64,000 nt of DNA, taken from contig SHAP01000001.1 in NCBI GenBank assembly GCA_004213555.1, positions 62,001-126,000 on the forward strand, read 5' to 3'. Shown here piece by piece: positions 1 through 64,000 of the stretch. Position 1 is the first letter of the stretch. Each line of letters begins with the position of its first letter. The notes beneath the pieces are model-generated. The model was not told the DNA's origin. It searched no databases and was given only the letters and a program-made list of their open reading frames with translations. The stretch comes from Phycisphaeraceae bacterium. GTDB lineage: Bacteria > Planctomycetota > Phycisphaerae > Phycisphaerales > SM1A02. A program made the position numbers and the translations under genes.

Positions 1-1
1 C

Positions 2-2251
2 GAGCACGCAACCCGCCTCTGGACGATTGTCCTTGAAATCAGTGTGCTCATGGCCGCTTTCCCAAGCCAAGCCATCGCCGAGCGATCATGGAAGTTCCGA
101 ACCCTCGGACTGGGTTTTGCCAATCTTGGCGCAATGCTCATGCAAATGGGGATTCCATACGACTCCGAAGCCGGCCGCGCCATTTGTGCGACCATCACGG
201 CGATTCTCACCGGTCGTTCCTACGCCACCAGTGCCGAAATGGCTCGTGAGCTCGGAGCTTTTGCAGGCTACGCCGAAAACAAGGAAAACATGTTGCGGGT
301 CATCCGCAACCACCGTCGTGCGGCCCACGGTGTGGATCGTTCTTCAGATGAATACGAAGGGCTCACCATCCGACCCGTCCCGGTCGACCATGGACTCTTT
401 GAAGTCGGTGGTGTCCCCATCGCTGACGCCTCTCGCTTGCAAGATCGAGCTGTGGCCGCGTGGGACGACGCCTACGCATTGGGGGAAAAGTTCGGCTATC
501 GCAACGCCCAAGTTAGCGTTATTGCACCGACTGGCACCATTGGCCTCCTTATGGAATGCGACACCACCGGTGTTGAACCAGATTTTGCTTTGGTCAAATT
601 TAAGAAACTCGCCGGAGGTGGTTATTTCAAAATTGCCAATGCCTCCCTCGAGCCTGCACTGCAGTCGCTGGGCTACAACCCCGAGCAAATCACCGACATC
701 CTTACCTATGTCCTGGGCACCCAGCATCTGGACGTTGAGATCACCGGTCGCAATTGCACCTTCCGAGACTTCCTCACCGAAGCGGGATACACCGATGCAG
801 ACCTCCAGTCACTGACGGATTCACTGCCTTCCCAATTCGAACTGCAATTTGCGTTCAACGCCTACAGCATGCCCGCATCGGTCCTGAAGCGGGCTGGTAT
901 CGATGCTGAAGCCGCCCAAGCTGACTTCAGCTTCGATGGGCTGAAGGCTCTGGGACTCAAGCCCAGTGAAATTCGACAGTTGTCGGACATCATCTGCGGC
1001 ACGCAAACCATTGAAGGCGCCCCACACCTCAATGAAGAACATCTTCCGGTGTTTGACTGTGCCAACACCTGTGGCCGCACCGGTACCCGCTGCATCGCGG
1101 CCGAGGGTCACATTCGCATGATGGCCGCCTCCCAGCCCTTCTTGTCCGGCGCCATCTCCAAGACCATCAACCTTCCCAACGACGCCACCATCGAAGAGGT
1201 CTCAAATTCTTACACCATGTCTTGGGAATATGGGTTGAAAGCCAACGCGTTGTACCGCGACGGTTCCAAACTCAGCCAACCATTGAATTCTTCCAGCGAT
1301 GCCGCTGAAGAAGAGGATGGTGAAGACGAAGGCCTCATCGAAGCCATCGATGAAGTCTCCACCGAGGTTTCAAACATTGCCCAAACCATTGAAGGCAATG
1401 TTGGTACGCCCACCACCACCACCACCGAAGCGATCAAATCGCAAGTGACAGAACGGGTTGTGGAACGCCCGATGCGTCGCCGCCTTCCCGACACCCGTCG
1501 CAGCCTGACCCACCGGTTCAATGTGGCAGGACACGAGGGATACCTGACGGTTGGTCTGTACGAAGAAGGCCAACCCGGTGAGCTTTTCATCACAATGAGC
1601 AAAGAGGGCTCCACCATTGGAGGGCTCATGGATTCCTTAGGCACGGCCATCAGTGTGGCCCTGCAGTACGGCGTCCCCGTGGAAAGCTTGGTCAAGAAAT
1701 TTGCCCACCAACGCTTTGAACCAATGGGGATGTCCTCAAACCCCGAAATTCCCTTTGCCAAGAGTCTGGTTGATTACATCTTCCGCTGGATGGGCATGGA
1801 ATTTATCGATGGCTTCCGGGAAAAGAATGCCCCGAACCGGACGAACACCAAATCGGGGGGCAGCACCGCTGCCAAGTCGTCCCCACCCTCTCGGAACAAA
1901 AAGGAAACGCCTTCGGCGACCATCACAACGACCCCAAAGGCCGCCGTTGAACCCAAAGTGGGATCAAACCGAACCAGCACCAACTCGGCTTCCACCGGAT
2001 CCACCCCCGTGTCAAACGAACCAGCCCCAGGGATCCAAGGCAGCTTTGATTCCCCCGATCCTGAACCCGAGCCTGCCACGGCAGTTGCCATCGCTGAACC
2101 AGATGAAAAGGCAGCTCGAGAAAATATGAACCGCGCGATGAGGTCCATGCAACAGGATTCTCCACCGTGCAGCGTGTGCGGTGCCATCACCGTGCGAAGC
2201 GGTACGTGCTACAAGTGCAACGACTGCGGGAATTCAGAGGGGTGTTCCTGA
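2..2251 (+). CDS. nrdJ: B12-dependent ribonucleotide reductase, 3' part
   Basis: Class II ribonucleotide reductase, which reduces ribonucleotides with adenosylcobalamin as radical source. The reading frame is open from base 2, so the gene begins upstream and 749 residues are visible. Family landmarks in order: APTGTIGLLMECDTTG near residue 178, a PVFDCANTCGRTGTRC segment near residue 350, the GAISKTINLPN stretch, RRRLPDTRRSLTHRFNVAGH near residue 490, and FEPMGMSSNPEI. A C-terminal CSVCGAI/CYKCNDC zinc-ribbon-like tail closes the protein, as in this family. An acidic Glu/Asp-rich insertion lies near residues 435-450. A long Pro/Thr/Ser-rich linker (about residues 610-715) precedes the zinc tail; both are probably flexible spacers. 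The function is well supported by the core motifs. The N-terminal nucleotide and cobalamin regions cannot be assessed. Confidence 0.95.
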   Translation, partial: EHATRLWTIVLEISVLMAAFPSQAIAERSWKFRTLGLGFANLGAMLMQMGIPYDSEAGRAICATITAILTGRSYATSAEMARELGAFAGYAENKENMLRVIRNHRRAAHGVDRSSDEYEGLTIRPVPVDHGLFEVGGVPIADASRLQDRAVAAWDDAYALGEKFGYRNAQVSVIAPTGTIGLLMECDTTGVEPDFALVKFKKLAGGGYFKIANASLEPALQSLGYNPEQITDILTYVLGTQHLDVEITGRNCTFRDFLTEAGYTDADLQSLTDSLPSQFELQFAFNAYSMPASVLKRAGIDAEAAQADFSFDGLKALGLKPSEIRQLSDIICGTQTIEGAPHLNEEHLPVFDCANTCGRTGTRCIAAEGHIRMMAASQPFLSGAISKTINLPNDATIEEVSNSYTMSWEYGLKANALYRDGSKLSQPLNSSSDAAEEEDGEDEGLIEAIDEVSTEVSNIAQTIEGNVGTPTTTTTEAIKSQVTERVVERPMRRRLPDTRRSLTHRFNVAGHEGYLTVGLYEEGQPGELFITMSKEGSTIGGLMDSLGTAISVALQYGVPVESLVKKFAHQRFEPMGMSSNPEIPFAKSLVDYIFRWMGMEFIDGFREKNAPNRTNTKSGGSTAAKSSPPSRNKKETPSATITTTPKAAVEPKVGSNRTSTNSASTGSTPVSNEPAPGIQGSFDSPDPEPEPATAVAIAEPDEKAARENMNRAMRSMQQDSPPCSVCGAITVRSGTCYKCNDCGNSEGCS

Positions 2252-2389
2252 ATCGAACCAAACGGGCAATCCGGGGGTGGCGCTGCGTCAGGACGATGCC
2301 GCCGCCTCCGGCACCCGCGACAAAAAACGGGCACATGTTTCGCCCCCAGAACACGACGAGGAGAAAGGCAAGGAGCGAGGAAAGCATTG

Positions 2390-2626
2390 GCTTTGGGAAG
2401 GAGCCCAAAGCAGCAGAGCGGCGCCCAGGGAGCGGGCGATCCACTCCGACCGGTTCAACGGTCAATGCACCTCACGCCACACCGCGTCGTTGCTGACGGA
2501 TGGCCACGGGACGGCCGCCGTCAACCGAACGAGCCCTCCACACTCCCGTCGCGAGACGGAAGTTCCACCAGGAGGTTCGAACGGATTTGCCCCCGCCTGC
2601 GGTTGCCGCCGCGGCGGGGGTTTTTT
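2390..2626 (+). ncRNA. Candidate structured RNA, family unknown
   Basis: Consecutive local stems can be drawn on the plus strand: GCTTTGGG 2390-2397 with CCCAAAGC 2404-2411; CGCCC 2422-2426 with GGGCG 2434-2438; GACCG 2448-2452 with CGGTC 2459-2463; GACGG 2495-2499 with CCGTC 2518-2522, enclosing GGCC/GGCC; CCGTC 2546-2550 with GACGG 2555-2559 closed by a GCGA tetraloop; and the terminator stem 2590-2620. The 5' end is not defined. I looked for RNase P, tmRNA, SRP and 6S landmarks and found none complete. It could instead be only a folded 3' UTR of the reductase gene. Confidence 0.35.
2590..2626 (+). terminator. Rho-independent terminator
   Basis: CCCCCGCC at 2590-2597 pairs perfectly with GGCGGGGG at 2613-2620, with a nested GCGG/CCGC stem inside, and is followed directly by six T at 2621-2626. 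The T run is present only on the plus strand, so it ends transcription from the reductase gene or from the candidate RNA before it. Confidence 0.88.
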
Positions 2627-2805
2627 CGTGGACCAGCTCGGTCCCGCCGAAAATTCACACGCTTGAAATTTGGAACGACATCATCTCGCGATGGTCGAGA
2701 TTGTCAAGTTGAGTTCCAGAAAGAACAGTCAGGGACGAAAAAGCGTCCGCTTGAAACCAGAACTTGTCGTGAAAGTTGTTCTCTGATGCCCCCTGATGGC
2801 TGAAA

Positions 2806-3219
2806 TCAGTCAAAGCGGAACACACCTTTACGCCAGGCATAAACGTAAGCCACGATGGAGGTCAGAACAAAAAACAGCACCCGCCCCAGATACAGCCCTG
2901 CTTCTGGCGAGCCAGGCTCAACTTTGGTGTAAGCAACCGCCCACGGGTACAAAAAGACCACCTCAACATCGAACAACAAGAAGGTCATGGCCAGGACATA
3001 GAACCGCACATGGAACCGCTGACGAGCTGTTCCGATAGGGTCCATTCCAGACTCGTAGGTGCTCATTTTCACTTTTCCGGCAACTTTGGGACCGATCAAC
3101 TCAGTGGCGACGAGGTTGAATGCACCAAATCCAACGGCCATCACCACAATCAACACGACAGGAAGATACGAGTCGAGCGTGGATGAAACCGGAGCCAAAG
3201 TCGAAGCAATATGATCCAT
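2806..3219 (-). CDS. nuoA: NADH-quinone oxidoreductase subunit A
   Basis: Small membrane subunit of respiratory complex I, 137 residues, close to the family length. Three hydrophobic helices are visible: about residues 12-35, 68-92 and 103-127. The family signature YESGMDPIGTARQRFHVRFY follows the first helix, and FLLFDVEVVFLYPWA marks the second. The start at 3219 was chosen because the longer open frame runs back through the antisense of the tRNA-Pro gene, which is a known artefact. No other complex I subunit lies in the window, although nuoA usually leads a nuoA-N operon. Confidence 0.93.
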   Translation of the reverse strand: MDHIASTLAPVSSTLDSYLPVVLIVVMAVGFGAFNLVATELIGPKVAGKVKMSTYESGMDPIGTARQRFHVRFYVLAMTFLLFDVEVVFLYPWAVAYTKVEPGSPEAGLYLGRVLFFVLTSIVAYVYAWRKGVFRFD

Positions 3220-3330
3220 ACCGTTCCAAATTCTAACCAGGGCACCCCAGAACCGGGGCATCTTTGCCAGCCAAGACAGAAATCCGCTCCGGTTCTTCAG
3301 GCAAATTCCTGCCCAATCGTCGTCTTGGGG

Positions 3331-3336
3331 TACAAT
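3331..3336 (+). promoter_or_regulatory. Probable -10 box of tRNA-Pro
   Basis: TACAAT lies 12 bases upstream of the mature 5' end of the tRNA, the expected place for a sigma70 -10 element. No good -35 match is seen at 17 bases; TTCCTG at 3306-3311 would give a 19-base spacer. Confidence 0.4.
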
Positions 3337-3348
3337 TTCGCTTCGCCA

Positions 3349-3422
3349 CGGGGCGTAGCTCAGCTTGGCAGAGCGCTTGGTTTGGGACCAAGAGGTCGCA
3401 GGTTCGAATCCTGTCGCCCCGA
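3349..3422 (+). tRNA. tRNA-Pro (anticodon TGG)
   Basis: A complete cloverleaf can be drawn. The acceptor stem CGGGGCG (3349-3355) pairs with CGCCCCG (3415-3421), followed by discriminator A. The anticodon stem CTTGG/CCAAG encloses TTTGGGA with anticodon TGG. The T arm carries GTTCGAAT. The first base C is typical of bacterial tRNA-Pro. CCA is not encoded, as TTC follows. Reads CCN proline codons. Confidence 0.97.
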
Positions 3423-3463
3423 TTCGGAATCTCACGACAAGAGTTGCCCTGAGGAAGCTCAGT

Positions 3464-4132
3464 ATGTCTCAGACACCCCCCACGGTTCGAGACCTTCGCC
3501 GGTCTTGGAAGCCCTTCAAGGAGGCTGCTCCCGAGGAAACCGCGGTTCGGGTCCACCGGATGTTTTCTTGGCTGTCACGGTCCCAAGAATTGCCAATTGA
3601 TTCCTCGGAGGACGACGCCAAATTGGTCTGGTTGTGGGCGGCATGGAATGCGATCTACGGCTCTTGGGATCAGGCTGGCGGAAAGCCGGACGAAGATCTT
3701 CCAAGTCAAGAGAGATGCTTGAAGATGCTGTACGAGGCCGATGAGCAACGCCATCGCCACCTTGAGACATTTTTAATTGAACACAAAAAGCTGGCAAGTG
3801 CCCTCTGCGGCGACCTCTGGCTGAGCCGACAGTTTTGGTCCGAGGGGAAGCTCGCCGCCCAAAAGAATGCGGAAAGAGCAAAAAAGAACTTCCTTGAAGC
3901 CATGCGAGAAGGCCGCCACCGGGCCGCGCTTGACCTCACCCTTTCCCGGGTGTACCTCGGACGTTGCCAACTGGTTCATGGTGCCGCCACCTGCGGAAGC
4001 CGGCTGAATCGAGCACAAATTCGACGCTGCGCGACATTCATGGGCCATCTTCTCCCCGTTGTGAGCACCATTGTCACCGAATCATTTCACGACAAGTCTT
4101 GGGGCGTCTTGTGCTGTCCACCACAGGGCTGA
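3464..4132 (+). CDS. HEPN-family protein
   Basis: This 222-residue soluble protein has no signal peptide or membrane helix. Near its C-terminus RVYLGRCQLVHGAATCGS contains R167-x4-H172, the Rx4-6H pattern of HEPN ribonuclease domains. The surrounding sequence and the WGVLC segment near the end resemble a widespread family of small HEPN proteins whose usual core reads RNQLVHGGATW. Here Asn after the Arg is Cys, so RNase activity is uncertain. The start at 3464 follows GAGGAAG, and the longer frame would read through the tRNA. No nucleotidyltransferase or other partner gene adjoins it. A short dispersed repeat lies before and after the gene. Family assignment is from motif recognition only. Confidence 0.6.
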   Translation: MSQTPPTVRDLRRSWKPFKEAAPEETAVRVHRMFSWLSRSQELPIDSSEDDAKLVWLWAAWNAIYGSWDQAGGKPDEDLPSQERCLKMLYEADEQRHRHLETFLIEHKKLASALCGDLWLSRQFWSEGKLAAQKNAERAKKNFLEAMREGRHRAALDLTLSRVYLGRCQLVHGAATCGSRLNRAQIRRCATFMGHLLPVVSTIVTESFHDKSWGVLCCPPQG

Positions 4133-4368
4133 GTTGAGCGCTTGAAGACTTCGTAAACCAACCGGCAAAGCAAAAGCAGAACCTGTCGTGAAAAGACTTT
4201 GGCCCACCGTTGATTCACCCGGCGGAGATTGCATGCCGTGCTTCCGAGAGACACCTGTCAGCCCAGGATGGCCGGCGATCCGCAGCACCGGCCTCACGAA
4301 TCCACTGCCAATTGGGCCTGCTTTGGCCACAGGCGCGCAAAAATCTCGCAGTCGATACGCTGGCCGTC

Positions 4369-5307
4369 ATGCCACCCCCTATCGCCTGCATCGTCGATTT
4401 GGGTTCCAATGCGATTCGATTTTTGGTGGCTTCTTCGAACCAAGATGGCCAATTGGAGGTGCTCCATCGTGACCGGCGGCCGGTCAGAATCGGCGATTCG
4501 GTGTTCTCCACCGGAAAAGTGGGAAACGAGACCCAACGAATCCTCGACGCCATCCAACACTTCCAAAGAGTTGGCAGGGAGCTCATCAGCGAATTCACCA
4601 ATTCCGAGCCCCATTGGCTGGTGGTCGCAACCAGCGCGTTGCGTGAGGCCAACGACCGCAGCGAGGTCATCCAGAGAATTCAATCAGCCACCCAGATCGA
4701 CATCAAAGTCCTGTCTGGTCAACAAGAAGCGAAGCTGGCGTTGAGATCGGTCACTGCCGTTCGCCCACTTCCGGGCCTTTTTTTGGTTGCTGATCTGGGA
4801 GGCGGCAGTTTGGAATTGATTCTTGGGCAGGACAGCCAAATGTTGCGATGCTCCTCGTTTCAGCTTGGGGCCGTCCGTTGGCAGAAAGCTGTGGATGCTG
4901 GAAACGCAGACACATTGGACAGTATTCACCAAGAAATAGATCGCCTACGTGCCTTCACGGCCAACCATCAAGCTCAGATTTGCATTGGCCTTGGCGGTGC
5001 ATTCAGGACCATGCATCAAGTGGCAGCCCAGCGTGATTTGAACACCACGCTTTTGCAACAGTGGCGTTCCGATCTTGCCCCTTTGTCACCACGGGACAGA
5101 ACGCAACAGTTCGGAATACCTGGCGATCGGGCCGACATCATTCTCCCGGCAATTGATGTCCTGAGCCTGACCCTTCAGGCTGTCCAGGGCACCGCGTGGA
5201 CTCAGGTTGAGGGTGTCGGCGGTATCGCTGATGGTTTGGCCCATTGCGTCATGCAAAGCCGGACCGACCAATTGGACGGGCCCAACTGGTTTGAAATTTC
5301 CTTGTGA
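4369..5307 (+). CDS. Ppx/GppA family phosphatase
   Basis: Member of the exopolyphosphatase / pppGpp phosphohydrolase family of the ASKHA ATPase fold, 312 residues, which is the short two-lobed form without the C-terminal HD domain. Motifs in order: DLGSNAIRFLV at about residue 8 (phosphate 1 loop), LVADLGGGSLELIL near residue 140 (phosphate 2 loop), and GLGGAFRTM near residue 208 (adenosine-type loop). It likely hydrolyses polyphosphate or guanosine pentaphosphate; which one cannot be told from sequence. The start ATG at 4369 is set by the conserved N-terminus. It converges on the next gene with a 9-base gap. Confidence 0.88.
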   Translation: MPPPIACIVDLGSNAIRFLVASSNQDGQLEVLHRDRRPVRIGDSVFSTGKVGNETQRILDAIQHFQRVGRELISEFTNSEPHWLVVATSALREANDRSEVIQRIQSATQIDIKVLSGQQEAKLALRSVTAVRPLPGLFLVADLGGGSLELILGQDSQMLRCSSFQLGAVRWQKAVDAGNADTLDSIHQEIDRLRAFTANHQAQICIGLGGAFRTMHQVAAQRDLNTTLLQQWRSDLAPLSPRDRTQQFGIPGDRADIILPAIDVLSLTLQAVQGTAWTQVEGVGGIADGLAHCVMQSRTDQLDGPNWFEISL

Positions 5308-5316
5308 ATGGGTTGC

Positions 5317-6024
5317 TCAACCTCGGCGACGACGGCCCATTGCTGCCAAACCAAGGACGGCCAGCACACCTGGAGCGGGCACTTCAACAAAGCCCATACG
5401 AACGTCGTCAAATCCCACGTAGTCGCCCCCATAGACGCTCACTCGTACCGCATCGAAAGTGGCACCGGTCACAAAGCCGTGGAATCGATCTGCAAAAGAA
5501 GCATCCAATTCGACGTACTCATCTTCGACCACATCATCGCCTTGGATGAATTCCACCAAGAAGCCAGACCCAGAATCTGCATCTCTTCGCCCGCCATCGA
5601 AACCGGTCATGGTGAAGCCAAACGCGGCCATCTCACCTGGGGTTTCAAATTCAACGCTCCAAAATCCGGTCTCAGCGCCACCGGAAACCTGCAAGAAGGT
5701 GCCCTCGCCGTCGGGAAGTGTGGTGTCGTAGCCGAAGCCCTGAGGAAGGCCGATGGGAGGAAGTGGATCGCCTTCGTCTTGGACCGCAAGGGCGAAAGGG
5801 GACATGGAATCGGAGTAGTTCAAGCGAACAGTGAGAGGTGTATCGCAAAAAACGGTTTGTCCATCATCGGAAGCAGAGTCACCCGTCTCAAAGGTCTCCC
5901 GAATCACCAGATCATCTTCAATGATGCCGTCGAACAACACCGAATTGTTGAAGTAGGCCACACCTGCATAGACAGGATTTGCCGCGACCATGGCGGACAA
6001 AGGGACCAGCATTTTGGGGGACAT
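5317..6024 (-). CDS. Secreted protein with PEP-CTERM-like tail
   Basis: 235 residues. An N-terminal signal peptide ends near ANPVYA. The mature part is acidic and beta-rich (FETGDS, FDGGRRDADSGSGF, FVTGATFDAVRVSVYGG) without a recognisable catalytic motif. The C-terminus reads VPAPGVLAVLGLAAMG followed by RRRRG: a proline-containing sorting motif, a hydrophobic helix and a basic cluster, as in PEP-CTERM proteins of planctomycetes. Such proteins are thought to be processed by an exosortase and placed at the cell surface or in exopolymer. No exosortase is in the window. The start lies just behind the purine-rich tract AGAGAAGAGAGAC. A promoter with a long leader is proposed upstream. Confidence 0.8.
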   Translation of the reverse strand: MSPKMLVPLSAMVAANPVYAGVAYFNNSVLFDGIIEDDLVIRETFETGDSASDDGQTVFCDTPLTVRLNYSDSMSPFALAVQDEGDPLPPIGLPQGFGYDTTLPDGEGTFLQVSGGAETGFWSVEFETPGEMAAFGFTMTGFDGGRRDADSGSGFLVEFIQGDDVVEDEYVELDASFADRFHGFVTGATFDAVRVSVYGGDYVGFDDVRMGFVEVPAPGVLAVLGLAAMGRRRRG

Positions 6025-6095
6025 CTGGGTCTCTCTTCTCTTCGCGTCCCCTACGCCCAGCCGAAGACGACATCCCTTACGGAAGAAGCAAGAAT

Positions 6096-6247
6096 CCCTC
6101 GTCTCTCACCTCGAGGGGCCATGGCTTCTGGGCCGAACCACGATGAAGGTCTGAAACCTAAGAAAACACTCAGGACACAAAGTCAGACCGCCGCGTGGCG
6201 GATGTCGTCCGATTTGGCTGGGCGAGGTTCTCTCTCTTCTCTCGCCC
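6096..6247 (-). promoter_or_regulatory. Structured 5' leader
   Basis: Three stems in the minus-strand transcript: GGGCGAG/CTCGCCC (6220-6226 with 6241-6247) with a purine loop; GGTCTGA/TCAGACC (6148-6154 with 6183-6189) enclosing an inner stem (6157-6162 with 6169-6174); and CCCTCG/CGAGGG (6096-6101 with 6112-6117). The inner stem pairs fully only in the minus-strand RNA, where one pair is a G-U wobble; on the plus strand it is an A-C mismatch. The loop of the first stem repeats the AGAAGAGAGAG purine motif of the ribosome-binding region. It may be a cis-regulatory RNA or a stabilising leader; no known riboswitch core is recognised. Confidence 0.4.
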
Positions 6248-6285
6248 GGTCACGCGGACCAGGTGTTCGCAAACTTGCGGACACG

Positions 6286-6325
6286 CTGAATATACCCAAC
6301 TCTTGAGCAGACTCAAGAGATTCAG
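6286..6325 (-). promoter_or_regulatory. Promoter with overlapping palindrome
   Basis: On the minus strand TTGAGT (6316-6311) and TATATT (6294-6289) form a sigma70-like promoter with a 16-base spacer. A perfect palindrome CTCTTGAG-CAGA-CTCAAGAG (6300-6319) covers the -35 box and most of the spacer. CTGAAT (6286-6291) and ATTCAG (6320-6325) form a second, outer inverted pair. A repressor or activator dimer could bind here. Transcription would start near 6280. Confidence 0.5.
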
Positions 6326-6379
6326 ACCAATTTCTGACGGAAAAGATTGGAAGAATCCGCAAAATCAGCACAGGCAGAC

Positions 6380-7510
6380 TCAGTGAAGAGGGAATTCCAG
6401 CAGCCTGCACTCAATTTCGCCAACCACGAATGGAATACGCCGACTGGGGCGGAGCCCAACCTCCTTGGCCAAACGCGGGCTGCCCGTCAAAACATAGCCC
6501 CTTCCGCCAGTGGCTCCTTGCTTCATCCAATCACCCAACGCCCGGTAGAGAGGCACCAGAGCCTCTTCTTCCCCCAATCGAAGGCCCCAAGGAGGGTTGA
6601 CAAAGATCACGGCATCTTGGCACAAAGGGGTGGCGTCGAACTCCTCCAATCGCAAATCGATGCGTTCGAGGACACCTGCTGTTTGGGCATTGGCGCGGGC
6701 CGATTCGAGGGCATAGGCATCTGTATCGGACAGAATGATTGGGGCTGTGGTCTGGCCCCCCTGCTTTCGGGCCGCGGCCCGCATCCTTTTCCAGGCTTCG
6801 TGGTCAAAGCCCAGCCATTGCTCCATGGCATGTCCAGGACGCAGCAAACCAGGAGGTCTGCCGGATGCTGCCAAAGCAGCCTCAATGCCAAGGGTTCCCG
6901 CACCGCACATGGGAGCGACCACCGGCTCACCAGCTTGCAACCCCGACGCACGAACCATGGCTGCCGCCAAAGACTCCCGCAAAGGAGCGTACGCCCCGTC
7001 GCGGCGGTACCCACGGTCGGTCAGCTTCCGCCCCGCTGCGTCCAAATACACGCGTGCTTCGTCCCCGGCCCAGTACAAATCAACCACCACCCCCGATCGA
7101 TCGGGACCCGAATCCGGTCGGCGGCCTGTGCGATCCACCATGCGATCGCAAAGGGCATCCTTCACCAGTTGATTGGCGTACATGGAATTGCGAATCATGG
7201 GATGCCTGACATGGCCATGGACACTGACATAGCCATCCGGATCCAACCATTGCTCCCACGGAATGCAAGACACCCCTTCGTAGAGTTCACGGGGGCCGGT
7301 GCAAGGGAACCGACCAATTTCCACCAAGACGGTGGTGGCCAGCCGACTCCAAATCACAATTGACGCCGCTTCTGGAAGCGTCCCGTGCAAATCAACCCAA
7401 GTTCGTGCGGGCAGACGTTCTGTGAAGCCAAGTTCATCAAGCTCGTCTTCCAGCCAGTTGACCAAGCCTCGGCCGCATGGCACCCGCAATGAAAATTCAC
7501 CGTCAATCAT
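6380..7510 (-). CDS. THUMP-type rRNA (guanine-N2) methyltransferase, RlmL/YpsC-like
   Basis: 376 residues. The first 160 or so match the N-terminal ferredoxin-like/THUMP half of RlmL-family 23S rRNA methyltransferases, including VYLDAAGRKLTDRGYR with the conserved LHKRGYR-like end. A Rossmann methyltransferase domain follows, with the SAM loop VAPMCGAGTLGIEAAL near residue 205 and the catalytic NPPWG near residue 305 (usually NPPYG). It therefore probably methylates N2 of a guanine in 23S rRNA, but the target base cannot be read from sequence. The gene overlaps the pyrD stop by four bases (ATGA), so the two are probably translated together. Confidence 0.85.
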   Translation of the reverse strand: MIDGEFSLRVPCGRGLVNWLEDELDELGFTERLPARTWVDLHGTLPEAASIVIWSRLATTVLVEIGRFPCTGPRELYEGVSCIPWEQWLDPDGYVSVHGHVRHPMIRNSMYANQLVKDALCDRMVDRTGRRPDSGPDRSGVVVDLYWAGDEARVYLDAAGRKLTDRGYRRDGAYAPLRESLAAAMVRASGLQAGEPVVAPMCGAGTLGIEAALAASGRPPGLLRPGHAMEQWLGFDHEAWKRMRAAARKQGGQTTAPIILSDTDAYALESARANAQTAGVLERIDLRLEEFDATPLCQDAVIFVNPPWGLRLGEEEALVPLYRALGDWMKQGATGGRGYVLTGSPRLAKEVGLRPSRRIPFVVGEIECRLLEFPLH

Positions 7511-8454
7511 GCCAGATCTCCGGGTTCATCCATGGCTCCGATCAACGCGTGCAGCGGTTGACCTTGCCGGTTCACCCATTTTTGGAGCCCTTTGGCACAC
7601 TTTCGAGCCAACGCAGGATCCACGAACAACGCCGTCCCCAAGCCAATTCCCGTCGCACCGGCCAACACAAACTCGGCGGCGTCTTCCCAATCCAACACTC
7701 CGCCCAAGCCAACAATGGGCACCCCTCGATCGCGGGCGAAATTGACAAAGACTTCGCGAACCAACTTCACCACCATGGGGTGGATGCCTGGACCAGAAAA
7801 TCCTCCGCTGCCCCGAGACAGCCTGGGCTTTCGGGTTTCAACATCGATGGCCAACGCCGGCCAAGTGTTGGAGAGCGTCAATCCATGGGCACCTGCATCA
7901 ACCGCGGCCGAGCACATGCCCACAGGGTCGGCCATGTCCGGCGGCAATTTCACCAACATGGGTTTGGACCCGAGCACCCGCCTGATTTGCGCAATCAACT
8001 CTCCCAAAGCGGATGGATCAGAACTGAACTGCCGGCCATCGCTGGTGTTGGGACAGCTGGCATTGACCTCAACCATGGAGAGGGCTTCCGCGGCGCCAAA
8101 GGCTTTGGCCACCGTGCAATATTCCTCAACAGAATGCCCCGCAATGGAGCCAATCAACACCGTGTCGAGGGCAGCCGCTGCCGGCAACTTCTCGTGCAAA
8201 AAGACTTCAAGACCACAGTTGGCCAAACCGATGGCGTTCAACATACCTGCTTTGGCATCCAGGATGCGCCACGGTTGGTTGCCGTCACGGACTTCGGGAG
8301 TGATGGATTTGAGGGTGATGGCCCCAAGGGCCGAGGCGGGAAGCACCCGGTCAAACTCCGTGCCGTACCCACAGGTCCCAGCGGCGGCAATCACCGGGTT
8401 GCGGAGCCGGACGCCGGCCAACTCGATGCCGAGGGGGTCGTCCATCATGGTCAT
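7507..8454 (-). CDS. pyrD: Dihydroorotate dehydrogenase, class 1B-like
   Basis: FMN enzyme oxidising dihydroorotate to orotate in pyrimidine synthesis, 315 residues. Motifs: GIELAGVRLRNPVIAAAGT at the N-terminus, LKSITPEVRDGN, and VEVNASCPN near residue 130 supplying the catalytic Cys of class 1 enzymes (class 2 uses Ser). LVKLPPDM, LSNTWPA and GGFSGPGIHP follow, then the FMN phosphate-binding VGLGGV and AGATGIGLGTALF. The electron-transfer partner pyrK is not in the window. The ATG at 8454 is followed by two more ATGs at 8448 and 8445; AGGATGACC suggests 8448 or 8445 may be the real start. Confidence 0.94.
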   Translation of the reverse strand: MTMMDDPLGIELAGVRLRNPVIAAAGTCGYGTEFDRVLPASALGAITLKSITPEVRDGNQPWRILDAKAGMLNAIGLANCGLEVFLHEKLPAAAALDTVLIGSIAGHSVEEYCTVAKAFGAAEALSMVEVNASCPNTSDGRQFSSDPSALGELIAQIRRVLGSKPMLVKLPPDMADPVGMCSAAVDAGAHGLTLSNTWPALAIDVETRKPRLSRGSGGFSGPGIHPMVVKLVREVFVNFARDRGVPIVGLGGVLDWEDAAEFVLAGATGIGLGTALFVDPALARKCAKGLQKWVNRQGQPLHALIGAMDEPGDLA

Positions 8455-8493
8455 CCTATATCGGTCAGCACCCCGACCTATGATTCGTCATAT

Positions 8494-9135
8494 ATGAGCG
8501 AACATGCCGAACGTATCGAACGCTTCCGCTTCATGGCGGAGTCAGACCCCACCAACGACATGGCTTGGTTCAGCCTTGGCACCAACCTGCACGCCACGGG
8601 GGCGTGGGGCGAAGCCGCAGAAGCCTTGCGGAAGTGCGTAGAACTCAACCCGGGGATGAGCCGGGGCTGGGAACTGCTTGGCGCGAGCCTGATCGAAGCC
8701 GGCGACGCCGATGCTGCCGCTGAGGTGCTGGAAAAAGGCCACAACGAAGCTTCGTCGCGCGGCGACTTGATGCCGGTCCGCGCCATGGAAGACCTCTTGT
8801 CGTCGATTGGACGCGAGCCCCCCAAGAGCAGCCCCGACGCCAATGCGGCCGCGGAAGCCCTTCGTGCTTCAGGCACTTTCGTGTGCAAGCGAACCGGAAA
8901 GCCAGGAACCAAGATGGACTCCCCGCCGTTCAAAGGACCGGTCGGAGCGTGGCTGGGTGAGCACGTGGCCAAAGAAACATGGGAGGACTGGATCCAACAA
9001 GGAACGAAGGTCATCAATGAATTGCGACTCGATTTCTCCCGAGACGAAGACCAAGAAACCTACGACCGCTACATGTACGAGTTCCTCGGCCTCGATGACG
9101 AGAAACTCGCTGAAATTCGCGAGGCCGCATCGTGA
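8494..9135 (+). CDS. TPR-YggX fusion, Fe(2+)-trafficking protein
   Basis: 213 residues. Residues about 20-105 form helical TPR-like repeats (AWFSLGTNLHATGAWGEAAE, then WELLGASLIEAGDADAAAEV). After a short linker, residues 128-200 match the small YggX domain: C131 in TFVCKRTGK at the position of the conserved N-terminal Cys, GPVGAWLGEHVAKETWEDWI, KVINELRLDF and YDRYMYEFLGL. YggX proteins are linked to iron trafficking, protection of labile Fe-S clusters and redox cycling. The TPR part may dock a partner, which is inference. The GTG start of the next gene overlaps this stop, suggesting coupling to EttA. Confidence 0.85.
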   Translation: MSEHAERIERFRFMAESDPTNDMAWFSLGTNLHATGAWGEAAEALRKCVELNPGMSRGWELLGASLIEAGDADAAAEVLEKGHNEASSRGDLMPVRAMEDLLSSIGREPPKSSPDANAAAEALRASGTFVCKRTGKPGTKMDSPPFKGPVGAWLGEHVAKETWEDWIQQGTKVINELRLDFSRDEDQETYDRYMYEFLGLDDEKLAEIREAAS

Positions 9136-10811
9136 GCGACACGCAAATCATCTACTCCATGATGGGCGTCTCCAAGACCATCAACCGCAAAGAGATCATC
9201 AAAGACATCTCGCTTTCGTTCTACTACGGCGCGAAAATTGGTGTCTTGGGCCTCAACGGGTCCGGCAAATCCACCTTGCTCAAAATCATGGCCGGCCTCG
9301 ACACCGAATACGAAGGCAAGATCACGGCCGCCGGCGGCTACCCCATCGGGTATCTCGAACAAGAGCCTTTGGCCGGTGAAACCCGAACCGTGCTCGAAGT
9401 CGTGGAAGAAGGCGTAGGCGAAGTGAAGCAAATGCTCGCGGATTACGACGCCATCAACGAGAAGTTTGCCGAAGAGATGACGCCCGAAGAGATGGAGAAA
9501 CTTCTCGAAAAGCAAGGCGACTTGCAGGAGAAGCTCGAGCTCGCCGGCGCGTGGGATCTTGATGCCCGGTTGGACATGGCCATGGAAGCCCTGCGTTGCC
9601 CACCTTCCGATCGACCGGTGAACGAGCTTTCGGGTGGTGAACGAAGACGCGTGGCCCTCTGCCGCCTGCTGCTTCAGAAGCCCGCAGTCCTGCTGCTCGA
9701 TGAACCCACCAACCACCTCGACGCCGAAAGCGTGCACTGGCTGGAACAGCATTTGGCCCAGTACGAAGGCACCATCATCGCCGTCACCCACGACCGATAC
9801 TTCCTCGACAACGTGGCGGGTTGGATTTTGGAACTGGACCGCGGAGAAGGCATCCCCTGGGAAGGCAACTATTCCACGTGGCTCGAACAAAAGCGCAAGC
9901 GCTTGGAACTTGAAGAGCGCGGTGAATCCAAACGACAGAAGGCACTCAAACGCGAATTGGAATGGGTGCAAAAGAGCCCTTCCGGCCGGCAAGCCAAAAA
10001 CAAAGCCCGGATCGAACGCTACGAACAACTGGCCGACCAACGCGGGAAGGGCGACGAGACCGAGGTTGAAATTTTGGTGGCCCAAGGCCCCCGACTTGGC
10101 ACCAAAGTGATTGAAGTCAAAGACGTCGCCAAGGCCTACAACGAGAACCTTTTGTTCCAAGATCTTTCGTTCAGCGTTCCCCCTGGGGCCATCGTGGGCA
10201 TCGTGGGCGCGAACGGCGCCGGCAAGACCACGCTGTTCCGGATGATCACCGGGCACGAATCTCCCGATCAAGGGGCCGTGGAATTGGGGGAGACCGTCAA
10301 GTTGGCCCACGTCGGCCAGTTCCGCGACGAGCTTCCGGACAAGGAAACGGTCTGGGAAGCCATTTCTGGGGGCAGCGACGAACTTGATTTTGGGGGCAGA
10401 ACCCTCAACAGCCGCGCGTATGTCAACCGCTTTGGCTTCACGGGCAACGACCAGTCCAAAGAAGTGGGCGTGCTCTCGGGTGGTGAACGCAATCGGGTGC
10501 ACCTGGCTCGACTGCTGCGTGATCCCTCAAACGTCATGCTGCTCGACGAACCCAACAACGACCTCGACGTGAACACCATGCGTGCGCTCGAAGAAGCCAT
10601 TGGCGAATACGCGGGATGCGTCTTGGTCATCAGCCACGACCGCTGGTTCCTCGACCGCGTGGCCACACACATCTTGGCCTTTGAAGGCGACTCAGAGGTG
10701 CGATGGTTTGAGGGCGGCTGGACGCTGTATGAAGCCGACCGTCGACGGCGTCTGGGCGATGCTGCGGTCAATCCAACGCGGCTGAAATATCGAAGGCTAA
10801 CGCGAGGCTGA
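9132..10811 (+). CDS. ettA: Energy-dependent translational throttle protein EttA
   Basis: ABC-F ATPase that acts on the ribosomal E site and gates entry into elongation according to ATP/ADP ratio; 559 residues, the expected length. Two ABC domains are complete: Walker A GLNGSGKST near residue 40, signature LSGGERRRVALC near 165 and Walker B LLLDEPTNHLD; then Walker A GANGAGKTT near 358, LSGGERNRVHLA and MLLDEPNNDLD. The EttA-specific arm lies in the first domain and the charged inter-domain linker (KRLELEERGESKRQKALKRE) is present. The start is GTG at 9132, overlapping the previous TGA. The N-terminal IIYSMMGVSKTINRKEIIKD is diagnostic of EttA. Confidence 0.96.
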   Translation: MSDTQIIYSMMGVSKTINRKEIIKDISLSFYYGAKIGVLGLNGSGKSTLLKIMAGLDTEYEGKITAAGGYPIGYLEQEPLAGETRTVLEVVEEGVGEVKQMLADYDAINEKFAEEMTPEEMEKLLEKQGDLQEKLELAGAWDLDARLDMAMEALRCPPSDRPVNELSGGERRRVALCRLLLQKPAVLLLDEPTNHLDAESVHWLEQHLAQYEGTIIAVTHDRYFLDNVAGWILELDRGEGIPWEGNYSTWLEQKRKRLELEERGESKRQKALKRELEWVQKSPSGRQAKNKARIERYEQLADQRGKGDETEVEILVAQGPRLGTKVIEVKDVAKAYNENLLFQDLSFSVPPGAIVGIVGANGAGKTTLFRMITGHESPDQGAVELGETVKLAHVGQFRDELPDKETVWEAISGGSDELDFGGRTLNSRAYVNRFGFTGNDQSKEVGVLSGGERNRVHLARLLRDPSNVMLLDEPNNDLDVNTMRALEEAIGEYAGCVLVISHDRWFLDRVATHILAFEGDSEVRWFEGGWTLYEADRRRRLGDAAVNPTRLKYRRLTRG

Positions 10812-10812
10812 A

Positions 10813-11223
10813 TTAAGCGACAGACTTCATTTGTTTCGCATGACAATCTTGTGGCGAAGGCAAAACTTTGTCGCCTCCGTAAAAACTGATCACCTTGCAA
10901 CGACGCTCCAATGCCTTGTTGGGCTCACGATGATCATCGACATGTAGCCTTCCTGCGCGGACAACGTATTTTGCGAAGTCTTTGATTTGCCCTGAACCAA
11001 TTGTTTTTTCTTTTTTCAACCCCAACAATTCATGTTGGATGAACAACGCCGTTGGGATCAGGTACGGAGCAGAGAGGACCTTCATCGCAGATGTCCTGAG
11101 CTCACTTTCCTCTAGAAGTTTTTTCCAAGAAGTTGACATCTCATCATTATCAGATTTGGAACTGTTTGAGACGTCAACCATGAACTGAGCGCAATAACGC
11201 AACGAAAGTATTGCTCTGCTCAT
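10813..11223 (-). CDS. Hypothetical protein, low-GC orphan
   Basis: 136 residues with no family I recognise. It is soluble, without a signal peptide or transmembrane helix. A mildly hydrophobic stretch (VLSAPYLIPTALFIQHELLG) lies mid-protein, followed by a Lys-rich part and a basic C-terminal half with two Cys. The DNA is clearly more AT-rich than its neighbours and uses many A/T-ending codons, which suggests transfer from elsewhere or relaxed selection. GGGTGA lies about nine bases before the ATG. It is a plausible gene, but its reality rests only on the open frame and the ribosome site. Confidence 0.5.
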   Translation of the reverse strand: MSRAILSLRYCAQFMVDVSNSSKSDNDEMSTSWKKLLEESELRTSAMKVLSAPYLIPTALFIQHELLGLKKEKTIGSGQIKDFAKYVVRAGRLHVDDHREPNKALERRCKVISFYGGDKVLPSPQDCHAKQMKSVA

Positions 11224-11346
11224 ACGGGCTGTTCACCCAGATAATTCTTAATCAAATAACCCAAAACACCTGGAAGAATTGTGAAGGCTAAATATTCCAG
11301 GTTTGTGGCAATCGACCAATCGCTTGCCCGCAATAACAAACAGTTA

Positions 11347-13251
11347 TCACCTTCGCCACAACCACCATTCTCCAACCAATACCGCCAGCACAATCAGAAG
11401 AATCCAACCCCGTACGCTCTGCCTTGCCGATCCCGAAGCTTCCTCACCGATCGCACTCCCACGGAGTTGCAACACTTCTGATGACCCAAGAAGGTTCTCT
11501 TCGACATCGGTGCGATTGACCGCGTACCCCGCTGGCCGCTGACCAGTGCTTTGCAAGACATACCGACCTGCGGTCCGAAGGGGGCCAAATTGTCCGCGCC
11601 CATCAAGATCAAAAGGAACCTCAACCTCCAAGTTAGGCCCTGACAACATTGCGTTCGTACCGGGAACCCCTTGCAATCGAAGCACATCACCGGGCTCAAA
11701 CGCATTGGCCTCTGGGACTTCCGCGAGCCAAGACGCGGTGTTGGCCAAGAAGGCCACAAACCCAGGAAGTGCGGGCCAGTTGCTCTCCATCGGGTCAAAA
11801 CCAACCGCGACCACCCGTCGGCCCACGGGTTCGGCGGCAAACACCAGTCCTCCGCTGGGACCACTCATCAACTCGGTCACCCCCCGAGAACCTTTCCACG
11901 CTGGCGCGTTCAAGATTTCCAGCCGCCCCACCCCAACGCCTCGCATCACGGGATGCAACGCTTCCGTGGCCATCACCACGGCTGGTGTGGTTTGATCGTT
12001 GTCTTGCGTGACGCCCAAACCATTGGGGACACCCCCCAGCACCAAATGTCGGCCTTCGGGCAAGACGGTGTCTCCGAAGGACTCCGCGGGCCACACGGTG
12101 AAGTCGTACCCCGGTTGAAATGCTTCGGGGGAATCCACCACATCCAACGATGCTGGATCCAAGGACTCCAATCCAAACCGAATCAAATCCGGAATCGGGG
12201 CAATGGCTTGGACACGCAGCGGGTTCGGGGGAGGAAGCTCAAGCCAGACCACATTGTCCGCAGGGTTGGCATCGGAGACCAGAAGTTCAACCTCAACGTT
12301 CGCCCCGGCATCCAGAGTGTATGGACCAAGCACCATGTCCAAGCGGGCGAAGGGCTCGTCATCGGCCCCATCCGGAGCCGAAGTGGATCGGGTGGCCACC
12401 ACCCCACCATCCACCCGCAGGACCAATTCACCGTCTGGCACGTCGCCCTCTGCAACCAAACCGATCAGCACGCGAACTTGGCGGGGATCCCGCACATCGC
12501 GGTCTGCGGCGACCACCGAAAAAGACCAGTTCGCTGGATCAGCCGAACCAACACGGTGATACACCAAGGATTCTCCAGCTTCGAGAAAGCGATCCGCCAA
12601 ATCGGGAATCCGGCCATCGCTGATGCACTCGATCACCGCCGGACCACCAACCGGCCAAGGCGACTCAGGATCGGTATTGGTGGCATAGGCCCGGGCCAAT
12701 CGCAGCGCGGGAACCGCATGGGTCGATTGATCGCTGGGCGTGATCTCCTCAACAGAACGACGCAACTCGGCCGCACTGCTGGTGAATCGACACTCCACCA
12801 CGGCATCGCCGGAAAAGGACAACACCATCGTCTCGCCGGATTCAGAAAAAAGAGCACCACCTCCATGCAGGGCGTCGATTCGAGCCAGCGCGATGTCTTT
12901 GGCATGCTCCAAACGGCTCCGACCATCAGTGGTATCGACCGCCCGCATCGAGCCGGAGGTGTCGATCAGCAGAATCGTGCGTTGGCCGGATTCCCCCGCA
13001 CCCTGAACCCGGGGCCGAGCAATGGCCAAGGCGATCAACAGAAGAATCACGATCTGCAACACCAACAACCACCGCCAACGCAGACGCTGGAACGGAGCGT
13101 TGGCCCGCATGTCTTCAATGGCCTCCCGCCACAAACGCTGGCTGGAGACCGGCGTTCGTGAGCGGCGAAGCTTCAAAAACCACAGCAGCAACAAGGGCGG
13201 CAGGACCGCGGCGGCGAGAAGCAATCCGGCAATCGGTGAAAGGAAGTTCAT
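11347..13251 (-). CDS. BatA-like membrane protein with VWA domain
   Basis: 634 residues. An N-terminal BatA-type module has two membrane helices (about residues 8-27 and 62-79) around FLKLRRSRTPVSSQRLWREA. A von Willebrand factor A domain follows with the metal-binding DTSGSM at 97-102. The large middle part is predicted to be periplasmic and lacks known motifs. A C-terminal helix (VRGWILLIVLAVLVGEWWLW) ends the protein. Proteins of this kind work with MoxR ATPases and DUF58 proteins in envelope stress or protein-complex maturation. It is the last gene of the MoxR run and overlaps the DUF58 stop by four bases. Confidence 0.85.
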   Translation of the reverse strand: MNFLSPIAGLLLAAAVLPPLLLLWFLKLRRSRTPVSSQRLWREAIEDMRANAPFQRLRWRWLLVLQIVILLLIALAIARPRVQGAGESGQRTILLIDTSGSMRAVDTTDGRSRLEHAKDIALARIDALHGGGALFSESGETMVLSFSGDAVVECRFTSSAAELRRSVEEITPSDQSTHAVPALRLARAYATNTDPESPWPVGGPAVIECISDGRIPDLADRFLEAGESLVYHRVGSADPANWSFSVVAADRDVRDPRQVRVLIGLVAEGDVPDGELVLRVDGGVVATRSTSAPDGADDEPFARLDMVLGPYTLDAGANVEVELLVSDANPADNVVWLELPPPNPLRVQAIAPIPDLIRFGLESLDPASLDVVDSPEAFQPGYDFTVWPAESFGDTVLPEGRHLVLGGVPNGLGVTQDNDQTTPAVVMATEALHPVMRGVGVGRLEILNAPAWKGSRGVTELMSGPSGGLVFAAEPVGRRVVAVGFDPMESNWPALPGFVAFLANTASWLAEVPEANAFEPGDVLRLQGVPGTNAMLSGPNLEVEVPFDLDGRGQFGPLRTAGRYVLQSTGQRPAGYAVNRTDVEENLLGSSEVLQLRGSAIGEEASGSARQSVRGWILLIVLAVLVGEWWLWRR

Positions 13252-14171
13252 CGGAGCAACCCTCCCCGGCGCAGCAACTCAAACAGAACGAGTTCGGGAT
13301 CAAGGGATGTATCGAGTTCCACCAGCCGACCCCCCGCCCGTCGGACATCTGATTCAAGTTGGAGGCGGTCCGCGTCCAATCTTGCGTGATACGACTGCAG
13401 CAAACTTCGGTTGACGGTGATTTCCACCGCACCCTCTTTTTCCACATCTTCCAGACGAAGGTCCCCCGCGAGACCGTTGGCTCCTGGATCCAACTCTTCG
13501 GGACACAACGTCCGCAACACCCAAGTCTCCCAGCCACTGGACACCGCCCGCCGGACCGCGTCAGCCGGCCCGTCCTCCAAGCAATCGGAAAGCATGATCA
13601 AGACCCCTCGACCTTGGCGGCCTCCCGACACCCGCCCCACCCTCTCGGCGAGGTCTGATTCACCACCGGCCCGCGCGTCCAAAAGCCAACGCGAGAGCGG
13701 CAACGCGCGGGAGCCACCGCGAAGCCCGGCCAGATCCGAAGGACATGCCCCACCCAGGCCATGGACACGCAGTCGGTGACCCGCCCGAAGCGCGACCACA
13801 CCCAAGCAAAGGGCCATCCGACGTGCAAACAGGAACTTGTTGGGGTTGCCCCAGTCCATCGACGCTGAAGCATCGATCAACAATGCCACCGTCAGATCCT
13901 CTTCTTCGATGAAGACTTTGGTGACCAGACGATCCAACCGCGCGAACACGTTCCAATCCACGAACCGAAGGTCATCTCCAGGCTCGTAATCTCGGTGCTC
14001 CGCAAACTCCAAACCACCGCCCCGCTTCCGACTTCGCCGCTCACCGCTCCGAGCTCCACGGACCGCACGACGGGCCACCACATCCATCCGAGACAGCTTG
14101 GCAAGCAAACCTCCCGGCGCCAATTCCTCCATGGTGGTGGGGGCGGGATCGCGGGTCTCACCAAACCTCAC
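13248..14171 (-). CDS. DUF58 domain protein of MoxR operon
   Basis: 307 residues from the preferred start. The DUF58 core is clear: GEHRDYEPGDD-like segment (AEHRDYEPGDDLRFVDWN), then a degenerate VWA-type LLIDASASM, and later LIMLSDCLED. DUF58 proteins sit beside MoxR ATPases and VWA proteins and are thought to assist assembly or chaperone-like tasks. I chose GTG at 14171 because it gives a GTGA overlap with the MoxR stop and has CGGGAG eight bases upstream. ATG at 14132 is a shorter alternative, and TTG at 14195 a longer one. Confidence 0.86.
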   Translation of the reverse strand: MRFGETRDPAPTTMEELAPGGLLAKLSRMDVVARRAVRGARSGERRSRKRGGGLEFAEHRDYEPGDDLRFVDWNVFARLDRLVTKVFIEEEDLTVALLIDASASMDWGNPNKFLFARRMALCLGVVALRAGHRLRVHGLGGACPSDLAGLRGGSRALPLSRWLLDARAGGESDLAERVGRVSGGRQGRGVLIMLSDCLEDGPADAVRRAVSSGWETWVLRTLCPEELDPGANGLAGDLRLEDVEKEGAVEITVNRSLLQSYHARLDADRLQLESDVRRAGGRLVELDTSLDPELVLFELLRRGGLLR

Positions 14172-15148
14172 GCCGCGTGCTCCCGAGGGACACAACGCAC
14201 CAGATGGTCAATCACAGGGTCAACATCACCACCACCGGCCAAAAACTCAAAAGTTGGCAGCAAACGATGGCGCAAAACTGGACGAGCCACGCGGCGAAGA
14301 TCCACCATGCCGATGTGGGAACGGCCCTCCAAAAAGGCCAACGCTTTGGCCATTCCCAAAAGAGCTTGACCGGCCCGGGGGCTCGCACCACATTCAATGA
14401 CCTTGCCCAGTTCGTTCGGCGCGAGTTCAGATTCTGGATGGGAGGCCAGGACCAAACGCGCGGCCCAATCTCGGACGGGAGTGGCAACCACAACTTGGCG
14501 GACCACCTGTTGGAGGTTCAAAAGATCTTCGGGATCCAGCACCGACTCAACGGGGGTTGGCGGTTTACCGGTAGTGCCACGGGTAATGGCAGCGAGCGCT
14601 TTGGCATCCGGCGTGGGGATGCGAATCATCGTCAAAAACCGGTCCAACTGGGCTTCAGGCAACGGCCACGTGCCTTCTTGTTCAATGGGATTCTGCGTGG
14701 CCAACACATGGAATGGTTGGGGCAATGGTCGGGTCACCCCCGACGAAGTGACCGTGCCTTCTTGCATCGCTTCAAGCATGGCCGATTGCGTGCGTGGCGT
14801 GGCTCGGTTGAGTTCGTCGGCCAAGACCACTTGATGGAAGATGGGGCCGGGTCGAAAAACAACCGCCCCGGGAGCGTTGGACTGCTCAGGTAAAACGACA
14901 TCGCCTCCGGTGATGTCCATCGGCATCAAGTCTGGCGTGCATTGCACCCGCCCCAAATCCAAACCGGCCGAGATGGCCACGGTCCGAACCAATGTTGTTT
15001 TCCCCAGCCCAGGGGGCGACTCCAACAGGGCGTGGCCACCAGCCAGCAAGGTGAGCATGAGTTCGGTGACCGGTGTGGGCTCACCAACAAGGTGCCGTTC
15101 CACTTCGGATCGCCAAGTGGCCATCAACTTGTGCTCGGGACCATTCAT
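14168..15148 (-). CDS. MoxR-family AAA+ ATPase
   Basis: 326 residues of a MoxR-type AAA+ ATPase. Walker A reads ESPPGLGKTTLV near residue 47, Walker B is VVLADELNRATPRTQ near residue 112, and sensor 1 is VLATQNPIEQEGTWPLPEAQ with the family-typical continuation DRF. MoxR ATPases act as chaperones that load cofactors or assemble complexes with VWA partners. It overlaps both neighbours by four bases, consistent with coupled translation with the 961-residue VWA protein before it and DUF58 after it. Confidence 0.95.
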   Translation of the reverse strand: MNGPEHKLMATWRSEVERHLVGEPTPVTELMLTLLAGGHALLESPPGLGKTTLVRTVAISAGLDLGRVQCTPDLMPMDITGGDVVLPEQSNAPGAVVFRPGPIFHQVVLADELNRATPRTQSAMLEAMQEGTVTSSGVTRPLPQPFHVLATQNPIEQEGTWPLPEAQLDRFLTMIRIPTPDAKALAAITRGTTGKPPTPVESVLDPEDLLNLQQVVRQVVVATPVRDWAARLVLASHPESELAPNELGKVIECGASPRAGQALLGMAKALAFLEGRSHIGMVDLRRVARPVLRHRLLPTFEFLAGGGDVDPVIDHLVRCVPREHAA

Positions 15149-18030
15149 GCATCGTCCCCTTGCTGTTTCATTCGCTTGGCGTCAAGCAACCGCTGCATGG
15201 CCGCAGATCGATCCGATGGCTGGTTCTCTTCGGAAGGGGAGGAAGACGCATCCGGGTCCTCCACAGGTGCCGGGGCATCTGGGTGTTCAACCTGTCCCGC
15301 GACGCCGCGAGCCTTGGCCACTTGCTCGTTCTGCTCACGGGTGGCCACCCGACCCGCCAATGTGGTCTCTGGTGCCTCAACAACATCGCGGCGAAGCAGA
15401 GAAGACCACTCCACAGCCAGGCGTCGAACCGCCACATCAAACAGAAAAACAATGGCGGCCAAAATCAAAGCCACATCCCAAACGGGCAAACGAGCCTCTC
15501 GGCGGGACAACCCTTCGCGAGTAAACAGGGATTCAGATCCAGCAAGCACTCGACCTGAGGTTTGGCGAGCCGCGCGTTCCAATGCGGGCGTGTTGTCTTG
15601 GAGCGCACGGAACTCTTCGGGGTACGGCATGTCAATGGCCCCAAGCACCCGATCGAACGAGGACTCACCAGGCCGGCGACCTGCGGCGGAAATAAACCAC
15701 GAACCTTCGTCACGCAAAGGAAATTCACCACGCCAACGACGAGGACCAACCTGACGAAGTTTGAGGGAGATCCGCTGCCCTTGGGGCCCCACCGCAACCG
15801 CCTCAAACCGACGCAACAAGGCGGTAGGGTTGTCATCGACGGCCTCAATCTCCACCACCGCCCGCTCTCCTTTCCGATCGGTTCGTAAGGCGATCTCTCG
15901 AGATTGTCCCGGACGCATGGCCCATCTTGCCAATTGCTCCCAGAAGCGGTCGTACTCAGGCCAATTGACCCAGTCGTTTGCCCACATCCGACCCGCATCG
16001 GTGGTCACGGCAACCGAACGCCCGGCGCCTGCAGCCCACCAAGCCACCAAAGGATCGGGTTCGTCTTCGCCTGTATCCAACCCAGACCCCAAACTCGCCG
16101 TGCCCCCCCGAGTGCCGGTGAGAACCCAACCTCGGACTGGAGGAAGCGAAGACAGACCGTCCAATGGGCCACCCACCAAACCTCGCTGCATGGAGGGTGT
16201 GATCGAAACCCCTTCTTGGATCAAATTCCGAGAGATACGCCTTGCTTCGCGGATAAAAATGGCCGGCAGTTTGTTGGGATCATCCACTTTGAAGAAGCGA
16301 CCACCGGTGGCAATCGCGGTGGCTTCCATCGCCATTTGATCCTGACGCGAACCATGCCCCCCCACCATCACGGTCGTGATTTGCACCCGATTGGCGTTGG
16401 CTTCTGCAATCGTCGCTTGGGTTGGCGGAGACGGGTCCCCATCAGAAATGACGATGATCTGACGCATGGCCGCTGGGGTGTCCGCGAGCCCCGCAATCGC
16501 CAATTCCATCGAGGGATCAAAATCTGGCATGTCGCCGTAGGTCAAGGCAGCCGTCGCGGCGTAGGCGGCTTTCCGGTCACCAACCCGCTGCATGGGCAGA
16601 ACCCAAACGCATCCAGCATTTTCATCAACACCACGGAAGGCATCCCAGTCAAACTCAACCATGCCAACAAAGTCATTGGGATGAAGGGTCTCAATCGCCG
16701 CTTCCGCCACCCGCCTCCCCCAATAGTTGCCTTCGGGCATTTCGCACGAATGCATCACCATGGCAATGGCACCGCCGGGCAGCTCTTTGGTCTGGGGCGG
16801 CTGGCAATCCAGCGGGAAGACATCGGCCAGTTCACTGCCGAGCCACCCCCCTGCCCCGAAAGCCCGGTTGCCACCAACGGTGAGCAATCCCACCCCAAGC
16901 TCGGTGACCGCGCGAGACAGCGCGGCGTCTTGGGCATCGGTGAACGCCCATCGCGGGACATTGGACAGGACCACCAAATCGAAACCTGCAAATGAAGCCA
17001 AATCAGAACCGGCGGCTTCGGGAGATTGTTGGAAAACTTCCAATCCAGAAGCACGCAGTGCTTCAGCCAGCGGGCCAGCACCATCCGGGCTGGTTTCAAG
17101 CAAGAGCACCCGGCCTTCCCCTTCGACGAACGTCAACGCCGTACCGACATTGTTTTCAGGTCGATCAAGGGACTGAGAAGAGGCGGGCTCGAACACAGCA
17201 CGCCATGAAACCGTGCCCCCGCCTTCAAAATTCTGCGGGGTCTCCCAAACACTTCGCCCCTCGGGTAGTTGCACCGACAAACCGAGTCCTGGGGCTGAAG
17301 GATCCAAATCAATTTCGATTCCTGAGCGAAACAGACGAAGCACCCCCGCCATCGGCTTCTGCGCAAGCACCGCAATTCTTACTGGGCTGCGCTGACCGGG
17401 ACGCACCCGGGTTGGCGCGGCCACAGACTCGATCCGAACTTCGGCATCTCGTTGGTGCCGAATCGGATAAATATCAATCGGAATCCCCGCCGCGCTCGAA
17501 CGAGCCACCGCCTCGCCAAAGTTTCCTTCGGTATCCACGCCATCCGAGGCCAAAACAAGGCGGGCCCGTGCGTCGTCTGGAAGAATAGAAAGGGCCGTGG
17601 CCACGGCAGCACCTAGATCGGTGGCATCACGTCGGGCCGGCTCCAACGGAACCCGAACCTGACCGCCAACCACGGGCATTTCCAAGATGGCGGGGTCGGC
17701 CCCAACCGCGATCACCCCCAAGCGATCTTCTGGCCGGCGTTCAGGATCTTTGCTCGCGGCCAGAATCAATGCATCAAGGGCGGCTTGGAGTTCGGTTTCC
17801 GGAATGGACTGGGTCCGATCCAGAATCACAATGGTGGCCACATCCTCAGATCGTTGCACGCGGTGCACATCAGCCGCCGCCAACAGCACCAAAGTCCAGG
17901 CCAAAGAACGCAGGCCCAAGGCCATCAAAGTGCGCCGCGGCTCACTCATCAACCGGCCACGTGACCAAAGCATCAGCACCGGAAGCAAAAGCAGTCCCCA
18001 CAGCCATTCAGGATGATCAACGCTGATCAT
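15145..18030 (-). CDS. Large membrane protein with VWA and glutamine-amidotransferase-like domains
   Basis: 961 residues. Two N-terminal helices (about 8-23 and 38-53) precede a VWA-like domain with the variant metal motif DRTQS at 71-75. A class I glutamine-amidotransferase-like fold follows (VLLLETSPDGAGPLAEALR, FDLVVLSNVPRWAF, GVGLLTVGGNRAFGAGGW) without an obvious catalytic Cys-His-Glu triad. Next is a second VWA-like part with IIVISDGDPSPP. A long beta-rich segment and one C-terminal helix (VALILAAIVFLFDVAV) precede a charged cytoplasmic tail. This architecture is typical of large MoxR-operon membrane proteins in planctomycetes. The role is inferred from context only. Confidence 0.82.
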   Translation of the reverse strand: MISVDHPEWLWGLLLLPVLMLWSRGRLMSEPRRTLMALGLRSLAWTLVLLAAADVHRVQRSEDVATIVILDRTQSIPETELQAALDALILAASKDPERRPEDRLGVIAVGADPAILEMPVVGGQVRVPLEPARRDATDLGAAVATALSILPDDARARLVLASDGVDTEGNFGEAVARSSAAGIPIDIYPIRHQRDAEVRIESVAAPTRVRPGQRSPVRIAVLAQKPMAGVLRLFRSGIEIDLDPSAPGLGLSVQLPEGRSVWETPQNFEGGGTVSWRAVFEPASSQSLDRPENNVGTALTFVEGEGRVLLLETSPDGAGPLAEALRASGLEVFQQSPEAAGSDLASFAGFDLVVLSNVPRWAFTDAQDAALSRAVTELGVGLLTVGGNRAFGAGGWLGSELADVFPLDCQPPQTKELPGGAIAMVMHSCEMPEGNYWGRRVAEAAIETLHPNDFVGMVEFDWDAFRGVDENAGCVWVLPMQRVGDRKAAYAATAALTYGDMPDFDPSMELAIAGLADTPAAMRQIIVISDGDPSPPTQATIAEANANRVQITTVMVGGHGSRQDQMAMEATAIATGGRFFKVDDPNKLPAIFIREARRISRNLIQEGVSITPSMQRGLVGGPLDGLSSLPPVRGWVLTGTRGGTASLGSGLDTGEDEPDPLVAWWAAGAGRSVAVTTDAGRMWANDWVNWPEYDRFWEQLARWAMRPGQSREIALRTDRKGERAVVEIEAVDDNPTALLRRFEAVAVGPQGQRISLKLRQVGPRRWRGEFPLRDEGSWFISAAGRRPGESSFDRVLGAIDMPYPEEFRALQDNTPALERAARQTSGRVLAGSESLFTREGLSRREARLPVWDVALILAAIVFLFDVAVRRLAVEWSSLLRRDVVEAPETTLAGRVATREQNEQVAKARGVAGQVEHPDAPAPVEDPDASSSPSEENQPSDRSAAMQRLLDAKRMKQQGDDA

Positions 18031-20243
18031 GGCATCGCCTTGAACTCGCTGGAGTCCACCTCAAGGATACGGTGGTTGCCACTGTCCAAGACCAAGATGC
18101 GCTGATCGATACAACCCACCGCCCAAGGGTACCGCAGACCATTTGCCTCTTCTGCAGACCAAGTGCGAAAGGTCTCTGTATCAAGCGAAATTTCATGGAC
18201 CCGGCACCCGCCAAATTCCGCAACCAGAACTTGCCCTCTCGGGGTCAAGGCCAAACCATAAGGATACGAAAATTGACCAAGCTCATGCCCAGGTCCGCCG
18301 ACGGTCCGCACCAACTCACCCTCTGAAGAAAGAACATGCAATTGATGACCGTTTGCTTCGGTGATCAGCATCACCTGATGCTTTGGGCTCCACAAGAGCG
18401 ACTGCGGGCGTCGGAAATGTTGACTTTCAGCGGCCACGAAGAGAGGGGAGTAATCATCAGCAAAGACCTGAATCCGATCATTGCCACCATATTCACTCAC
18501 CCACAACCGACCTTGTCCATCCCGGGCAATATCGGTGGGGTAAATGAATTCACCCAAATCCTCTCCATACTCACCAAAGGTGGTTCTCAACGTGCCATCA
18601 GACTCGTAAACCAAGACCCGGTGCTCGTGGGTATCGGCGACGAAAATGGTTCCGTCATCATCAACAAAGATGCCGGTCGGATTTCCGTTTTTTCGAGTGG
18701 GTGTGGACCATTCCTGCAAAGGCGTGCCGTCAGAAGCCAAGCGTTGGATGCGAGCCCGTTTGTCGACCACCAAGATGGTGTTGGTTTGAGGATCAACATC
18801 CATAGCGCGGGGATATGCAAATCGACCTGGCGTCAGACCATTTCCCCCGATGACGGGTGATTCAACTTCAGTGCCGACCTCATTACACGAGACCAGCAGC
18901 ACCGCCAAGAGCATTCCCAAGCATCGTCGAGGAAGCAGCCAAGCAACACCTCCGATTGCCAACAACAATGGGACCATCGCCAGCAGGACCACCCCGGGAC
19001 GTTGGTAGTGCAAGGCCGAAAGCAGCGATACTGCCAGAGGATCATCTCCCGGCTGTGCCAAACGAGCGCTTACGGTCAACTCGCCCAACGCAAGCATCAT
19101 GGCGGCCAGCCCACCAAATCCAATGACCCGCAACCTTGGCAAACCCAACCCAAAGGAGCGCTGGACCGCGGCGGCTTCGAGATGACGGGCCTCACGCTGG
19201 GTCGATTCTTCCATCACACCCAAAAGATACCCCACCGCCCATCCGCCAAACGCAACACGCAACAACACCCCCAGCATCAAGCCCACGTCGCCGACCACGG
19301 CGGCAAACAACGGTGGTGGCAAAAAGTACAGAACGCCCCAAGCGGCAAGACCACATTGGCTCCAACGAAGTGAGACATCAACCAGCACACGTGCATGCAA
19401 TGCCACCACGCCGCCCCCCAAACCAACCACCGCCAAGCGCCAGGCATCTGGACCGAATTGTCGGCCGTGCAGCAGGAAGAAGTCATGCAGGCGAAGATCT
19501 CCGGCAAAAGAAAGTGCTGCCCCCAGAACGGGAAGAGTCGCCAGCAACAACCAAGCCCCGCCCGGTCGCTCTTCACGCTCAACCTGCCAATGTTGTTTGT
19601 TGGTGGAACACCAGATCAGTGGAAAAAGAGCCAAGGCAAACCACGGCACAAAGGCACCAAGTGCTTCACGCGGGATACCAGCATCCAATGCCGCCCGGAA
19701 CTCGTTGGCCAAGCCTGGCCAACGGGCAAGATCCCAAGACGTGGTATCCAAAGCCGATCGCACCGCGACAATTGTTCCGCCAAGGGAAAGGGGCAGCTTG
19801 GAAAGCTGCATCCGCAACCACCATCGGCGTAGGGGACCGGCCCCGGAAAGTTGGGCGGCCTCAAAGGCACTGGCGTGGCTTCCCGAACCGCAGAGAAACA
19901 TCACGCACAAGGCCATCCCCGAGATGGCGTGGGCGAGCAACACTGGCAAACCACTCGGAAAAAAACCTTCCAGCACACTCGCAGGTCCATCAAGCGATGC
20001 AAATGACCAAGTCAGAAGCCAGGGCGGCAACGCCGCGACCAAGAGAACCGTCCAGAGCGGCGAACGGGCCAGAACCGCTGCCAAGACCACGGCAATCGCC
20101 CCCGAAGCTGCGGCCACACCCAGTGTTCGCCAGCAAACAATAGGCCATGGGTCAAGAGGAACCGGAAAGAGATCCCACGAAGGCAATCCAGAACCAAGCG
20201 GCCACATGCACATGACCAAGGGAGCAAGAACCAACCAACGCAT
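18027..20243 (-). CDS. ABC importer permease fused to NHL-repeat propeller
   Basis: 738 residues. Residues 1-440 resemble the double-domain permeases of the ferric iron/thiamine ABC family: many membrane helices and two EAA loops, EAAQLSGAG at 128-136 and EAAAVQRSFG at 356-365, the second followed by the family-like LALGELTVSARLAQPGDDPL. Residues 444-453 read MLLAVLLVSC, a complete lipoprotein signal with lipobox LVSC. Residues 465-735 carry about six NHL repeats (GRFAYPRAMDVD, NPTGIFVDDDGTIFVADTHEHRVLV, and so on) forming a probable extracytoplasmic beta-propeller. It overlaps the binding-protein gene by one base. No ATPase gene adjoins. It could be one fused protein or a permease with an internally started lipoprotein. 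Confidence 0.8.
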   Translation of the reverse strand: MRWLVLAPLVMCMWPLGSGLPSWDLFPVPLDPWPIVCWRTLGVAAASGAIAVVLAAVLARSPLWTVLLVAALPPWLLTWSFASLDGPASVLEGFFPSGLPVLLAHAISGMALCVMFLCGSGSHASAFEAAQLSGAGPLRRWWLRMQLSKLPLSLGGTIVAVRSALDTTSWDLARWPGLANEFRAALDAGIPREALGAFVPWFALALFPLIWCSTNKQHWQVEREERPGGAWLLLATLPVLGAALSFAGDLRLHDFFLLHGRQFGPDAWRLAVVGLGGGVVALHARVLVDVSLRWSQCGLAAWGVLYFLPPPLFAAVVGDVGLMLGVLLRVAFGGWAVGYLLGVMEESTQREARHLEAAAVQRSFGLGLPRLRVIGFGGLAAMMLALGELTVSARLAQPGDDPLAVSLLSALHYQRPGVVLLAMVPLLLAIGGVAWLLPRRCLGMLLAVLLVSCNEVGTEVESPVIGGNGLTPGRFAYPRAMDVDPQTNTILVVDKRARIQRLASDGTPLQEWSTPTRKNGNPTGIFVDDDGTIFVADTHEHRVLVYESDGTLRTTFGEYGEDLGEFIYPTDIARDGQGRLWVSEYGGNDRIQVFADDYSPLFVAAESQHFRRPQSLLWSPKHQVMLITEANGHQLHVLSSEGELVRTVGGPGHELGQFSYPYGLALTPRGQVLVAEFGGCRVHEISLDTETFRTWSAEEANGLRYPWAVGCIDQRILVLDSGNHRILEVDSSEFKAMP

Positions 20244-21139
20244 CAGGATGCCCCGAAGATCTGCAGGGCCTCTTCCACGGCGACCGATTGCTCTTCAGAA
20301 GCGCGATCAGGTTGGTAGCGCAAACCTTCTGGAAGCTGGTCGGGATGAAGCCAGCCTGGAGCAGCTGATCGGAACACCTTGGCTCCATTCTTCCGCATCC
20401 ACTCCAAATACATCACACCTTCAGGGGTTGACGGAACCACCAGACGGGCCTCTGCAGTCATGATCCAAGGTCCACGCACTTGGTCAAGAGGCAGGGGAAG
20501 AAAGCGCACTGGTTGGCCAAGCGCTTGCGCTGCGGCAACATCGTCCGCGTCGGTTGCTCCAAACGCGACCTCCCCTTGTGCAACTTCGTCGACCACGGCT
20601 CGGTTGCCTCCGGCCACCAACCGCACCCCCACTTCATTCAGTCCGCGCAGAAGAAATCGATACTCGGTCTCACCAAGCACCGAACGCAGAACACCAAGAT
20701 GGGCTCCGGTGGACCCGTAGCGAGGGTCAGCCACCGCAAGGCCTTGGTCATGCCAACGGTCGCTGGCCAGATCCAACCAAGAGGAAGGACACTGGACATC
20801 TTCACGATCCGAATGCACCACCAAACCACGGACTCGTCCGGCCAGAACTTCTCCTTCCGAAAGCAACACCCCTTCTGCGGCCAACGCCGCAACACTCAAA
20901 GGTTCACCACACACAAAAACATCGGCTTGAGGAAAAGATGCTTCGAGTCGCAACCGATGAACCAAGCCAGCGGTTTTGGTCGCTTCGGTGTCACCAAGTC
21001 TCTTCACCGTGAATGGAAGCTCTCGTTGTGCCTGAGCGACAACCATCCGCCCGGGTTCATCATCAAGACCGTCGTACACCACCACCGTGGGATCTGAATC
21101 CGTGCAGCCCAAAAGGAGCAACCACGCCAGACGCTTCAC
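20243..21139 (-). CDS. Ferric-iron-type solute-binding lipoprotein
   Basis: 298 residues. It starts with a short lipoprotein signal MKRLAWLLLLGC (lipid Cys at 12). The body matches the FbpA/FutA class of extracellular solute-binding proteins: VVVYDGLDDEPG, DVFVCGEPLSVAALAAEGVL, LAVADPRYGSTGAHLGVL, VRLVAGGNRAVVDEVAQGEV and FGATDADDVAAA. Iron or another oxyanion/metal is the family norm, but the Tyr pairs that bind iron are not obvious here, so the substrate is unknown. It is directly followed by the permease-NHL gene, so the two presumably work together. Confidence 0.8.
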   Translation of the reverse strand: MKRLAWLLLLGCTDSDPTVVVYDGLDDEPGRMVVAQAQRELPFTVKRLGDTEATKTAGLVHRLRLEASFPQADVFVCGEPLSVAALAAEGVLLSEGEVLAGRVRGLVVHSDREDVQCPSSWLDLASDRWHDQGLAVADPRYGSTGAHLGVLRSVLGETEYRFLLRGLNEVGVRLVAGGNRAVVDEVAQGEVAFGATDADDVAAAQALGQPVRFLPLPLDQVRGPWIMTAEARLVVPSTPEGVMYLEWMRKNGAKVFRSAAPGWLHPDQLPEGLRYQPDRASEEQSVAVEEALQIFGAS

Positions 21140-22701
21140 TCGGACTTTTTCCCAGTCAGGCGTTCGTGGTAGCGACGCAACGCTTCTCGGTGCCGGGGAT
21201 CGGTCACTTCTTGCTCGAGGGCCGCCTCCCAGCCTGCCAAAGCAACCCGCCGTGCCTCGACGGGATCCAAGGTGCTTTCACCCACTGGGGCGGCTCGACG
21301 CTCTTTCATCCGAAGCAGCACTTCACCCTCCGAAGGATCTCCGGCCAGCCGCTCAAAGGTGGTGTCGCTCTCGGTCTCTTGAGCCGATCCGGGAAGCCCG
21401 CCGTTGCTCTTTCCTTTGCTCTTGTTCCCAAGGCCTGGCGTGCCCTCCTCGCACTGGGCCATCCCGCTTAACGCCGCCATCGCTTCTTCGGGCGACATTG
21501 AACCGCAGGCCGATTGCATGGCTTGGCCTTCCTTCATGGCCTGCATCAGTTGCTTCATCATGGCAGTGGCATCCCCAGAGCGTTGCCCATCTTTGTTCTC
21601 TGAGGCTTGCTTCAGCTGTTCTGCCATCTGCTTGAGACGTTCTTGAGCTTTTTGATCGCCAGCCGCGGCTTGCGCCATCATGTCCAGCATTTCTTGCGAT
21701 GCCTCAGGAACTGTGGATGGGTTCTTGTTGGTGGTCATGGCCACATCGGAGAGGTCCGATGCAAGATCAGACAACGCCTTGCGAATGGCTTCGGCTTGAA
21801 CCTCATCTCCGTCGGCCATGGCTTGCGCCAACTGCGCGTCCAACTCGGCCGCCGCTTGTTCGGCCAAGGCTTCGTTGCCCTCTTGTAAAGCCTCCCGAAG
21901 ACTTGTAGCGGGATCGAGTTTGGGATTCAACTCGGCCAGTCGATCTTTCAGTGCATCCGATTCGGCTTGCAAGGATTCAAGGCGTTCATCGAGTTGGCGA
22001 CGCGCCTCGGCCATCGCTTCCGCCTGACGCAACGGATCATCCGCGGTGGCGGCTTCGGTCAAGGACTCGGCAAGTTCAGCGGCCAAGTCTCCATCCTCTT
22101 CTCCAAAAGCAGATGCAGATTCAATGGCTTCTTCCACCACTTCGGCCACCGCCTTGACCGGCGTGATGGCCACCTGGTCTTTCACCAAAGCCGTGGGTTC
22201 CGCTGGAATTCGGGCGGGAAATTGCATCACCCCCAAGGCAAGCAGAGGCATGGCCAAACGCATCCAACTGGACGATGGCCAGACTGGGCCCAATCGCCGC
22301 AGTCGTGCGTGGGTGCTCGCCTGGGCCAACAACGCCTCCGCGGCACCCACCACGGTTTGCATCGCTTTCACATCTTCCAAAGACTCCTGTTGGCTGAGTT
22401 CATCCGCAGTCACCAAGGTCTCTGGAGACCCAAGCGCATCATCGGCGAGCAACAACATCGAAGTCCGCTCCAACTGGATGTTGCGAGCGCACCAGAACAA
22501 CCGAGCCAGAACCAGGACAGTGCCGATCAGGAGCAAACCAGACCACGACGTACCTGCCAATGGAACCAAACGATCGACCAACGCGACCACTGCAAACAGC
22601 ATCCCCAGCCAGCCGAGATCGACCAGCAACCGATTTCGGAGCGAGCGCCACAATATGGCCCGGCGTATCAAAGACACCGCTTTGTCCAGCGTCATCATCA
22701 C
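21136..22701 (-). CDS. Membrane-anchored coiled-coil protein, hypothetical
   Basis: 521 residues. Two adjacent N-terminal helices (about 28-46 and 54-70) and one more near residues 150-166 anchor it. The rest is a long Ala/Glu/Gln-rich helical region (ELAESLTEAATADDPLRQAE, QMAEQLKQASENKDGQRSGD, MMKQLMQAMKEGQAMQSACG) consistent with coiled coils. A charged C-terminus follows. It resembles the long helical membrane proteins that accompany MoxR/VWA operons in planctomycetes, sometimes called DUF4175-like. It overlaps the next gene by four bases. No enzymatic motif is visible. Confidence 0.7.
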   Translation of the reverse strand: MMMTLDKAVSLIRRAILWRSLRNRLLVDLGWLGMLFAVVALVDRLVPLAGTSWSGLLLIGTVLVLARLFWCARNIQLERTSMLLLADDALGSPETLVTADELSQQESLEDVKAMQTVVGAAEALLAQASTHARLRRLGPVWPSSSWMRLAMPLLALGVMQFPARIPAEPTALVKDQVAITPVKAVAEVVEEAIESASAFGEEDGDLAAELAESLTEAATADDPLRQAEAMAEARRQLDERLESLQAESDALKDRLAELNPKLDPATSLREALQEGNEALAEQAAAELDAQLAQAMADGDEVQAEAIRKALSDLASDLSDVAMTTNKNPSTVPEASQEMLDMMAQAAAGDQKAQERLKQMAEQLKQASENKDGQRSGDATAMMKQLMQAMKEGQAMQSACGSMSPEEAMAALSGMAQCEEGTPGLGNKSKGKSNGGLPGSAQETESDTTFERLAGDPSEGEVLLRMKERRAAPVGESTLDPVEARRVALAGWEAALEQEVTDPRHREALRRYHERLTGKKSE

Positions 22702-22731
22702 GCCACCATGGTACGCCAGGAACGGGTGGTG

Positions 22732-23730
22732 TCACGAAATCGTGGACATCAATGCATCCCGAATTGTGCCCATCGCCGTGCTCAAATCACCCGGGATTCG
22801 GCAACCTGCAGCCATGCGGTGTCCTCCGCCTCCAAACTGTGCCGCGAACTCGGCGACATCGAGAATCGGACAGCCGTGTTCATCAGGAATGGAACGAAGG
22901 GAAACCTTGACCAGACCCGGGGTCACTTCAGTGCACAGAAGGGAAACCCCGCAACCCCGGACCGACAGTGGTTCATTGACCACGCCTGCCAAAACTTCTG
23001 CACCTGCGCCAGCCAAGACAAAATCATCATGGGCCAATCCGGTCATCGCGACTTGTCCTTCGGCCAGCCACTCCAATCGCCCAAGGGCGGTGCCCATCAA
23101 AGACAACCGGGCTGGATGTTGAGCCCCTTCGGTGGCCTGGTACAACCGGTCTCTATGGGCGCCCGCTTCAATCAATCTGCCCGCCAACGCGAAGGCCCCG
23201 GCATCCGCATTGGCATGCCGGAACCATCCCGTATCGGTGGCCAAACCAAGCAGCAGGGGTTCCGCGAGATCTTGGTCCAGCGAGAGTCCCGCCTCAAGGA
23301 TCAATTTCGTCAACAACGCGGTGGTGGATGGGAGGGTGGCATCGACACAGGCATTCGCCCACCGGTCGCCATTGGCATGATGATCAACCACGAGGAGACG
23401 ATCCTCCATCGACCGGCAAAACACCGCGTCCCGATCAAGCTGTGATTCGGCAGAAGTATCCACGACCACCACCGCCTGAGCTTCGGGTGGATTTGGGTCG
23501 TCAAAAGTCACGGGCTCGTCCGGAAACAACTCGCGCATCATGGGGTCAAGCCAGCCTGTCAAGCGAATTCGGGCCGAGCCACCCAGCCTTTCTAGCAAGC
23601 GACGTACCGCGACCGCCGATCCCCATGCATCTCCGTCGGGTCGGGCATGGGTCAGCACCAGCACGTCTTTGTGCTCGCGCAACCAAGCGATGGTTTGGGA
23701 CAGGTTCATGGATTGTTGGTGCTGGTTCAT
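22732..23730 (-). CDS. nrnA: DHH phosphoesterase, NrnA-like oligoribonuclease/pAp phosphatase
   Basis: 332 residues with both domains of the NrnA family. DHH domain: VLTHARPDGDAWGSA near residue 25, VVVVDTSAE, and VVDHHANGD near residue 118 providing metal ligands, then SAVALL-like STTALLTKLI and ATDTGWFRH. DHHA1 domain: FGGGGHRMAAGCRI near the C-terminus. NrnA degrades short oligoribonucleotides and 3'-phosphoadenosine 5'-phosphate. The gene lies 18 bases after ribF and 30 bases before the MoxR-type run, so it may share its transcript. Confidence 0.92.
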   Translation of the reverse strand: MNQHQQSMNLSQTIAWLREHKDVLVLTHARPDGDAWGSAVAVRRLLERLGGSARIRLTGWLDPMMRELFPDEPVTFDDPNPPEAQAVVVVDTSAESQLDRDAVFCRSMEDRLLVVDHHANGDRWANACVDATLPSTTALLTKLILEAGLSLDQDLAEPLLLGLATDTGWFRHANADAGAFALAGRLIEAGAHRDRLYQATEGAQHPARLSLMGTALGRLEWLAEGQVAMTGLAHDDFVLAGAGAEVLAGVVNEPLSVRGCGVSLLCTEVTPGLVKVSLRSIPDEHGCPILDVAEFAAQFGGGGHRMAAGCRIPGDLSTAMGTIRDALMSTIS

Positions 23731-23748
23731 GCGTGATCTCTTCGCGAA

Positions 23749-24633
23749 CTACCGACGATCGGCATGATGCTGCCGTGCGACTTCCAGATCATGATGGATT
23801 TGGTGTTGGAGGGCTTCTGGAGATTCAAATCGTACCGCCCCGCGGACACGAGACTGAAAAGCCACCTGCAGTGGCCACCCGGCACCATCCGGAACACCCT
23901 CTTCGGGATCCGAGAGCACGTGGGTTTCACACTTTCTTGCTTCGTTACCGAAGGTTGGGTTGGTGCCAACGAAGCTCACCGAAGGGACCGATTGTCCACC
24001 TGGGAGACGAGAGGATGTGACGTACACACCATCGGCGGGAAGCATGGTCTTCGGATGGAGGTTTGCGGTTGGTGTTCCCAAGGTGCGACCGCGACGTTGC
24101 CCGGCTCGAACGCGTCCCAGAATCTCATAAGGGCGGCCAAGAAGTGAGTTGGCAAGTTCAAGATCAGCCTCGGCCAGCGCAACCCTGATTCGGGAACTGG
24201 AAACACGCTCTCCATTGAATTGCACGTCTTCAAGTACGAACACCTCAAAGCCAAACTGGGCCCCGAGATCCTCCAACAACGTTGTGGTCCCTGAGCGACG
24301 GTGACCAAAACGAAAATCCTGCCCCACCACCAAACGGCTGAATTGATGGTTTTCGTGGAGATCACGAATAAAATCGAAAGCTGGAGTCTCCAAAAGACCA
24401 GAACGCGGGTCCAAGCGGATCACCCGAGCCCCGTGTTTCCGAAGTTCACGTGAACGGGTTCGCCACGTGGTCAGGGGAAGAGGCGTGGTTTGGCCCAAAA
24501 CAGATTGGGGGTGCGGGTGAAAGGCTGCTGCCAAGACCCGGCAGCCGTCCTGAGCCGCTCGCGCCAGAAGGGCTTGGTGTCCCAAATGGACCCCATCCAG
24601 TACCCCAATCACCATTGCACGCTGCGGATTCAT
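23749..24633 (-). CDS. ribF: Bifunctional riboflavin kinase / FAD synthetase
   Basis: Makes FMN and then FAD from riboflavin. 294 residues from the start at 24633, where the conserved beginning MVIGVLDGVHLGHQALLARA fits the family. The FAD synthetase nucleotidyl-transferase domain shows GVHLGHQ and RLVVGQDFRFGHRRSG, with SSSRIRVAL at its end. The riboflavin kinase domain shows GRVRAGQRRGRTLGTPTANL near residue 185 and the GVYVT and NPTFG motifs. The first seven residues are short for the family. Divergent from the glutamate dehydrogenase gene with only 45 bases between starts. Confidence 0.94.
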   Translation of the reverse strand: MNPQRAMVIGVLDGVHLGHQALLARAAQDGCRVLAAAFHPHPQSVLGQTTPLPLTTWRTRSRELRKHGARVIRLDPRSGLLETPAFDFIRDLHENHQFSRLVVGQDFRFGHRRSGTTTLLEDLGAQFGFEVFVLEDVQFNGERVSSSRIRVALAEADLELANSLLGRPYEILGRVRAGQRRGRTLGTPTANLHPKTMLPADGVYVTSSRLPGGQSVPSVSFVGTNPTFGNEARKCETHVLSDPEEGVPDGAGWPLQVAFQSRVRGAVRFESPEALQHQIHHDLEVARQHHADRR

Positions 24634-24678
24634 TTCCGGCACAATAGGATGTCTCCAGAGTCGCGAGGTGCCCCAAAG
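24634..24678. promoter_or_regulatory. Short divergent spacer between ribF and gdh
   Basis: Only 45 bases separate the two starts. CCTATTGTG / CACAATAGG gives a -10-like TATTGT for ribF about 10 bases before its ATG, and on the other strand CACAAT with TTGCAC 19 bases upstream (inside ribF). Either the mRNAs are nearly leaderless or the real promoters lie inside the opposing genes. Confidence 0.3.
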
Positions 24679-27624
24679 ATGTCGCAAACCGACCCCAACC
24701 AATCGCTCGCTGCTGACGAAGCCCAGCGGTTGCTCATTGACCTCCGTGAATCCCTCGCCACCGCGGCGGAGGACATTGGACCACGGTTTCTAGACATCAT
24801 GCCTTTGTCCTACTTTCAGGACACACCGCACGAAGAACGCTTGACGCACTTGCGGGCCATCCTCGCGGCCCGGGCTTCTGGTCGGTTGCCTTCGTTGGAC
24901 CTGCGTGACGGTGAAAACCGAATCACATTTATTCGCCCCAACGATCATCCTGGCCTTTTGGCCGAAGTGGTGGGGCAACTTCCTCACGACCGGCCACTGA
25001 TCTCCGCCAAAATCCATTCCGCCACGGATGCTTCGCTGGCCATCGATACCTTTGAATTTGGACAGAAGCCACGATTCGATCTCAGCGACCTCGAGCAAAC
25101 AGCATGCATGGAACGCGCGGTTGCCTTTGCCGCGGAAAATCATCCCGAGATCACCGAAGATGAAGTTCGAGATTTCATCCAACGCTGCACCGTGGATTAT
25201 GTTTTTTCAGTCAGTCCTCTTCGGTTCTGCCAGCATCTGAAAATCTATCGGGAGCTGTCGGGAACTGAGGGCACAATTGTCCGGCTTGAGCAAGAAAAAG
25301 ACGAGCGCTACAGCCGCATTGTGGTGGCGGTGATGAACGCGTCCACCCGGAGGATGTTGGAGCGGGTGGCCGAACGGCTGGCCATGGACGGCATTGATAT
25401 TTTCCGGGCGTACCTCGACAGCATCGATGACGGGGAGAATGGACAAATCACCCTCCTTGGTTTTGTCGTTCAACGTGAACAAGGGGTTCTGGTTGAAGAC
25501 AGCGCGCTCTGGCGGGTCATCCGCCGAGACCTTCAACGCAACAAATGGGTCGACACTGCCGCCCTCAAGTTGTCGTACACCCACGCCGGGCTTGGCCAAC
25601 GGCACGCTGAAGTGTTGGATGCTGTTATCGAATTGGCCCACCAAAAGCTGGTCAAAGTGAACCGTTGGGCGTACAGCCGGGTTCGATTGCGAAGATGGAC
25701 CAGCGAGAACATTGCACTCTGTCAAAAGATCGCCGATCTTTTGCTTGCCCGATTCGATCCAGACAATCCGCTGCCCGAACCTGATTTCACACTGCGGCTG
25801 GCTGATGTTCGCGAGGAAGTGGATCGGGTCGATTTCCATGACACTCGGATTGCCATCCAGGCCATGCTTGACGCGGTGTTGGCGGTTCGGCGCACGAACG
25901 TTTTTATTGACGAACGATACGGCCTGGCCTTCAGAATTGATCCCGGCTACTTGCACCACGAGGACCGACCTGCGTTGCCTTACGGCGTGTTCTTCGTGCG
26001 AGGACGCAATTTTGCTGGGTTCCATGTCCGCTTCCGTGACATTGCGCGGGGAGGTTTGCGGATCATTCGTACACGAACCGAAGAAGTCCATGCCCGGGAG
26101 AGCGAACGGCTGTACGACGAAGCGTTCAACTTGGCATTCGCGCAACAACTTAAAAACAAAGACATCCCGGAAGGTGGCGCAAAGGCCGCAGTGTTGGCGG
26201 ACCCGTACGCTCGCCACAATCGGGTGGTCAAAGCATTTGCCGACTCGCTGCTCGACCTCATCACCCCCGAACCACACACCAAAAGACGCATCGTCGACCA
26301 CCTCGGACACGACGAACTTCTGTACCTCGGGCCGGATGAGAACATTCTTCCAGAACACATTGTTTGGATGGCCAAGCGTGCGGTTCGCCGGGGCTATCCA
26401 CTGGCATCTGCCTTCATCTCATCGAAGCCTGGGGCCGGCATCAATCACAAGGATTACGGGGTGACTTCGGAAGGCGTGAACGTCTTTCTGCATGGCTCCT
26501 TGCCTGCCATCGGCATTGACCCCGATGTTGACAGCTTCACGGTGAAGATGACCGGAGGCCCCGATGGCGATGTTGGTGGCAATTTCATTCGGATCGCACA
26601 CGAAACGTACGGCGACCGCATCAAGATCATCGGCATTGCCGACGGATCGGGTTCTGGTGAGGATCCTCAAGGACTGAATCTAAAAGAACTCCTGCGACTT
26701 TTTGAAGCCGAACTGCCGATCGCTGAATACGACCGAAGCAAGTTGTCCAACGAAGGTCGGATCGTGACCCTTGATGATCCCGACGGGCCAATTCTTCGAA
26801 ACACCCTTCACAACCGCTTGGTGTCTGATGCATTTGTCCCCTGCGGAGGTCGACCTGCGGCCATGAACGAAAGCAACTGGGATGACTTCCTCACCGCAAA
26901 CGGAGCGCCCAGCAGCCGACTGATTGTTGAAGGTGCGAATCTCTTCTTGACCCCTGAAGCCCGAGAAAAGTTAAGCAAAAAAGGCGTGTTGATCCTCAAG
27001 GATTCCAGCGCCAACAAATGCGGGGTGATCACAAGTTCCTATGAGATTTGTTCCAACATGCTCGTCTCCGAGCAGGACTTCATGCCCATCAAAGACCGCT
27101 TTGTGGGGGAAGTGATCCCACGTCTTCACCAGTTTGCTCGGGCGGAAGTTCAACTGCTGCACCGGCTGCACAAGCATCACCCCGATTGGACACTCCCTGA
27201 CATTTCGATCCACATGAGTCGGGTCATGATGAGGGTGGCTGATGCCATCGAAATTGGCCTCGATCGGATTGAACAGTCAGCACCACAAGCGGTCCGACGC
27301 CTGGTGACCGATCACATTCCTGAGGTGATTCAGGAACTGGCGGGCGACAAACTCTGGGACGACCTGCCTGGGGCGTATTTGCGGTGGTTGAAGGCCAAAG
27401 CCCTCGCCGCCCGAATCGTGTACCGAGAAGGCACCGATGCCGTGGAAAGCCTGCCCGCCGAGCATCTGCCCGCGTTTGCCATCGAATTTCTTGCGATTGA
27501 CGACGAGACGAGAAAACTCGCTCGAGCCATCGAGGAAAGTGATCTTCCGGATCGAGATCGGGTCGCCGATCTGCTGCGGAAGGCTGGCCTGGCCAGCGCG
27601 ATGGGAGCAGATGACAACTGTTGA
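24679..27624 (+). CDS. NAD-dependent glutamate dehydrogenase, large type
   Basis: 981 residues. This is the large GDH class (between the compact hexameric enzymes and the 180-kDa bacterial form), which oxidises glutamate to 2-oxoglutarate and ammonium with NAD. The first 350 residues form a regulatory region. The catalytic domain shows FHVRFRDIARGGLRIIRTRT near residue 455, LKNKDIPEGGAKAAVL near 490 with the substrate Lys, SKPGAGINHKDYGVTSEGV near 585, and KMTGGPDGDVGGNFIRIA with the nucleotide-binding glycines near 620. SSANKCGVITSSYEICSNML follows. The start at 24679 was chosen by the absence of overlap with ribF; ATG 24649 is in frame. Confidence 0.9.
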   Translation: MSQTDPNQSLAADEAQRLLIDLRESLATAAEDIGPRFLDIMPLSYFQDTPHEERLTHLRAILAARASGRLPSLDLRDGENRITFIRPNDHPGLLAEVVGQLPHDRPLISAKIHSATDASLAIDTFEFGQKPRFDLSDLEQTACMERAVAFAAENHPEITEDEVRDFIQRCTVDYVFSVSPLRFCQHLKIYRELSGTEGTIVRLEQEKDERYSRIVVAVMNASTRRMLERVAERLAMDGIDIFRAYLDSIDDGENGQITLLGFVVQREQGVLVEDSALWRVIRRDLQRNKWVDTAALKLSYTHAGLGQRHAEVLDAVIELAHQKLVKVNRWAYSRVRLRRWTSENIALCQKIADLLLARFDPDNPLPEPDFTLRLADVREEVDRVDFHDTRIAIQAMLDAVLAVRRTNVFIDERYGLAFRIDPGYLHHEDRPALPYGVFFVRGRNFAGFHVRFRDIARGGLRIIRTRTEEVHARESERLYDEAFNLAFAQQLKNKDIPEGGAKAAVLADPYARHNRVVKAFADSLLDLITPEPHTKRRIVDHLGHDELLYLGPDENILPEHIVWMAKRAVRRGYPLASAFISSKPGAGINHKDYGVTSEGVNVFLHGSLPAIGIDPDVDSFTVKMTGGPDGDVGGNFIRIAHETYGDRIKIIGIADGSGSGEDPQGLNLKELLRLFEAELPIAEYDRSKLSNEGRIVTLDDPDGPILRNTLHNRLVSDAFVPCGGRPAAMNESNWDDFLTANGAPSSRLIVEGANLFLTPEAREKLSKKGVLILKDSSANKCGVITSSYEICSNMLVSEQDFMPIKDRFVGEVIPRLHQFARAEVQLLHRLHKHHPDWTLPDISIHMSRVMMRVADAIEIGLDRIEQSAPQAVRRLVTDHIPEVIQELAGDKLWDDLPGAYLRWLKAKALAARIVYREGTDAVESLPAEHLPAFAIEFLAIDDETRKLARAIEESDLPDRDRVADLLRKAGLASAMGADDNC

Positions 27625-27655
27625 TTCGCGGCAGGCTGAACCGCCAGAAGATGAC

Positions 27656-30600
27656 TCAAAGAGCGAAGTATTTCGCTTCAGGATGGTGAACCACTATCGC
27701 ACTGGTGGATTGCTCCGGGTCGATCTGATGGTTCTCGGTCAAGCGGCAACCAATGCGTTCTGGATGGAGAAGACGGAATAATTTTGTCTGATCAGCCATA
27801 TCTGGACATGCTGGGTAGCCAAAGGAATATCGACTGCCACGGTACTGTTGCCGGAAGAGTTCTTCAGGCGTCACCGCGTCATCGGCATCAATCCCAAGCT
27901 CCGCTCGCATCCGCTTGTGCCACAACTCCGCCAGGGCTTCCGCAGTTTCAACCGCGAAGCCATGCAAGTACAGGTACTCCGAGAAATCTCCCGATTCAAA
28001 CAACGATTTACATCGGACGGTGGCCTCTTCACCAACGGTCACGCATGACATGCCAATGACATCGTCCGCGCCAAAGAAATCACTGATGCAAAGACGACGT
28101 CTTTCGGCCTGCCTTGGGAACGAAAAACGCTCCAGTTCCGTGCGGCCATCTTCATCGAGAACAACCAGGTCATCGCCTTCGCCACGACAGCGGAACCAGC
28201 CGTAAACCACTTTGGGCTGCAGAATCTTTTCTTGCAAACATTGCAGTGAGAGTCGATCCATAACAGGATCGGCGTGTTCAGCAAGCCATGCGTCGTGTTC
28301 GGCCTCGCTGCGACTCCCCCGCTTCATCTGCCACTGGCCTCGGGTCAGAGCCTTTCGGTTCAGGTACGGCCAAATTGCACGGCAATCAAGGTCTTCAACC
28401 ACTCGGGTTCCCCAAAATGGTGCTGCCGGTGCGGTGACCGGTTTGATCTTCGTCGCGACCACCGCAGGACCCTCGGCACGCTTGACTTGAGCGGCTCGCG
28501 CTTTGGCCACCGCTTTCTCGCGTTTTTCGGTTCGATTCGAAATGGCGTCACGTTCCAGTTGCACTTCTCCTTGAACAATCAAATCCATCAAACGGAGTCC
28601 GTCGAACGCATCTTGTGCGTACAGGCACTCTCCCCGATAAAGCGGACGCAGATGACCTTCGCAATGACGGCGAGAAAGAGCGGCCCCACCCAACAAGACG
28701 GGGACCGCAACTTGGTTGGCATTGAAGGTCTCAAGATCAGACTCCATGACCATCACACTCTTGACCAAAAGTCCCGAAAGGCCAATGGCATCAGGTTGGT
28801 GCGTGGAAACGGCGGCCATAATCGATTCTGCGGTTTGCTTGATGCCAATGTTGTGCACCGTGTAGCCGTTGTTGGTCAAAATGATGTCAACCAGGTTTTT
28901 TCCGATGTCGTGAACGTCACCCTTCACCGTAGCCAGAACAATGCTTCCCTTTGAAGTGCCTTCGACTCGATCGAGATAAGGCTCAATTCGAGAAACCGCA
29001 GCCTTCATCACTTCAGCACTCTTGAGAACAAACGGCAATTGCATTTTTCCTGCCCCGAACAATTCTCCGACCTCTCGCATGGCATCAAGCAAGTGCAAAT
29101 TGATGATGTCAAGGGGAGGGATCGATTCGAGAGCTTCGTCAATCAAGCACTCCAATCCTCCTTTTCTTCCGTCGATAAGTTGCTTGCGAAGCCGGTCCTC
29201 CAACGGAAGATCGGCTTCAACTTCGACTTCAACCGCAACCGTTTGACCGGCAAAGGCGTCGGAAAAAATGGCCAAAGGATCGTCGGTCTCGGTGCCGTCC
29301 GACAAGCCCACAGGACTGGACGGCGACCGGTCATAAATGAGGTCAAGGGCCATATCCCAGTGCTGATCTTCGATGCGGGTGCGCGGCAAAATCTTGGATG
29401 CGTGCATGATGGCACTGGTCAAACCAGCCAGTTGCAATTCGTGCAAGAAGACACTGTTGAGCACCATGCGTGCGGCGGGCTTCAGCCCGAAGGAGACGTT
29501 CGACAATCCGCATGTGATCTGTGCCTCGGGGAATGCTTCAGCAATTCGCCTGACCCCTTCGATCGTCTCTAACCCTGACCGGCGATCTTGGGCCATTCCT
29601 GTAGAGATAGGAAGAACCAGAGGATCGAAGAACAAATCCTCAGCATGAAATCCATGAACATTGATGGCACGGTCATACATCCGCGTTGCGACTTCTAGTT
29701 TTCGGTCCGCAGTTCGAGCCATGGCCTCTTCGGGATCATCATCGATGCAGCCTAAAACTATGGCCGCGCCATGTTCGCGGGCCAATTGGCACAACTCATC
29801 GAATTTGGGCTCCCCCTCTTCGAGGTTGGCACTGTTGACAATGGCTCGCCCTCCACAGGATTCCAAACCTGCGCGGATGGTCTTAATTTGTGTCGAGTCG
29901 ATCATCAGAGGAATGTCAACCCCTTTGGCAATACGAGTAATAACCTCCCGCATGTCCTGCTCGTTGTCCCGCCCTGCATAATCGACATTGACATCGAGAA
30001 CGTGGCTGCCATCGGTGGCTTGCTCGGAGGCCAACTCGACGATCGCATCCCAGTCTTCAGACTCCAACAGTCGTTTGAAAGCCCGTGAACCCGAAGCATT
30101 GGTGCGTTCACCAACGATCTGGACTGAATTCTCTTGGCGATGTTCTACGGTGCCGAAAACCGAACTGGTCGATGGTGCGAAAGAAACCTTGCTTCGAGAC
30201 GCAGGCGCCGAGTGCTCCAACATGCCACGCAGGGCCCCGATGTGCTCGGTTGTGGTGCCACAACACCCGCCAACCATGTTGACCCCCAAATCACCAACGA
30301 AGCCTGACATTCGTTCTGCCATGGGCGCTGCTTGCAATGGGTATTCCGTGCGTCCATCAACCAAGATCGGCAACCCCGCGTTCGGAACAACCGAGATCGG
30401 TCGATCCCAATGCTTGGCCAACCACTCGACGTGTGGTGTCATCTCGGCTGGACCAGTCGCGCAGTTCAGGCCCAAACTGGCCACAGGCAGACGTCGCAGA
30501 GTGGAGGCCACAGCCGAAATTTCAGAGCCAACCAGCAGCGTTCCGGTCGTCTCGACCGTCACCGAGACCATGATGGGCAATTGTTCTGGTCCCATGCCAC

Positions 30601-31129
30601 GTGCTTCGAGGGCATGCAAAGCGGCATGCACCGCGCAACGAATTTGCAAAGGATCTTGGCAAGTCTCGACCAAAAGTGCATCGACTCCACCATCAAGCAG
30701 ACCTTCAATCTGCCTTCGGTAGGAAGCATGCATCGCTGACCAGTCCGTTTGGCCCAAAGTCAACAGGCGAGTGCCGGGGCCGATAGACCCCAAGACATAC
30801 CTCTGCCCACCTGCCGCAACACATGCGGCCCGGGCAATCTCGGCGGCCTCTTGGTTGAGCTTTCTGGTGTCACCTTCGAGTCCAAACTCAGCAAGGACCA
30901 AACTGTTGGCTCCGAACGTGTTGGTTTCGACTGCGTCGGCACCGTTCTCCAAAAAAGAAGAATGAATGGACTGGACCAATTCGGGACGACTTCGCACCAG
31001 AATCTCGGTGCAGTTCTCCTGGCCGAGGTAGTCCAGTTCAACGTCCAAGTCCATGTCTTGAATCGCTGAGCCAAACCCACCGTCCAAGAGCACAGCACCA
31101 TGTTGCAGACGATGAGCGAATGGAGACAT
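27656..31129 (-). CDS. metH: Cobalamin-dependent methionine synthase
   Basis: 1157 residues with all four modules. Residues 1-310: homocysteine-binding barrel with the zinc site ETCQDP...MVGGCCGTT. Residues about 330-600: pterin-binding barrel (ERTNASGSRAFKRLLESEDW). Residues about 640-880: cap and B12 domain with the axial His in KGDVHDIGKNLV near residue 740. Residues about 910-1157: AdoMet-dependent reactivation domain with YSFGYPACPD near 1113. It transfers a methyl group from methyltetrahydrofolate to homocysteine. With nrdJ it shows strong reliance on B12. Converges on the dehydrogenase gene with a 31-base gap; no terminator is evident there. Confidence 0.97.
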   Translation of the reverse strand: MSPFAHRLQHGAVLLDGGFGSAIQDMDLDVELDYLGQENCTEILVRSRPELVQSIHSSFLENGADAVETNTFGANSLVLAEFGLEGDTRKLNQEAAEIARAACVAAGGQRYVLGSIGPGTRLLTLGQTDWSAMHASYRRQIEGLLDGGVDALLVETCQDPLQIRCAVHAALHALEARGMGPEQLPIMVSVTVETTGTLLVGSEISAVASTLRRLPVASLGLNCATGPAEMTPHVEWLAKHWDRPISVVPNAGLPILVDGRTEYPLQAAPMAERMSGFVGDLGVNMVGGCCGTTTEHIGALRGMLEHSAPASRSKVSFAPSTSSVFGTVEHRQENSVQIVGERTNASGSRAFKRLLESEDWDAIVELASEQATDGSHVLDVNVDYAGRDNEQDMREVITRIAKGVDIPLMIDSTQIKTIRAGLESCGGRAIVNSANLEEGEPKFDELCQLAREHGAAIVLGCIDDDPEEAMARTADRKLEVATRMYDRAINVHGFHAEDLFFDPLVLPISTGMAQDRRSGLETIEGVRRIAEAFPEAQITCGLSNVSFGLKPAARMVLNSVFLHELQLAGLTSAIMHASKILPRTRIEDQHWDMALDLIYDRSPSSPVGLSDGTETDDPLAIFSDAFAGQTVAVEVEVEADLPLEDRLRKQLIDGRKGGLECLIDEALESIPPLDIINLHLLDAMREVGELFGAGKMQLPFVLKSAEVMKAAVSRIEPYLDRVEGTSKGSIVLATVKGDVHDIGKNLVDIILTNNGYTVHNIGIKQTAESIMAAVSTHQPDAIGLSGLLVKSVMVMESDLETFNANQVAVPVLLGGAALSRRHCEGHLRPLYRGECLYAQDAFDGLRLMDLIVQGEVQLERDAISNRTEKREKAVAKARAAQVKRAEGPAVVATKIKPVTAPAAPFWGTRVVEDLDCRAIWPYLNRKALTRGQWQMKRGSRSEAEHDAWLAEHADPVMDRLSLQCLQEKILQPKVVYGWFRCRGEGDDLVVLDEDGRTELERFSFPRQAERRRLCISDFFGADDVIGMSCVTVGEEATVRCKSLFESGDFSEYLYLHGFAVETAEALAELWHKRMRAELGIDADDAVTPEELFRQQYRGSRYSFGYPACPDMADQTKLFRLLHPERIGCRLTENHQIDPEQSTSAIVVHHPEAKYFAL

Positions 31130-31163
31130 CTGGAACGATGTTAGGGGAACCCAATGGCGATGT

Positions 31164-31194
31164 CCATTTATCCGGATGAATGGATGCTTCTCAA
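31164..31194 (-). promoter_or_regulatory. metH promoter with overlapping palindrome
   Basis: On the minus strand TTGAGA (31194-31189) and GATAAA (31172-31167) are spaced by 16 bases, a fair sigma70 promoter about 35 bases before the metH ATG. A 20-base near-perfect palindrome CCATTTATCCGGATGAATGG (31164-31183) spans the -10 box; only one of ten base pairs deviates. Its position suits an operator that represses metH. Confidence 0.5.
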
Positions 31195-31233
31195 CTTTTG
31201 GCCCATATTGACCATTTATGGCATGATTGGGAC

Positions 31234-32130
31234 ATGATTCCTTGTGCCATACCGCTGTTGATCATGGGATGTGCTGGTGAACTTCCAACCCCGGCCGAAC
31301 TCTTGGCGAAAGCCACAGCTGCTCTTGGTGGCGAAGACGCACTCACAGCCCATTTTCAGGCATCTTGGAAGGTCACCAAAAGCGTCGAAGATGCCGACGG
31401 CAGCAACCAATCGCCCCCGCAAGAGGAAATCACCGTCAAGGTTACCCGCACCTCGTACGAATTAAAGGTGAAACGGGGCAAGGGGCACCTCACGCTCTTC
31501 CACACCAGTGAATTCAACTGGATGCAGTTGCCTGAGCACACGAATATTCCGCCCATCCGAATCTCCAAAGACCGGCTGTACCAGTGGGACCCAATTGCCC
31601 AACCCCATCTCGAATTTCTTGACGCTTGGGAGCGTCGTCCTGAGCGGCGCACCATGGGCTTGGTGATGCAAGGCAATGAGGCGTGTTATCGAGTCCGCTT
31701 GGCTGGGTCCAGCGACCCCACCTTTCTCGAAGAGGGGGCTGAATTTGTGTACCTCTCTGTCATAACTGGCCTTCCTGTGACCCATGAGTCGGCGGCCAAC
31801 TCACGCAGCGGCGCTCGCCGAATCACCAAGTTTCAAGATTGGGAATCCATCGGCACCATCAAACTTCCCAAACAACTGACCTTGACCGAAATCAATGGGA
31901 AAGTTCGCTTGGCCCAAAGAACCGCGGTGTCGACTTTGGAAGTCCCACTTGTTTTGGATGTTCCACAAAATGTCAAGGAAGCCACAAACCCAAACCCCGT
32001 GGTGGTCTCTGACGAACCTTCTTTTGCCACCGAGACTCGAGGCACGCCAAGTTCAACAAATCCGGAGGGCATCGAGCCCGAACCAACCGCCAAACCAATT
32101 GATCCCGCCAAACCATCGAAGGCGCCATGA
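31234..32130 (+). CDS. Lipoprotein of unknown function
   Basis: 298 residues. A lipoprotein signal MIPCAIPLLIMGC is clear, with the lipid Cys at residue 13. The mature part starts GELPTPAELLAKATAALGGEDAL, resembling planctomycete LolA/LppX-like lipoproteins that open with a 'kaa-lGG-a' segment. It is beta-rich in the middle, and the last 50 residues are a Pro/Thr/Glu-rich tail. It overlaps the ATPase gene by four bases, so it probably belongs with this ABC exporter. A role in lipid or metal handling is only a guess. The start at 31234 is the one that produces a proper lipoprotein signal. Confidence 0.65.
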   Translation: MIPCAIPLLIMGCAGELPTPAELLAKATAALGGEDALTAHFQASWKVTKSVEDADGSNQSPPQEEITVKVTRTSYELKVKRGKGHLTLFHTSEFNWMQLPEHTNIPPIRISKDRLYQWDPIAQPHLEFLDAWERRPERRTMGLVMQGNEACYRVRLAGSSDPTFLEEGAEFVYLSVITGLPVTHESAANSRSGARRITKFQDWESIGTIKLPKQLTLTEINGKVRLAQRTAVSTLEVPLVLDVPQNVKEATNPNPVVVSDEPSFATETRGTPSSTNPEGIEPEPTAKPIDPAKPSKAP

Positions 32131-32993
32131 AAGAATCGGTCGTTCTGGTTCAAGATGGGATCAAACGGTACGGCACCAAGTTGGCCCTTGACCGGGTCAA
32201 TCTCAAATTGGAACGAGGGATGCGGTGCGGTTTGCTGGGACCCAACGGCGCTGGCAAAAGCACCTTGATCCGAACCCTCACAGGGATCCTTCGATTGGAT
32301 GAAGGCCAAGTCAGTGTCTTGGGCGAAAGTCCCGAAGCGGCCCGAAGACGAGTGGGATATCTGCCCGAGGAGCGTGGCGTCCCCCGCCGGGCAAAAGTGG
32401 GCGAGTGGTTGACCTTTCTAGGGAGACTTCGAGGATTAACGACGCAAGAAGCTCGAAAGCGAGCCCTGTACTGGCTCGAAAAAGTGGACCTTCCCGGTGT
32501 GGAAAGATCGCGGTGCCGTGAACTGTCCAAAGGAATGCAGCAGAAGGTCCAACTTGCGGCGGCACTGCAGCATGCACCAGATTTGCTCATCTTGGATGAA
32601 CCATTCAGTGGTCTCGACCCCGTTGCAGTTCAAGTCCTTGAGGATTTGATTCGGGAGGCTTCGAATCGGGGCGCCACCATCTTGCTCTCGACCCACTTGC
32701 TGCCTCAGGCAGAATCACTCTGCGATCACGTTCTGTTGCTCAGGCGAGGACATACCTTGGCTTCAGGACCGCTGCTTCAGGTCTTGGCCCAAGGTCATCC
32801 AAAAATTGAAATTCGAGCAGAGACCGCGCCGCCCAACGCAGTGGGCATCGGTGATGACCGCTGGATCATTGAAGCTCAAGACAGCACCATCGATGAGGTC
32901 TTCCGTGAAACTGCGCAATGGCCAGGAGTCCGAGAGATTCGAAGAACCGGTCGTCAGCTTCGGGACTTCTTCTTGGAAGATGCTGATGCGTGA
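32127..32993 (+). CDS. ABC transporter ATP-binding protein, NatA-like
   Basis: 288 residues. A single ABC domain with Walker A GPNGAGKST near residue 41, Q-loop region VGYLPEERGVPRR, signature LSKGMQQKVQLAAALQH near 140, Walker B LLILDEPFSGLDP and the switch His in LLSTHLLPQAE. The PEERG Q-loop and the C-terminal extension (IEIRAETAPPNAVGIGDDRW) are typical of NatA/ABC-2 exporters. It overlaps the permease gene that follows by eight bases. Confidence 0.92.
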   Translation: MKESVVLVQDGIKRYGTKLALDRVNLKLERGMRCGLLGPNGAGKSTLIRTLTGILRLDEGQVSVLGESPEAARRRVGYLPEERGVPRRAKVGEWLTFLGRLRGLTTQEARKRALYWLEKVDLPGVERSRCRELSKGMQQKVQLAAALQHAPDLLILDEPFSGLDPVAVQVLEDLIREASNRGATILLSTHLLPQAESLCDHVLLLRRGHTLASGPLLQVLAQGHPKIEIRAETAPPNAVGIGDDRWIIEAQDSTIDEVFRETAQWPGVREIRRTGRQLRDFFLEDADA

Positions 32994-34248
32994 CCTCCGA
33001 ACCATTGCCTGGCGCGAGTTCCGCGAGACCGCATTGACTCCAGCCTTTTTGATCAGCTTGATTGCCATGCCATTGGTCTTGGTGGTTGTTGCAGTGCTTT
33101 CGTCTGGGATGGCCCTGACCCATACCGAACCTCCGATATCTGGCACCGTTTGGATTCAAAGCAGCGAAGAATTTCGAACTGCTTTCGCCGAACGATTGAA
33201 GCGGGGCGTGGATGCCGAAAGCGTTGGCGACCTGCCCTTGGTCACCGTGAATTTCGAGGGAGCAGTCGCAGCGGGTTCGCGATCCGAGCCTCCGGACGCG
33301 GCAAACCCGGTGTTGGCGATGATTCCCGACAGCCTTCTGAACCCCGAAGACCTCAAAGGTGAGATTCTTTTGACGCTGCACGATGGGCTCGGTCGTCCTC
33401 AGGTGGATGCCATCGAAACCGCATTGACCGACACGGTGGTGACCCTCCGGCAGCGTCGAGCCGAAGTGGATCCAACCCGTGTCGACCGACTGAGAACCCC
33501 CCCAACCATCCTTTCCACCCGCCTTGACGATCAAGGAATCACAGTCGAGGATTCTCAATCCAGAAAGCTCAGGGCCCTGGTGATCCCGATGGGACTGATG
33601 TTCCTGCTCTGGGGTGCGAGCTTTGGGACAAGCGCGCAATTGATGCAGACCACTTTGGACGAAAAAGCCAATAAAGTGGTTGAGGTTTTGCTGAGCACCA
33701 CTTCTCCAGAACGGCTCATGATGGGCAAAATTCTTGGCCAAAGTGGAGTGGCTCTCACCACGGTTGGTATTTACGGAGCACTTGGTATCGCCGCCCTGGT
33801 CGCCGCAGGAAAGGTGAGCCTTATTTTGGATCCACAGCTGCTTTGGCCGCTGGCATGGTTTGCCTTGGCCTTCCTTGGCGCTGCCGCAATTCTGGCGGCA
33901 GTGGGCGCGGTGGTGCACGATCAAAGGGAGGCTGGCAACCTCATGGGCCCAATTGTGGCTCTGCTTGGGGTTCCCGTCTTTTTCATCATGCCGATCGCTC
34001 AAGCCCCTCATGGAATACCCGCCAGCATTGCCTCATTTGCCCCGGTCATTGGTCCATACATCATGGCCATGCGAAGTGCCGGAGAAATTCCTGTCCCGTT
34101 TTGGCAACTTGGTGCCGGTCTGGTGTGGCACGCCGCCATCACCAGAACGCTTCTGGTGGGCGCTGGACGCGTTTTTCGGGTGGGAATCCTGTCCAGTGGC
34201 ACCCCACCCAAATTGACCACGTTGCTGCGGTGGCTGATTCGACCCTAA
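32986..34248 (+). CDS. ABC-2 type permease, NatB-like
   Basis: 420 residues. One N-terminal helix (LISLIAMPLVLVVVAVLSSG) follows RDLRTIAWREFRETALTPAF. A large extracytoplasmic loop of about 170 residues comes next. Then a cluster of five helices includes the family motif TLDEKANKVVEVLLSTTSPERLMMGKI with its conserved E...EVLLST. This is the NatB/YhaP form of ABC-2 permease that pairs with NatA; substrates of such exporters range from Na+ to peptides. ATG 32986 is preferred because GGAAG lies six bases upstream; ATG 32980 is the alternative. The stop codon lies in a duplicated 19-base unit. Confidence 0.88.
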   Translation: MRDLRTIAWREFRETALTPAFLISLIAMPLVLVVVAVLSSGMALTHTEPPISGTVWIQSSEEFRTAFAERLKRGVDAESVGDLPLVTVNFEGAVAAGSRSEPPDAANPVLAMIPDSLLNPEDLKGEILLTLHDGLGRPQVDAIETALTDTVVTLRQRRAEVDPTRVDRLRTPPTILSTRLDDQGITVEDSQSRKLRALVIPMGLMFLLWGASFGTSAQLMQTTLDEKANKVVEVLLSTTSPERLMMGKILGQSGVALTTVGIYGALGIAALVAAGKVSLILDPQLLWPLAWFALAFLGAAAILAAVGAVVHDQREAGNLMGPIVALLGVPVFFIMPIAQAPHGIPASIASFAPVIGPYIMAMRSAGEIPVPFWQLGAGLVWHAAITRTLLVGAGRVFRVGILSSGTPPKLTTLLRWLIRP

Positions 34249-34272
34249 GACGGTGATTCGACCCTAAGACGG
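34235..34272 (+). repeat. Perfect 19-base tandem duplication over a stop codon
   Basis: TGATTCGACCCTAAGACGG occurs at 34235-34253 and again at 34254-34272 with no mismatch. The first copy contains the last codons and TAA stop of the NatB-like gene; the second repeats them untranslated. It looks like a recent slippage or repair duplication. Confidence 0.95.
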
Positions 34273-34339
34273 AAAAAATCGCGCAGATTGGCATTCAGAG
34301 CCGATTTTGTTCGTTCCACAGGACGACACGAGGTCCCGA

Positions 34340-35638
34340 ATGTTTCCACGCAAATTGATCGTATCCCTGCTTGCCTTGATTTTTGTGGCCCCAACGGCAC
34401 ACGCTCAAATTGGAGCAGCTGCAGGCATTGCCGAATACATGAACCCGTATTTCCTGCGGAGAGATCTCAAACTCATCACCGAGATCTTCGAGTTGGATGA
34501 AGGGCAACAAGCCGTCTTCGAAGCCTTTTACTTCGAGTACGAGGATTCACACGAACAAGGACGAAACACCACCACCGACAGCTTTGAAAACTTGCAGGCT
34601 CGCGTCAAAGAAGGAATGGGTGAAGAAGAGCTCCTTCGTGAGGTCTTCCGCCCGTTTCGCGAACAAGCAGACCGATGGCACGACAACCGGGATCTGCTTC
34701 TGGCCAGTTTGCGTTCGGTACTCAATGGCGACCAGTTGGCCCGCTGGGACGAGATGATGCGCTCCCTACGCCTTGAAAAAGAATTGGGACGCTGCAATGT
34801 CTTAAGCGGTGAATCCGTAAATCTGCGGCGAGTCCTCCGCACCACCGAGATCCCACAAAATGCACAGTTGATGGCAGAGCCTGCCCTCGTCGCGTGGGAG
34901 CTGGCCATTGATGAAGCCTTGCTTGCCCGCGAGCAACCAGCCCGGAAGGCCCAGCAGGCCATCATGAACGCCATGACCGAGTCAGAGCTGAAGGATGCCT
35001 ACAACCCAGTGATCGAGTTGTTGTCATTGGATGCCAAAATCCGCGATCTTCAGGAAGTCCACCGCGGACTGATTGCCACCGCCTTTGGAGCATGGGGACC
35101 TGCCTTTGAACAAGCCGCTCTGGCCGCGGCCTACCCACAAATCTATGGTCGCAAGAATGCCGTCGAACGGATCTTTGACGCCGCCCTTGAACGCACCGAC
35201 TTGGATGAAGACACCACCCTTCGGGTCACGGAGTTGGACAGCGAATTCCGTGCTGAGATCGCAGCAAAGCGTGCCGCGTGGCGCGAGGCTTTGGTCACAT
35301 ACGAACAAGAAGACAAAGTTGCACGGGCCATGCGTTCCCGAGATCGAGAACGTGCGACCGCAACAGAGTTGAACCAGAATCCAATCCGGATGGCTTCCTC
35401 CGAAGTGGAGTACACCTCACGGGATTTCGCCGGAAGACTCCTGGAGATCTTGGGACGAACGAAGTTCTCGCAACTGCCCGGCGCGAGCCGATACCTCCCA
35501 AGGCCCGCACGAGAATCCGTTGGGTCAAAAGATGATCCCAAGTCCGCCCAACGACGCAAATTGCTCGAAAGTGGCAAGAACAGTTTGAAGCCCAATGCGG
35601 GTGGTGGAAAAGGGAAAAAAGGAGGGAAGCAACGATGA
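34340..35638 (+). CDS. Secreted protein of unknown function, upstream of gspE
   Basis: 432 residues. A classical signal peptide (FPRKLIVSLLALIFVAPTAHA, cleaved before QIGAAAG) is followed by an all-helical, charged mature protein (LITEIFELDEGQQAVFEAFY, LREVFRPFREQADRWHDN and similar), and a basic Gly/Lys-rich tail (GGGKGKKGGKQR). The pattern of helices with 'L...Q...F' resembles periplasmic Spy/CpxP-like repeats, but no firm family is recognised. Its stop overlaps the gspE start by four bases, so it is coupled to the secretion operon and may be an accessory or substrate. The start at 34340 gives the signal peptide. Confidence 0.7.
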   Translation: MFPRKLIVSLLALIFVAPTAHAQIGAAAGIAEYMNPYFLRRDLKLITEIFELDEGQQAVFEAFYFEYEDSHEQGRNTTTDSFENLQARVKEGMGEEELLREVFRPFREQADRWHDNRDLLLASLRSVLNGDQLARWDEMMRSLRLEKELGRCNVLSGESVNLRRVLRTTEIPQNAQLMAEPALVAWELAIDEALLAREQPARKAQQAIMNAMTESELKDAYNPVIELLSLDAKIRDLQEVHRGLIATAFGAWGPAFEQAALAAAYPQIYGRKNAVERIFDAALERTDLDEDTTLRVTELDSEFRAEIAAKRAAWREALVTYEQEDKVARAMRSRDRERATATELNQNPIRMASSEVEYTSRDFAGRLLEILGRTKFSQLPGASRYLPRPARESVGSKDDPKSAQRRKLLESGKNSLKPNAGGGKGKKGGKQR

Positions 35639-37218
35639 GTGATCCCACATCAATCGAGCTCCCAACCGGATCACTGAAAGAACGATGCGAGAGATTTGGG
35701 ATCCCTTGGCTTGACGAAGCACCCGAACTTGACTTGGAACTCGCATCACGAATTTCACCTGACACGGCGGTCCGACTTCGAATCGTGCCTTATGCCGTCA
35801 AAGACGGATGGGCGCGAGCGATTATGGCTGACCCCATGGATCTTTCCGCCGCGGACGAAGCATCGGCCAGTCTGGGACTTCCGGTTCAACGTGAAGGCAT
35901 CGATACCGAACGATTCAACGATTTGGTTCGGAAAGCCTACGGCACCACCGCTGCCCGGATGGCCGAAGATCTGGCTGGAGAAGCAGAAGAGAACGACTAC
36001 GAACACAATTTGGATGCCATCGAAGCGGATGACATCCACCGCATGGCGGAACAGCCAACCCTCATCAACCTGGTGAACCTGCTGCTCATCGAGGCCATCC
36101 AATCCCGCACCTCGGACGTTCATGTAGAACCGTTCGAAAGCGAGCTCAAGATCAAGTATCGAATTGATGGGGAGCTGGTCGAACAATCTCCCCCCCCCAA
36201 GCACTTGCAACCCGCACTGATCGGCCGCATCAAAATCATGAGCGGCATGAACATCGCGGAACGCTACGTTCCCCAAGATGGCCACATCACGCTGAGGGTT
36301 GAGGGGCGCAAGGTTGACATCCGGGTCTCAACCGTTCCCACGCTGTACGGCGAATCGGTGGTGATGCGGATTTTGGACAAGAGTTCGCTGCCGCTTGACC
36401 TCAAAAGTCTCGGCATGGCCCAAGACAACCGCGACACCATGGATCGAATGATCGCCAAACCCCACGGCATGGTTTTGGTCACGGGACCGACTGGTTCTGG
36501 CAAGACCACCACGCTCTACGCGTGTTTATCGAAGTTGTACGACCCACGCAAAAAAATCATCACCATCGAAGATCCGGTCGAATACGAACTCGCCGGGATC
36601 AACCAGATGCCGGTGAACCCCAAACGTGGCCTGACATTCGCCACCGGTCTTCGAGCCATCCTTCGCCAAGACCCCGACGTCATCTTGGTCGGGGAAATCC
36701 GGGACGGTGAAACCGCAGACATTTCCATACGCTCCGCCCTCACCGGTCACCTGTTGCTGTCAACGCTGCACACCAACGACGCCATCAGTTCCATCGGCCG
36801 ACTGGTGGACATGGGCGTGGAACCCTTTTTGGTTGCATCCGTCTTGGAAGGGGTTCTGGCCCAACGTCTGGGACGGCGCATCTGTCAAGAATGCCGAGAA
36901 GAAATTGCCATCGACCGTGATCCTCGACTCTCCGATGCGGAGTGGGAACTCCTTGGCGGGCGTGCTTTCCGTGGGGCAGGATGCCCCGCTTGCAATCAAA
37001 CTGGCACCCGTGGTCGAGTCGGGTTCTTTGAATTGATCGGAATTCACAACACGCTTCGAGAAGCTATCGCTTCGGGGACGTCCACCAGCGAATTGAAAAA
37101 GTTGAGTGCCGAGCGGTACCGATCCATGCGTCAGGATGGCATCCAAAAGGTTGCCGATGGAGTGACCACCATCGACGAAGTCCTTCGCGCGACCCAGGAC
37201 GTGGAAGACGAGGCCTAA
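35635..37218 (+). CDS. gspE: Type II secretion ATPase GspE
   Basis: 527 residues. This is the hexameric traffic ATPase that powers pseudopilus assembly. An N-terminal domain of about 150 residues is followed by RTSDVHVEPFESELKIKYRI near 158. Walker A GPTGSGKTTTLYA lies near 283, the Asp box FATGLRAILRQDPDVILVGE near 330 contains Walker B, and the His box is LLSTLHTNDA near 375. A zinc tetracysteine CQEC...CPAC is present near residues 420-450, as in GspE. All catalytic elements are intact. Confidence 0.96.
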   Translation: MSDPTSIELPTGSLKERCERFGIPWLDEAPELDLELASRISPDTAVRLRIVPYAVKDGWARAIMADPMDLSAADEASASLGLPVQREGIDTERFNDLVRKAYGTTAARMAEDLAGEAEENDYEHNLDAIEADDIHRMAEQPTLINLVNLLLIEAIQSRTSDVHVEPFESELKIKYRIDGELVEQSPPPKHLQPALIGRIKIMSGMNIAERYVPQDGHITLRVEGRKVDIRVSTVPTLYGESVVMRILDKSSLPLDLKSLGMAQDNRDTMDRMIAKPHGMVLVTGPTGSGKTTTLYACLSKLYDPRKKIITIEDPVEYELAGINQMPVNPKRGLTFATGLRAILRQDPDVILVGEIRDGETADISIRSALTGHLLLSTLHTNDAISSIGRLVDMGVEPFLVASVLEGVLAQRLGRRICQECREEIAIDRDPRLSDAEWELLGGRAFRGAGCPACNQTGTRGRVGFFELIGIHNTLREAIASGTSTSELKKLSAERYRSMRQDGIQKVADGVTTIDEVLRATQDVEDEA

Positions 37219-37221
37219 GCC

Positions 37222-38439
37222 ATGGCCACCTTCCGCTACACCGCGCTTTCCGATGGCGCTCCGAGCAACGGAACGATCGAAGCGAACGATCGTTCTGACG
37301 CGCTGCGTTTGCTGGCCGCACGTGGGGAGATCGTTACGGAATTGGCGAGGGCTGAGGGCGAATCAAAAAGCAAGAAAAAGGCAAAAGCTCGTTCGGGTCC
37401 CTCATTGAACAAGGCTGAGCTGGCAGCATTTGTTCGTGACTTGGCCACCGCCATTGATGCGGGTTTGCCATTGATGCAAGCTCTCTCAGTGATGCGAAAG
37501 CAGGCAAGCGACAAGCGACAAGCAGCCATCCTCGCCCACTTGGTGGAGAAAGTAGAAGCCGGTGAGTCGTTGTGGGCCGCGGCTCAATCTTGGGGCGCGC
37601 CCTTCGACGACATGGTGGTTGGCATGATGCGTGCCGCCGACGCATCCGGCCGCATGAATGAGGTCTTGATGCAACTTGCCGATTTGCTTGATCGCTCGGT
37701 CGAACTCCGACGTGAGGTCGCCGGCGCGACCATCTATCCCAGCATGGTCTTTGCATTGTTGGTCGCTTCGGTCGCGGTCTTTGTCACATTTGTGGTTCCT
37801 GGCCTGATCGACCCTCTGGTCGGTATGGATGGTTTTGAAATACCCGGACCCACCAAACTTCTGCTCGCAATTGCAGACTTCGTCAGCAACTGGTGGCTGG
37901 TTTTGATCATTGGCACCATCGCTGCAGTTTTTGGGTTCCGCACATGGGCCTCCGTTCCCGCCAACCGATTGGTGATGGATCGATTGCTTCTGCAGGTACC
38001 ACTGCTCGGGAAATTGCAACGAGATGTGGCTGCCGCGCGATTTGCCCGAACTCTGGGAACCTTGGCGGCCTCGGGCCTGCCCATTTTGGATGCACTCAAA
38101 ATCACCCGTGGAACCATGGGGAATGCGGCCCTCAGCCAAGCCATCGAAGCCACCGAAACCGAAGTTACCGCCGGCCGACCCATCGCCGCTCCTTTGGAAT
38201 CTTCAGGCTTCTTCCCCGCCCTGTTGATTCAAGTGATTGGGTTGGGAGAGAGAACCGGACGTCTGGACGGCATGCTGCTGCATGCTGCGGATGCTTTCGA
38301 CCGACAAGTCGGCATCACCATCAAAGTCGTGACCAAAGCCCTCCCACCCATACTTCTTGTGTTTATGTCCGCCATTGGCGGCTTCGTGCTCGCCGCCGTG
38401 CTGCTGCCCATGCTTTCTCTTGGGCAGTCCATCCAGTGA
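37222..38439 (+). CDS. gspF: Type II secretion inner-membrane protein GspF
   Basis: 405 residues, the family length. Two homologous GspF domains are visible: FVRDLATAIDAGLPLMQALSVM near residue 75 and ARFARTLGTLAASGLPILDALKI near residue 275. Three membrane helices lie near 170-195, 215-235 and 380-400. GspF is the platform protein that GspE works on. A cytoplasmic N-terminal segment with a basic stretch (SKSKKKAKARSG) precedes the first domain. It follows gspE by three bases. Confidence 0.96.
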   Translation: MATFRYTALSDGAPSNGTIEANDRSDALRLLAARGEIVTELARAEGESKSKKKAKARSGPSLNKAELAAFVRDLATAIDAGLPLMQALSVMRKQASDKRQAAILAHLVEKVEAGESLWAAAQSWGAPFDDMVVGMMRAADASGRMNEVLMQLADLLDRSVELRREVAGATIYPSMVFALLVASVAVFVTFVVPGLIDPLVGMDGFEIPGPTKLLLAIADFVSNWWLVLIIGTIAAVFGFRTWASVPANRLVMDRLLLQVPLLGKLQRDVAAARFARTLGTLAASGLPILDALKITRGTMGNAALSQAIEATETEVTAGRPIAAPLESSGFFPALLIQVIGLGERTGRLDGMLLHAADAFDRQVGITIKVVTKALPPILLVFMSAIGGFVLAAVLLPMLSLGQSIQ

Positions 38440-38455
38440 CCAAAAGGAACCCGGT

Positions 38456-38881
38456 ATGAAACCTGTAAACCAAACCTGTACCCAACGCCGCCGTACGCAC
38501 CGACGTGCGTTTACCTTGGTCGAAGTGATTGTGGTTGTGACCATCATCGCTTTGCTGGCCACCATCGTGGTCCCCAACGTCTTTGGCAACCTGGGCAGCT
38601 CCCGGCAAAAGGTGGCCGCACAGAAAGCCGCGACCATTCGCCAGCAAATCTCGATCTACCTCATGAACAACAACCTCAGCATGGTGCCCGACGACTTCGA
38701 AGTGTCTGAGCTGACCACTGGCACCAGCGCACCCTTGCGACCAAAAGATGTGGTCGATCCGTGGGGTCGTGAATTCATTGTCGATGTCAGTGGGAGCGGA
38801 GCCAACGGTTGGCAAGTCGTCTCCTACGGGGCCGACGGTGAGCCCGGAGGCGAAGACGAAAATGCAGATGTGATTGACTAA
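38456..38881 (+). CDS. gspG: Major pseudopilin GspG
   Basis: 141 residues. The prepilin leader ends in RRAFTLVEVIVV: Ala rather than Gly at -1, Phe at +1 and Glu at +5, then a hydrophobic helix with IVVPNVFGN. The C-terminal part (RPKDVVDPWGREFIVDVSG, then GADGEPGGEDENADVID) is the calcium-binding GspG signature. It forms the main body of the pseudopilus. The start at 38456 follows AGGAAC at a good distance; the longer frame would overlap gspF. Confidence 0.95.
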   Translation: MKPVNQTCTQRRRTHRRAFTLVEVIVVVTIIALLATIVVPNVFGNLGSSRQKVAAQKAATIRQQISIYLMNNNLSMVPDDFEVSELTTGTSAPLRPKDVVDPWGREFIVDVSGSGANGWQVVSYGADGEPGGEDENADVID

Positions 38882-38903
38882 GGATCCGTCTCTTTCGTGA
38901 GCC

Positions 38904-39497
38904 ATGAATCGTTGTACGACAACAACCCGGTCCTCGCGTGGCTTCACATTGGTGGAAGTCATTGTGGTGGCGATCCTGTTGTCTTTTGCAGCTTTGGCTG
39001 TGGTCCCATCACTGCGGGCCAACCCTTCCGCCAAGTTCCAATTGGCCACCGATCAAGTCATGGATTTGCTGTCGGTGTACGCCCTGCGCGATCGCACCGG
39101 GAACGCTCCGGTGGCTCTGCAACGTCAACTTGATTTTGAAGGCATGGAAGTAATTTCAGATCGCTTGGCCCTGTTGGTGCAAGATGAAACCGACGGGGTT
39201 ACGGAATGGCGCATCGACCCGCACGTCCGACCTGTCGAATTGATTGAAGCGATCTCTCGAGACGGGATTGACGTTCGACTTGATGGTGAATTGATAGACG
39301 CCGAAGGTGAACCGGTTGCGCACCGGCCCGGCGAAGACCGACCAGACATCTTGGTTTTACTGCGTCAGGAGGACCTGCAACTGACCGCAATGATCCGACT
39401 GAGCCCGTGGTCTATCGCCCCAAGCCGCGACGGCCGAGCCGAAGCCATGGACGAAATTGATCTGGATGGCCTCGGAAGAAGCGAGGTGGACTGGTGA
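38904..39497 (+). CDS. gspH: Minor pseudopilin, GspH-like
   Basis: 197 residues. The leader SSRGFTLVEVIVVAILL has Gly at -1, Phe at +1 and Glu at +5, followed by a membrane helix. The C-terminal domain is acidic and beta-rich without signature motifs. Assignment to GspH rests on its place between G and I and on the single N-terminal helix followed by a mid-size globular domain, so the letter is less sure than the class. Its stop overlaps the next start by four bases. Confidence 0.8.
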   Translation: MNRCTTTTRSSRGFTLVEVIVVAILLSFAALAVVPSLRANPSAKFQLATDQVMDLLSVYALRDRTGNAPVALQRQLDFEGMEVISDRLALLVQDETDGVTEWRIDPHVRPVELIEAISRDGIDVRLDGELIDAEGEPVAHRPGEDRPDILVLLRQEDLQLTAMIRLSPWSIAPSRDGRAEAMDEIDLDGLGRSEVDW

Positions 39498-40021
39498 AGC
39501 GTTCTGGTGTTGCCTTGGTGGAAGTGATTGTTGCGGGACTGATCTTGGCCGCAGGCCTTGGTTCCATTTTCAGTCTTACTGGCGCTTCCATGGGGACCCA
39601 AACCGAAGGGGCAAACCGAATCGTCGCGGCCTGGCTGGCCGACAGTCTGCTGGGCATGGTGATTACAGAAGGGCCAGCTCGATACGCGCGGAGGAATGCC
39701 GATGAAGGGGTGTTTGACGCGCCATTCAGTGCTTATGAGTACGAAATCAGAATTCTGGACCAAGGCGAGAGGGACCCTTTTCAAGTGACTGCCACCGTGC
39801 GTTGGGGCCCTGGGCCAACCGACTTGGTTCGTGTCCAAACCTTGGTGGCAACCAGGCGTGATCCACTTTGGCTTGAGACGTACATTGACTACTGGGATGA
39901 ACTTGAAGAACCACGCGAGCCTTTTCTCGAAGTTGACCGGGAGGACCGCTGGTACGGATCTGATGAAGAAGAAGCCTCCGACTCAGGCGAAGCCGGAGCC
40001 ACCGCGGGAGGTGGAGGATGA
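39494..40021 (+). CDS. gspI: Minor pseudopilin, GspI-like
   Basis: 175 residues. The leader is very short (MKRSG) and the helix begins VALVEVIVAGLILAAGLGSI: Gly at -1 and Glu at +5, but Val-Ala at +1/+2 in place of Phe-Thr. The globular part ends in an acidic, Gly-rich tail (EEASDSGEAGATAGGGG). Order in the operon and size suggest GspI. It overlaps the next gene by four bases. Confidence 0.78.
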   Translation: MKRSGVALVEVIVAGLILAAGLGSIFSLTGASMGTQTEGANRIVAAWLADSLLGMVITEGPARYARRNADEGVFDAPFSAYEYEIRILDQGERDPFQVTATVRWGPGPTDLVRVQTLVATRRDPLWLETYIDYWDELEEPREPFLEVDREDRWYGSDEEEASDSGEAGATAGGGG

Positions 40022-40965
40022 GACGGGCCTTCACCCTGATCGAATTGATCATTGCCGGCACCATTGCCGCCATGATCGCCGGCACCCTCGCCGCCAGCTT
40101 CTCCAACCTTGGAACGGCACGTGAATCTGCACGACGCCGACTTGATGCCGCGGTTCGTGCCGATGCGGCGCTGGAAGCCATGCGACGAGAAATCGTGTCG
40201 GTGGTCCGGACCGATGACCTCTTTTACACCTACTTCTTCATCGAAGATGAAGGTGGAGAGGATGCCGATTTCGACGAGTTGCTCTTGTTCAACACTCGAT
40301 TGCGTTCAGTGCGAAATACGGCCAACTACGCCGGCGATGGTCAAGAGTACGAAACCGCGTTCCGAATTGAACAAATGGGAAGCGATCTCCCCACCTTGTG
40401 GCGTCGTCGAGACACCATGCCTGATGAATTCTGGCGCGGCGGAGGTCAAGCTCGGCCAGTCGCAGAGGGCATCGTGAGCCTTTCCATTCGTGCCTGGGAT
40501 GGTGACGAATGGCTCAGCGGCTGGGATTCGGACCGCCAAGGACTTCCCCTGGGCGTGGAAATTGTGATTACGGCCACAGGCGCCAAACCCGGCGAAGACC
40601 CTTGGGATGCCCCGCTGGTCGATCTCCGAACTGTTGTTCCAATCGACCGGGTTCCTCCCCCCAGAGACCACTTTGAAGAAATCGAGCTCTTGCTTGCTGA
40701 AGAACTTGCTGAGGAACAAGGCGGTGCTGGTGCAGGCGATGGGGCAACAGGTGAATCGGGTGGCAACGGGCTTCAACCTGGTGGCATCCGACCCGGTGGT
40801 GGAGGCCGACCGGGTATTGGCGGCGGTGGCGGAGGCCGACCAACCGGCGGCGGCGGTGGACGGCCCACGAATGGTGGTGGCGGAGGCCGGCCCACGAATG
40901 GTGGTGGCGGAGGTCGACCCACCCCCAACAACACTGGTGGAGGTTTTGGAGGTGGTCCAAGATGA
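40018..40965 (+). CDS. gspJ: Minor pseudopilin, GspJ-like, with Gly-rich tail
   Basis: 315 residues. The N-terminus is RRAFTLIELIIAGTIAA, a prepilin leader with Ala at -1 and Glu at +5. The globular domain (residues about 40-215) contains WRRRDTMPDEFWRGGGQARP and ISLSIRAW-like VSLSIRAWDG typical of GspJ. Residues about 235-315 are an unusual Gly/Arg/Pro/Thr/Asn-rich tail with repeated GGGGGRPTN, likely disordered and surface exposed. GspJ normally has no such tail. Overlaps gspK by four bases. Confidence 0.83.
   Translation: MRRAFTLIELIIAGTIAAMIAGTLAASFSNLGTARESARRRLDAAVRADAALEAMRREIVSVVRTDDLFYTYFFIEDEGGEDADFDELLLFNTRLRSVRNTANYAGDGQEYETAFRIEQMGSDLPTLWRRRDTMPDEFWRGGGQARPVAEGIVSLSIRAWDGDEWLSGWDSDRQGLPLGVEIVITATGAKPGEDPWDAPLVDLRTVVPIDRVPPPRDHFEEIELLLAEELAEEQGGAGAGDGATGESGGNGLQPGGIRPGGGGRPGIGGGGGGRPTGGGGGRPTNGGGGGRPTNGGGGGRPTPNNTGGGFGGGPR
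40861..40914 (+). repeat. 27-base coding tandem repeat in gspJ
   Basis: The 27-base unit at 40861-40887 is repeated at 40888-40914 with a single mismatch at the end. It encodes two units of RPTNGGGGG. Degenerate related units extend on both sides (about 40780-40950). Such repeats can change copy number by slippage while keeping frame. Confidence 0.85.
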
Positions 40966-42416
40966 TCTCCAATCCCTTGCCAGATCAGAACCCCCCAGCA
41001 GTCGCTCATCGGATTTCACAATCGCGCCAACGCCGCCGTGGGGTCAGCGTGTTGCTTGCCATGTGGAGTGTGGTTATTGCTGCACTCACCGCCACAAGCA
41101 TCCAGTTGGTTTCGTTTCGTCAGGCCCATCTGGGACACGAGGTCCTCCAGCGAACCCAAGCCCGATGGGCTGCCCGCGCTGGAGTCGAATCCGTCGTGGC
41201 GGCCCTCTCTTGGGATGCCACCACGCCTGAGCCCACCGACGCATTCAGTGTGTTCCGTGAGTTGAGGCTGGCCAGCATTGGCCAAACCGAAAATGCATCG
41301 TGGGACATCCGTCACCACCGTGAAGGGATGGACTTTGGCGAACCTCTCGATGAGCACGCGAGACTGAACATCAATGATGAGGAGAACCTTGGCCTCCTGT
41401 TCCCGCTGTTCGAGGAACCCATGCCGGGCATGAACCGGGACATGAGTGAAGACCAATACGCCGCTCTGCGCGACTGGATTGACGAAGACGATGAACCCAC
41501 CATGTTCGGTGCCGAGTCAGACTACTACGACGCGAACTTCAGTTACAGCCCCCGCAATGAACCGCTGCGTTCCATCACTGAAATGGAGTTGGTCGCTGGC
41601 ATGTGGCCAGACTACGTTCGTGGCGAAGATTGGGATCTCGACGGTCGCTTGGATCCAAACGAAAACGACGGGAACAAATCTCCCCCTGAAGACGACGCCG
41701 ATGGCTGGCTTGATGGAGCCTGGGCTGGTTGGCTTACCGTGACGTCGGTGGCGGATGGCGTGACCGATTCGGGGCTGCCACGCTTGCGACTGCAATATTG
41801 CGATCTGGGAGATCTTCAAGATCGCATTGGTATCACACCGGAGCAAGCCCAAGCCCTCCAGAACTGGTCGCGTGGGTCAGACGATCTCCACCTCACAGAC
41901 CTGCAAATTCAGTCGCTCTCGAGTTTGGCTGGGGGCTCCACCCAATCCCAGGGACAAGAGCAAAATCAGAACGCGGCGAATGTGAATCAACTGGATCTCG
42001 AAGAAGAACAAATTTTGGCCGTCATTTCTGAGTGCACACTTTTTCCTTCGTATGAAAAACGCCCTGGTCCCATCAACATCAACACGGTCTCCGAATCTCT
42101 CTTGATCGCCCTCTTTCGCTCTCGACAGTTGGAAGAAACCGACGCCCAACAACTTATTTTCATGAGAAATGCCATGGCCGAAGGGGTCACTGATTTGGCT
42201 CAAACGGTGGATGAAAGCATGGGGAACTCTGGTCCCACTGGTCAATTGGCAAACCAGACCCGACAATGGCTTCTCCGGTCCTTGGACACCCGCAGCAATG
42301 TGTTCCGGATCTCGTCGATTGGCACTTCTGAGGTCTCTGGCCTCGAACAGGAAATCATTTGCTTGGTGGATCGTTCCACTATTCCCGTACGCATCATCGA
42401 GTACCGAGAACCATGA
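40962..42416 (+). CDS. gspK: Type II secretion protein GspK
   Basis: 484 residues. A leader ending RRRG is followed by VSVLLAMWSVVIAALTATSI without Glu at +5, as is normal for GspK, the tip pseudopilin. The family features AARAGVES, DEHARLNIND, LRDWIDEDDEP and later GPININTVSESLL (helix-hairpin-helix-like) are all present. A Gln/Asn-rich stretch (SQGQEQNQNAANVNQ) lies before the last quarter. Overlaps the next gene by four bases. Confidence 0.92.
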   Translation: MISNPLPDQNPPAVAHRISQSRQRRRGVSVLLAMWSVVIAALTATSIQLVSFRQAHLGHEVLQRTQARWAARAGVESVVAALSWDATTPEPTDAFSVFRELRLASIGQTENASWDIRHHREGMDFGEPLDEHARLNINDEENLGLLFPLFEEPMPGMNRDMSEDQYAALRDWIDEDDEPTMFGAESDYYDANFSYSPRNEPLRSITEMELVAGMWPDYVRGEDWDLDGRLDPNENDGNKSPPEDDADGWLDGAWAGWLTVTSVADGVTDSGLPRLRLQYCDLGDLQDRIGITPEQAQALQNWSRGSDDLHLTDLQIQSLSSLAGGSTQSQGQEQNQNAANVNQLDLEEEQILAVISECTLFPSYEKRPGPININTVSESLLIALFRSRQLEETDAQQLIFMRNAMAEGVTDLAQTVDESMGNSGPTGQLANQTRQWLLRSLDTRSNVFRISSIGTSEVSGLEQEIICLVDRSTIPVRIIEYREP

Positions 42417-44326
42417 CTTTTCCCACTGAAGGCACCATTCTGGCCCTGCAACCCGACGGCACCCGCCTGAGAGCGGTGACAGTTGAGCGGCAAAATGGCC
42501 AAATTCGGTCGGCAACCATCCACGAATTGGAGCCTGACACTTCTTCTGTCGTGGCCATGGTGGCCGAATCTGACGCCGTTGGCGTTCTGATCATGTTGCC
42601 AGGATCCGCGATGGTGGTACGAACAGCTCTGCTCCCCGGCGGGTCCGACCAAGAGCTCTTGCCGGCGTTGGCAATCCAATCGGAAGCTTTGCTGGGCTCC
42701 GAACACCCCGAGCACCGCATGGGGCGAGGGTTGCTCCCAGCGGCCCCGGGCGAAAGCAACCGCATCGGCGTCCTGACCAGTTGGCCTGTCCAGATGCAAA
42801 CCAACGCACTGGCTGACCTCGCAGACCAAACAGAAATTCCAATTCGCTGGACCACGCCCGCAGCGGGACTTGCAGGCTTGATGGGCGCTCATCGACCCAC
42901 CGGCCCGTTGGTGCATGCGGACAGCCAAACCGGCAGCGCGACCTTTGCGTGGTCTCATGCTGGAGGGGTTGGCTTCCGGAATGTGCTTCTTCCGTCTGGG
43001 GAGCATTGGCCTCCATCCGTTGGTCGCGCGTTCCAAGAATCGGCCCTCGGTTCTGGCGCTCCAGACTCTTGGGCGGCTGCGGCGGGAGAAGCTTTGCACA
43101 CAGGGTTGGCTTCCCTCAACGGGTCAATCACCATTTTGCCCCATGAAGTTGCCTCGGAACTCCAAGAACAAACTGGCCTTTCCAGCACAGAGTTGGGCAC
43201 GCACGGCATCCTGATTGGAGCCCTGCTCATTGATCCGCAAGGCGTCGGGTTGGCTGGTCTCCGCGATGCCATGCCCACCGAGAACCCTGACTTCCAAGCA
43301 CGAATGACGGCCGCGCTTTCGGTCCCCCGAACAGCCCGGCTGATCGTGGCCGCCGCCGCGTTGATGTTGGTTTTTGGCCCCATCGTGTCGGCATGGACCC
43401 GGCTGAACGTGGTGGAAGCGCGCAATGCTGAACTGGCCAGCATGGTTCAAGATGCTGATGCTCTCGAGCGATCCCTGGCCCATTACGACACCTTGGGCAA
43501 CACTGGTTTTAGTTCGGTCAAGGTCCTTTCGGATTTGTTCACAAACCTGCCCCGTGGTATTCGGGTAGAGGGCGTCAGATTGAATACTCGGGACGCCAGC
43601 TTCTCTCTGACCGGGAAATCCATACCCGACCGATCGGCTGGGGTTTCAGCCACCGATGTGATCGAGTCGATGCGTCAACAACTTGGACAGGATCGAATGT
43701 TCAGCCGCATCAGTTTGAATTGGGAAGAACCTGATGCATTTGGCCATCTGGAATTCACGCTGGCCGGTCGAATTGACAAGCCACACAAGGATGTGATGTA
43801 TCAACGCGAACGCGACTTCGCGGCTTACTCTCTGGCCGCACGGATGTACCCCGACGCGTTCCCTGACGATCAAACGGGTGAAAGTCCAGCCGATCCCGAA
43901 GGATCCACTGCCTCTGTAAACGCCACTGAAACAACGGAAGCGTCCGCGCAAAGCGACCTTGCTGCTTCGGAAGAATCCAACAACGATGACAGTCGAGGGG
44001 AGATCGAAGCCCGCTTGAATCGTCCAGGCCTTGCTGGAGGCGACACCGATACTGCATCCATGGCGGATGCCAGTGATCGAGGCGGATCGATGGTTGATCC
44101 AAATCTCATTCCACAACCACTCTCCTTGGCCCAGGTGCAGGCCCTGTCCCGAGACGAAATCACCGCTGAGATCAAAACTTTCTCCACCGCGTACAACTTG
44201 CTTCGTCAAAACGGGGCCAGTCAAGAAGACAACCCCCAGCACGCACTGTTTTTGCAAATCCAAGCGAGTTGGAAAGATCTTCGCAGCGAACTCCTCAACC
44301 GGAGTCGGGAGGGCAACAACCGATGA
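42413..44326 (+). CDS. GspL-like protein resembling a PilM-PilN fusion
   Basis: 637 residues. Residues 1-300 look like a divergent actin-like/GspL-PilM domain (LALQPDGTRLRAVTVERQNG, LPALAIQSEALLG, ATFAWSHAGGVGFRNVLLPS). A single membrane helix at about 303-322 (ARLIVAAAALMLVFGPIVSA) is followed by a coiled coil and a PilN/GspL-like periplasmic domain (VLSDLFTNLPRGIRVEGVRL, FSLTGKS). The last 170 residues are acidic, Ser/Thr-rich and probably disordered. Its place between GspK and the next small protein fits GspL, which links GspE to the inner-membrane platform. Start ATG 42413 overlaps the gspK stop. Confidence 0.72.
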   Translation: MTFPTEGTILALQPDGTRLRAVTVERQNGQIRSATIHELEPDTSSVVAMVAESDAVGVLIMLPGSAMVVRTALLPGGSDQELLPALAIQSEALLGSEHPEHRMGRGLLPAAPGESNRIGVLTSWPVQMQTNALADLADQTEIPIRWTTPAAGLAGLMGAHRPTGPLVHADSQTGSATFAWSHAGGVGFRNVLLPSGEHWPPSVGRAFQESALGSGAPDSWAAAAGEALHTGLASLNGSITILPHEVASELQEQTGLSSTELGTHGILIGALLIDPQGVGLAGLRDAMPTENPDFQARMTAALSVPRTARLIVAAAALMLVFGPIVSAWTRLNVVEARNAELASMVQDADALERSLAHYDTLGNTGFSSVKVLSDLFTNLPRGIRVEGVRLNTRDASFSLTGKSIPDRSAGVSATDVIESMRQQLGQDRMFSRISLNWEEPDAFGHLEFTLAGRIDKPHKDVMYQRERDFAAYSLAARMYPDAFPDDQTGESPADPEGSTASVNATETTEASAQSDLAASEESNNDDSRGEIEARLNRPGLAGGDTDTASMADASDRGGSMVDPNLIPQPLSLAQVQALSRDEITAEIKTFSTAYNLLRQNGASQEDNPQHALFLQIQASWKDLRSELLNRSREGNNR

Positions 44327-44925
44327 GCGAACAACAATCACCTGTGCTTCGCCTCGGCCTTCCAGCCATTGCTGTCATTGTTGCGTATGGCCTCTGGTCG
44401 TCGCTGCTGGGACCTGTGGCCAGCGAGATGCATATGAAAGCTGACCGCATCGAATCGGATGCGAAGCGACTTTCAGACGGGGCCGACTTGGCCGTCCGAC
44501 TCGGTCGTGCTGAGCGCAAAGATCGAAACGCAACCGGTGATCTGATCGTTGCGTTTGGTGAGGTGGCCTCACCACCCAACGAAAATGAAGCCGGCTCCAG
44601 CCTGCTGGCTTTGATCAATGACATACGTGAAGAATTCGGCAACGCCATTCGTGAGGACACCTTTCGACAAGGCGTCGGTGCCATGATTCCCAAAACCGAG
44701 GCTCGACGCATCCTGGGCCGAGACGGCGCGGTTCAACGCGTCACCGCCGAGTACCAATTTGTAGCCACCACCGAAGACGCAATTCGGATTTTGGGGCGAC
44801 TTGAAGGCTCTCCTTCAGTGGATCTGGTCACCGAAGTACGAATGACCAAAGAAGACGGAGGAAGAATCGCCGTTTCCTGCTCGATGGAACGTTGGGCCTT
44901 GGCTTCGGTAAGGAGAGGCGCATGA
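44323..44925 (+). CDS. GspM-like membrane protein
   Basis: 200 residues. One N-terminal helix (LGLPAIAVIVAYGLWSSLLG, about residues 11-30) is followed by a coiled-coil segment and a small alpha/beta domain (RVTAEYQFVATTEDAIRILG, VDLVTEVRMTKEDGGRIAVS) reminiscent of the ferredoxin-like fold of GspM/PilO. It is assigned by topology and by position right after the GspL-like gene. Sequence similarity alone would not place it. Overlaps both neighbours by four bases. Confidence 0.62.
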   Translation: MSEQQSPVLRLGLPAIAVIVAYGLWSSLLGPVASEMHMKADRIESDAKRLSDGADLAVRLGRAERKDRNATGDLIVAFGEVASPPNENEAGSSLLALINDIREEFGNAIREDTFRQGVGAMIPKTEARRILGRDGAVQRVTAEYQFVATTEDAIRILGRLEGSPSVDLVTEVRMTKEDGGRIAVSCSMERWALASVRRGA

Positions 44926-45596
44926 ACCCCCGTGACCTCAACATGTCCGTCGGTGGCCTGGTGGTTGGCCTACTCACCTTCTTGGTCTTGGCTCGATCCC
45001 CGATCAACGCGCTCCTCAGCGCTCCTGCGGTTGGAGACGAAAATGCTTTGGCCAAGCTCGAAGCGCTTCGTGACGCTCACGACGATGCGAGAACCACTTG
45101 GGAAGATCGATTCGCCGGACGCTCTGCTTTCCACACCCCTCCGCAGCCCCGTCGCCCAAGACCTGTGACACCACCGCGACCTGTCACACCTCCCACCACG
45201 CGGCCGGAACCCGTCCGCCCCCCCGAACCGGTAACGCCACCTGAACCCACTTCGTACACCGGACCAAAGCCAATCGCTTTTGATGGCGACAACCTTTGGT
45301 TCTCCAGCGAGGACCGTATTCGGATTGGAGGCGAAGCCTCACGCGGAGTCACCCTCTTGGGAGTTGAAGATGCCCCTTACACCTTTCGGGTTGAATATCG
45401 AGGCCAAGAATGGGATGTGCCGCTTCGGCCCCGGGGAGAAGACAGCGACTTGTTCAAGCCTTCTCGCAACCTGGGAAGAGGAGATCTGGAAGCACTGTCC
45501 ATTCCCGACAAACCTGACCCCACCGTCGAAGATTCCAACGAAGAGGACGCTCCCAAGCCCTCAACGCCACCTGAACCAGAGGTCCCCGACGAATAA
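44922..45596 (+). CDS. Pro-rich single-helix protein, possible GspC/N analogue
   Basis: 224 residues. A membrane helix near the N-terminus (VGGLVVGLLTFLVLA) is followed by a short coiled coil, then a Pro-rich spacer (about residues 80-110) with repeats like RPVTPP, and a small beta domain (KPIAFDGDNLWFSSEDRIRI, TFRVEYRGQEWDV). An acidic Pro-rich tail ends it. The layout of helix, Pro-rich linker and small periplasmic domain just before the secretin is what GspC looks like, but the homology-region motif is not recognised, so the call is tentative. Confidence 0.5.
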   Translation: MNPRDLNMSVGGLVVGLLTFLVLARSPINALLSAPAVGDENALAKLEALRDAHDDARTTWEDRFAGRSAFHTPPQPRRPRPVTPPRPVTPPTTRPEPVRPPEPVTPPEPTSYTGPKPIAFDGDNLWFSSEDRIRIGGEASRGVTLLGVEDAPYTFRVEYRGQEWDVPLRPRGEDSDLFKPSRNLGRGDLEALSIPDKPDPTVEDSNEEDAPKPSTPPEPEVPDE

Positions 45597-45661
45597 TTTT
45601 CCGAACAACATCACCTGAGCCTGAACCATTTTCGACTCACTCTTTGAGATCAATACCAGCC

Positions 45662-48148
45662 ATGAATGTCCATTTCACCCTGCCAGCTTTTGCTTTTGCC
45701 ACCACTCTGACCGCCCTGGCGTGCACCGTTTCCGTGCATGCCCAAGAGGCCGAGTCTGAAAGCGTTGACGAATCCTCGACAACCATGCTGATCACTCCTC
45801 CCGGCCGGGTGGAACTTCCCAACGACGAAGTGCCACCCATGGAGATTGTCGACCAGCCTGTCGAAGACATTCTCTATCGAATTGGGGAACTCACCGGAAA
45901 AACCATCCTTCCCGTGGGAAACATCGGATCCAAAAAGTTCACGGTCATCACCCATCGCCCCATGCCACGAAGCAAGGCATTGGATTTGATCTTCCGAGCG
46001 TTGGTCCTGAACGACATTGGCACCATCGAGCGTGAAGACGTCATCCTCATCGGAGATCTTGATGACATTGCCAAACTTCGTCAGCAGCCCGTGCTCACGG
46101 CGGACGACGACGTCATGATGCGACAAGACCTCGGCTCGTATGTGGCAAAGATTTTCCGACTCGAAAACGTCAAAGTTGACGCCGTGGAACCCATTCTGAC
46201 GGCGGGCCTTCCAGACAATGTCAGCATTGAAATCGATGGTTCCAGCAACCAACTCGTGGTGTACGCGGACATCGCCTATTGCCAACACGTACAGCAAATC
46301 GTCGCAGAACTGGACAACCGATTTGTTCGTCCCGAAACCCGCACCTGGCGACTCCGTCACGCTGACGCCGAGGCGGTGGCCGCCAACGTGACCGATCTTT
46401 TTGAATCGGATGGGTCAACATCTGGTACCGCCTCTCGAGGACGCACCCAAGCCCGATCCGCCGGCCGAAACAACGTCACCACGCCGCGGGTGGACGGCGG
46501 TTCACTCGGGGCCGAAATTGAACTTCGCATCACCGTAAATGTGCCGCAGAACTCGCTGACCATTTCCGGAGAACCCGCGGTTCTGCGTGAAGTGGATCGA
46601 TTGATCAGCAGCGAGTGGGATCTTCCCCGGGATCTGGGAACCACCAAGTTGTTCACCCTTCGCTACACCGATCCCGTCAAGGTGGCGGAAAAGCTCAACA
46701 GTTTGCTTGGCCAAGGGACCGGTGGCGGGGGTGGTGGAACCGCTCGGGGTCGCTCTGGCCAACAAGGTGGCTCCTCGGTTGAGGATGCACTCAGCGGCAT
46801 CTACCGCATCGAGTCCTACCCTGAGACCTACCAACTGCTGGTCTTCTCGAAAACTCGTGATTCCTTGAATTTCCTCGAGCACGTGCTGGAAAGCTTGGAC
46901 CAACCAACTTCAATTGGTCTCCCCTTCGTGGTGGAACTGAAGCATGCCGATGCATTTGAACTGGCCGAGCAACTCAACGCGTTGCTCTCAGAGCCTGGTG
47001 TTCAGGCCGCCATCACCAGACCGGAACAAGGCCTGTCGGGTCAATCGATCGACCAGTTGGCCAGCGGTGGCACCGGGACAGACCAAACTGGGCAGAACGC
47101 CGAAACCGTAACCTTCCCATGGCAACGTGGTGGCCGCGGCAACGAGGAATACACCCCAGAGTCTCCACTCATCGGTAAAGCGCGAATCGTGCCGATCTCC
47201 CGCCAAAACGCACTCGCCGTCTTGGCCCCTCGACCTCAAGAAGAGGCCCTCAGGGATCTCGTCACCTTCTTTGATCGACCTGGTCGTCAGGTTGAACTTT
47301 CGGTCGTGATCGCTGAGATTGAACTGAACGATGAACTGAACCTTGGTTTGCGGATGAGTGCAACTGGCCTTGCGATTGAAAATGGCGACAACGCCCTCGC
47401 CCTTGGCGTCAACACCACCAATCCCGCCACCAAGGAGTTTGATGTCTTTGGGCTGTTTGACTCCGGAACACTCTCCGCCGAATTCAGCGCCGACACGGTG
47501 TTGCAAGCCTTGGCCCAAGTGACCAATGTTCGAGTGATGCAGAACCCCGTGGTCTTTACTGCGGACAACCAAGAGGCATTCTTCTTTGACGGGTCTGAAT
47601 TCCCGTTTGCAAATCAAGTTATTGCCAACGCGGGAACCGCCGGTGGAACCCAGAGCTTCGAATACCGCTCTGTTGGCTTGGTCCTCAATGCCCGTCCGCG
47701 TATCACCGCACAAAAAGACGTTGACATGGACATCCGTTTGGAACTCTCCAAGATTGGTCCCGCCATCAATGACGGTGGACCCACTGTGGACCGCCGTCAG
47801 ACCACCACAAACATCGTGGTAAAAAATGGCCAGACCATCATTCTGTCGGGCTTGCTGAAAGAAGAAGAAACAACTTTGACCCGAAAGGTTCCCCTTTTGG
47901 GTGACATCCCGGTCTTTGGAGAGCTGTTCACCAGTCGTGACAACTCCATCAATCGCAAAGAAATCATCGCCTTTGTCACCCCACGTGTCGTGGACAATCC
48001 CGACGAAAACGATGGGAACTTCCAGCAGGACTACCGAAATCGGTTGGAAGAAATGCGAGCCCCCCTCGCCGAACAGCGTGAAGCCGCCGAGACGAGAGAC
48101 GACACCGGCCGAGGTGTTGGAGAGCCCACCGGGGTTCGGACCGAGTGA
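45662..48148 (+). CDS. gspD: Type II secretion secretin GspD
   Basis: 828 residues. Signal peptide ends near VSVHA. An N0 domain (PVEDILYRIGELTGKTILPV) is followed by N1-N3 repeats (LENVKVDAVEPILTAGLPDN, LRHADAEAVAANVTDLFESD, LRYTDPVKVAEKLNSLLGQG). The secretin pore domain (about 530-780) contains VELSVVIAEIELNDELNLG, VLQALAQVTNVRVMQNPVVF, and the closing VPLLGDIPVFGELFTS with EIIAFVTPRVV. Gly-rich insertions occur in N2/N3. It forms the outer-membrane channel. No pilotin-type gene is identified unless the next lipoprotein serves that role. Confidence 0.95.
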   Translation: MNVHFTLPAFAFATTLTALACTVSVHAQEAESESVDESSTTMLITPPGRVELPNDEVPPMEIVDQPVEDILYRIGELTGKTILPVGNIGSKKFTVITHRPMPRSKALDLIFRALVLNDIGTIEREDVILIGDLDDIAKLRQQPVLTADDDVMMRQDLGSYVAKIFRLENVKVDAVEPILTAGLPDNVSIEIDGSSNQLVVYADIAYCQHVQQIVAELDNRFVRPETRTWRLRHADAEAVAANVTDLFESDGSTSGTASRGRTQARSAGRNNVTTPRVDGGSLGAEIELRITVNVPQNSLTISGEPAVLREVDRLISSEWDLPRDLGTTKLFTLRYTDPVKVAEKLNSLLGQGTGGGGGGTARGRSGQQGGSSVEDALSGIYRIESYPETYQLLVFSKTRDSLNFLEHVLESLDQPTSIGLPFVVELKHADAFELAEQLNALLSEPGVQAAITRPEQGLSGQSIDQLASGGTGTDQTGQNAETVTFPWQRGGRGNEEYTPESPLIGKARIVPISRQNALAVLAPRPQEEALRDLVTFFDRPGRQVELSVVIAEIELNDELNLGLRMSATGLAIENGDNALALGVNTTNPATKEFDVFGLFDSGTLSAEFSADTVLQALAQVTNVRVMQNPVVFTADNQEAFFFDGSEFPFANQVIANAGTAGGTQSFEYRSVGLVLNARPRITAQKDVDMDIRLELSKIGPAINDGGPTVDRRQTTTNIVVKNGQTIILSGLLKEEETTLTRKVPLLGDIPVFGELFTSRDNSINRKEIIAFVTPRVVDNPDENDGNFQQDYRNRLEEMRAPLAEQREAAETRDDTGRGVGEPTGVRTE

Positions 48149-49242
48149 GCATGGTCGCAAATACGACTCGCCGGGCCGGTACGTTGTGTCTTTTGCTGAT
48201 TGCCGGAATCTCTCTGTGGGGATGCGCCTCAGCATCCTCAACCGAGGTCAAGGCGTCCGCATCCCCTGAATTCAATCTCGAGTCCACGCCAACGGCGTCC
48301 CAGGCTTTTCGCATTGCTGTCGAACAACGCGGAAAAACCGGATGGACCGGGGACCTTCCTCTGGTCTCACCTGAAGGCGATCGAATGGCGATCACCGATC
48401 CCAAACGTCCGTCAGACATCCTGATTCGTTCCATCCCCAACAATCGACTGGATGATCCGATGGTCCTCGGCCGCGTTCCCGGCCCAATTCGATTTGGTCG
48501 CAGCGTCGACGAGTCTGGATTTGCCGTCATGGATGGTGAACGGGTAGGGCGTGCTTCATGGGTGGGCGGAGCGGTTGAGTGGGTTGCGGAACAAAACGCC
48601 AGCGATTTGGATTTGGGCCCAGACAACAGAATCGCTTTCATCCAAAACGGTGATTTGGTGGTACGCACCCCGACCGCCACATTGCGCTTGGAAGATGACA
48701 CCGCAACTTGGCATGGCCCCCGATGGCAAGGGCCGAGCGGCATTCTTTTTTGTTGGCGTGTTCGTGATGGCGCTCTGGACCTTGTCCGCTTTCGGACTGA
48801 TGTGGAAGACTCGGCAGCTCTACGCCGCACCGCACTCCCCCTCCGCGTTGCTGAATCTGGTGGTTCGCCTACCACCATTGCCACCACCAGCACCTTTCGA
48901 CAATTTGATGCCACCGAACCAGGACCACCCCGGTGCGTCTTCTGGGATCCGGCGCGTCAGCGGGTTCGGCTTTGGGAACCGCCCTACCCCATTTTTGATT
49001 TTCCAGCAGGAGTGCTCGCCTTTGTTTCCGATCCCAACGATCCAAGGTTCGGCATGAGTGTGCAGAGCACGGTCGTACGCCGGGTTTCCTTACTGACCCC
49101 TTCCAGTGGCGTCCCAATTTCTGGTGGGCTCCGTCTGCCCTGCCCCATTCCCAACGGAGAATGGCTCTTGTTTGCTCCAGATGACCAGCAGATCTCCGTG
49201 GAATGTGCAATTCTGCAGCCTCTGACCGACAACGAAACATGA
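48145..49242 (+). CDS. Lipoprotein with probable beta-propeller
   Basis: 365 residues. A lipoprotein signal ends LLLIAGISLWGC (lipid Cys about residue 27). The rest shows repeated short beta-type segments like TolB/WD-type blades: PLVSPEGDRMAITDPKRPSD, SDLDLGPDNRIAFIQNGDLV, FDFPAGVLAFVSDPNDPRF. No catalytic motif is seen. Its GTG start overlaps the gspD stop, so it is coupled to the secretion operon; it could help secretin assembly or be unrelated. ATG 48151 is an alternative start. Confidence 0.65.
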   Translation: MSMVANTTRRAGTLCLLLIAGISLWGCASASSTEVKASASPEFNLESTPTASQAFRIAVEQRGKTGWTGDLPLVSPEGDRMAITDPKRPSDILIRSIPNNRLDDPMVLGRVPGPIRFGRSVDESGFAVMDGERVGRASWVGGAVEWVAEQNASDLDLGPDNRIAFIQNGDLVVRTPTATLRLEDDTATWHGPRWQGPSGILFCWRVRDGALDLVRFRTDVEDSAALRRTALPLRVAESGGSPTTIATTSTFRQFDATEPGPPRCVFWDPARQRVRLWEPPYPIFDFPAGVLAFVSDPNDPRFGMSVQSTVVRRVSLLTPSSGVPISGGLRLPCPIPNGEWLLFAPDDQQISVECAILQPLTDNET

Positions 49243-49625
49243 ACAGCCCCGACTCAGAAGAATTCAAGCCAGCCCTGCGGTTTATGCCAATGCCCAGGGA
49301 CACCAACGTCTACGGCACCATCTTTGGTGGTGTCATTCTTTCTTGGATTGACCAAGCCGGATTCGTAGAAGCACGACGACATGCCAAGTGTCGCTGGGTT
49401 ACCGCCTCCATCGAGCGGGTTGACTTCCGATCACCGGTCAACGTGGGCGATCTGGTTCGACTCCTCACCCGCCCCCGCCGAACTGGGACATCGTCACTCG
49501 AAGTCGAAGTGAAAGTCGAGGCAGAACGATGGGACAATGGGGAAACCGCAGAGGTCACGACCGCTCGTCTGACCATGGTGGCTGTCGATGAAGATGGTCG
49601 GCCCTTCCCCTGGAATGAGGCATGA
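49239..49625 (+). CDS. Acyl-CoA thioesterase, YciA-like hotdog protein
   Basis: 128 residues of the hotdog fold. The family segment PMPRDTNVYGTIFGGVILSW carries the conserved N-x-x-G-x-x-F/H-G-G region with WIDQAG continuing the central helix. TASIERVDFRSPVNVGDLV matches the beta-sheet core of bacterial acyl-CoA hydrolases. It likely hydrolyses acyl-CoA thioesters; substrate length is unknown. The start ATG 49239 overlaps the preceding stop, and its own stop overlaps purN. Confidence 0.88.
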   Translation: MNSPDSEEFKPALRFMPMPRDTNVYGTIFGGVILSWIDQAGFVEARRHAKCRWVTASIERVDFRSPVNVGDLVRLLTRPRRTGTSSLEVEVKVEAERWDNGETAEVTTARLTMVAVDEDGRPFPWNEA

Positions 49626-50209
49626 ATCACTTTTCCATCGTGGTCTTTGCTTCGGGGCGTGGGCGCACCCTGGAGAACCTTCTGCAACGCATCGAAGAAG
49701 AATCACTGCCTCTGAAAGTCAAAGCACTGGTGCTTCATCGGCCTTGCAACGCGGAACAGATCGCTGCATCGCACGATCTCCCCGTCCATCACATTGATGC
49801 GGAAGATCGGGAATCATGCCATCACCTTCTCAAAGCACTCAACCCAGATCTCGTGGTGCTGGCCGGATGGATACGGCCGTTCCCCTTGCCCACCCCGGTT
49901 CCCGCCGTCAACATCCACCCCTCTCTCCTTCCCAAATACGGCGGTCTTGGCATGTATGGGCGACGTGTGCACGAAGCGGTTGTTGCAGCAAATGAAACCG
50001 TCAGTGGCTGCACCATCCATCTGGTGACTGAAAATTACGACGAAGGCCCCATATTGGCCCAAGCAAAGGTACCCGTAGGCGCAAATGACACCGCCGAGGT
50101 CCTGGCGGGACGAGTGTTCGAAGCCGAGTGTCAGCTTCTTCCCAACACCTTGGTCGCCTTGGCCAGTGGTCAGATCAGTCTCACTGATGCCCTTCGAGGG
50201 ATACGATAA
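49622..50209 (+). CDS. purN: Phosphoribosylglycinamide formyltransferase
   Basis: 195 residues. Folate-dependent GAR transformylase, third step of purine synthesis. The phosphate-binding start is VVFASGRGRTLENLL (usually SGxGSNLQ). The catalytic AVNIHPSLLPKYGGLGMYG supplies Asn and His, and VTENYDEGPILAQAKVPV supplies the catalytic Asp. Length is near the family norm. Formyl-THF links it to folate metabolism. It overlaps the thioesterase gene by four bases. Confidence 0.92.
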   Translation: MNHFSIVVFASGRGRTLENLLQRIEEESLPLKVKALVLHRPCNAEQIAASHDLPVHHIDAEDRESCHHLLKALNPDLVVLAGWIRPFPLPTPVPAVNIHPSLLPKYGGLGMYGRRVHEAVVAANETVSGCTIHLVTENYDEGPILAQAKVPVGANDTAEVLAGRVFEAECQLLPNTLVALASGQISLTDALRGIR

Positions 50210-50213
50210 AGAC

Positions 50214-51032
50214 ATGGCAAAACCAGCAGGGATGAAAAGTCGGTTCGTGCGTGGGGTCGCCGCGCTGCTTCCTACCCTCCTTACCATTTGGGTTGTCTCC
50301 ACCGTTTGGAGATTTACCTTTGACACCATTGCCGCTCCGATCAACGCTTCGATTCGTGAAGCGGTGATCAGGACCGCCGACGTCCTCCCTCCTCTGAAAG
50401 ACGCCTTTCAGCCTTCCGAAGAACAGCTGGAATTGGCAAGGGCCCGGGCCGCCACGCGTGGTGACGAGCCACCGACGGCGACCGAATTGCTGACCCAAAA
50501 CATCGACCAGTGGTGGTCCCAGCAGTTTGGCTTGGATCTCATTGGTTTGCTGGTGGCTCTGTTGGGCATTGCCCTGCTGGGGACTTTCCTCCAAGGCATG
50601 CTTGGCCGATGGGTCTGGCGGCGATTCGAAGTTTTCTTGACCCGGTTGCCAATTGTGCGCGCGATCTATCCTTCCGCCAAACAGCTGGTGGACTTCGTGA
50701 TGGGCGGCGGCGAGCGGGCCATGCAGTTTGAGCGCCCAGTGGTGATTGAATACCCGAGGCCGGGTATTTGGAGCCTGGGATTTGCCACAGGATCATCACT
50801 GCGAACGGTCCGCAACCTCACTCAAACCGAAATGGTGACCGTCTTCATTCCCAACAGCCCAACGCCGTTCACAGGGTTTACGGTCAATTTGCCCAAAGCA
50901 GAGGTCCACGAAGTCAATATGAGCGTGGATGAAGCCATTCGATTTACGATTTCCGGTGGTGTGATTGTTCCCGAAACCGAAAGTTCTGGCCCCCTTGGAG
51001 CCGACAGTGCAGAGAGCACCCCTGCCTCGTAG
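50214..51032 (+). CDS. DUF502 family membrane protein
   Basis: 272 residues. Two long hydrophobic segments: GVAALLPTLLTIWVVSTVWR near residue 15 and LIGLLVALLGIALLGTFLQG near residue 110. The family core GRWVWRRFEVFLTRLPIVRAIYPSAKQL and TVFIPNSPTPFTGFTVNLPK are unmistakable for DUF502. Between the helices is an insertion of about 60 charged residues. Its role is unknown in bacteria. Starts four bases after purN. Confidence 0.9.
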   Translation: MAKPAGMKSRFVRGVAALLPTLLTIWVVSTVWRFTFDTIAAPINASIREAVIRTADVLPPLKDAFQPSEEQLELARARAATRGDEPPTATELLTQNIDQWWSQQFGLDLIGLLVALLGIALLGTFLQGMLGRWVWRRFEVFLTRLPIVRAIYPSAKQLVDFVMGGGERAMQFERPVVIEYPRPGIWSLGFATGSSLRTVRNLTQTEMVTVFIPNSPTPFTGFTVNLPKAEVHEVNMSVDEAIRFTISGGVIVPETESSGPLGADSAESTPAS

Positions 51033-51036
51033 CACC

Positions 51037-51056
51037 AAAGGAGAGGCGTCATCATT
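51037..51056 (+). promoter_or_regulatory. Shine-Dalgarno placed for a possible ATT start
   Basis: AAAGGAGAGG at 51037-51046 is the best ribosome site in this stretch, but it is 25 bases from the first ATG (51072). It is seven bases from an in-frame ATT (51054), which would add six residues to the EIIA protein. Confidence 0.3.
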
Positions 51057-51071
51057 CGTACGCCATACACC

Positions 51072-51545
51072 ATGGAATTGACAAAACTTGTTGAAGACGG
51101 AGCCGTAGTCGCCTCACTCAACGCCTCAGAACGTGGACCGGTGGTCCGCGAACTTCTTGAAAGCTTGGCCGCTGCTGGCCGCATTGATGACAGTTCCGTT
51201 GATCCTTTGCACAACGCGGTGATGAAGCGTGAACGAAAAGGGTCCACGGGATTTGGTCACGGGGTTGCAGTCCCTCATGCCAAGTCCACCATGGTGGACA
51301 ACATCAGAATCGCCGTCGGTCTCAGCCCGGATGGTGTCGAGTTCAATGCTCTTGATCGTCAACCGGTGTTCGTCTTCTTTCTTTTGTTAAGTCCCGAAGG
51401 AGAGCCAGAGCTTCACCTTGATGCCATGGAAACTGTTTTCGGACGACTCAGCGACGACGGCTTCCGTCGATTCCTACGACAAGCTGACAGCGTGGAAGAC
51501 ATCATGACGCTGATCAGCGAAAGTGATGCAGCGAGTTCAGGCTGA
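51072..51545 (+). CDS. PTS EIIA domain protein, fructose/nitrogen type
   Basis: 157 residues of a single PTS EIIA-type-2 domain. The phosphorylated His is in GHGVAVPHAKS near residue 72, and the flanking RERKGSTGFG and LLLSPEGEPELHLDAMETV are family typical. It is a stand-alone domain next to HPr with no EIIB/EIIC permease, so it is probably regulatory (PtsN-like) rather than sugar-transporting. The start may be further upstream at an ATT codon, as the ribosome site suggests. EI and HPr kinase are not in the window. Confidence 0.9.
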   Translation: MELTKLVEDGAVVASLNASERGPVVRELLESLAAAGRIDDSSVDPLHNAVMKRERKGSTGFGHGVAVPHAKSTMVDNIRIAVGLSPDGVEFNALDRQPVFVFFLLLSPEGEPELHLDAMETVFGRLSDDGFRRFLRQADSVEDIMTLISESDAASSG

Positions 51546-51548
51546 GAC

Positions 51549-51824
51549 ATGCCCACCCGGGTTGAAGCAACTGTGGACAATCCCCTCGGCCTGCACGCGC
51601 GGCCAGCGATGCTGCTTGCGCAAAAAGCCGCGGCATATTCCTCTGAAATCACCATCGGCCGAAAAGACCGAGAAGACACGGTTGACGCCAAATCCATCAT
51701 GCATCTGCTGATGCTGGCCGCAACCCAAGGAACCACGCTTGAAATTACGGCCGAAGGGGCAGATGAGGCCGAGGCGGCCCATGCATTGGCCGAACTTGTC
51801 CGTACACGCTTTGAAGAGGACTGA
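51549..51824 (+). CDS. ptsH: HPr phosphocarrier protein
   Basis: 91 residues. The active-site His lies in NPLGLHARPAMLLAQKAA near residue 16. The Ser-46 region reads VDAKSIMHLLMLAATQGTTL, close to the regulatory Ser site of HPr (KSIMGLMSL-like). The protein accepts phosphate from EI and passes it to the EIIA just upstream; the two genes are separated by three bases. Confidence 0.94.
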   Translation: MPTRVEATVDNPLGLHARPAMLLAQKAAAYSSEITIGRKDREDTVDAKSIMHLLMLAATQGTTLEITAEGADEAEAAHALAELVRTRFEED

Positions 51825-51906
51825 GCGATCCTGATCCCAACCAGAACCCCCCAGGCGAACCGGCGGCCCTCCGGCTCAACCCATCCGCTGCGGATAGAAT
51901 TCTGCC

Positions 51907-53901
51907 ATGAACATGGAAGCCCCCAATTCCAACGCTGAACTTGCCGCCGAGTCCCTTGAACATCGACTGTTCATTGCCTTGGCCGGTGGCACCCTTCTGC
52001 TGGTCTCGTGGGTGGCCGGAATCTTCGGGCTTCATCCACAGGTCGTGCAAATTCCGGCCTTCCTTGGCGCTCTGGTGTTGGCCGCACCTTTGCTGCAAGG
52101 CGCATTGAACGAACTGCGTTCAGGCCAAGCTTCCAGCGAATCGTTGGCTTCATTGGCGGTTTTGGCTGCCATTGCTACGGGCAACTATCTCGCGGCAGGC
52201 TTCTTGGCCTTCTTTTTGAAAGCGGCAAATCTGATCTTGTCACGCACCGCATGGGGCGCTCAAAGGGCGATCCGTGAATTGGTACGACTGACCCCGGATT
52301 TGGCGAGGGTGGTTGAGGCAGGTGGGCAAGAGGTTGAAATGCGACTGGCGGAGCTGTCGGTAGGCAGCATCGTACGGGTTCGACCAGGTGAAAATTTGCC
52401 CGTGGATGGGCGGATTGTCTCCGGAACCTCTGACATCAACCAAGCTTCACTCACGGGTGAAGCGGTACCCATCGAAGCTTCGGCAGGAATCGAGGTGTAT
52501 GCAGGTACCACCAACCTCACTGGTCAAATCGATGTTGAAGTGACGGCCGTGGCTGGAGACACGACCATTGGAAAGGTCGAGAATCTCATTCGAGAAGCCG
52601 AAAGAAGCAAAACCGAGCGCCAGGAATTGATCGAACAACTGGCGGCCTACTACGTCCCAGTGGTGTTGATGGTGGCTGGTGTGGTGTGGTTCTTTACAGC
52701 TCGCAGTGAATTGCAGTCCATTCGCGATGAAGCGGCCATACGTGCCATCACCGTCTTGGTGGTGACATGTCCGGGCGCCCTTTTGATCGCACACCCCACC
52801 GCAATGGTCGCTGCCTTTGCCTCTGCGGCCCGCCTCGGCATCATGATCAAACGAACCAGCACCTTGGAAGCCGCCGCTTCGGTCGACACCGTGGTTCTTG
52901 ACAAGACTGGAACCATCACCACCGGGCGATTTGCCGTGTCCAGGCTCGCTCCGGCCGAAGGAGTTGATGGTGCAGATTTGCTTCGCGCTGCCGCCGACGC
53001 CGAACAATCATCAAACCACCCTTTGGCCCGATCCATCCTTGAAACCGCCGAACGGGCCAATCTTGTCGTGTCAACTGTCTCTGAGTACGAAGAAGTCCAC
53101 GGCCGTGGCGTCCGGGCCCAACGCGATGGTGCTGCACTGGTCGCAGGCCGTGGCGGCTGGCTTCGTGAATTGTTTCCCCAGCAAGCCGGTGCAATTGCAC
53201 AAGCTGAGGAAAAAATTGATGGGATGTCTGGGGTACACGTGGCTTTGGGCGATCAATATCTTGGCGCGGTTGGTCTCGAAGACCGCCTTCGACGCCACGC
53301 CGGTGACTCCCTCGAACGAATGCGTGGTCTCGGCGTTCGCAGAATTGCCATGTTCACTGGAGACCGCCTCTCGGTCGCGGAACGGGTCGGCCGAGCCGTT
53401 GGCGTCGACACCATCGAAGCAGAATGCTTGCCCGAAGAAAAGCACGCCGAGCTGCTGTACCTTCAAGACAAGGGGCACCGAACCTTGGTGGTGGGCGATG
53501 GCATCAACGATGGACCAATCTTGGCCACCGCAGATGTTGGGGTGGCGATGGGGCTGTCGGGCTCTGACATCGCGACCAACTCGGCCGGGGTTGCTTTGAT
53601 GAACGACGACCTTCGGCATGTCCCATTTTTGCTTGAGTTGGCCAGAAAAACCCGAGGGGTGATCGGGCAGAACATCGGATTCTCCATACTGCTCGCGTTG
53701 ATTGGTTTGGCCTTGGCTGCCGGTGGCAACATTCAAATCTGGCTCGCCCCCATCGTCTACGCCGCGGGGTACGGGCTGGTCATCTTCAACTCGTTGCGGT
53801 TGGTTCGATTTGGAGAAGAGTACGGAGAAGCCGAAGAAGCTCGCCGTCGAATCGAGGACGCTACTCCGCTCAAGCCTCAACGCACCATGGCGGCCTCCTA
53901 A
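51907..53901 (+). CDS. P1B-type metal-transporting ATPase with CPG motif
   Basis: 664 residues. No N-terminal heavy-metal-binding domain: the protein begins with about 20 soluble residues and then four helices (to about residue 115). The actuator domain has LTGEAVPIEA (usually TGES). The TM6 metal site reads VVTCPGALLIAHPTAM near residue 288, i.e. CPG in place of CPC. Phosphorylation site DKTGTIT is near 331, SSNHPLARS is the P1B His-Pro element, and GDGINDGPILATADVGVAMG is near 530. Two more helices end the protein. It should export or import a metal; the CPG site prevents assignment to Cu or Zn/Cd. Confidence 0.88.
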   Translation: MNMEAPNSNAELAAESLEHRLFIALAGGTLLLVSWVAGIFGLHPQVVQIPAFLGALVLAAPLLQGALNELRSGQASSESLASLAVLAAIATGNYLAAGFLAFFLKAANLILSRTAWGAQRAIRELVRLTPDLARVVEAGGQEVEMRLAELSVGSIVRVRPGENLPVDGRIVSGTSDINQASLTGEAVPIEASAGIEVYAGTTNLTGQIDVEVTAVAGDTTIGKVENLIREAERSKTERQELIEQLAAYYVPVVLMVAGVVWFFTARSELQSIRDEAAIRAITVLVVTCPGALLIAHPTAMVAAFASAARLGIMIKRTSTLEAAASVDTVVLDKTGTITTGRFAVSRLAPAEGVDGADLLRAAADAEQSSNHPLARSILETAERANLVVSTVSEYEEVHGRGVRAQRDGAALVAGRGGWLRELFPQQAGAIAQAEEKIDGMSGVHVALGDQYLGAVGLEDRLRRHAGDSLERMRGLGVRRIAMFTGDRLSVAERVGRAVGVDTIEAECLPEEKHAELLYLQDKGHRTLVVGDGINDGPILATADVGVAMGLSGSDIATNSAGVALMNDDLRHVPFLLELARKTRGVIGQNIGFSILLALIGLALAAGGNIQIWLAPIVYAAGYGLVIFNSLRLVRFGEEYGEAEEARRRIEDATPLKPQRTMAAS

Positions 53902-53931
53902 GGAGGAGCCAAACCAAATACGCCTGGTCGT

Positions 53932-54180
53932 TCAATCCGATTCTTCAGATTTCGGAGGCGGTACGGGGTCATAACCATGCCCTCCTCCAGGCCGACAACG
54001 GCACAAACGCCGAATGGTCATCCAACCGCCTCGCCAGGCCCCATGTCGGTCGAGGGCTTCCAGTGCATACTCGGAACAGGTGGGATGGAACCGGCACTGG
54101 CCTCCGAAAAAAGGTCGCAGGGTGGCTTGGTAGGCAAGCACCCCAAGCCGCAAACACCAAACGCCAACCCCACGACTCAT
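53932..54180 (-). CDS. yidD: Membrane protein insertion efficiency factor YidD
   Basis: 82 residues. The family core is intact: LAYQATLRPFFGGQCRFHPT with CSEYALEAL, then RRLCRCRPGGGHGYDPVP. YidD assists YidC-dependent membrane insertion. It overlaps rnpA by four bases, the usual rnpA-yidD pairing; rpmH before and yidC after are not here. Confidence 0.93.
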   Translation of the reverse strand: MSRGVGVWCLRLGVLAYQATLRPFFGGQCRFHPTCSEYALEALDRHGAWRGGWMTIRRLCRCRPGGGHGYDPVPPPKSEESD

Positions 54181-54527
54181 GACCGCCGCCCCAGCAAAGC
54201 CTGCCGGGCCTCGTGCAAGAGTTTGGCATATTCCGTCATCAACATGGGCTGGTGCGAACGGACATTCACCACCACATCAACCCCATCTGGCCACTCTTGC
54301 TGCTGCAAGCGGAAAGCTTCGCGAAGACACCGGCGAATTCGGTTGCGAATGACAGCATTGCCAACTCTTTTGGGAAGGCTTAGGCCAAGTCTGGGGCTGG
54401 TTTCAAGGGAAGTTTGGCGAGCAAACACCAACAGGGGGCCCACCCGACGTGAGCGTCTGTTGGCATACACCGAATCAAATCCCGCCCGATTTCGGAGACG
54501 CTGGTGAGGTCCAAAACGCAGGGTCAT
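54177..54527 (-). CDS. rnpA: Ribonuclease P protein component
   Basis: 116 residues. Small basic protein that binds RNase P RNA for tRNA 5' maturation. The N-terminus LRFGPHQRLRNRAGFDSVYA matches the LKKRxEFxxVY pattern, and the RNR motif is KRVGNAVIRNRIRRCLREAF near residue 60. The ribosomal protein gene rpmH that usually precedes it is absent; it follows a chloride channel gene with a four-base overlap. Confidence 0.94.
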   Translation of the reverse strand: MTLRFGPHQRLRNRAGFDSVYANRRSRRVGPLLVFARQTSLETSPRLGLSLPKRVGNAVIRNRIRRCLREAFRLQQQEWPDGVDVVVNVRSHQPMLMTEYAKLLHEARQALLGRRS

Positions 54528-56320
54528 TCGTCAGCCCCCTCTTCTTCCTCGTGGGAAGCACGGTGGTAGTGCCCCATCACCGCCAGCCGACTGGCCAAAC
54601 CCATCACCGACTTCGAAATCGGGTCCACGACGGCCAGGGTGTGAACATCATGTTGGACGAACCGGTCCAGCACTTCATCAAGGGGCTCCTCGGGGGCGAT
54701 CGTGGGCAGATTCGGACGCATCATTTCCTCGACTTGAAGCAGGGGTAAAGCTTCCCGGTACACCAACGCTTCCCGAAGATCTTCACTGGTCACCAAGCCC
54801 ACGTATCGATCTTTTCGGTCGACCACCACAAAGTCATCAACATGCAACTTGGACGACAACGCAAGCAGTCGCTCGGCGGTCTCATCGGGATGGACAAACA
54901 CGGGAGCCACCAGTTTCAAATCTGCTGGGGTCGATGAGCGCAAGGCACCCAAATCGCTGATGGGCCCAAGTCTGATGCCAGCCCGACTCAATGAAGCGGT
55001 GTACACACTGTCCCTTCGCAAAGCCCGGGCAATGGCCACGGCCAAGACTGCTGCCAACATCAACGGGAGCATGACAGAGTACGAACGGGTGATTTCGTAG
55101 GCGAGGAATATTGCCGTTAATGGTGCATGGGTGGTCCCTGCGACCATCGCGCCCATGCCAACCAAAGCGTAATGGGCGGGAGAGGCTGAAGGGAGCCAGC
55201 CCACTTGTTCCACCAAAAATCCAAAGGCTCCGCCAAGTGCAGCCCCCATGAAAAGTGAGGGTGCAAACAGACCACCAGAGCCGCCAGAGCCGAAAGTTAC
55301 GGCCGTGGCCGCACCCTTGGCGACCCCAACCAAGACCAAGAGTCCCACAAATCGCCACGTCCGCCCTTCGTAATGCAGCGGCTCCAGCAGGACCCTGATT
55401 TGGTCGTAACTTTTGCCCAAGAAGGGGGGCAAGTCTGTGGCGTCGCTCGCGACGAGATGCCATACAAAGGCAACCACCCCCAGAAGCAACCCCCCCAAAG
55501 ATGCTCGGAAAGGTGTTCCGAGTTGGATTTTTCGGAACTTTGATCCAACCCCCGCGACCATGGTCCCAAAGCCCGCAGCTCCTGCACCGCACAACAAGCC
55601 CAAAAGGAGGTAGTTGGGAATTTCCCACCACGCGAAGGCACCATCGCCAAAGTCTTGGGGGGTGGGAAACAAGGGATGACCGCCGGCCACCGACTGTGTA
55701 ATGGCAGTGCTGACCACGGCCGCCACCACAATGGGTGCAAAGGTTCGGCTCGACAAGTCACGGAGCATGACCTCTGTCACAAAGAACACACCGGCGATCG
55801 GTGTATTGAACACACTGGAGATTCCTGCTGCCGCACCACAGCCGAGAAGAGTGGTCATTTGTCGGGGAGGAAGATGAAACAATTTTGCCAGTTGCGAGCC
55901 GATGACGCTTCCAATCGCCGCAATCGGACCTTCTGGGCCCGCAGACCCTCCAGTGGCAATTGTGGCCGAAGAAGCCAACCATGTGCGCAAGCCTTCAAGG
56001 GCTGGCAGCCGCCCCCGTTTGCGATAGATGCTCCACATGATGCGAGAAACACCTTTGCCTTCACCGGGGGTGCGAAGCAGTTCATACAGCCAACCAGAAA
56101 CCAAGCCTCCCAAGGCGGGAACGACAATCAGCAACCAAGAGGCTCGACTGGCGGCCTGGCCAAAAACAGCAAAGCCGTATTCAATGGGGCGAATGAACGC
56201 CAAAGCCACCCCGCTCATCAGGGACCCCAAGATCGCCGCCAAAACCAACTGCCGGGTTCGGCGACCAACTCGGCCACGGAGACGTGGCAAAATCGGCTTA
56301 GATTGCTCCGGGGGGATCAC
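54524..56320 (-). CDS. ClC-type chloride channel/antiporter with CBS domains
   Basis: 598 residues. About ten membrane helices. The selectivity segments are TGGSAGPEGPIAAIGSVIG near residue 130 (gating Glu in PEGP; the usual GREGP Arg position is Pro), GVFFVTEVMLRDL, GSGGSGGLFAPSLFMGAALG near 345 (GxFxP), and GTTHAPLTAIFLAYE. Two CBS domains occupy about residues 460-585 (VFVHPDETAERLLALSSKLH, DRYVGLVTSEDLREALVYRE). It moves Cl- across the membrane, alone or with H+. Operon with rnpA and yidD is unusual. Confidence 0.92.
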   Translation of the reverse strand: MIPPEQSKPILPRLRGRVGRRTRQLVLAAILGSLMSGVALAFIRPIEYGFAVFGQAASRASWLLIVVPALGGLVSGWLYELLRTPGEGKGVSRIMWSIYRKRGRLPALEGLRTWLASSATIATGGSAGPEGPIAAIGSVIGSQLAKLFHLPPRQMTTLLGCGAAAGISSVFNTPIAGVFFVTEVMLRDLSSRTFAPIVVAAVVSTAITQSVAGGHPLFPTPQDFGDGAFAWWEIPNYLLLGLLCGAGAAGFGTMVAGVGSKFRKIQLGTPFRASLGGLLLGVVAFVWHLVASDATDLPPFLGKSYDQIRVLLEPLHYEGRTWRFVGLLVLVGVAKGAATAVTFGSGGSGGLFAPSLFMGAALGGAFGFLVEQVGWLPSASPAHYALVGMGAMVAGTTHAPLTAIFLAYEITRSYSVMLPLMLAAVLAVAIARALRRDSVYTASLSRAGIRLGPISDLGALRSSTPADLKLVAPVFVHPDETAERLLALSSKLHVDDFVVVDRKDRYVGLVTSEDLREALVYREALPLLQVEEMMRPNLPTIAPEEPLDEVLDRFVQHDVHTLAVVDPISKSVMGLASRLAVMGHYHRASHEEEEGADE

Positions 56321-56454
56321 AGGGACTCCAAGGCAGAGATCTCGCGATGCGACGCAAGATCCAAGATATTCGTTCGGAGGTGCCGGTAGGCGAGTGCTGG
56401 GGGCCGTGCTATCATGGTTTGATTCTCGCGAAGCGAGTTTGGAGATTGAACCCC

Positions 56455-56679
56455 GTGATCGAAGCTCTGAAAAGTGATGATATCGTCGACAAGGTTGGTG
56501 GCCGTTTCAAGTTGACAGCTCTGATTCAACGGCGACTGAAGGAAATTGTCGTGGATGGCGCTCGTCCCCTGATTGAGCGTGAAGGTCGAACCGACCTCGA
56601 ACTGGTGGTTGAAGAAATCCGTCAGGGTCTCATTGAACCGGATTTCAGCGCGACCGAGTACGAACCGCCCGCCTCCTGA
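56455..56679 (+). CDS. rpoZ: RNA polymerase omega subunit
   Basis: 74 residues. The sequence DDIVDKVGGRFKLTALIQRR with LKEIV matches the omega subunit core. It stabilises RNA polymerase assembly. The start is probably GTG 56455, ten bases after GGAG; TTG 56446 is too near that site. A short hairpin CTCGC-GAA-GCGAG lies just before the ribosome site (56425-56437). Confidence 0.88.
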   Translation: MIEALKSDDIVDKVGGRFKLTALIQRRLKEIVVDGARPLIEREGRTDLELVVEEIRQGLIEPDFSATEYEPPAS

Positions 56680-56756
56680 TCGAGGACGGCCGTCGTTGAT
56701 TTGATGGGCCCACCACGAACACCAAGCTCGTCGCAGGCTCAAACGACCACCTGCAC

Positions 56757-57347
56757 ATGACACAACCAGGCCCGAATGCAGACACCCACGCCGGCTCCTT
56801 CCAGGGGAGGCACATCGGTATTGGCATCACCGGAGGCATTGCCGCATACAAGGTGTGCCATTTGGTTAGTCAACTGACCCAGTTTGGCGCTGCAGTAGAC
56901 GTGTTGATGACATCCAATGCACGAAGATTCGTGGGTGAAGCGACTTTTCAGGCTCTTTCAGCACGTCCGGTGCTGTGCGACCCTTGGGCAGGCCCAGATC
57001 CCTCTGACCCCCAACACATTCGGGTTGCGCGTCGGCTCGAGTTGCTCTTGATTGCCCCTGCAAGCATGAACACCATTGGTCGTCTGGCACATGGGATCAC
57101 TGAAGATGTGGTCACCCTCACTGCAGCGGGCATACCTCCTGGGACCATTCCTCGCATTCTTGCTCCAAGCATGAATGCGGCCATGTGGATTCAACCTTCG
57201 ACCCAACGGAATCTCAAGCTGTTGCAGGATGACGGATGGCTGGTGGTTCCCCCTGAAGAGGGGATGCAAGCATGCCGAACCAATGGTCCAGGACGCCTGC
57301 CTGAGCCGGAATCATTGCTCAAGGTGATTTCTGACCATCTGGCGTAA
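56757..57347 (+). CDS. coaC: Phosphopantothenoylcysteine decarboxylase, stand-alone
   Basis: 196 residues. Flavoprotein of the HFCD family that makes 4'-phosphopantetheine for CoA. GIGITGGIAAYKVCHLVSQL at residues 20-40 is the FMN loop, LIAPASMNTIGRLAHGI near 100 and LAPSMNAAMWIQP near 140 carry the catalytic Asn-Met motif, and MQACRTNGPGRLPEPESL near 175 is the ACGxxGxGR-like flap with the catalytic Cys. The CoaB ligase half usually fused behind is absent. The gene ends in a short spacer before a minus-strand terminator. Confidence 0.9.
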   Translation: MTQPGPNADTHAGSFQGRHIGIGITGGIAAYKVCHLVSQLTQFGAAVDVLMTSNARRFVGEATFQALSARPVLCDPWAGPDPSDPQHIRVARRLELLLIAPASMNTIGRLAHGITEDVVTLTAAGIPPGTIPRILAPSMNAAMWIQPSTQRNLKLLQDDGWLVVPPEEGMQACRTNGPGRLPEPESLLKVISDHLA

Positions 57348-57383
57348 TCAGGGTTTTTGGATGGCCAAGGGCTGACGAATGGC

Positions 57384-57422
57384 AAGAAAAAACCGCCGAC
57401 AGGCACAAGTCCGTGTCGGCGG
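57384..57422 (-). terminator. Rho-independent terminator of aminotransferase gene
   Basis: A perfect 9-base stem CCGCCGACA (57393-57401) with TGTCGGCGG (57414-57422). On the minus strand it is followed by TTTTTTCTT (57392-57384). It lies about 155 bases beyond the aminotransferase stop. Confidence 0.85.
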
Positions 57423-57578
57423 CGGGTGGATGGCTCATTGTGTTCGGTATGGGGGATGTCCCATAGGAACGAACATGAGTTTACATACACCGCCGCCAAA
57501 TCAATATTACAAACCCTTTGTTGACAGTTATTTATGGATTTTTTCGGGTCTAGGTCGTAAAAAGAGGGTCTAATTGGA

Positions 57579-58760
57579 TCATTCTCGGACCTTTTCAGGC
57601 TCGATTCCCCGAAAAATGGCCCGAAGTCGGCCCAATCCTTGGGCCAGTTTGGCTTCGCTGGTGGCGTAGGAGAGCCTTATGTGGGTATCGGCAGTGGAAA
57701 AAACCCCGCCGGGGATCACGATCACATTGGCCCGCATGGCCAGCTCGGTGAATTCGGTGCCGGTGAGTTCAAGCTCGCTGGGGACCTTCACCCACGCATA
57801 GAAAGCACCTTCAGGCCGAGGGACCTCAGCCACCCCGTCAAATGCCTCCATGACCATGTCACGCCGACGGACATAGCTTGCCACGACCGGGGACAGGTCG
57901 ACATCAAATGCTGCCGGAATTGCCATTTGCAGCGGTGTCGGTGGACAGACGTAAACGAACTGCTGCAGCTTTCTCATTTGATCAATGATTGGGGCCGGTC
58001 CCGCCGCATACCCAAGCCGCCACCCGGTGCAGCCGTATGACTTCCCGAACCCCCGGATCACAAGAACCGAGGGGTCATGCCGGGCTGGAGATGGCATCCG
58101 CCCCTGCGCGTCCAAACCGGCCGGAAAAACGAACGCATCATAAATTTCATCCGAAATCAGCACCACGCCCCTTTCCCGACAAAGCTTGGCCAACGCATCC
58201 ATTTCTTCCTGGGTCGGAAGAACACCAGTTGGATTGGCAGGCGCGTTTAAAAGCACCGCCCGTGTCCGAGACGTTATGAGTGGTGCAACTTTGTCGGCTG
58301 TCATTCGATAATCGGGGGCCATTGGACAGGGGACAGCCTTGGCCTCGCAAACCCGAGCCATGGCTGGGTACGCCACAAACCAAGGATCAGGAATGATGAT
58401 TTCGTCACCGGGGTCCAGCAAGGCCATCATGGCCAACACGAGTCCCCCGCTGGTTCCACTGGTCAGCATGATGCCCGCGTCTTTGATGAACGCTGCCCCA
58501 AGATCACTGGCCACATGCTCCTGAACCGCCAACAGCGCGGCCCCATCGCCTTGCGTCAAGCTGTACCCGTTTCGATCAGATTCAATGCCAGAAACCGCCG
58601 CCTCTTTCAGAGACACAGGAACTGGAAAATCAGGCTGACCGATACTGAGATTGATGGGGTCCTTCAATTGGGCCCCGCGTTCGAAGGCTTTCCGAATGCC
58701 AGAAAAATCGAGCTCTTGGGTGCGGGCCGAAAGGTGAAAGGAACGAGGAGTTGGATCCAT
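57579..58760 (-). CDS. Class I aminotransferase, aspartate-type
   Basis: 393 residues. PLP-dependent fold type I enzyme. NLSIGQPDFPVP near residue 40, NGYSLTQGDGAALLAVQEHV, GTSGGLVLAMMALLDPGDEI, LLNAPANPTGVLPT with the conserved Asn, SDEIYDAFVFP, and RGFGKSYGCTGWRLGYAAGP with the PLP Lys near residue 240. RLSYATS carries the substrate Arg. Aspartate or a similar amino acid is likely but not proven. The start at 58760 (MDPTPRS) is favoured by AGGA eight bases upstream; the ATG at 58769 is an alternative. Confidence 0.9.
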   Translation of the reverse strand: MDPTPRSFHLSARTQELDFSGIRKAFERGAQLKDPINLSIGQPDFPVPVSLKEAAVSGIESDRNGYSLTQGDGAALLAVQEHVASDLGAAFIKDAGIMLTSGTSGGLVLAMMALLDPGDEIIIPDPWFVAYPAMARVCEAKAVPCPMAPDYRMTADKVAPLITSRTRAVLLNAPANPTGVLPTQEEMDALAKLCRERGVVLISDEIYDAFVFPAGLDAQGRMPSPARHDPSVLVIRGFGKSYGCTGWRLGYAAGPAPIIDQMRKLQQFVYVCPPTPLQMAIPAAFDVDLSPVVASYVRRRDMVMEAFDGVAEVPRPEGAFYAWVKVPSELELTGTEFTELAMRANVIVIPGGVFSTADTHIRLSYATSEAKLAQGLGRLRAIFRGIEPEKVRE

Positions 58761-58800
58761 GTTTGGCATCCTGACCAATCTCTCGCGAGCCGACAAGCAC

Positions 58801-58838
58801 ATGGGGCACAAAAGAAAGATGCCCCATCAGATGGGGCA
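58801..58838 (-). terminator. Terminator with a third, competing half-stem
   Basis: On the minus strand TGCCCCAT-CTG-ATGGGGCA (58838-58820) is a perfect 8-base hairpin followed by TCTTTCTTTTG, i.e. a terminator about 95 bases after the small basic protein gene. A further TGCCCCAT (58808-58801) lies beyond the T tract and can pair with the same ATGGGGCA, so two mutually exclusive hairpins are possible. This lies 41 bases before the aminotransferase start. Confidence 0.6.
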
Positions 58839-58934
58839 ACAAAAGTCTGCGTGGGCCAGAGAGGCCTGCGGTCGGTCTTGGGGTATTGATTCGCTTCAAA
58901 AGACGCCAAGCACGATGCAAGGCCTCGAGAAGGA

Positions 58935-59141
58935 TCACTCTTCGTCGTCTTCCTTCTTCACCTTCTTCTTGCCGGCCGATGGCTTGCGGTTGCCCACTTT
59001 GACCAATCCGGTTGGAGAAGATTCACCAATGATGAATTGACCTTCTTCACGCAATCGAGCGATCCGCTCCTCGCGGGTCAAGACGTTGCGGTGCCGGTTC
59101 AATGCGGCGGGTTTGGTCTTCAGGCTGCGGTGCAAGCTCAT
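58935..59141 (-). CDS. Small basic protein (chlamydial/verrucomicrobial family)
   Basis: 68 residues. MSLHRSLKTKPAALNRHRNV followed by LTREERIARL matches the short 'small basic protein' known from Chlamydiae, Verrucomicrobia and planctomycetes (TIGR04137-type, by recall). The C-terminus is Lys-rich then acidic (GKKKVKKEDDEE). The function is not known; its charge and conservation suggest a ribosome or RNA role. The start ATG at 59141 is set by the conserved N-terminus and a GGAG ten bases upstream; the longer frame to 59168 is unlikely. Confidence 0.85.
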   Translation of the reverse strand: MSLHRSLKTKPAALNRHRNVLTREERIARLREEGQFIIGESSPTGLVKVGNRKPSAGKKKVKKEDDEE

Positions 59142-59191
59142 GACAGGCTCCAATACAAGAGAATCCAAGCAAAAACTGGGCCCAGATCATT

Positions 59192-59806
59192 TCAGGGACC
59201 GTTGAACTTTTCCCAGTAGGCATCGGTCAAATCTGAACCGCCTCCTGAGGTCTTCCAAGCCATCCCAGCACGGTGGAGACGGTCAAGCAAGGCCACGGCT
59301 CTCGGGTCTGATTTGGGGGCCGAAAAGCCCTCAGACAAAAGAACACGGGAAGAAGAGATTGTAGCCGATGTCATGAACGCGGCAAGTCCTTCGCTGCGAA
59401 GATGCTCTAGGAGCTCGGAAAGTGCTTTTTGGTTGCTCCCGCTTTGCACCACCAAGTAGTTCAGGCCAGCCTGACGCGGGTCCGGAGCCGCCCCCGCGGG
59501 ACCGCGGGAAGCCTCGGGGAGGAAGCTCAAACCATCGGCCTCAAGCGAAGGTGGAGGCGGCAACTTCGGAATGGACTCGGTCTGGATGGCCAGAACCGCC
59601 TCCTCAAACCCTTGGGTTCGCCCCGCCCCTCTTCCAAGACCCCAAGCGAAAATCAACGTTCCTCCCCAGAACAAGGCAATGACATACACAAAGCCACGAG
59701 GAAATCGAACCACAGAACCCGCGCCGGATTTGCTGGGCAACTCCGCAGCCTGTTCAGCGCGTCGCTTGAGGAGGGCCTCATACAAACCAGGCCGAGGGTT
59801 GGTCAT
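59192..59806 (-). CDS. Membrane protein with SPOR-like domain
   Basis: 204 residues. A cytoplasmic N-terminal segment is followed by one membrane helix (FVYVIALFWGGTLIFAWGLG, about 38-57), a Pro-rich linker (IPKLPPPPSLEADG) and a C-terminal domain with LNYLVVQSGSNQKALSELLE and FMTSATISSSRVLLSEGF. This looks like a divergent SPOR or peptidoglycan-binding fold, but no diagnostic motif is complete. It overlaps acpS by four bases. Confidence 0.6.
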   Translation of the reverse strand: MTNPRPGLYEALLKRRAEQAAELPSKSGAGSVVRFPRGFVYVIALFWGGTLIFAWGLGRGAGRTQGFEEAVLAIQTESIPKLPPPPSLEADGLSFLPEASRGPAGAAPDPRQAGLNYLVVQSGSNQKALSELLEHLRSEGLAAFMTSATISSSRVLLSEGFSAPKSDPRAVALLDRLHRAGMAWKTSGGGSDLTDAYWEKFNGP

Positions 59807-60198
59807 GCCACTCCCCCGGAGACATCCGCCACGACGACCGCGCCCGCAGTCTCACGATCATGGGTCAGGCTGACCCTCCAGTTTGACAAACCCAACATAC
59901 GAGCCCGATCGGCCGCAGCGCCGTGGAGCAACAGAATTGGTGCTCCAGAATCTGTCCGCTGAATTTCCACGTCCTTCCAACCAATTCCAGAGCTCCGGCC
60001 AGTGCCCAATGCTTTTAAAGCCGCCTCTTTCGCGGCAAAGCGTGCCGCCAAAGAAGCCACCTCCCCCGCACCACGATCTGCAGCCTCTCGACACTCGGAG
60101 GGTGTAAACACCCGAGCTCGGAACCGTTCCGGATGATCATCCAAAACCCGACGGATCCGTTCAATCCGAACCAAGTCCATACCCAACCCCGCGCTCAA
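59803..60198 (-). CDS. acpS: Holo-ACP synthase
   Basis: 131 residues. Transfers 4'-phosphopantetheine to acyl carrier protein. GLGMDLVRIERIRRVL holds the Mg-binding Asp near residue 7 and AARFAAKEAALKALGTGRSS near residue 52 has the conserved Glu and Lys. The start is most likely TTG 60198: it overlaps the previous TGA as TTGA, has GGAG eight bases upstream and keeps the full first strand (GLGMDL). ATG 60180 would remove part of that strand. Confidence 0.9.
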   Translation of the reverse strand: MSAGLGMDLVRIERIRRVLDDHPERFRARVFTPSECREAADRGAGEVASLAARFAAKEAALKALGTGRSSGIGWKDVEIQRTDSGAPILLLHGAAADRARMLGLSNWRVSLTHDRETAGAVVVADVSGGVA

Positions 60199-60833
60199 CC
60201 CACACACTCCGGAAGCAGGGATGCAAAGTCTCGGGCAAGACAAGTCGCCTCTTCAAGACCATGTTCACCTGAGACAAAAATTGGAAAACCATGCTCAGCT
60301 CGCAGTCCCGCAAAAACCGCAAAAGGCAACTGCACTGCATTCGAACTTTCGGCCACCAAACGAAAAGCCATCGCCCGTTCTGGGACATCGGAACCGGTCA
60401 CTTCAACCAAAGCAGCATGGCCTGTCCCCCCAATGGTCAAGACCTGACGGCCTCTACGCTCGGCCTCTTGCTCAACGACCGACGCAGCTTCCCCATCCAT
60501 TGTGGGTAAAGCCACCCAAGGGGCACCCATGGACTCGGCCAAGCCGATGGCTTGAACTGCGGCCGCACAAGCTCGGTCCGCGGTGGCGTCGTGAACAAAG
60601 TGCTCCGACGGGATACGCAAGGTGACTGCCACCGTTTGAAGTCCTTGCTGCAGCACCTTGCGTCGCAAATCGGATCTCGCCCCGACATCAAGTTCGCGGG
60701 GCCGGCGACCGGCCACCGTGGCATCAATCGCCAGGCTTCTGAATCCCGTCTCAGCCACCACACCCAAACGAGACAGCACGCCACCCACGGCGGATTCCTC
60801 AATCACAAACCCTGCTGAGAACGCTTGGTGCAT
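60195..60833 (-). CDS. TIM-barrel sugar-phosphate isomerase-like protein
   Basis: 212 residues. Segments fit the xylose-isomerase-like TIM barrel: VAETGFRSLAIDATVAGRRP, LDVGARSDLRRKVLQQGLQT with VAVTLRIPSEHFV, ADRACAAAVQAIGLAESMGA, and later GFPIFVSGEHGLEEATCLAR. The protein is shorter than most family members (about 270-300), and obvious metal ligands are few. The substrate is unknown. The start ATG 60833 avoids overlap with the divergent nth gene (24-base spacer). Confidence 0.6.
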   Translation of the reverse strand: MHQAFSAGFVIEESAVGGVLSRLGVVAETGFRSLAIDATVAGRRPRELDVGARSDLRRKVLQQGLQTVAVTLRIPSEHFVHDATADRACAAAVQAIGLAESMGAPWVALPTMDGEAASVVEQEAERRGRQVLTIGGTGHAALVEVTGSDVPERAMAFRLVAESSNAVQLPFAVFAGLRAEHGFPIFVSGEHGLEEATCLARDFASLLPECVG

Positions 60834-60857
60834 GACCCCTAGAATATCCGCCTCAGG

Positions 60858-61547
60858 ATGACCAAACGAGGCGCCGATCTTCCATTTGCGTTGCCCGCAA
60901 CCACCTCCACGGCCCGGGCCCGGGCTCGTCGGATTGACGATGCGCTGGCCAAAGCCCATCCTGATGCCCATTGTGAACTCCAATGGCATGAGCCACACCA
61001 GCTCTTGTTTGCCACCATTTTGTCTGCTCAATGCACAGATGTCGCGGTCAATCGGGCAACCACCGGCCTTTTTGCTGCGTTTCCAAAGGTGAAGGACTAC
61101 GCCCAAGCCTCACCCGAGGCCATTGGGGAACACATCAAAACCATTGGATTGCATCGAAACAAAGCCAAATTTTTACATCGGGCAGCGCAACTGCTGATGC
61201 AGGACCATCAAGGTGACGTTCCTCAAGAACTTGAGGCGTTGGTCGCGTTGCCTGGCGTTGCTCGCAAAACCGCGAACGTGGTCCTCGGGAACGCTTTTGG
61301 CATCAATGTTGGGGTGGTGGTTGATACCCACGTGTCGCGGCTTTCAACACGTTTTGGTTTGACCAAGGCCACCACCCCCTTGGGCATCGAAAAAGACCTC
61401 ATGGCCCTGTTTCCGCGAGAACGATGGTGCATGCTGAGCCACCGCATGATTTTTCATGGTCGCCGGGTCTGCAAAGCTCGGCACGGGCTCTGCCATGAGG
61501 ATTCAATCTGTCGCCGATACTGCTCGCAAGCCGCGTCCGTAGAATGA
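60858..61547 (+). CDS. nth: Endonuclease III
   Basis: 229 residues. DNA glycosylase/AP lyase for oxidised pyrimidines. LLFATILSAQCTDVAVNRAT near 55, helix-hairpin-helix LPGVARKTANVVLGNAFG near 135 with the catalytic Lys, and VVDTHVSRLSTRFG near 155 with the catalytic Asp. The C-terminal Fe-S loop reads CKARHGLCHEDSICRRYC: spacing C-x6-C-x5-C-x3-C, not the usual C-x6-C-x2-C-x5-C. Four Cys remain, so a cluster may still form. Confidence 0.94.
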   Translation: MTKRGADLPFALPATTSTARARARRIDDALAKAHPDAHCELQWHEPHQLLFATILSAQCTDVAVNRATTGLFAAFPKVKDYAQASPEAIGEHIKTIGLHRNKAKFLHRAAQLLMQDHQGDVPQELEALVALPGVARKTANVVLGNAFGINVGVVVDTHVSRLSTRFGLTKATTPLGIEKDLMALFPRERWCMLSHRMIFHGRRVCKARHGLCHEDSICRRYCSQAASVE

Positions 61548-61551
61548 TGTC

Positions 61552-61869
61552 GTGCCCAGTGAATCTGCGATCCGTGCTTTGATTGATGCCGATCCCAGCG
61601 ACCCCTTTGGCTGGTACGCCCTGGGAATTGAACTGCGTCGACTCTCGCAATTTTCTGAAGCCCGTGAAGCTTTCCATGCCAGTTTGCAGCGTGACGAAAA
61701 TCAACCCTACGCTTGGTTTCAGATCGCACAGATTCTTGCTGAAGAGGGTCAACAATCTGAAGCGGTTGCCGCGGCCCGAGAAGGCCTCCAGCGTGCGAAC
61801 TCCATGGGAGATCCCCAAGCGAGTGGTGAACTTGGAGGGCTCTTGGAGCAACTGGAAGGAGGCCTCTGA
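61552..61869 (+). CDS. Small TPR protein
   Basis: 105 residues, GTG start. Two TPR-like repeats: PFGWYALGIELRRLSQFSEA and PYAWFQIAQILAEEGQQSEA, then a short C-terminal helix. Likely a protein-interaction module. The opening (ALIDADPSDPFGWYALGIEL) is similar to the TPR part of the YggX fusion at 8494 (ESDPTNDMAWFSLGTNLHAT), suggesting shared ancestry or a duplicated module. Its stop overlaps the next ATG by one base. Confidence 0.75.
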   Translation: MPSESAIRALIDADPSDPFGWYALGIELRRLSQFSEAREAFHASLQRDENQPYAWFQIAQILAEEGQQSEAVAAAREGLQRANSMGDPQASGELGGLLEQLEGGL

Positions 61870-62228
61870 TGCACATCGAAGCTCTTCGAACGGAACCCGA
61901 TGATCCGGGATTGACCGGAGTTGTGGTTGAGGGTCGAATCGTCAGCGTGGTCCCTACCCACGACATCGGCACGCTGGGCCTTGCCGTTGGACAGCCGTGG
62001 GATCACGCCACCCAATCCAGGGTAGAGCACAGCTTGTTGGTCGACCGTGCCCGCCGGGATGCCTTGATTTTGCTCGCTGACGGGACCGCTGAACAAAATC
62101 TCAGCCAAGAACTCAAAGCTCAAGATCACTCCACCGAGGTGGTCACCGATGCCATCCAACATCTCCACGCCGACGGCTGGCTCACCTCGCCCTTACACGA
62201 TGGTCTGGATTCTGATCCAGATTCATGA
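61869..62228 (+). CDS. RecX-like protein, truncated to first repeat
   Basis: 119 residues. The N-terminal part (VVVEGRIVSVVPTHDIGTLG) resembles the beta-region before RecX repeats, and SRVEHSLLVDRARRDALILL with LKAQDHSTEVVTDAIQHLHA and DGWL matches the first three-helix RecX repeat. RecX proteins normally have three repeats and bind RecA filaments. Here the frame ends after one. No continuation is seen in the next 70 bases, so this may be a short relative or a degraded gene. Confidence 0.6.
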   Translation: MHIEALRTEPDDPGLTGVVVEGRIVSVVPTHDIGTLGLAVGQPWDHATQSRVEHSLLVDRARRDALILLADGTAEQNLSQELKAQDHSTEVVTDAIQHLHADGWLTSPLHDGLDSDPDS

Positions 62229-62303
62229 ATCTCAGAATTCTTCTTTCGCTTGTGTTTGCCAGACTGATCGAAAGTGCACAAATTCTCACTCGGAGCCATG
62301 CCC

Positions 62304-62627
62304 ATGACCTTGCCTCTTGAAATAAATCTTGCCGCCTTCGACACCATCGAAAATGCCATGTTGGTGGACTGTCGAACCCCCGAAGAACGGCTTGAGGCCG
62401 CGATCCCCGATCAGGCGTTCGTTCCCATGGATGAAGCCAGCGCACGGATTGAAGATTTCAAATCATGGGAAGACCAAGGCACCGTGGTGATCTATTGCCG
62501 CTCAGGACGGCGGTCGTTGAACCTGACGGTGGCCCTCCGCGAGGCCGGGGTTGAAAACGTATGCAGTTTGGCCGGTGGAATTCAGGCGTGGATCAGTGAG
62601 GGCCGAGAGGTCCATCCAAAATCCTAA
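62304..62627 (+). CDS. Rhodanese-like sulfurtransferase
   Basis: 107 residues, single rhodanese domain. VDCRTPEERLEAAIPDQAF near the start, and the active-site loop VIYCRSGRRSLNLTVALREA near residue 65 with the catalytic Cys; LAGGIQAWISEGREV closes the fold. Likely moves sulfane sulfur. The start at 62304 is eight bases behind GGAG; ATG 62298 is only two bases behind it. Its stop abuts the cdsA start. Confidence 0.9.
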   Translation: MTLPLEINLAAFDTIENAMLVDCRTPEERLEAAIPDQAFVPMDEASARIEDFKSWEDQGTVVIYCRSGRRSLNLTVALREAGVENVCSLAGGIQAWISEGREVHPKS

Positions 62628-63484
62628 TGGCCCCCAACATCAAAAAACGCATGCTGGTGGGGACCCCAATGTTCGTGGCATTGATCGGTCTCTTTCTGCT
62701 TGATTCCGTCGCCGCCAAATATGGTCTTGGGGGACTGCCCCTACTGGTTCTGGGGTGGGTCTTGATCAGCATCGGAGGGTACGAGGCAGCACAACTTCTT
62801 CGATCGAGTGGGCTGGCCGCCGATCGATTCTTGATTCCCATCGGCGCGGCACTTTTTATGACGGCCATGCTCGCCGTGCATGCCCGGTACACAAGCTTGA
62901 TGGTTCTGAGCATCTTTGGCGTAGGTTTTCCAGCAGTGGCCATGATCCGACCGGTCCTTGAAGGAGATTTGGGGAAAGCAACCGCCACGGCAGCCGCCTC
63001 CACGGGCATCGCCGTGTATTTGGGCGCTGGCTTGGGCAGCATTTTTGCCCTCCAACAGGATGCCGGGGCACTGGTTGCATTGATGGCGGTTTTGGCCATC
63101 AAGAGTTGTGATATCGGAGCATATTTCTCGGGCCATTGGTTTGGCCGAACTCCGCTTGCACCATCGGTCAGCCCAGCCAAAACCGTGGAAGGGCTCCTTG
63201 GGGGCATGCTTTTTTCGGCGGTGGTGCTGATTCTCGCAGGCGAGGCCGATCTGATCATGGCTTCCCGACCACAACTCTTGCTGGTGGGCATGCTCTTGGG
63301 CGTATTAGGGCAAATTGGTGATCTGGCGGAAAGTGTTTGGAAGCGTGCCGCAGGTGCCAAGGATTCTGGCAGTGGACTCCCTGGGATTGGAGGCGTGCTT
63401 GATGTTTTGGATTCTCCAATGTTTGCTGGTCCATTTGCATGGTGGATGATGAGAGGATTCGGCATCGCGGACGGGATCGGCTAG
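62627..63484 (+). CDS. cdsA: Phosphatidate cytidylyltransferase
   Basis: 285 residues with about eight membrane helices. Makes CDP-diacylglycerol for phospholipid synthesis. The family signature is ESVWKRAAGAKDSGSGLPGI with GGVLDVLDS near residue 235-265, including the conserved KD..S..PG..G..D..DS pattern, and SVSPAKTVEGLLGG lies earlier near residue 180. Starts directly at the rhodanese stop (one-base overlap). Confidence 0.93.
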   Translation: MAPNIKKRMLVGTPMFVALIGLFLLDSVAAKYGLGGLPLLVLGWVLISIGGYEAAQLLRSSGLAADRFLIPIGAALFMTAMLAVHARYTSLMVLSIFGVGFPAVAMIRPVLEGDLGKATATAAASTGIAVYLGAGLGSIFALQQDAGALVALMAVLAIKSCDIGAYFSGHWFGRTPLAPSVSPAKTVEGLLGGMLFSAVVLILAGEADLIMASRPQLLLVGMLLGVLGQIGDLAESVWKRAAGAKDSGSGLPGIGGVLDVLDSPMFAGPFAWWMMRGFGIADGIG

Positions 63485-63540
63485 ACTCAGACATCCGTCC
63501 AACGACTTTTGAATCACCACTATCGGAGATCTGAGCTGCA

Positions 63541-64000
63541 ATGAGCTTGATGGAACGCCTAGAACGCTTGAACCTGGTCGACGGACAACTCCGAGGACTC
63601 TCGGTTCGGGTAGAGAAAGCCACGTCTTTCCACCGAGCTCAAACCAAGCAACTTGATCTCGAAAAAAAGCGAGCCGAAGAAGCCAAGGCCAACCTTTTGC
63701 AAGTGAAAGCAGCCTATGGCGTTGTGGAGACGGAAGCGAAGGCTCTTGACGAGCAAATCGAGACCGCTCGCGAACGCATGGACACCTCGGCCACCGCGAA
63801 GGAATACAACGCCCTGCTGGTTGAGCTCAATACTGTCAAAAACGAACGATCCAAACTGGACGAGACGATGGTCCAGCAACTCAACGAAGTCGAGCGACTG
63901 GAAGCCCTTTTGACCGAGTCCGAAGCGTCTGCTGAAGAAAGGGAGTCCGTGGTGGCCACAGCGGCCCAAGAGGTCACAGAGCGCGAAGCAGAGATCGCCG
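63541..64000 (+). CDS. Coiled-coil zinc-ribbon protein, 5' part
   Basis: The frame is open to the end of the window (153 residues visible). It is almost wholly coiled coil (LERLNLVDGQLRGLSVRVEK, MDTSATAKEYNALLVELNTV, VQQLNEVERLEALLTESEAS). This matches the N-terminal half of the C4-type zinc-ribbon family (CT398-like), in which a long helical hairpin carries a C-terminal ribbon that would lie beyond the window. The function of the family is unclear. Confidence 0.75.
   Translation, partial: MSLMERLERLNLVDGQLRGLSVRVEKATSFHRAQTKQLDLEKKRAEEAKANLLQVKAAYGVVETEAKALDEQIETARERMDTSATAKEYNALLVELNTVKNERSKLDETMVQQLNEVERLEALLTESEASAEERESVVATAAQEVTEREAEIA

Follow-up and report, generated by a model that had tools for sequence, protein, structure and literature searches.

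The DNA analysed here, called the window throughout, is a stretch of 64,000 nucleotides from an uncultured Phycisphaeraceae bacterium, taken from a 2.0-Mb draft genome of 14 contigs; in public records the genus is represented by Phycisphaerae MAGs, which appear to be marine. In one intergenic region of 355 bases, with an RlmL-like methyltransferase gene on one side and an exported-protein gene on the other, lies a long structured leader, termed leader A, which carries two purine boxes. The features within the window are:

5317..6024, minus strand: exported protein gene, 235 aa, with a PEP-CTERM/MYXO-CTERM-like tail; three congener orthologues (82-92%)
6380-7510, minus strand: RlmL-like methyltransferase gene
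6289..6316, minus strand: promoter predicted by consensus scan, -35 TTGAGT (6316-6311), -10 TATATT (6294-6289)
6022..6282, minus strand: leader A, predicted structured 5′ leader RNA including the start codon; four congeners, 20-bp stem, z-score -2.4
6265..6282, minus strand: hairpin P0, predicted RNA 5′ end; stem invariant and loop freely variable in four species
6245..6263, minus strand: hairpin P1, CCUGGUC-CGCGU-GACCGGG, immediately 5′ of purine box 1
6229..6243, minus strand: purine box 1, GAGAGAAGAGAGAGA, complementary to the linker of the array described below
6200..6224, minus strand: long-range stem P2, 5′ strand, CGCCCAGCC + GGACGACAUCC; 20 pairs invariant in four species
6138..6198, minus strand: variable arm P3; its sequence differs and its fold is retained
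6085..6128, minus strand: arm P4, with loop AGGUGAGAGA at 6111-6102
6054..6075, minus strand: long-range stem P2, 3′ strand
6030..6043, minus strand: purine box 2, GAAGAGAAGAGAGA, at the ribosome-binding position
6017..6051, minus strand: hairpin P5, GGGGAC (6051-6046) / GUCCCC (6022-6017)

Structure and conservation of leader A

The original prediction of a long structured leader before a PEP-CTERM-like secreted protein is supported. No family model for the C-terminal sorting domain of the downstream protein reached its curated cut-off (PF07589, 14.1 bits against 20.7; MYXO-CTERM, 14.9 against 20), and the protein is PEP-CTERM-like only. The promoter proposed for it, TTGAGT-16-TATATT, was located on the minus strand at 6316-6289, and in three congeners neither hexamer differs from it by more than one base (-35 TTGAGT or TTGAAT, -10 TAnATT). 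Strong conservation begins at 6282, just downstream of this promoter, and runs through the start codon, which bears out the expected leader of about 260 bases. At 6319-6300 (minus strand), overlapping the -35 element, we observed a palindrome, CTCTTGAG-CAGA/TCTG-CTCAAGAG (TTGA-N6-TCAA), largely retained among the congeners, which is a possible operator for a CRP/FNR-type regulator.

The fold is dominated not by the short stems first proposed but by the 20-bp stem P2 (6224-6200 with 6075-6054), in which 9 + 11 pairs flank an asymmetric internal loop and which encloses P3 and P4. Taken over four species, the 59 pairs of the fold are paired in 97.4% of cells, and nearly every one is invariant. 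Two-sided changes number 3 in the 59 pairs; covariation inside the leader is weak because only four sequences exist, and is suggestive at best. The loop of P5 contains box 2 plus most of the start codon, and in the single species that varies the P5 pairing is by U.G. The short stems CCUGGUC/GACCGGG (with one U.G pair), GGGCGAG/CUCGCCC and CCCUCG/CGAGGG do exist. The second of these, with its purine loop, does not stand as originally folded: it competes with P1 and P2 and is absent from the best fold, where the long-range P2 replaces it, and enforcing it costs 6.3 kcal/mol. It never varies among the species compared, and this hairpin could be an alternative state of the leader.

An inner stem had been expected to depend on a U.G pair on the minus strand, and this dependence is real, and the variable arm P3 gains 3.7-8.7 kcal/mol in stability on the minus strand relative to the plus strand in each of the four species. 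The leader as a whole has the better z-score on the plus strand (-3.8, against -2.4 on the minus strand). A plus-strand RNA was nevertheless rejected, since P3 favours the minus strand and the promoter, ribosome site and gene all agree with it. A retron-like or transposon-guide RNA, prompted by the long basal stem, was likewise rejected because the neighbours are methyltransferase and secreted-protein genes.

Leader A is single-copy and present in four species of the genus. A DNA search of 101 relatives found it intact only in three congeners, at 81-88% identity. Identity to the nearest congener is 95% and 91% in the two conserved blocks, 78% in the stretch centred on P3, 80% in the sequence preceding the leader and 81% over the aligned window as a whole. 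These blocks and the minus-strand z-score mark leader A as exceeding chance expectation. A covariance model had been proposed as a route to homologues before other PEP-CTERM genes; in family and order searches it retrieved convincing matches in only four congeners, and the leader in its full form is not shared with other PEP-CTERM genes. Weak matches of this model (R1) in other genera and in family f2 are short or heavily gapped, and three of those checked overlap long open reading frames; these were treated as chance, as were a DNA match inside a helicase-like open reading frame of G027 and matches to a 19-base pattern in Rhizobacter and Bradyrhizobium. A search of phage and viral collections gave no match. 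Rfam gave no meaningful match, whether by an E-value search of 601 bases around the leader or by a gathering search of the whole window, in line with the view that no known riboswitch core is present. With its promoter, a conserved structure and a ribosome site in line on a single strand immediately 5′ of the gene, leader A is, on comparative evidence, a real and conserved structured mRNA leader.

A tandem hairpin array complementary to the purine boxes

The purine repeat that had been noticed at the ribosome site is confirmed: AGAGAAGAGAGA occurs twice in leader A, and elsewhere in the whole genome at one further locus only. Among four congener genomes, all 15 exact copies of AGAGAAGAGAGA lie in leader A or in a tandem array outside the window:

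G000:C1:147894-148010 (L142 3395-3511), plus strand: array of CU-linker + hairpin units

The array unit is 71 nt in the home genus, and the contigs of three congener assemblies terminate inside the array. When the motif was widened to GAGRGAAGAGAGAG and 181 genomes of the family were scanned, regularly spaced arrays with a period of 69 to 140 nt appeared in at least 12 genera; control patterns were almost absent and a reversed control was rare. Matches to GAGAGAAGAGAGAG at G147:C38, G007:C22 and G049:C7 resemble simple purine repeats or lack an array, and are probably unrelated. A wobble-tolerant target pattern showed no excess over its control in the genus beyond the known loci. No credible Rfam match was found for the array loci, and a class-wide search with the array model gave strong matches in the home family only.

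The aligned unit comprises an 11-bp hairpin and a 16-nt linker. The linker reads CUCUCUCUUCUCUCC, the complement of the purine tract, and across the family it is single-stranded and invariant in 12 genera or more. In 36 units the 16-nt linker does not vary while the hairpin stems change and covary, although the linker core belonged to the search pattern; because of that selection our analysis of the array rests on the hairpin. Two-sided changes in the hairpin number 31, compared with 2.9 in shuffles, and every slid register falls far behind. Hairpin cells are paired in 99.7% of cases on the pyrimidine strand and in 83.5% on the purine strand, where the unpaired cells are nearly all A.C. The hairpin thus pairs on the pyrimidine strand, and the array RNA would therefore read CUCUCUCUCUUCUCUCC-hairpin.

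This strand assignment bears on a comparison with the sponge RNAs CsrB and RsmZ, in which repeated hairpins carry a GGA motif in the same sense and bind a protein. The array resembles them in its repeated hairpin units and in a motif tied to target leaders near the ribosome site, but carries the complement of the target motif. A CsrB-like protein sponge on the purine strand was dropped, as its A.C pairs turn into G.U on the opposite strand. CsrA binding was not indicated at these loci: leader A has no GGA in its boxes, and the array lies on the opposite sense strand.

The last hairpin of the array is followed on the pyrimidine strand by a T-run of at least 5 in 10 of 16 arrays, the internal hairpins in none of 24; the home-genus array, in which no clear U-tract follows the last hairpin, is not among the 10. 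Such terminator-like ends, seen in most genera, are what would be expected if the arrays were nothing more than transcription terminators in repeated form, or REP-like repeats, with the boxes as ordinary strong ribosome sites, and purine tracts are indeed common at ribosome sites. We consider this explanation very improbable. Neither repeated terminators nor REP-like repeats account for a linker that, besides the hairpin, is invariant in 36 units while the stems covary (with the caveat given above on the search pattern), for the near absence of control patterns, or for the position of box 1, which is distant from the ribosome site.

The activator operon and other boxed genes

The pyrimidine strand of the array is also the strand of a conserved two-gene sigma-54-activator operon, and the array lies just 3′ of that operon. 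The activator is a PF00158 protein (E near 1e-60) without a receiver. In 13 genomes the seeds, as we term the linkers, share the strand of the activator gene and start 829-1162 nt past its stop codon; their distance from the stop codon of the operon's second gene, in the cases measured, is 3-320 nt. This gene (L142 2536-3093) is weakly conserved and its product matched no Pfam family. A model of the second protein, of low confidence (pLDDT 61; E 0.0036 for the best PDB match), resembles receiver domains, so that a receiver-like fold is a low-confidence assignment.

A purine box stands immediately before the activator ATG in the home genus and in G024, G136, G138, G046, G025, G023 and G058, and was recognised by eye in G026 and G006. 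The home-genus activator leader (L142 1095-1299) is itself long, conserved and structured, with two purine boxes. Its second box lies upstream, with hairpins between the boxes, and it has CGACATCCGC and a similar promoter in common with leader A; judged by sequence, it is of the same layout as leader A. A further box lies behind the flagellin gene of the home genome:

G000:C3:52038-52051 (L096): flagellin box, GAGGGAAGAGAGAG, between the flagellin stop codon and the terminator

This 3′ UTR box is also found in two congeners. Separately, a similar box lies 5′ of the terminator behind another gene in G136, G137, G046 and G138.

Predicted pairing and a candidate antisense circuit

The array linker was scored against every 40-nt window on both strands of the 64 kb (25,584 windows). 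The duplex with box 1 ranked first at -27.0 kcal/mol and that with box 2 third at -20.6, against a mean duplex energy of -5.8, and the best match of the array model (R3) in the whole stretch was box 1 itself (E 3e-4). The array is also complementary to its own operon at the initiation region: the linker duplex with the activator box is predicted at -25.8, or -35.1 with the hairpin base opened. Both partners appear accessible, with predicted unpaired probabilities of 0.82 for box 1, 0.84-0.96 for box 2 and 0.65-0.88 for the seeds, compared with 0.3-0.4 for the RNAs overall. In leader A the mismatches amount to one in G002 (box 1) and one in G003 (box 2). Because neither seed nor box varies appreciably, the comparison offers no compensatory changes in support of their pairing.

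The original prediction held that the purine loop and the ribosome site could compete for one partner, either the anti-SD or a protein. The idea of a single shared partner stands, but its identity probably does not: the anti-SD duplex with the boxes is about -10 kcal/mol, and the array RNA is the best-supported partner. The P4 loop AGGUGAGAGA (6111-6102, minus strand), inside a closed hairpin, matches the 16S anti-SD core (UCACCU), with a duplex of -11.8, and is invariant except for one base. This match, an invariant core, a multi-stem junction far more elaborate than a simple target would need and an alternative hairpin only 6.3 kcal/mol above the best fold could all point to leader A as a self-contained riboswitch or protein-sensing cis-element, in which the boxes serve as ribosome site and as decoy for the anti-SD or a purine-binding protein, and the complementarity to the array is secondary. 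We regard this as unlikely, given how much more weakly the anti-SD binds the boxes than the linker does and given that the same boxes recur at the activator gene and at flagellin in different surrounding sequences.

It is also conceivable that the array acts solely in cis, from the 5′ box to the 3′ seeds of its own operon mRNA, and that the likeness of leader A reflects shared ancestry or chance. Box and seeds do lie at opposite ends of one predicted transcript in many genera, and leader A is restricted to one genus. This possibility is a remote one for us, as leader A has the two sites that rank first and third in the window for complementarity, keeps both boxes in four species with no more than one mismatch apiece, and is joined by flagellin, which carries its box in trans.

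Near-perfect complementarity between boxes and array suggests instead an undescribed antisense-RNA control circuit, and the reading that we favour is that leader A is probably a genus-specific target of a multi-seed, 3′UTR-encoded antisense RNA which masks ribosome sites. Leader conservation and fold, the structure, strand and position of the array, the complementarity and the predicted accessibility follow from the sequence; we infer that the array is transcribed as a 3′UTR or processed sRNA, that it pairs with its targets in the cell and that the sign of its effect is repression. The RNA would arise from the sigma-54-activator operon, some 80 kb away in the same genome, with each unit presenting CUCUCUCUUCUCUCC as a single-stranded seed ahead of its hairpin, and with the last hairpin bearing a terminator-like U-tract in most genera. 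Pairing of a seed at box 2 would cover the ribosome site and the start-codon region and so block translation. Box 1, about 200 nt upstream of box 2, would capture the RNA, as a second docking or decoy site, while the stems of the leader would keep the two boxes accessible and perhaps near each other. The array would also feed back on its own operon, since a purine box marks the start codon of the activator gene and, in the home genus, another lies upstream of it.

There are precedents for the parts of this scheme. OppZ and CarZ of Vibrio cholerae are autoregulatory 3′UTR-derived sRNAs (PMC7398697), and the likeness lies in an RNA from the 3′ end of an operon which pairs with the translation-initiation region of that same operon to give feedback. 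In the present case, by contrast, the seed is repeated 2-4 or more times, each with a hairpin, the operon is that of a sigma-54 activator, a two-box structured leader is a further target, and the circuit is predicted where OppZ and CarZ have been examined by experiment. LhrC of Listeria masks a ribosome site with redundant CU-rich motifs (PMC4132741) and resembles the array in that one sRNA carries several such motifs, which pair with ribosome sites rich in purines. However, LhrC comes from a free-standing gene in multiple copies and has its three motifs in loops and a linker, whereas the array motif is a linker of 14-16 nt in tandem repeats of 69-140 nt behind a regulator operon in another phylum. 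A tie to flagellar regulation also marks UTR-derived sRNAs in E. coli (PMC10578931) and the flagellar sRNAs known from Campylobacter (PMC11187230); in the present case the only pointers to that regulon are the flagellin 3′UTR box and the PF00158 activator. The word 'tandem' does not occur in a review of 3′-end sRNAs (PMC9438474). By analogy, the array system would work like OppZ/CarZ and LhrC, their features being joined in a new arrangement.

On a wider view, with the arguments for and against in balance, the circuit may extend across the family in marine Phycisphaerae, where one multi-seed RNA would coordinate a sigma-54 activator, flagellin and a genus-specific double-box leader of a secreted protein. 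Among the papers searched no study of sRNAs from Phycisphaerae came up, and post-transcriptional control seems almost unstudied in the Planctomycetota; with a concrete seed, target sites and a conserved operon, the circuit is directly testable. An mRNA whose 3′ end consists of seeds and hairpins in tandem suggests a route by which a 3′ terminator, once duplicated, may become a multivalent regulator.
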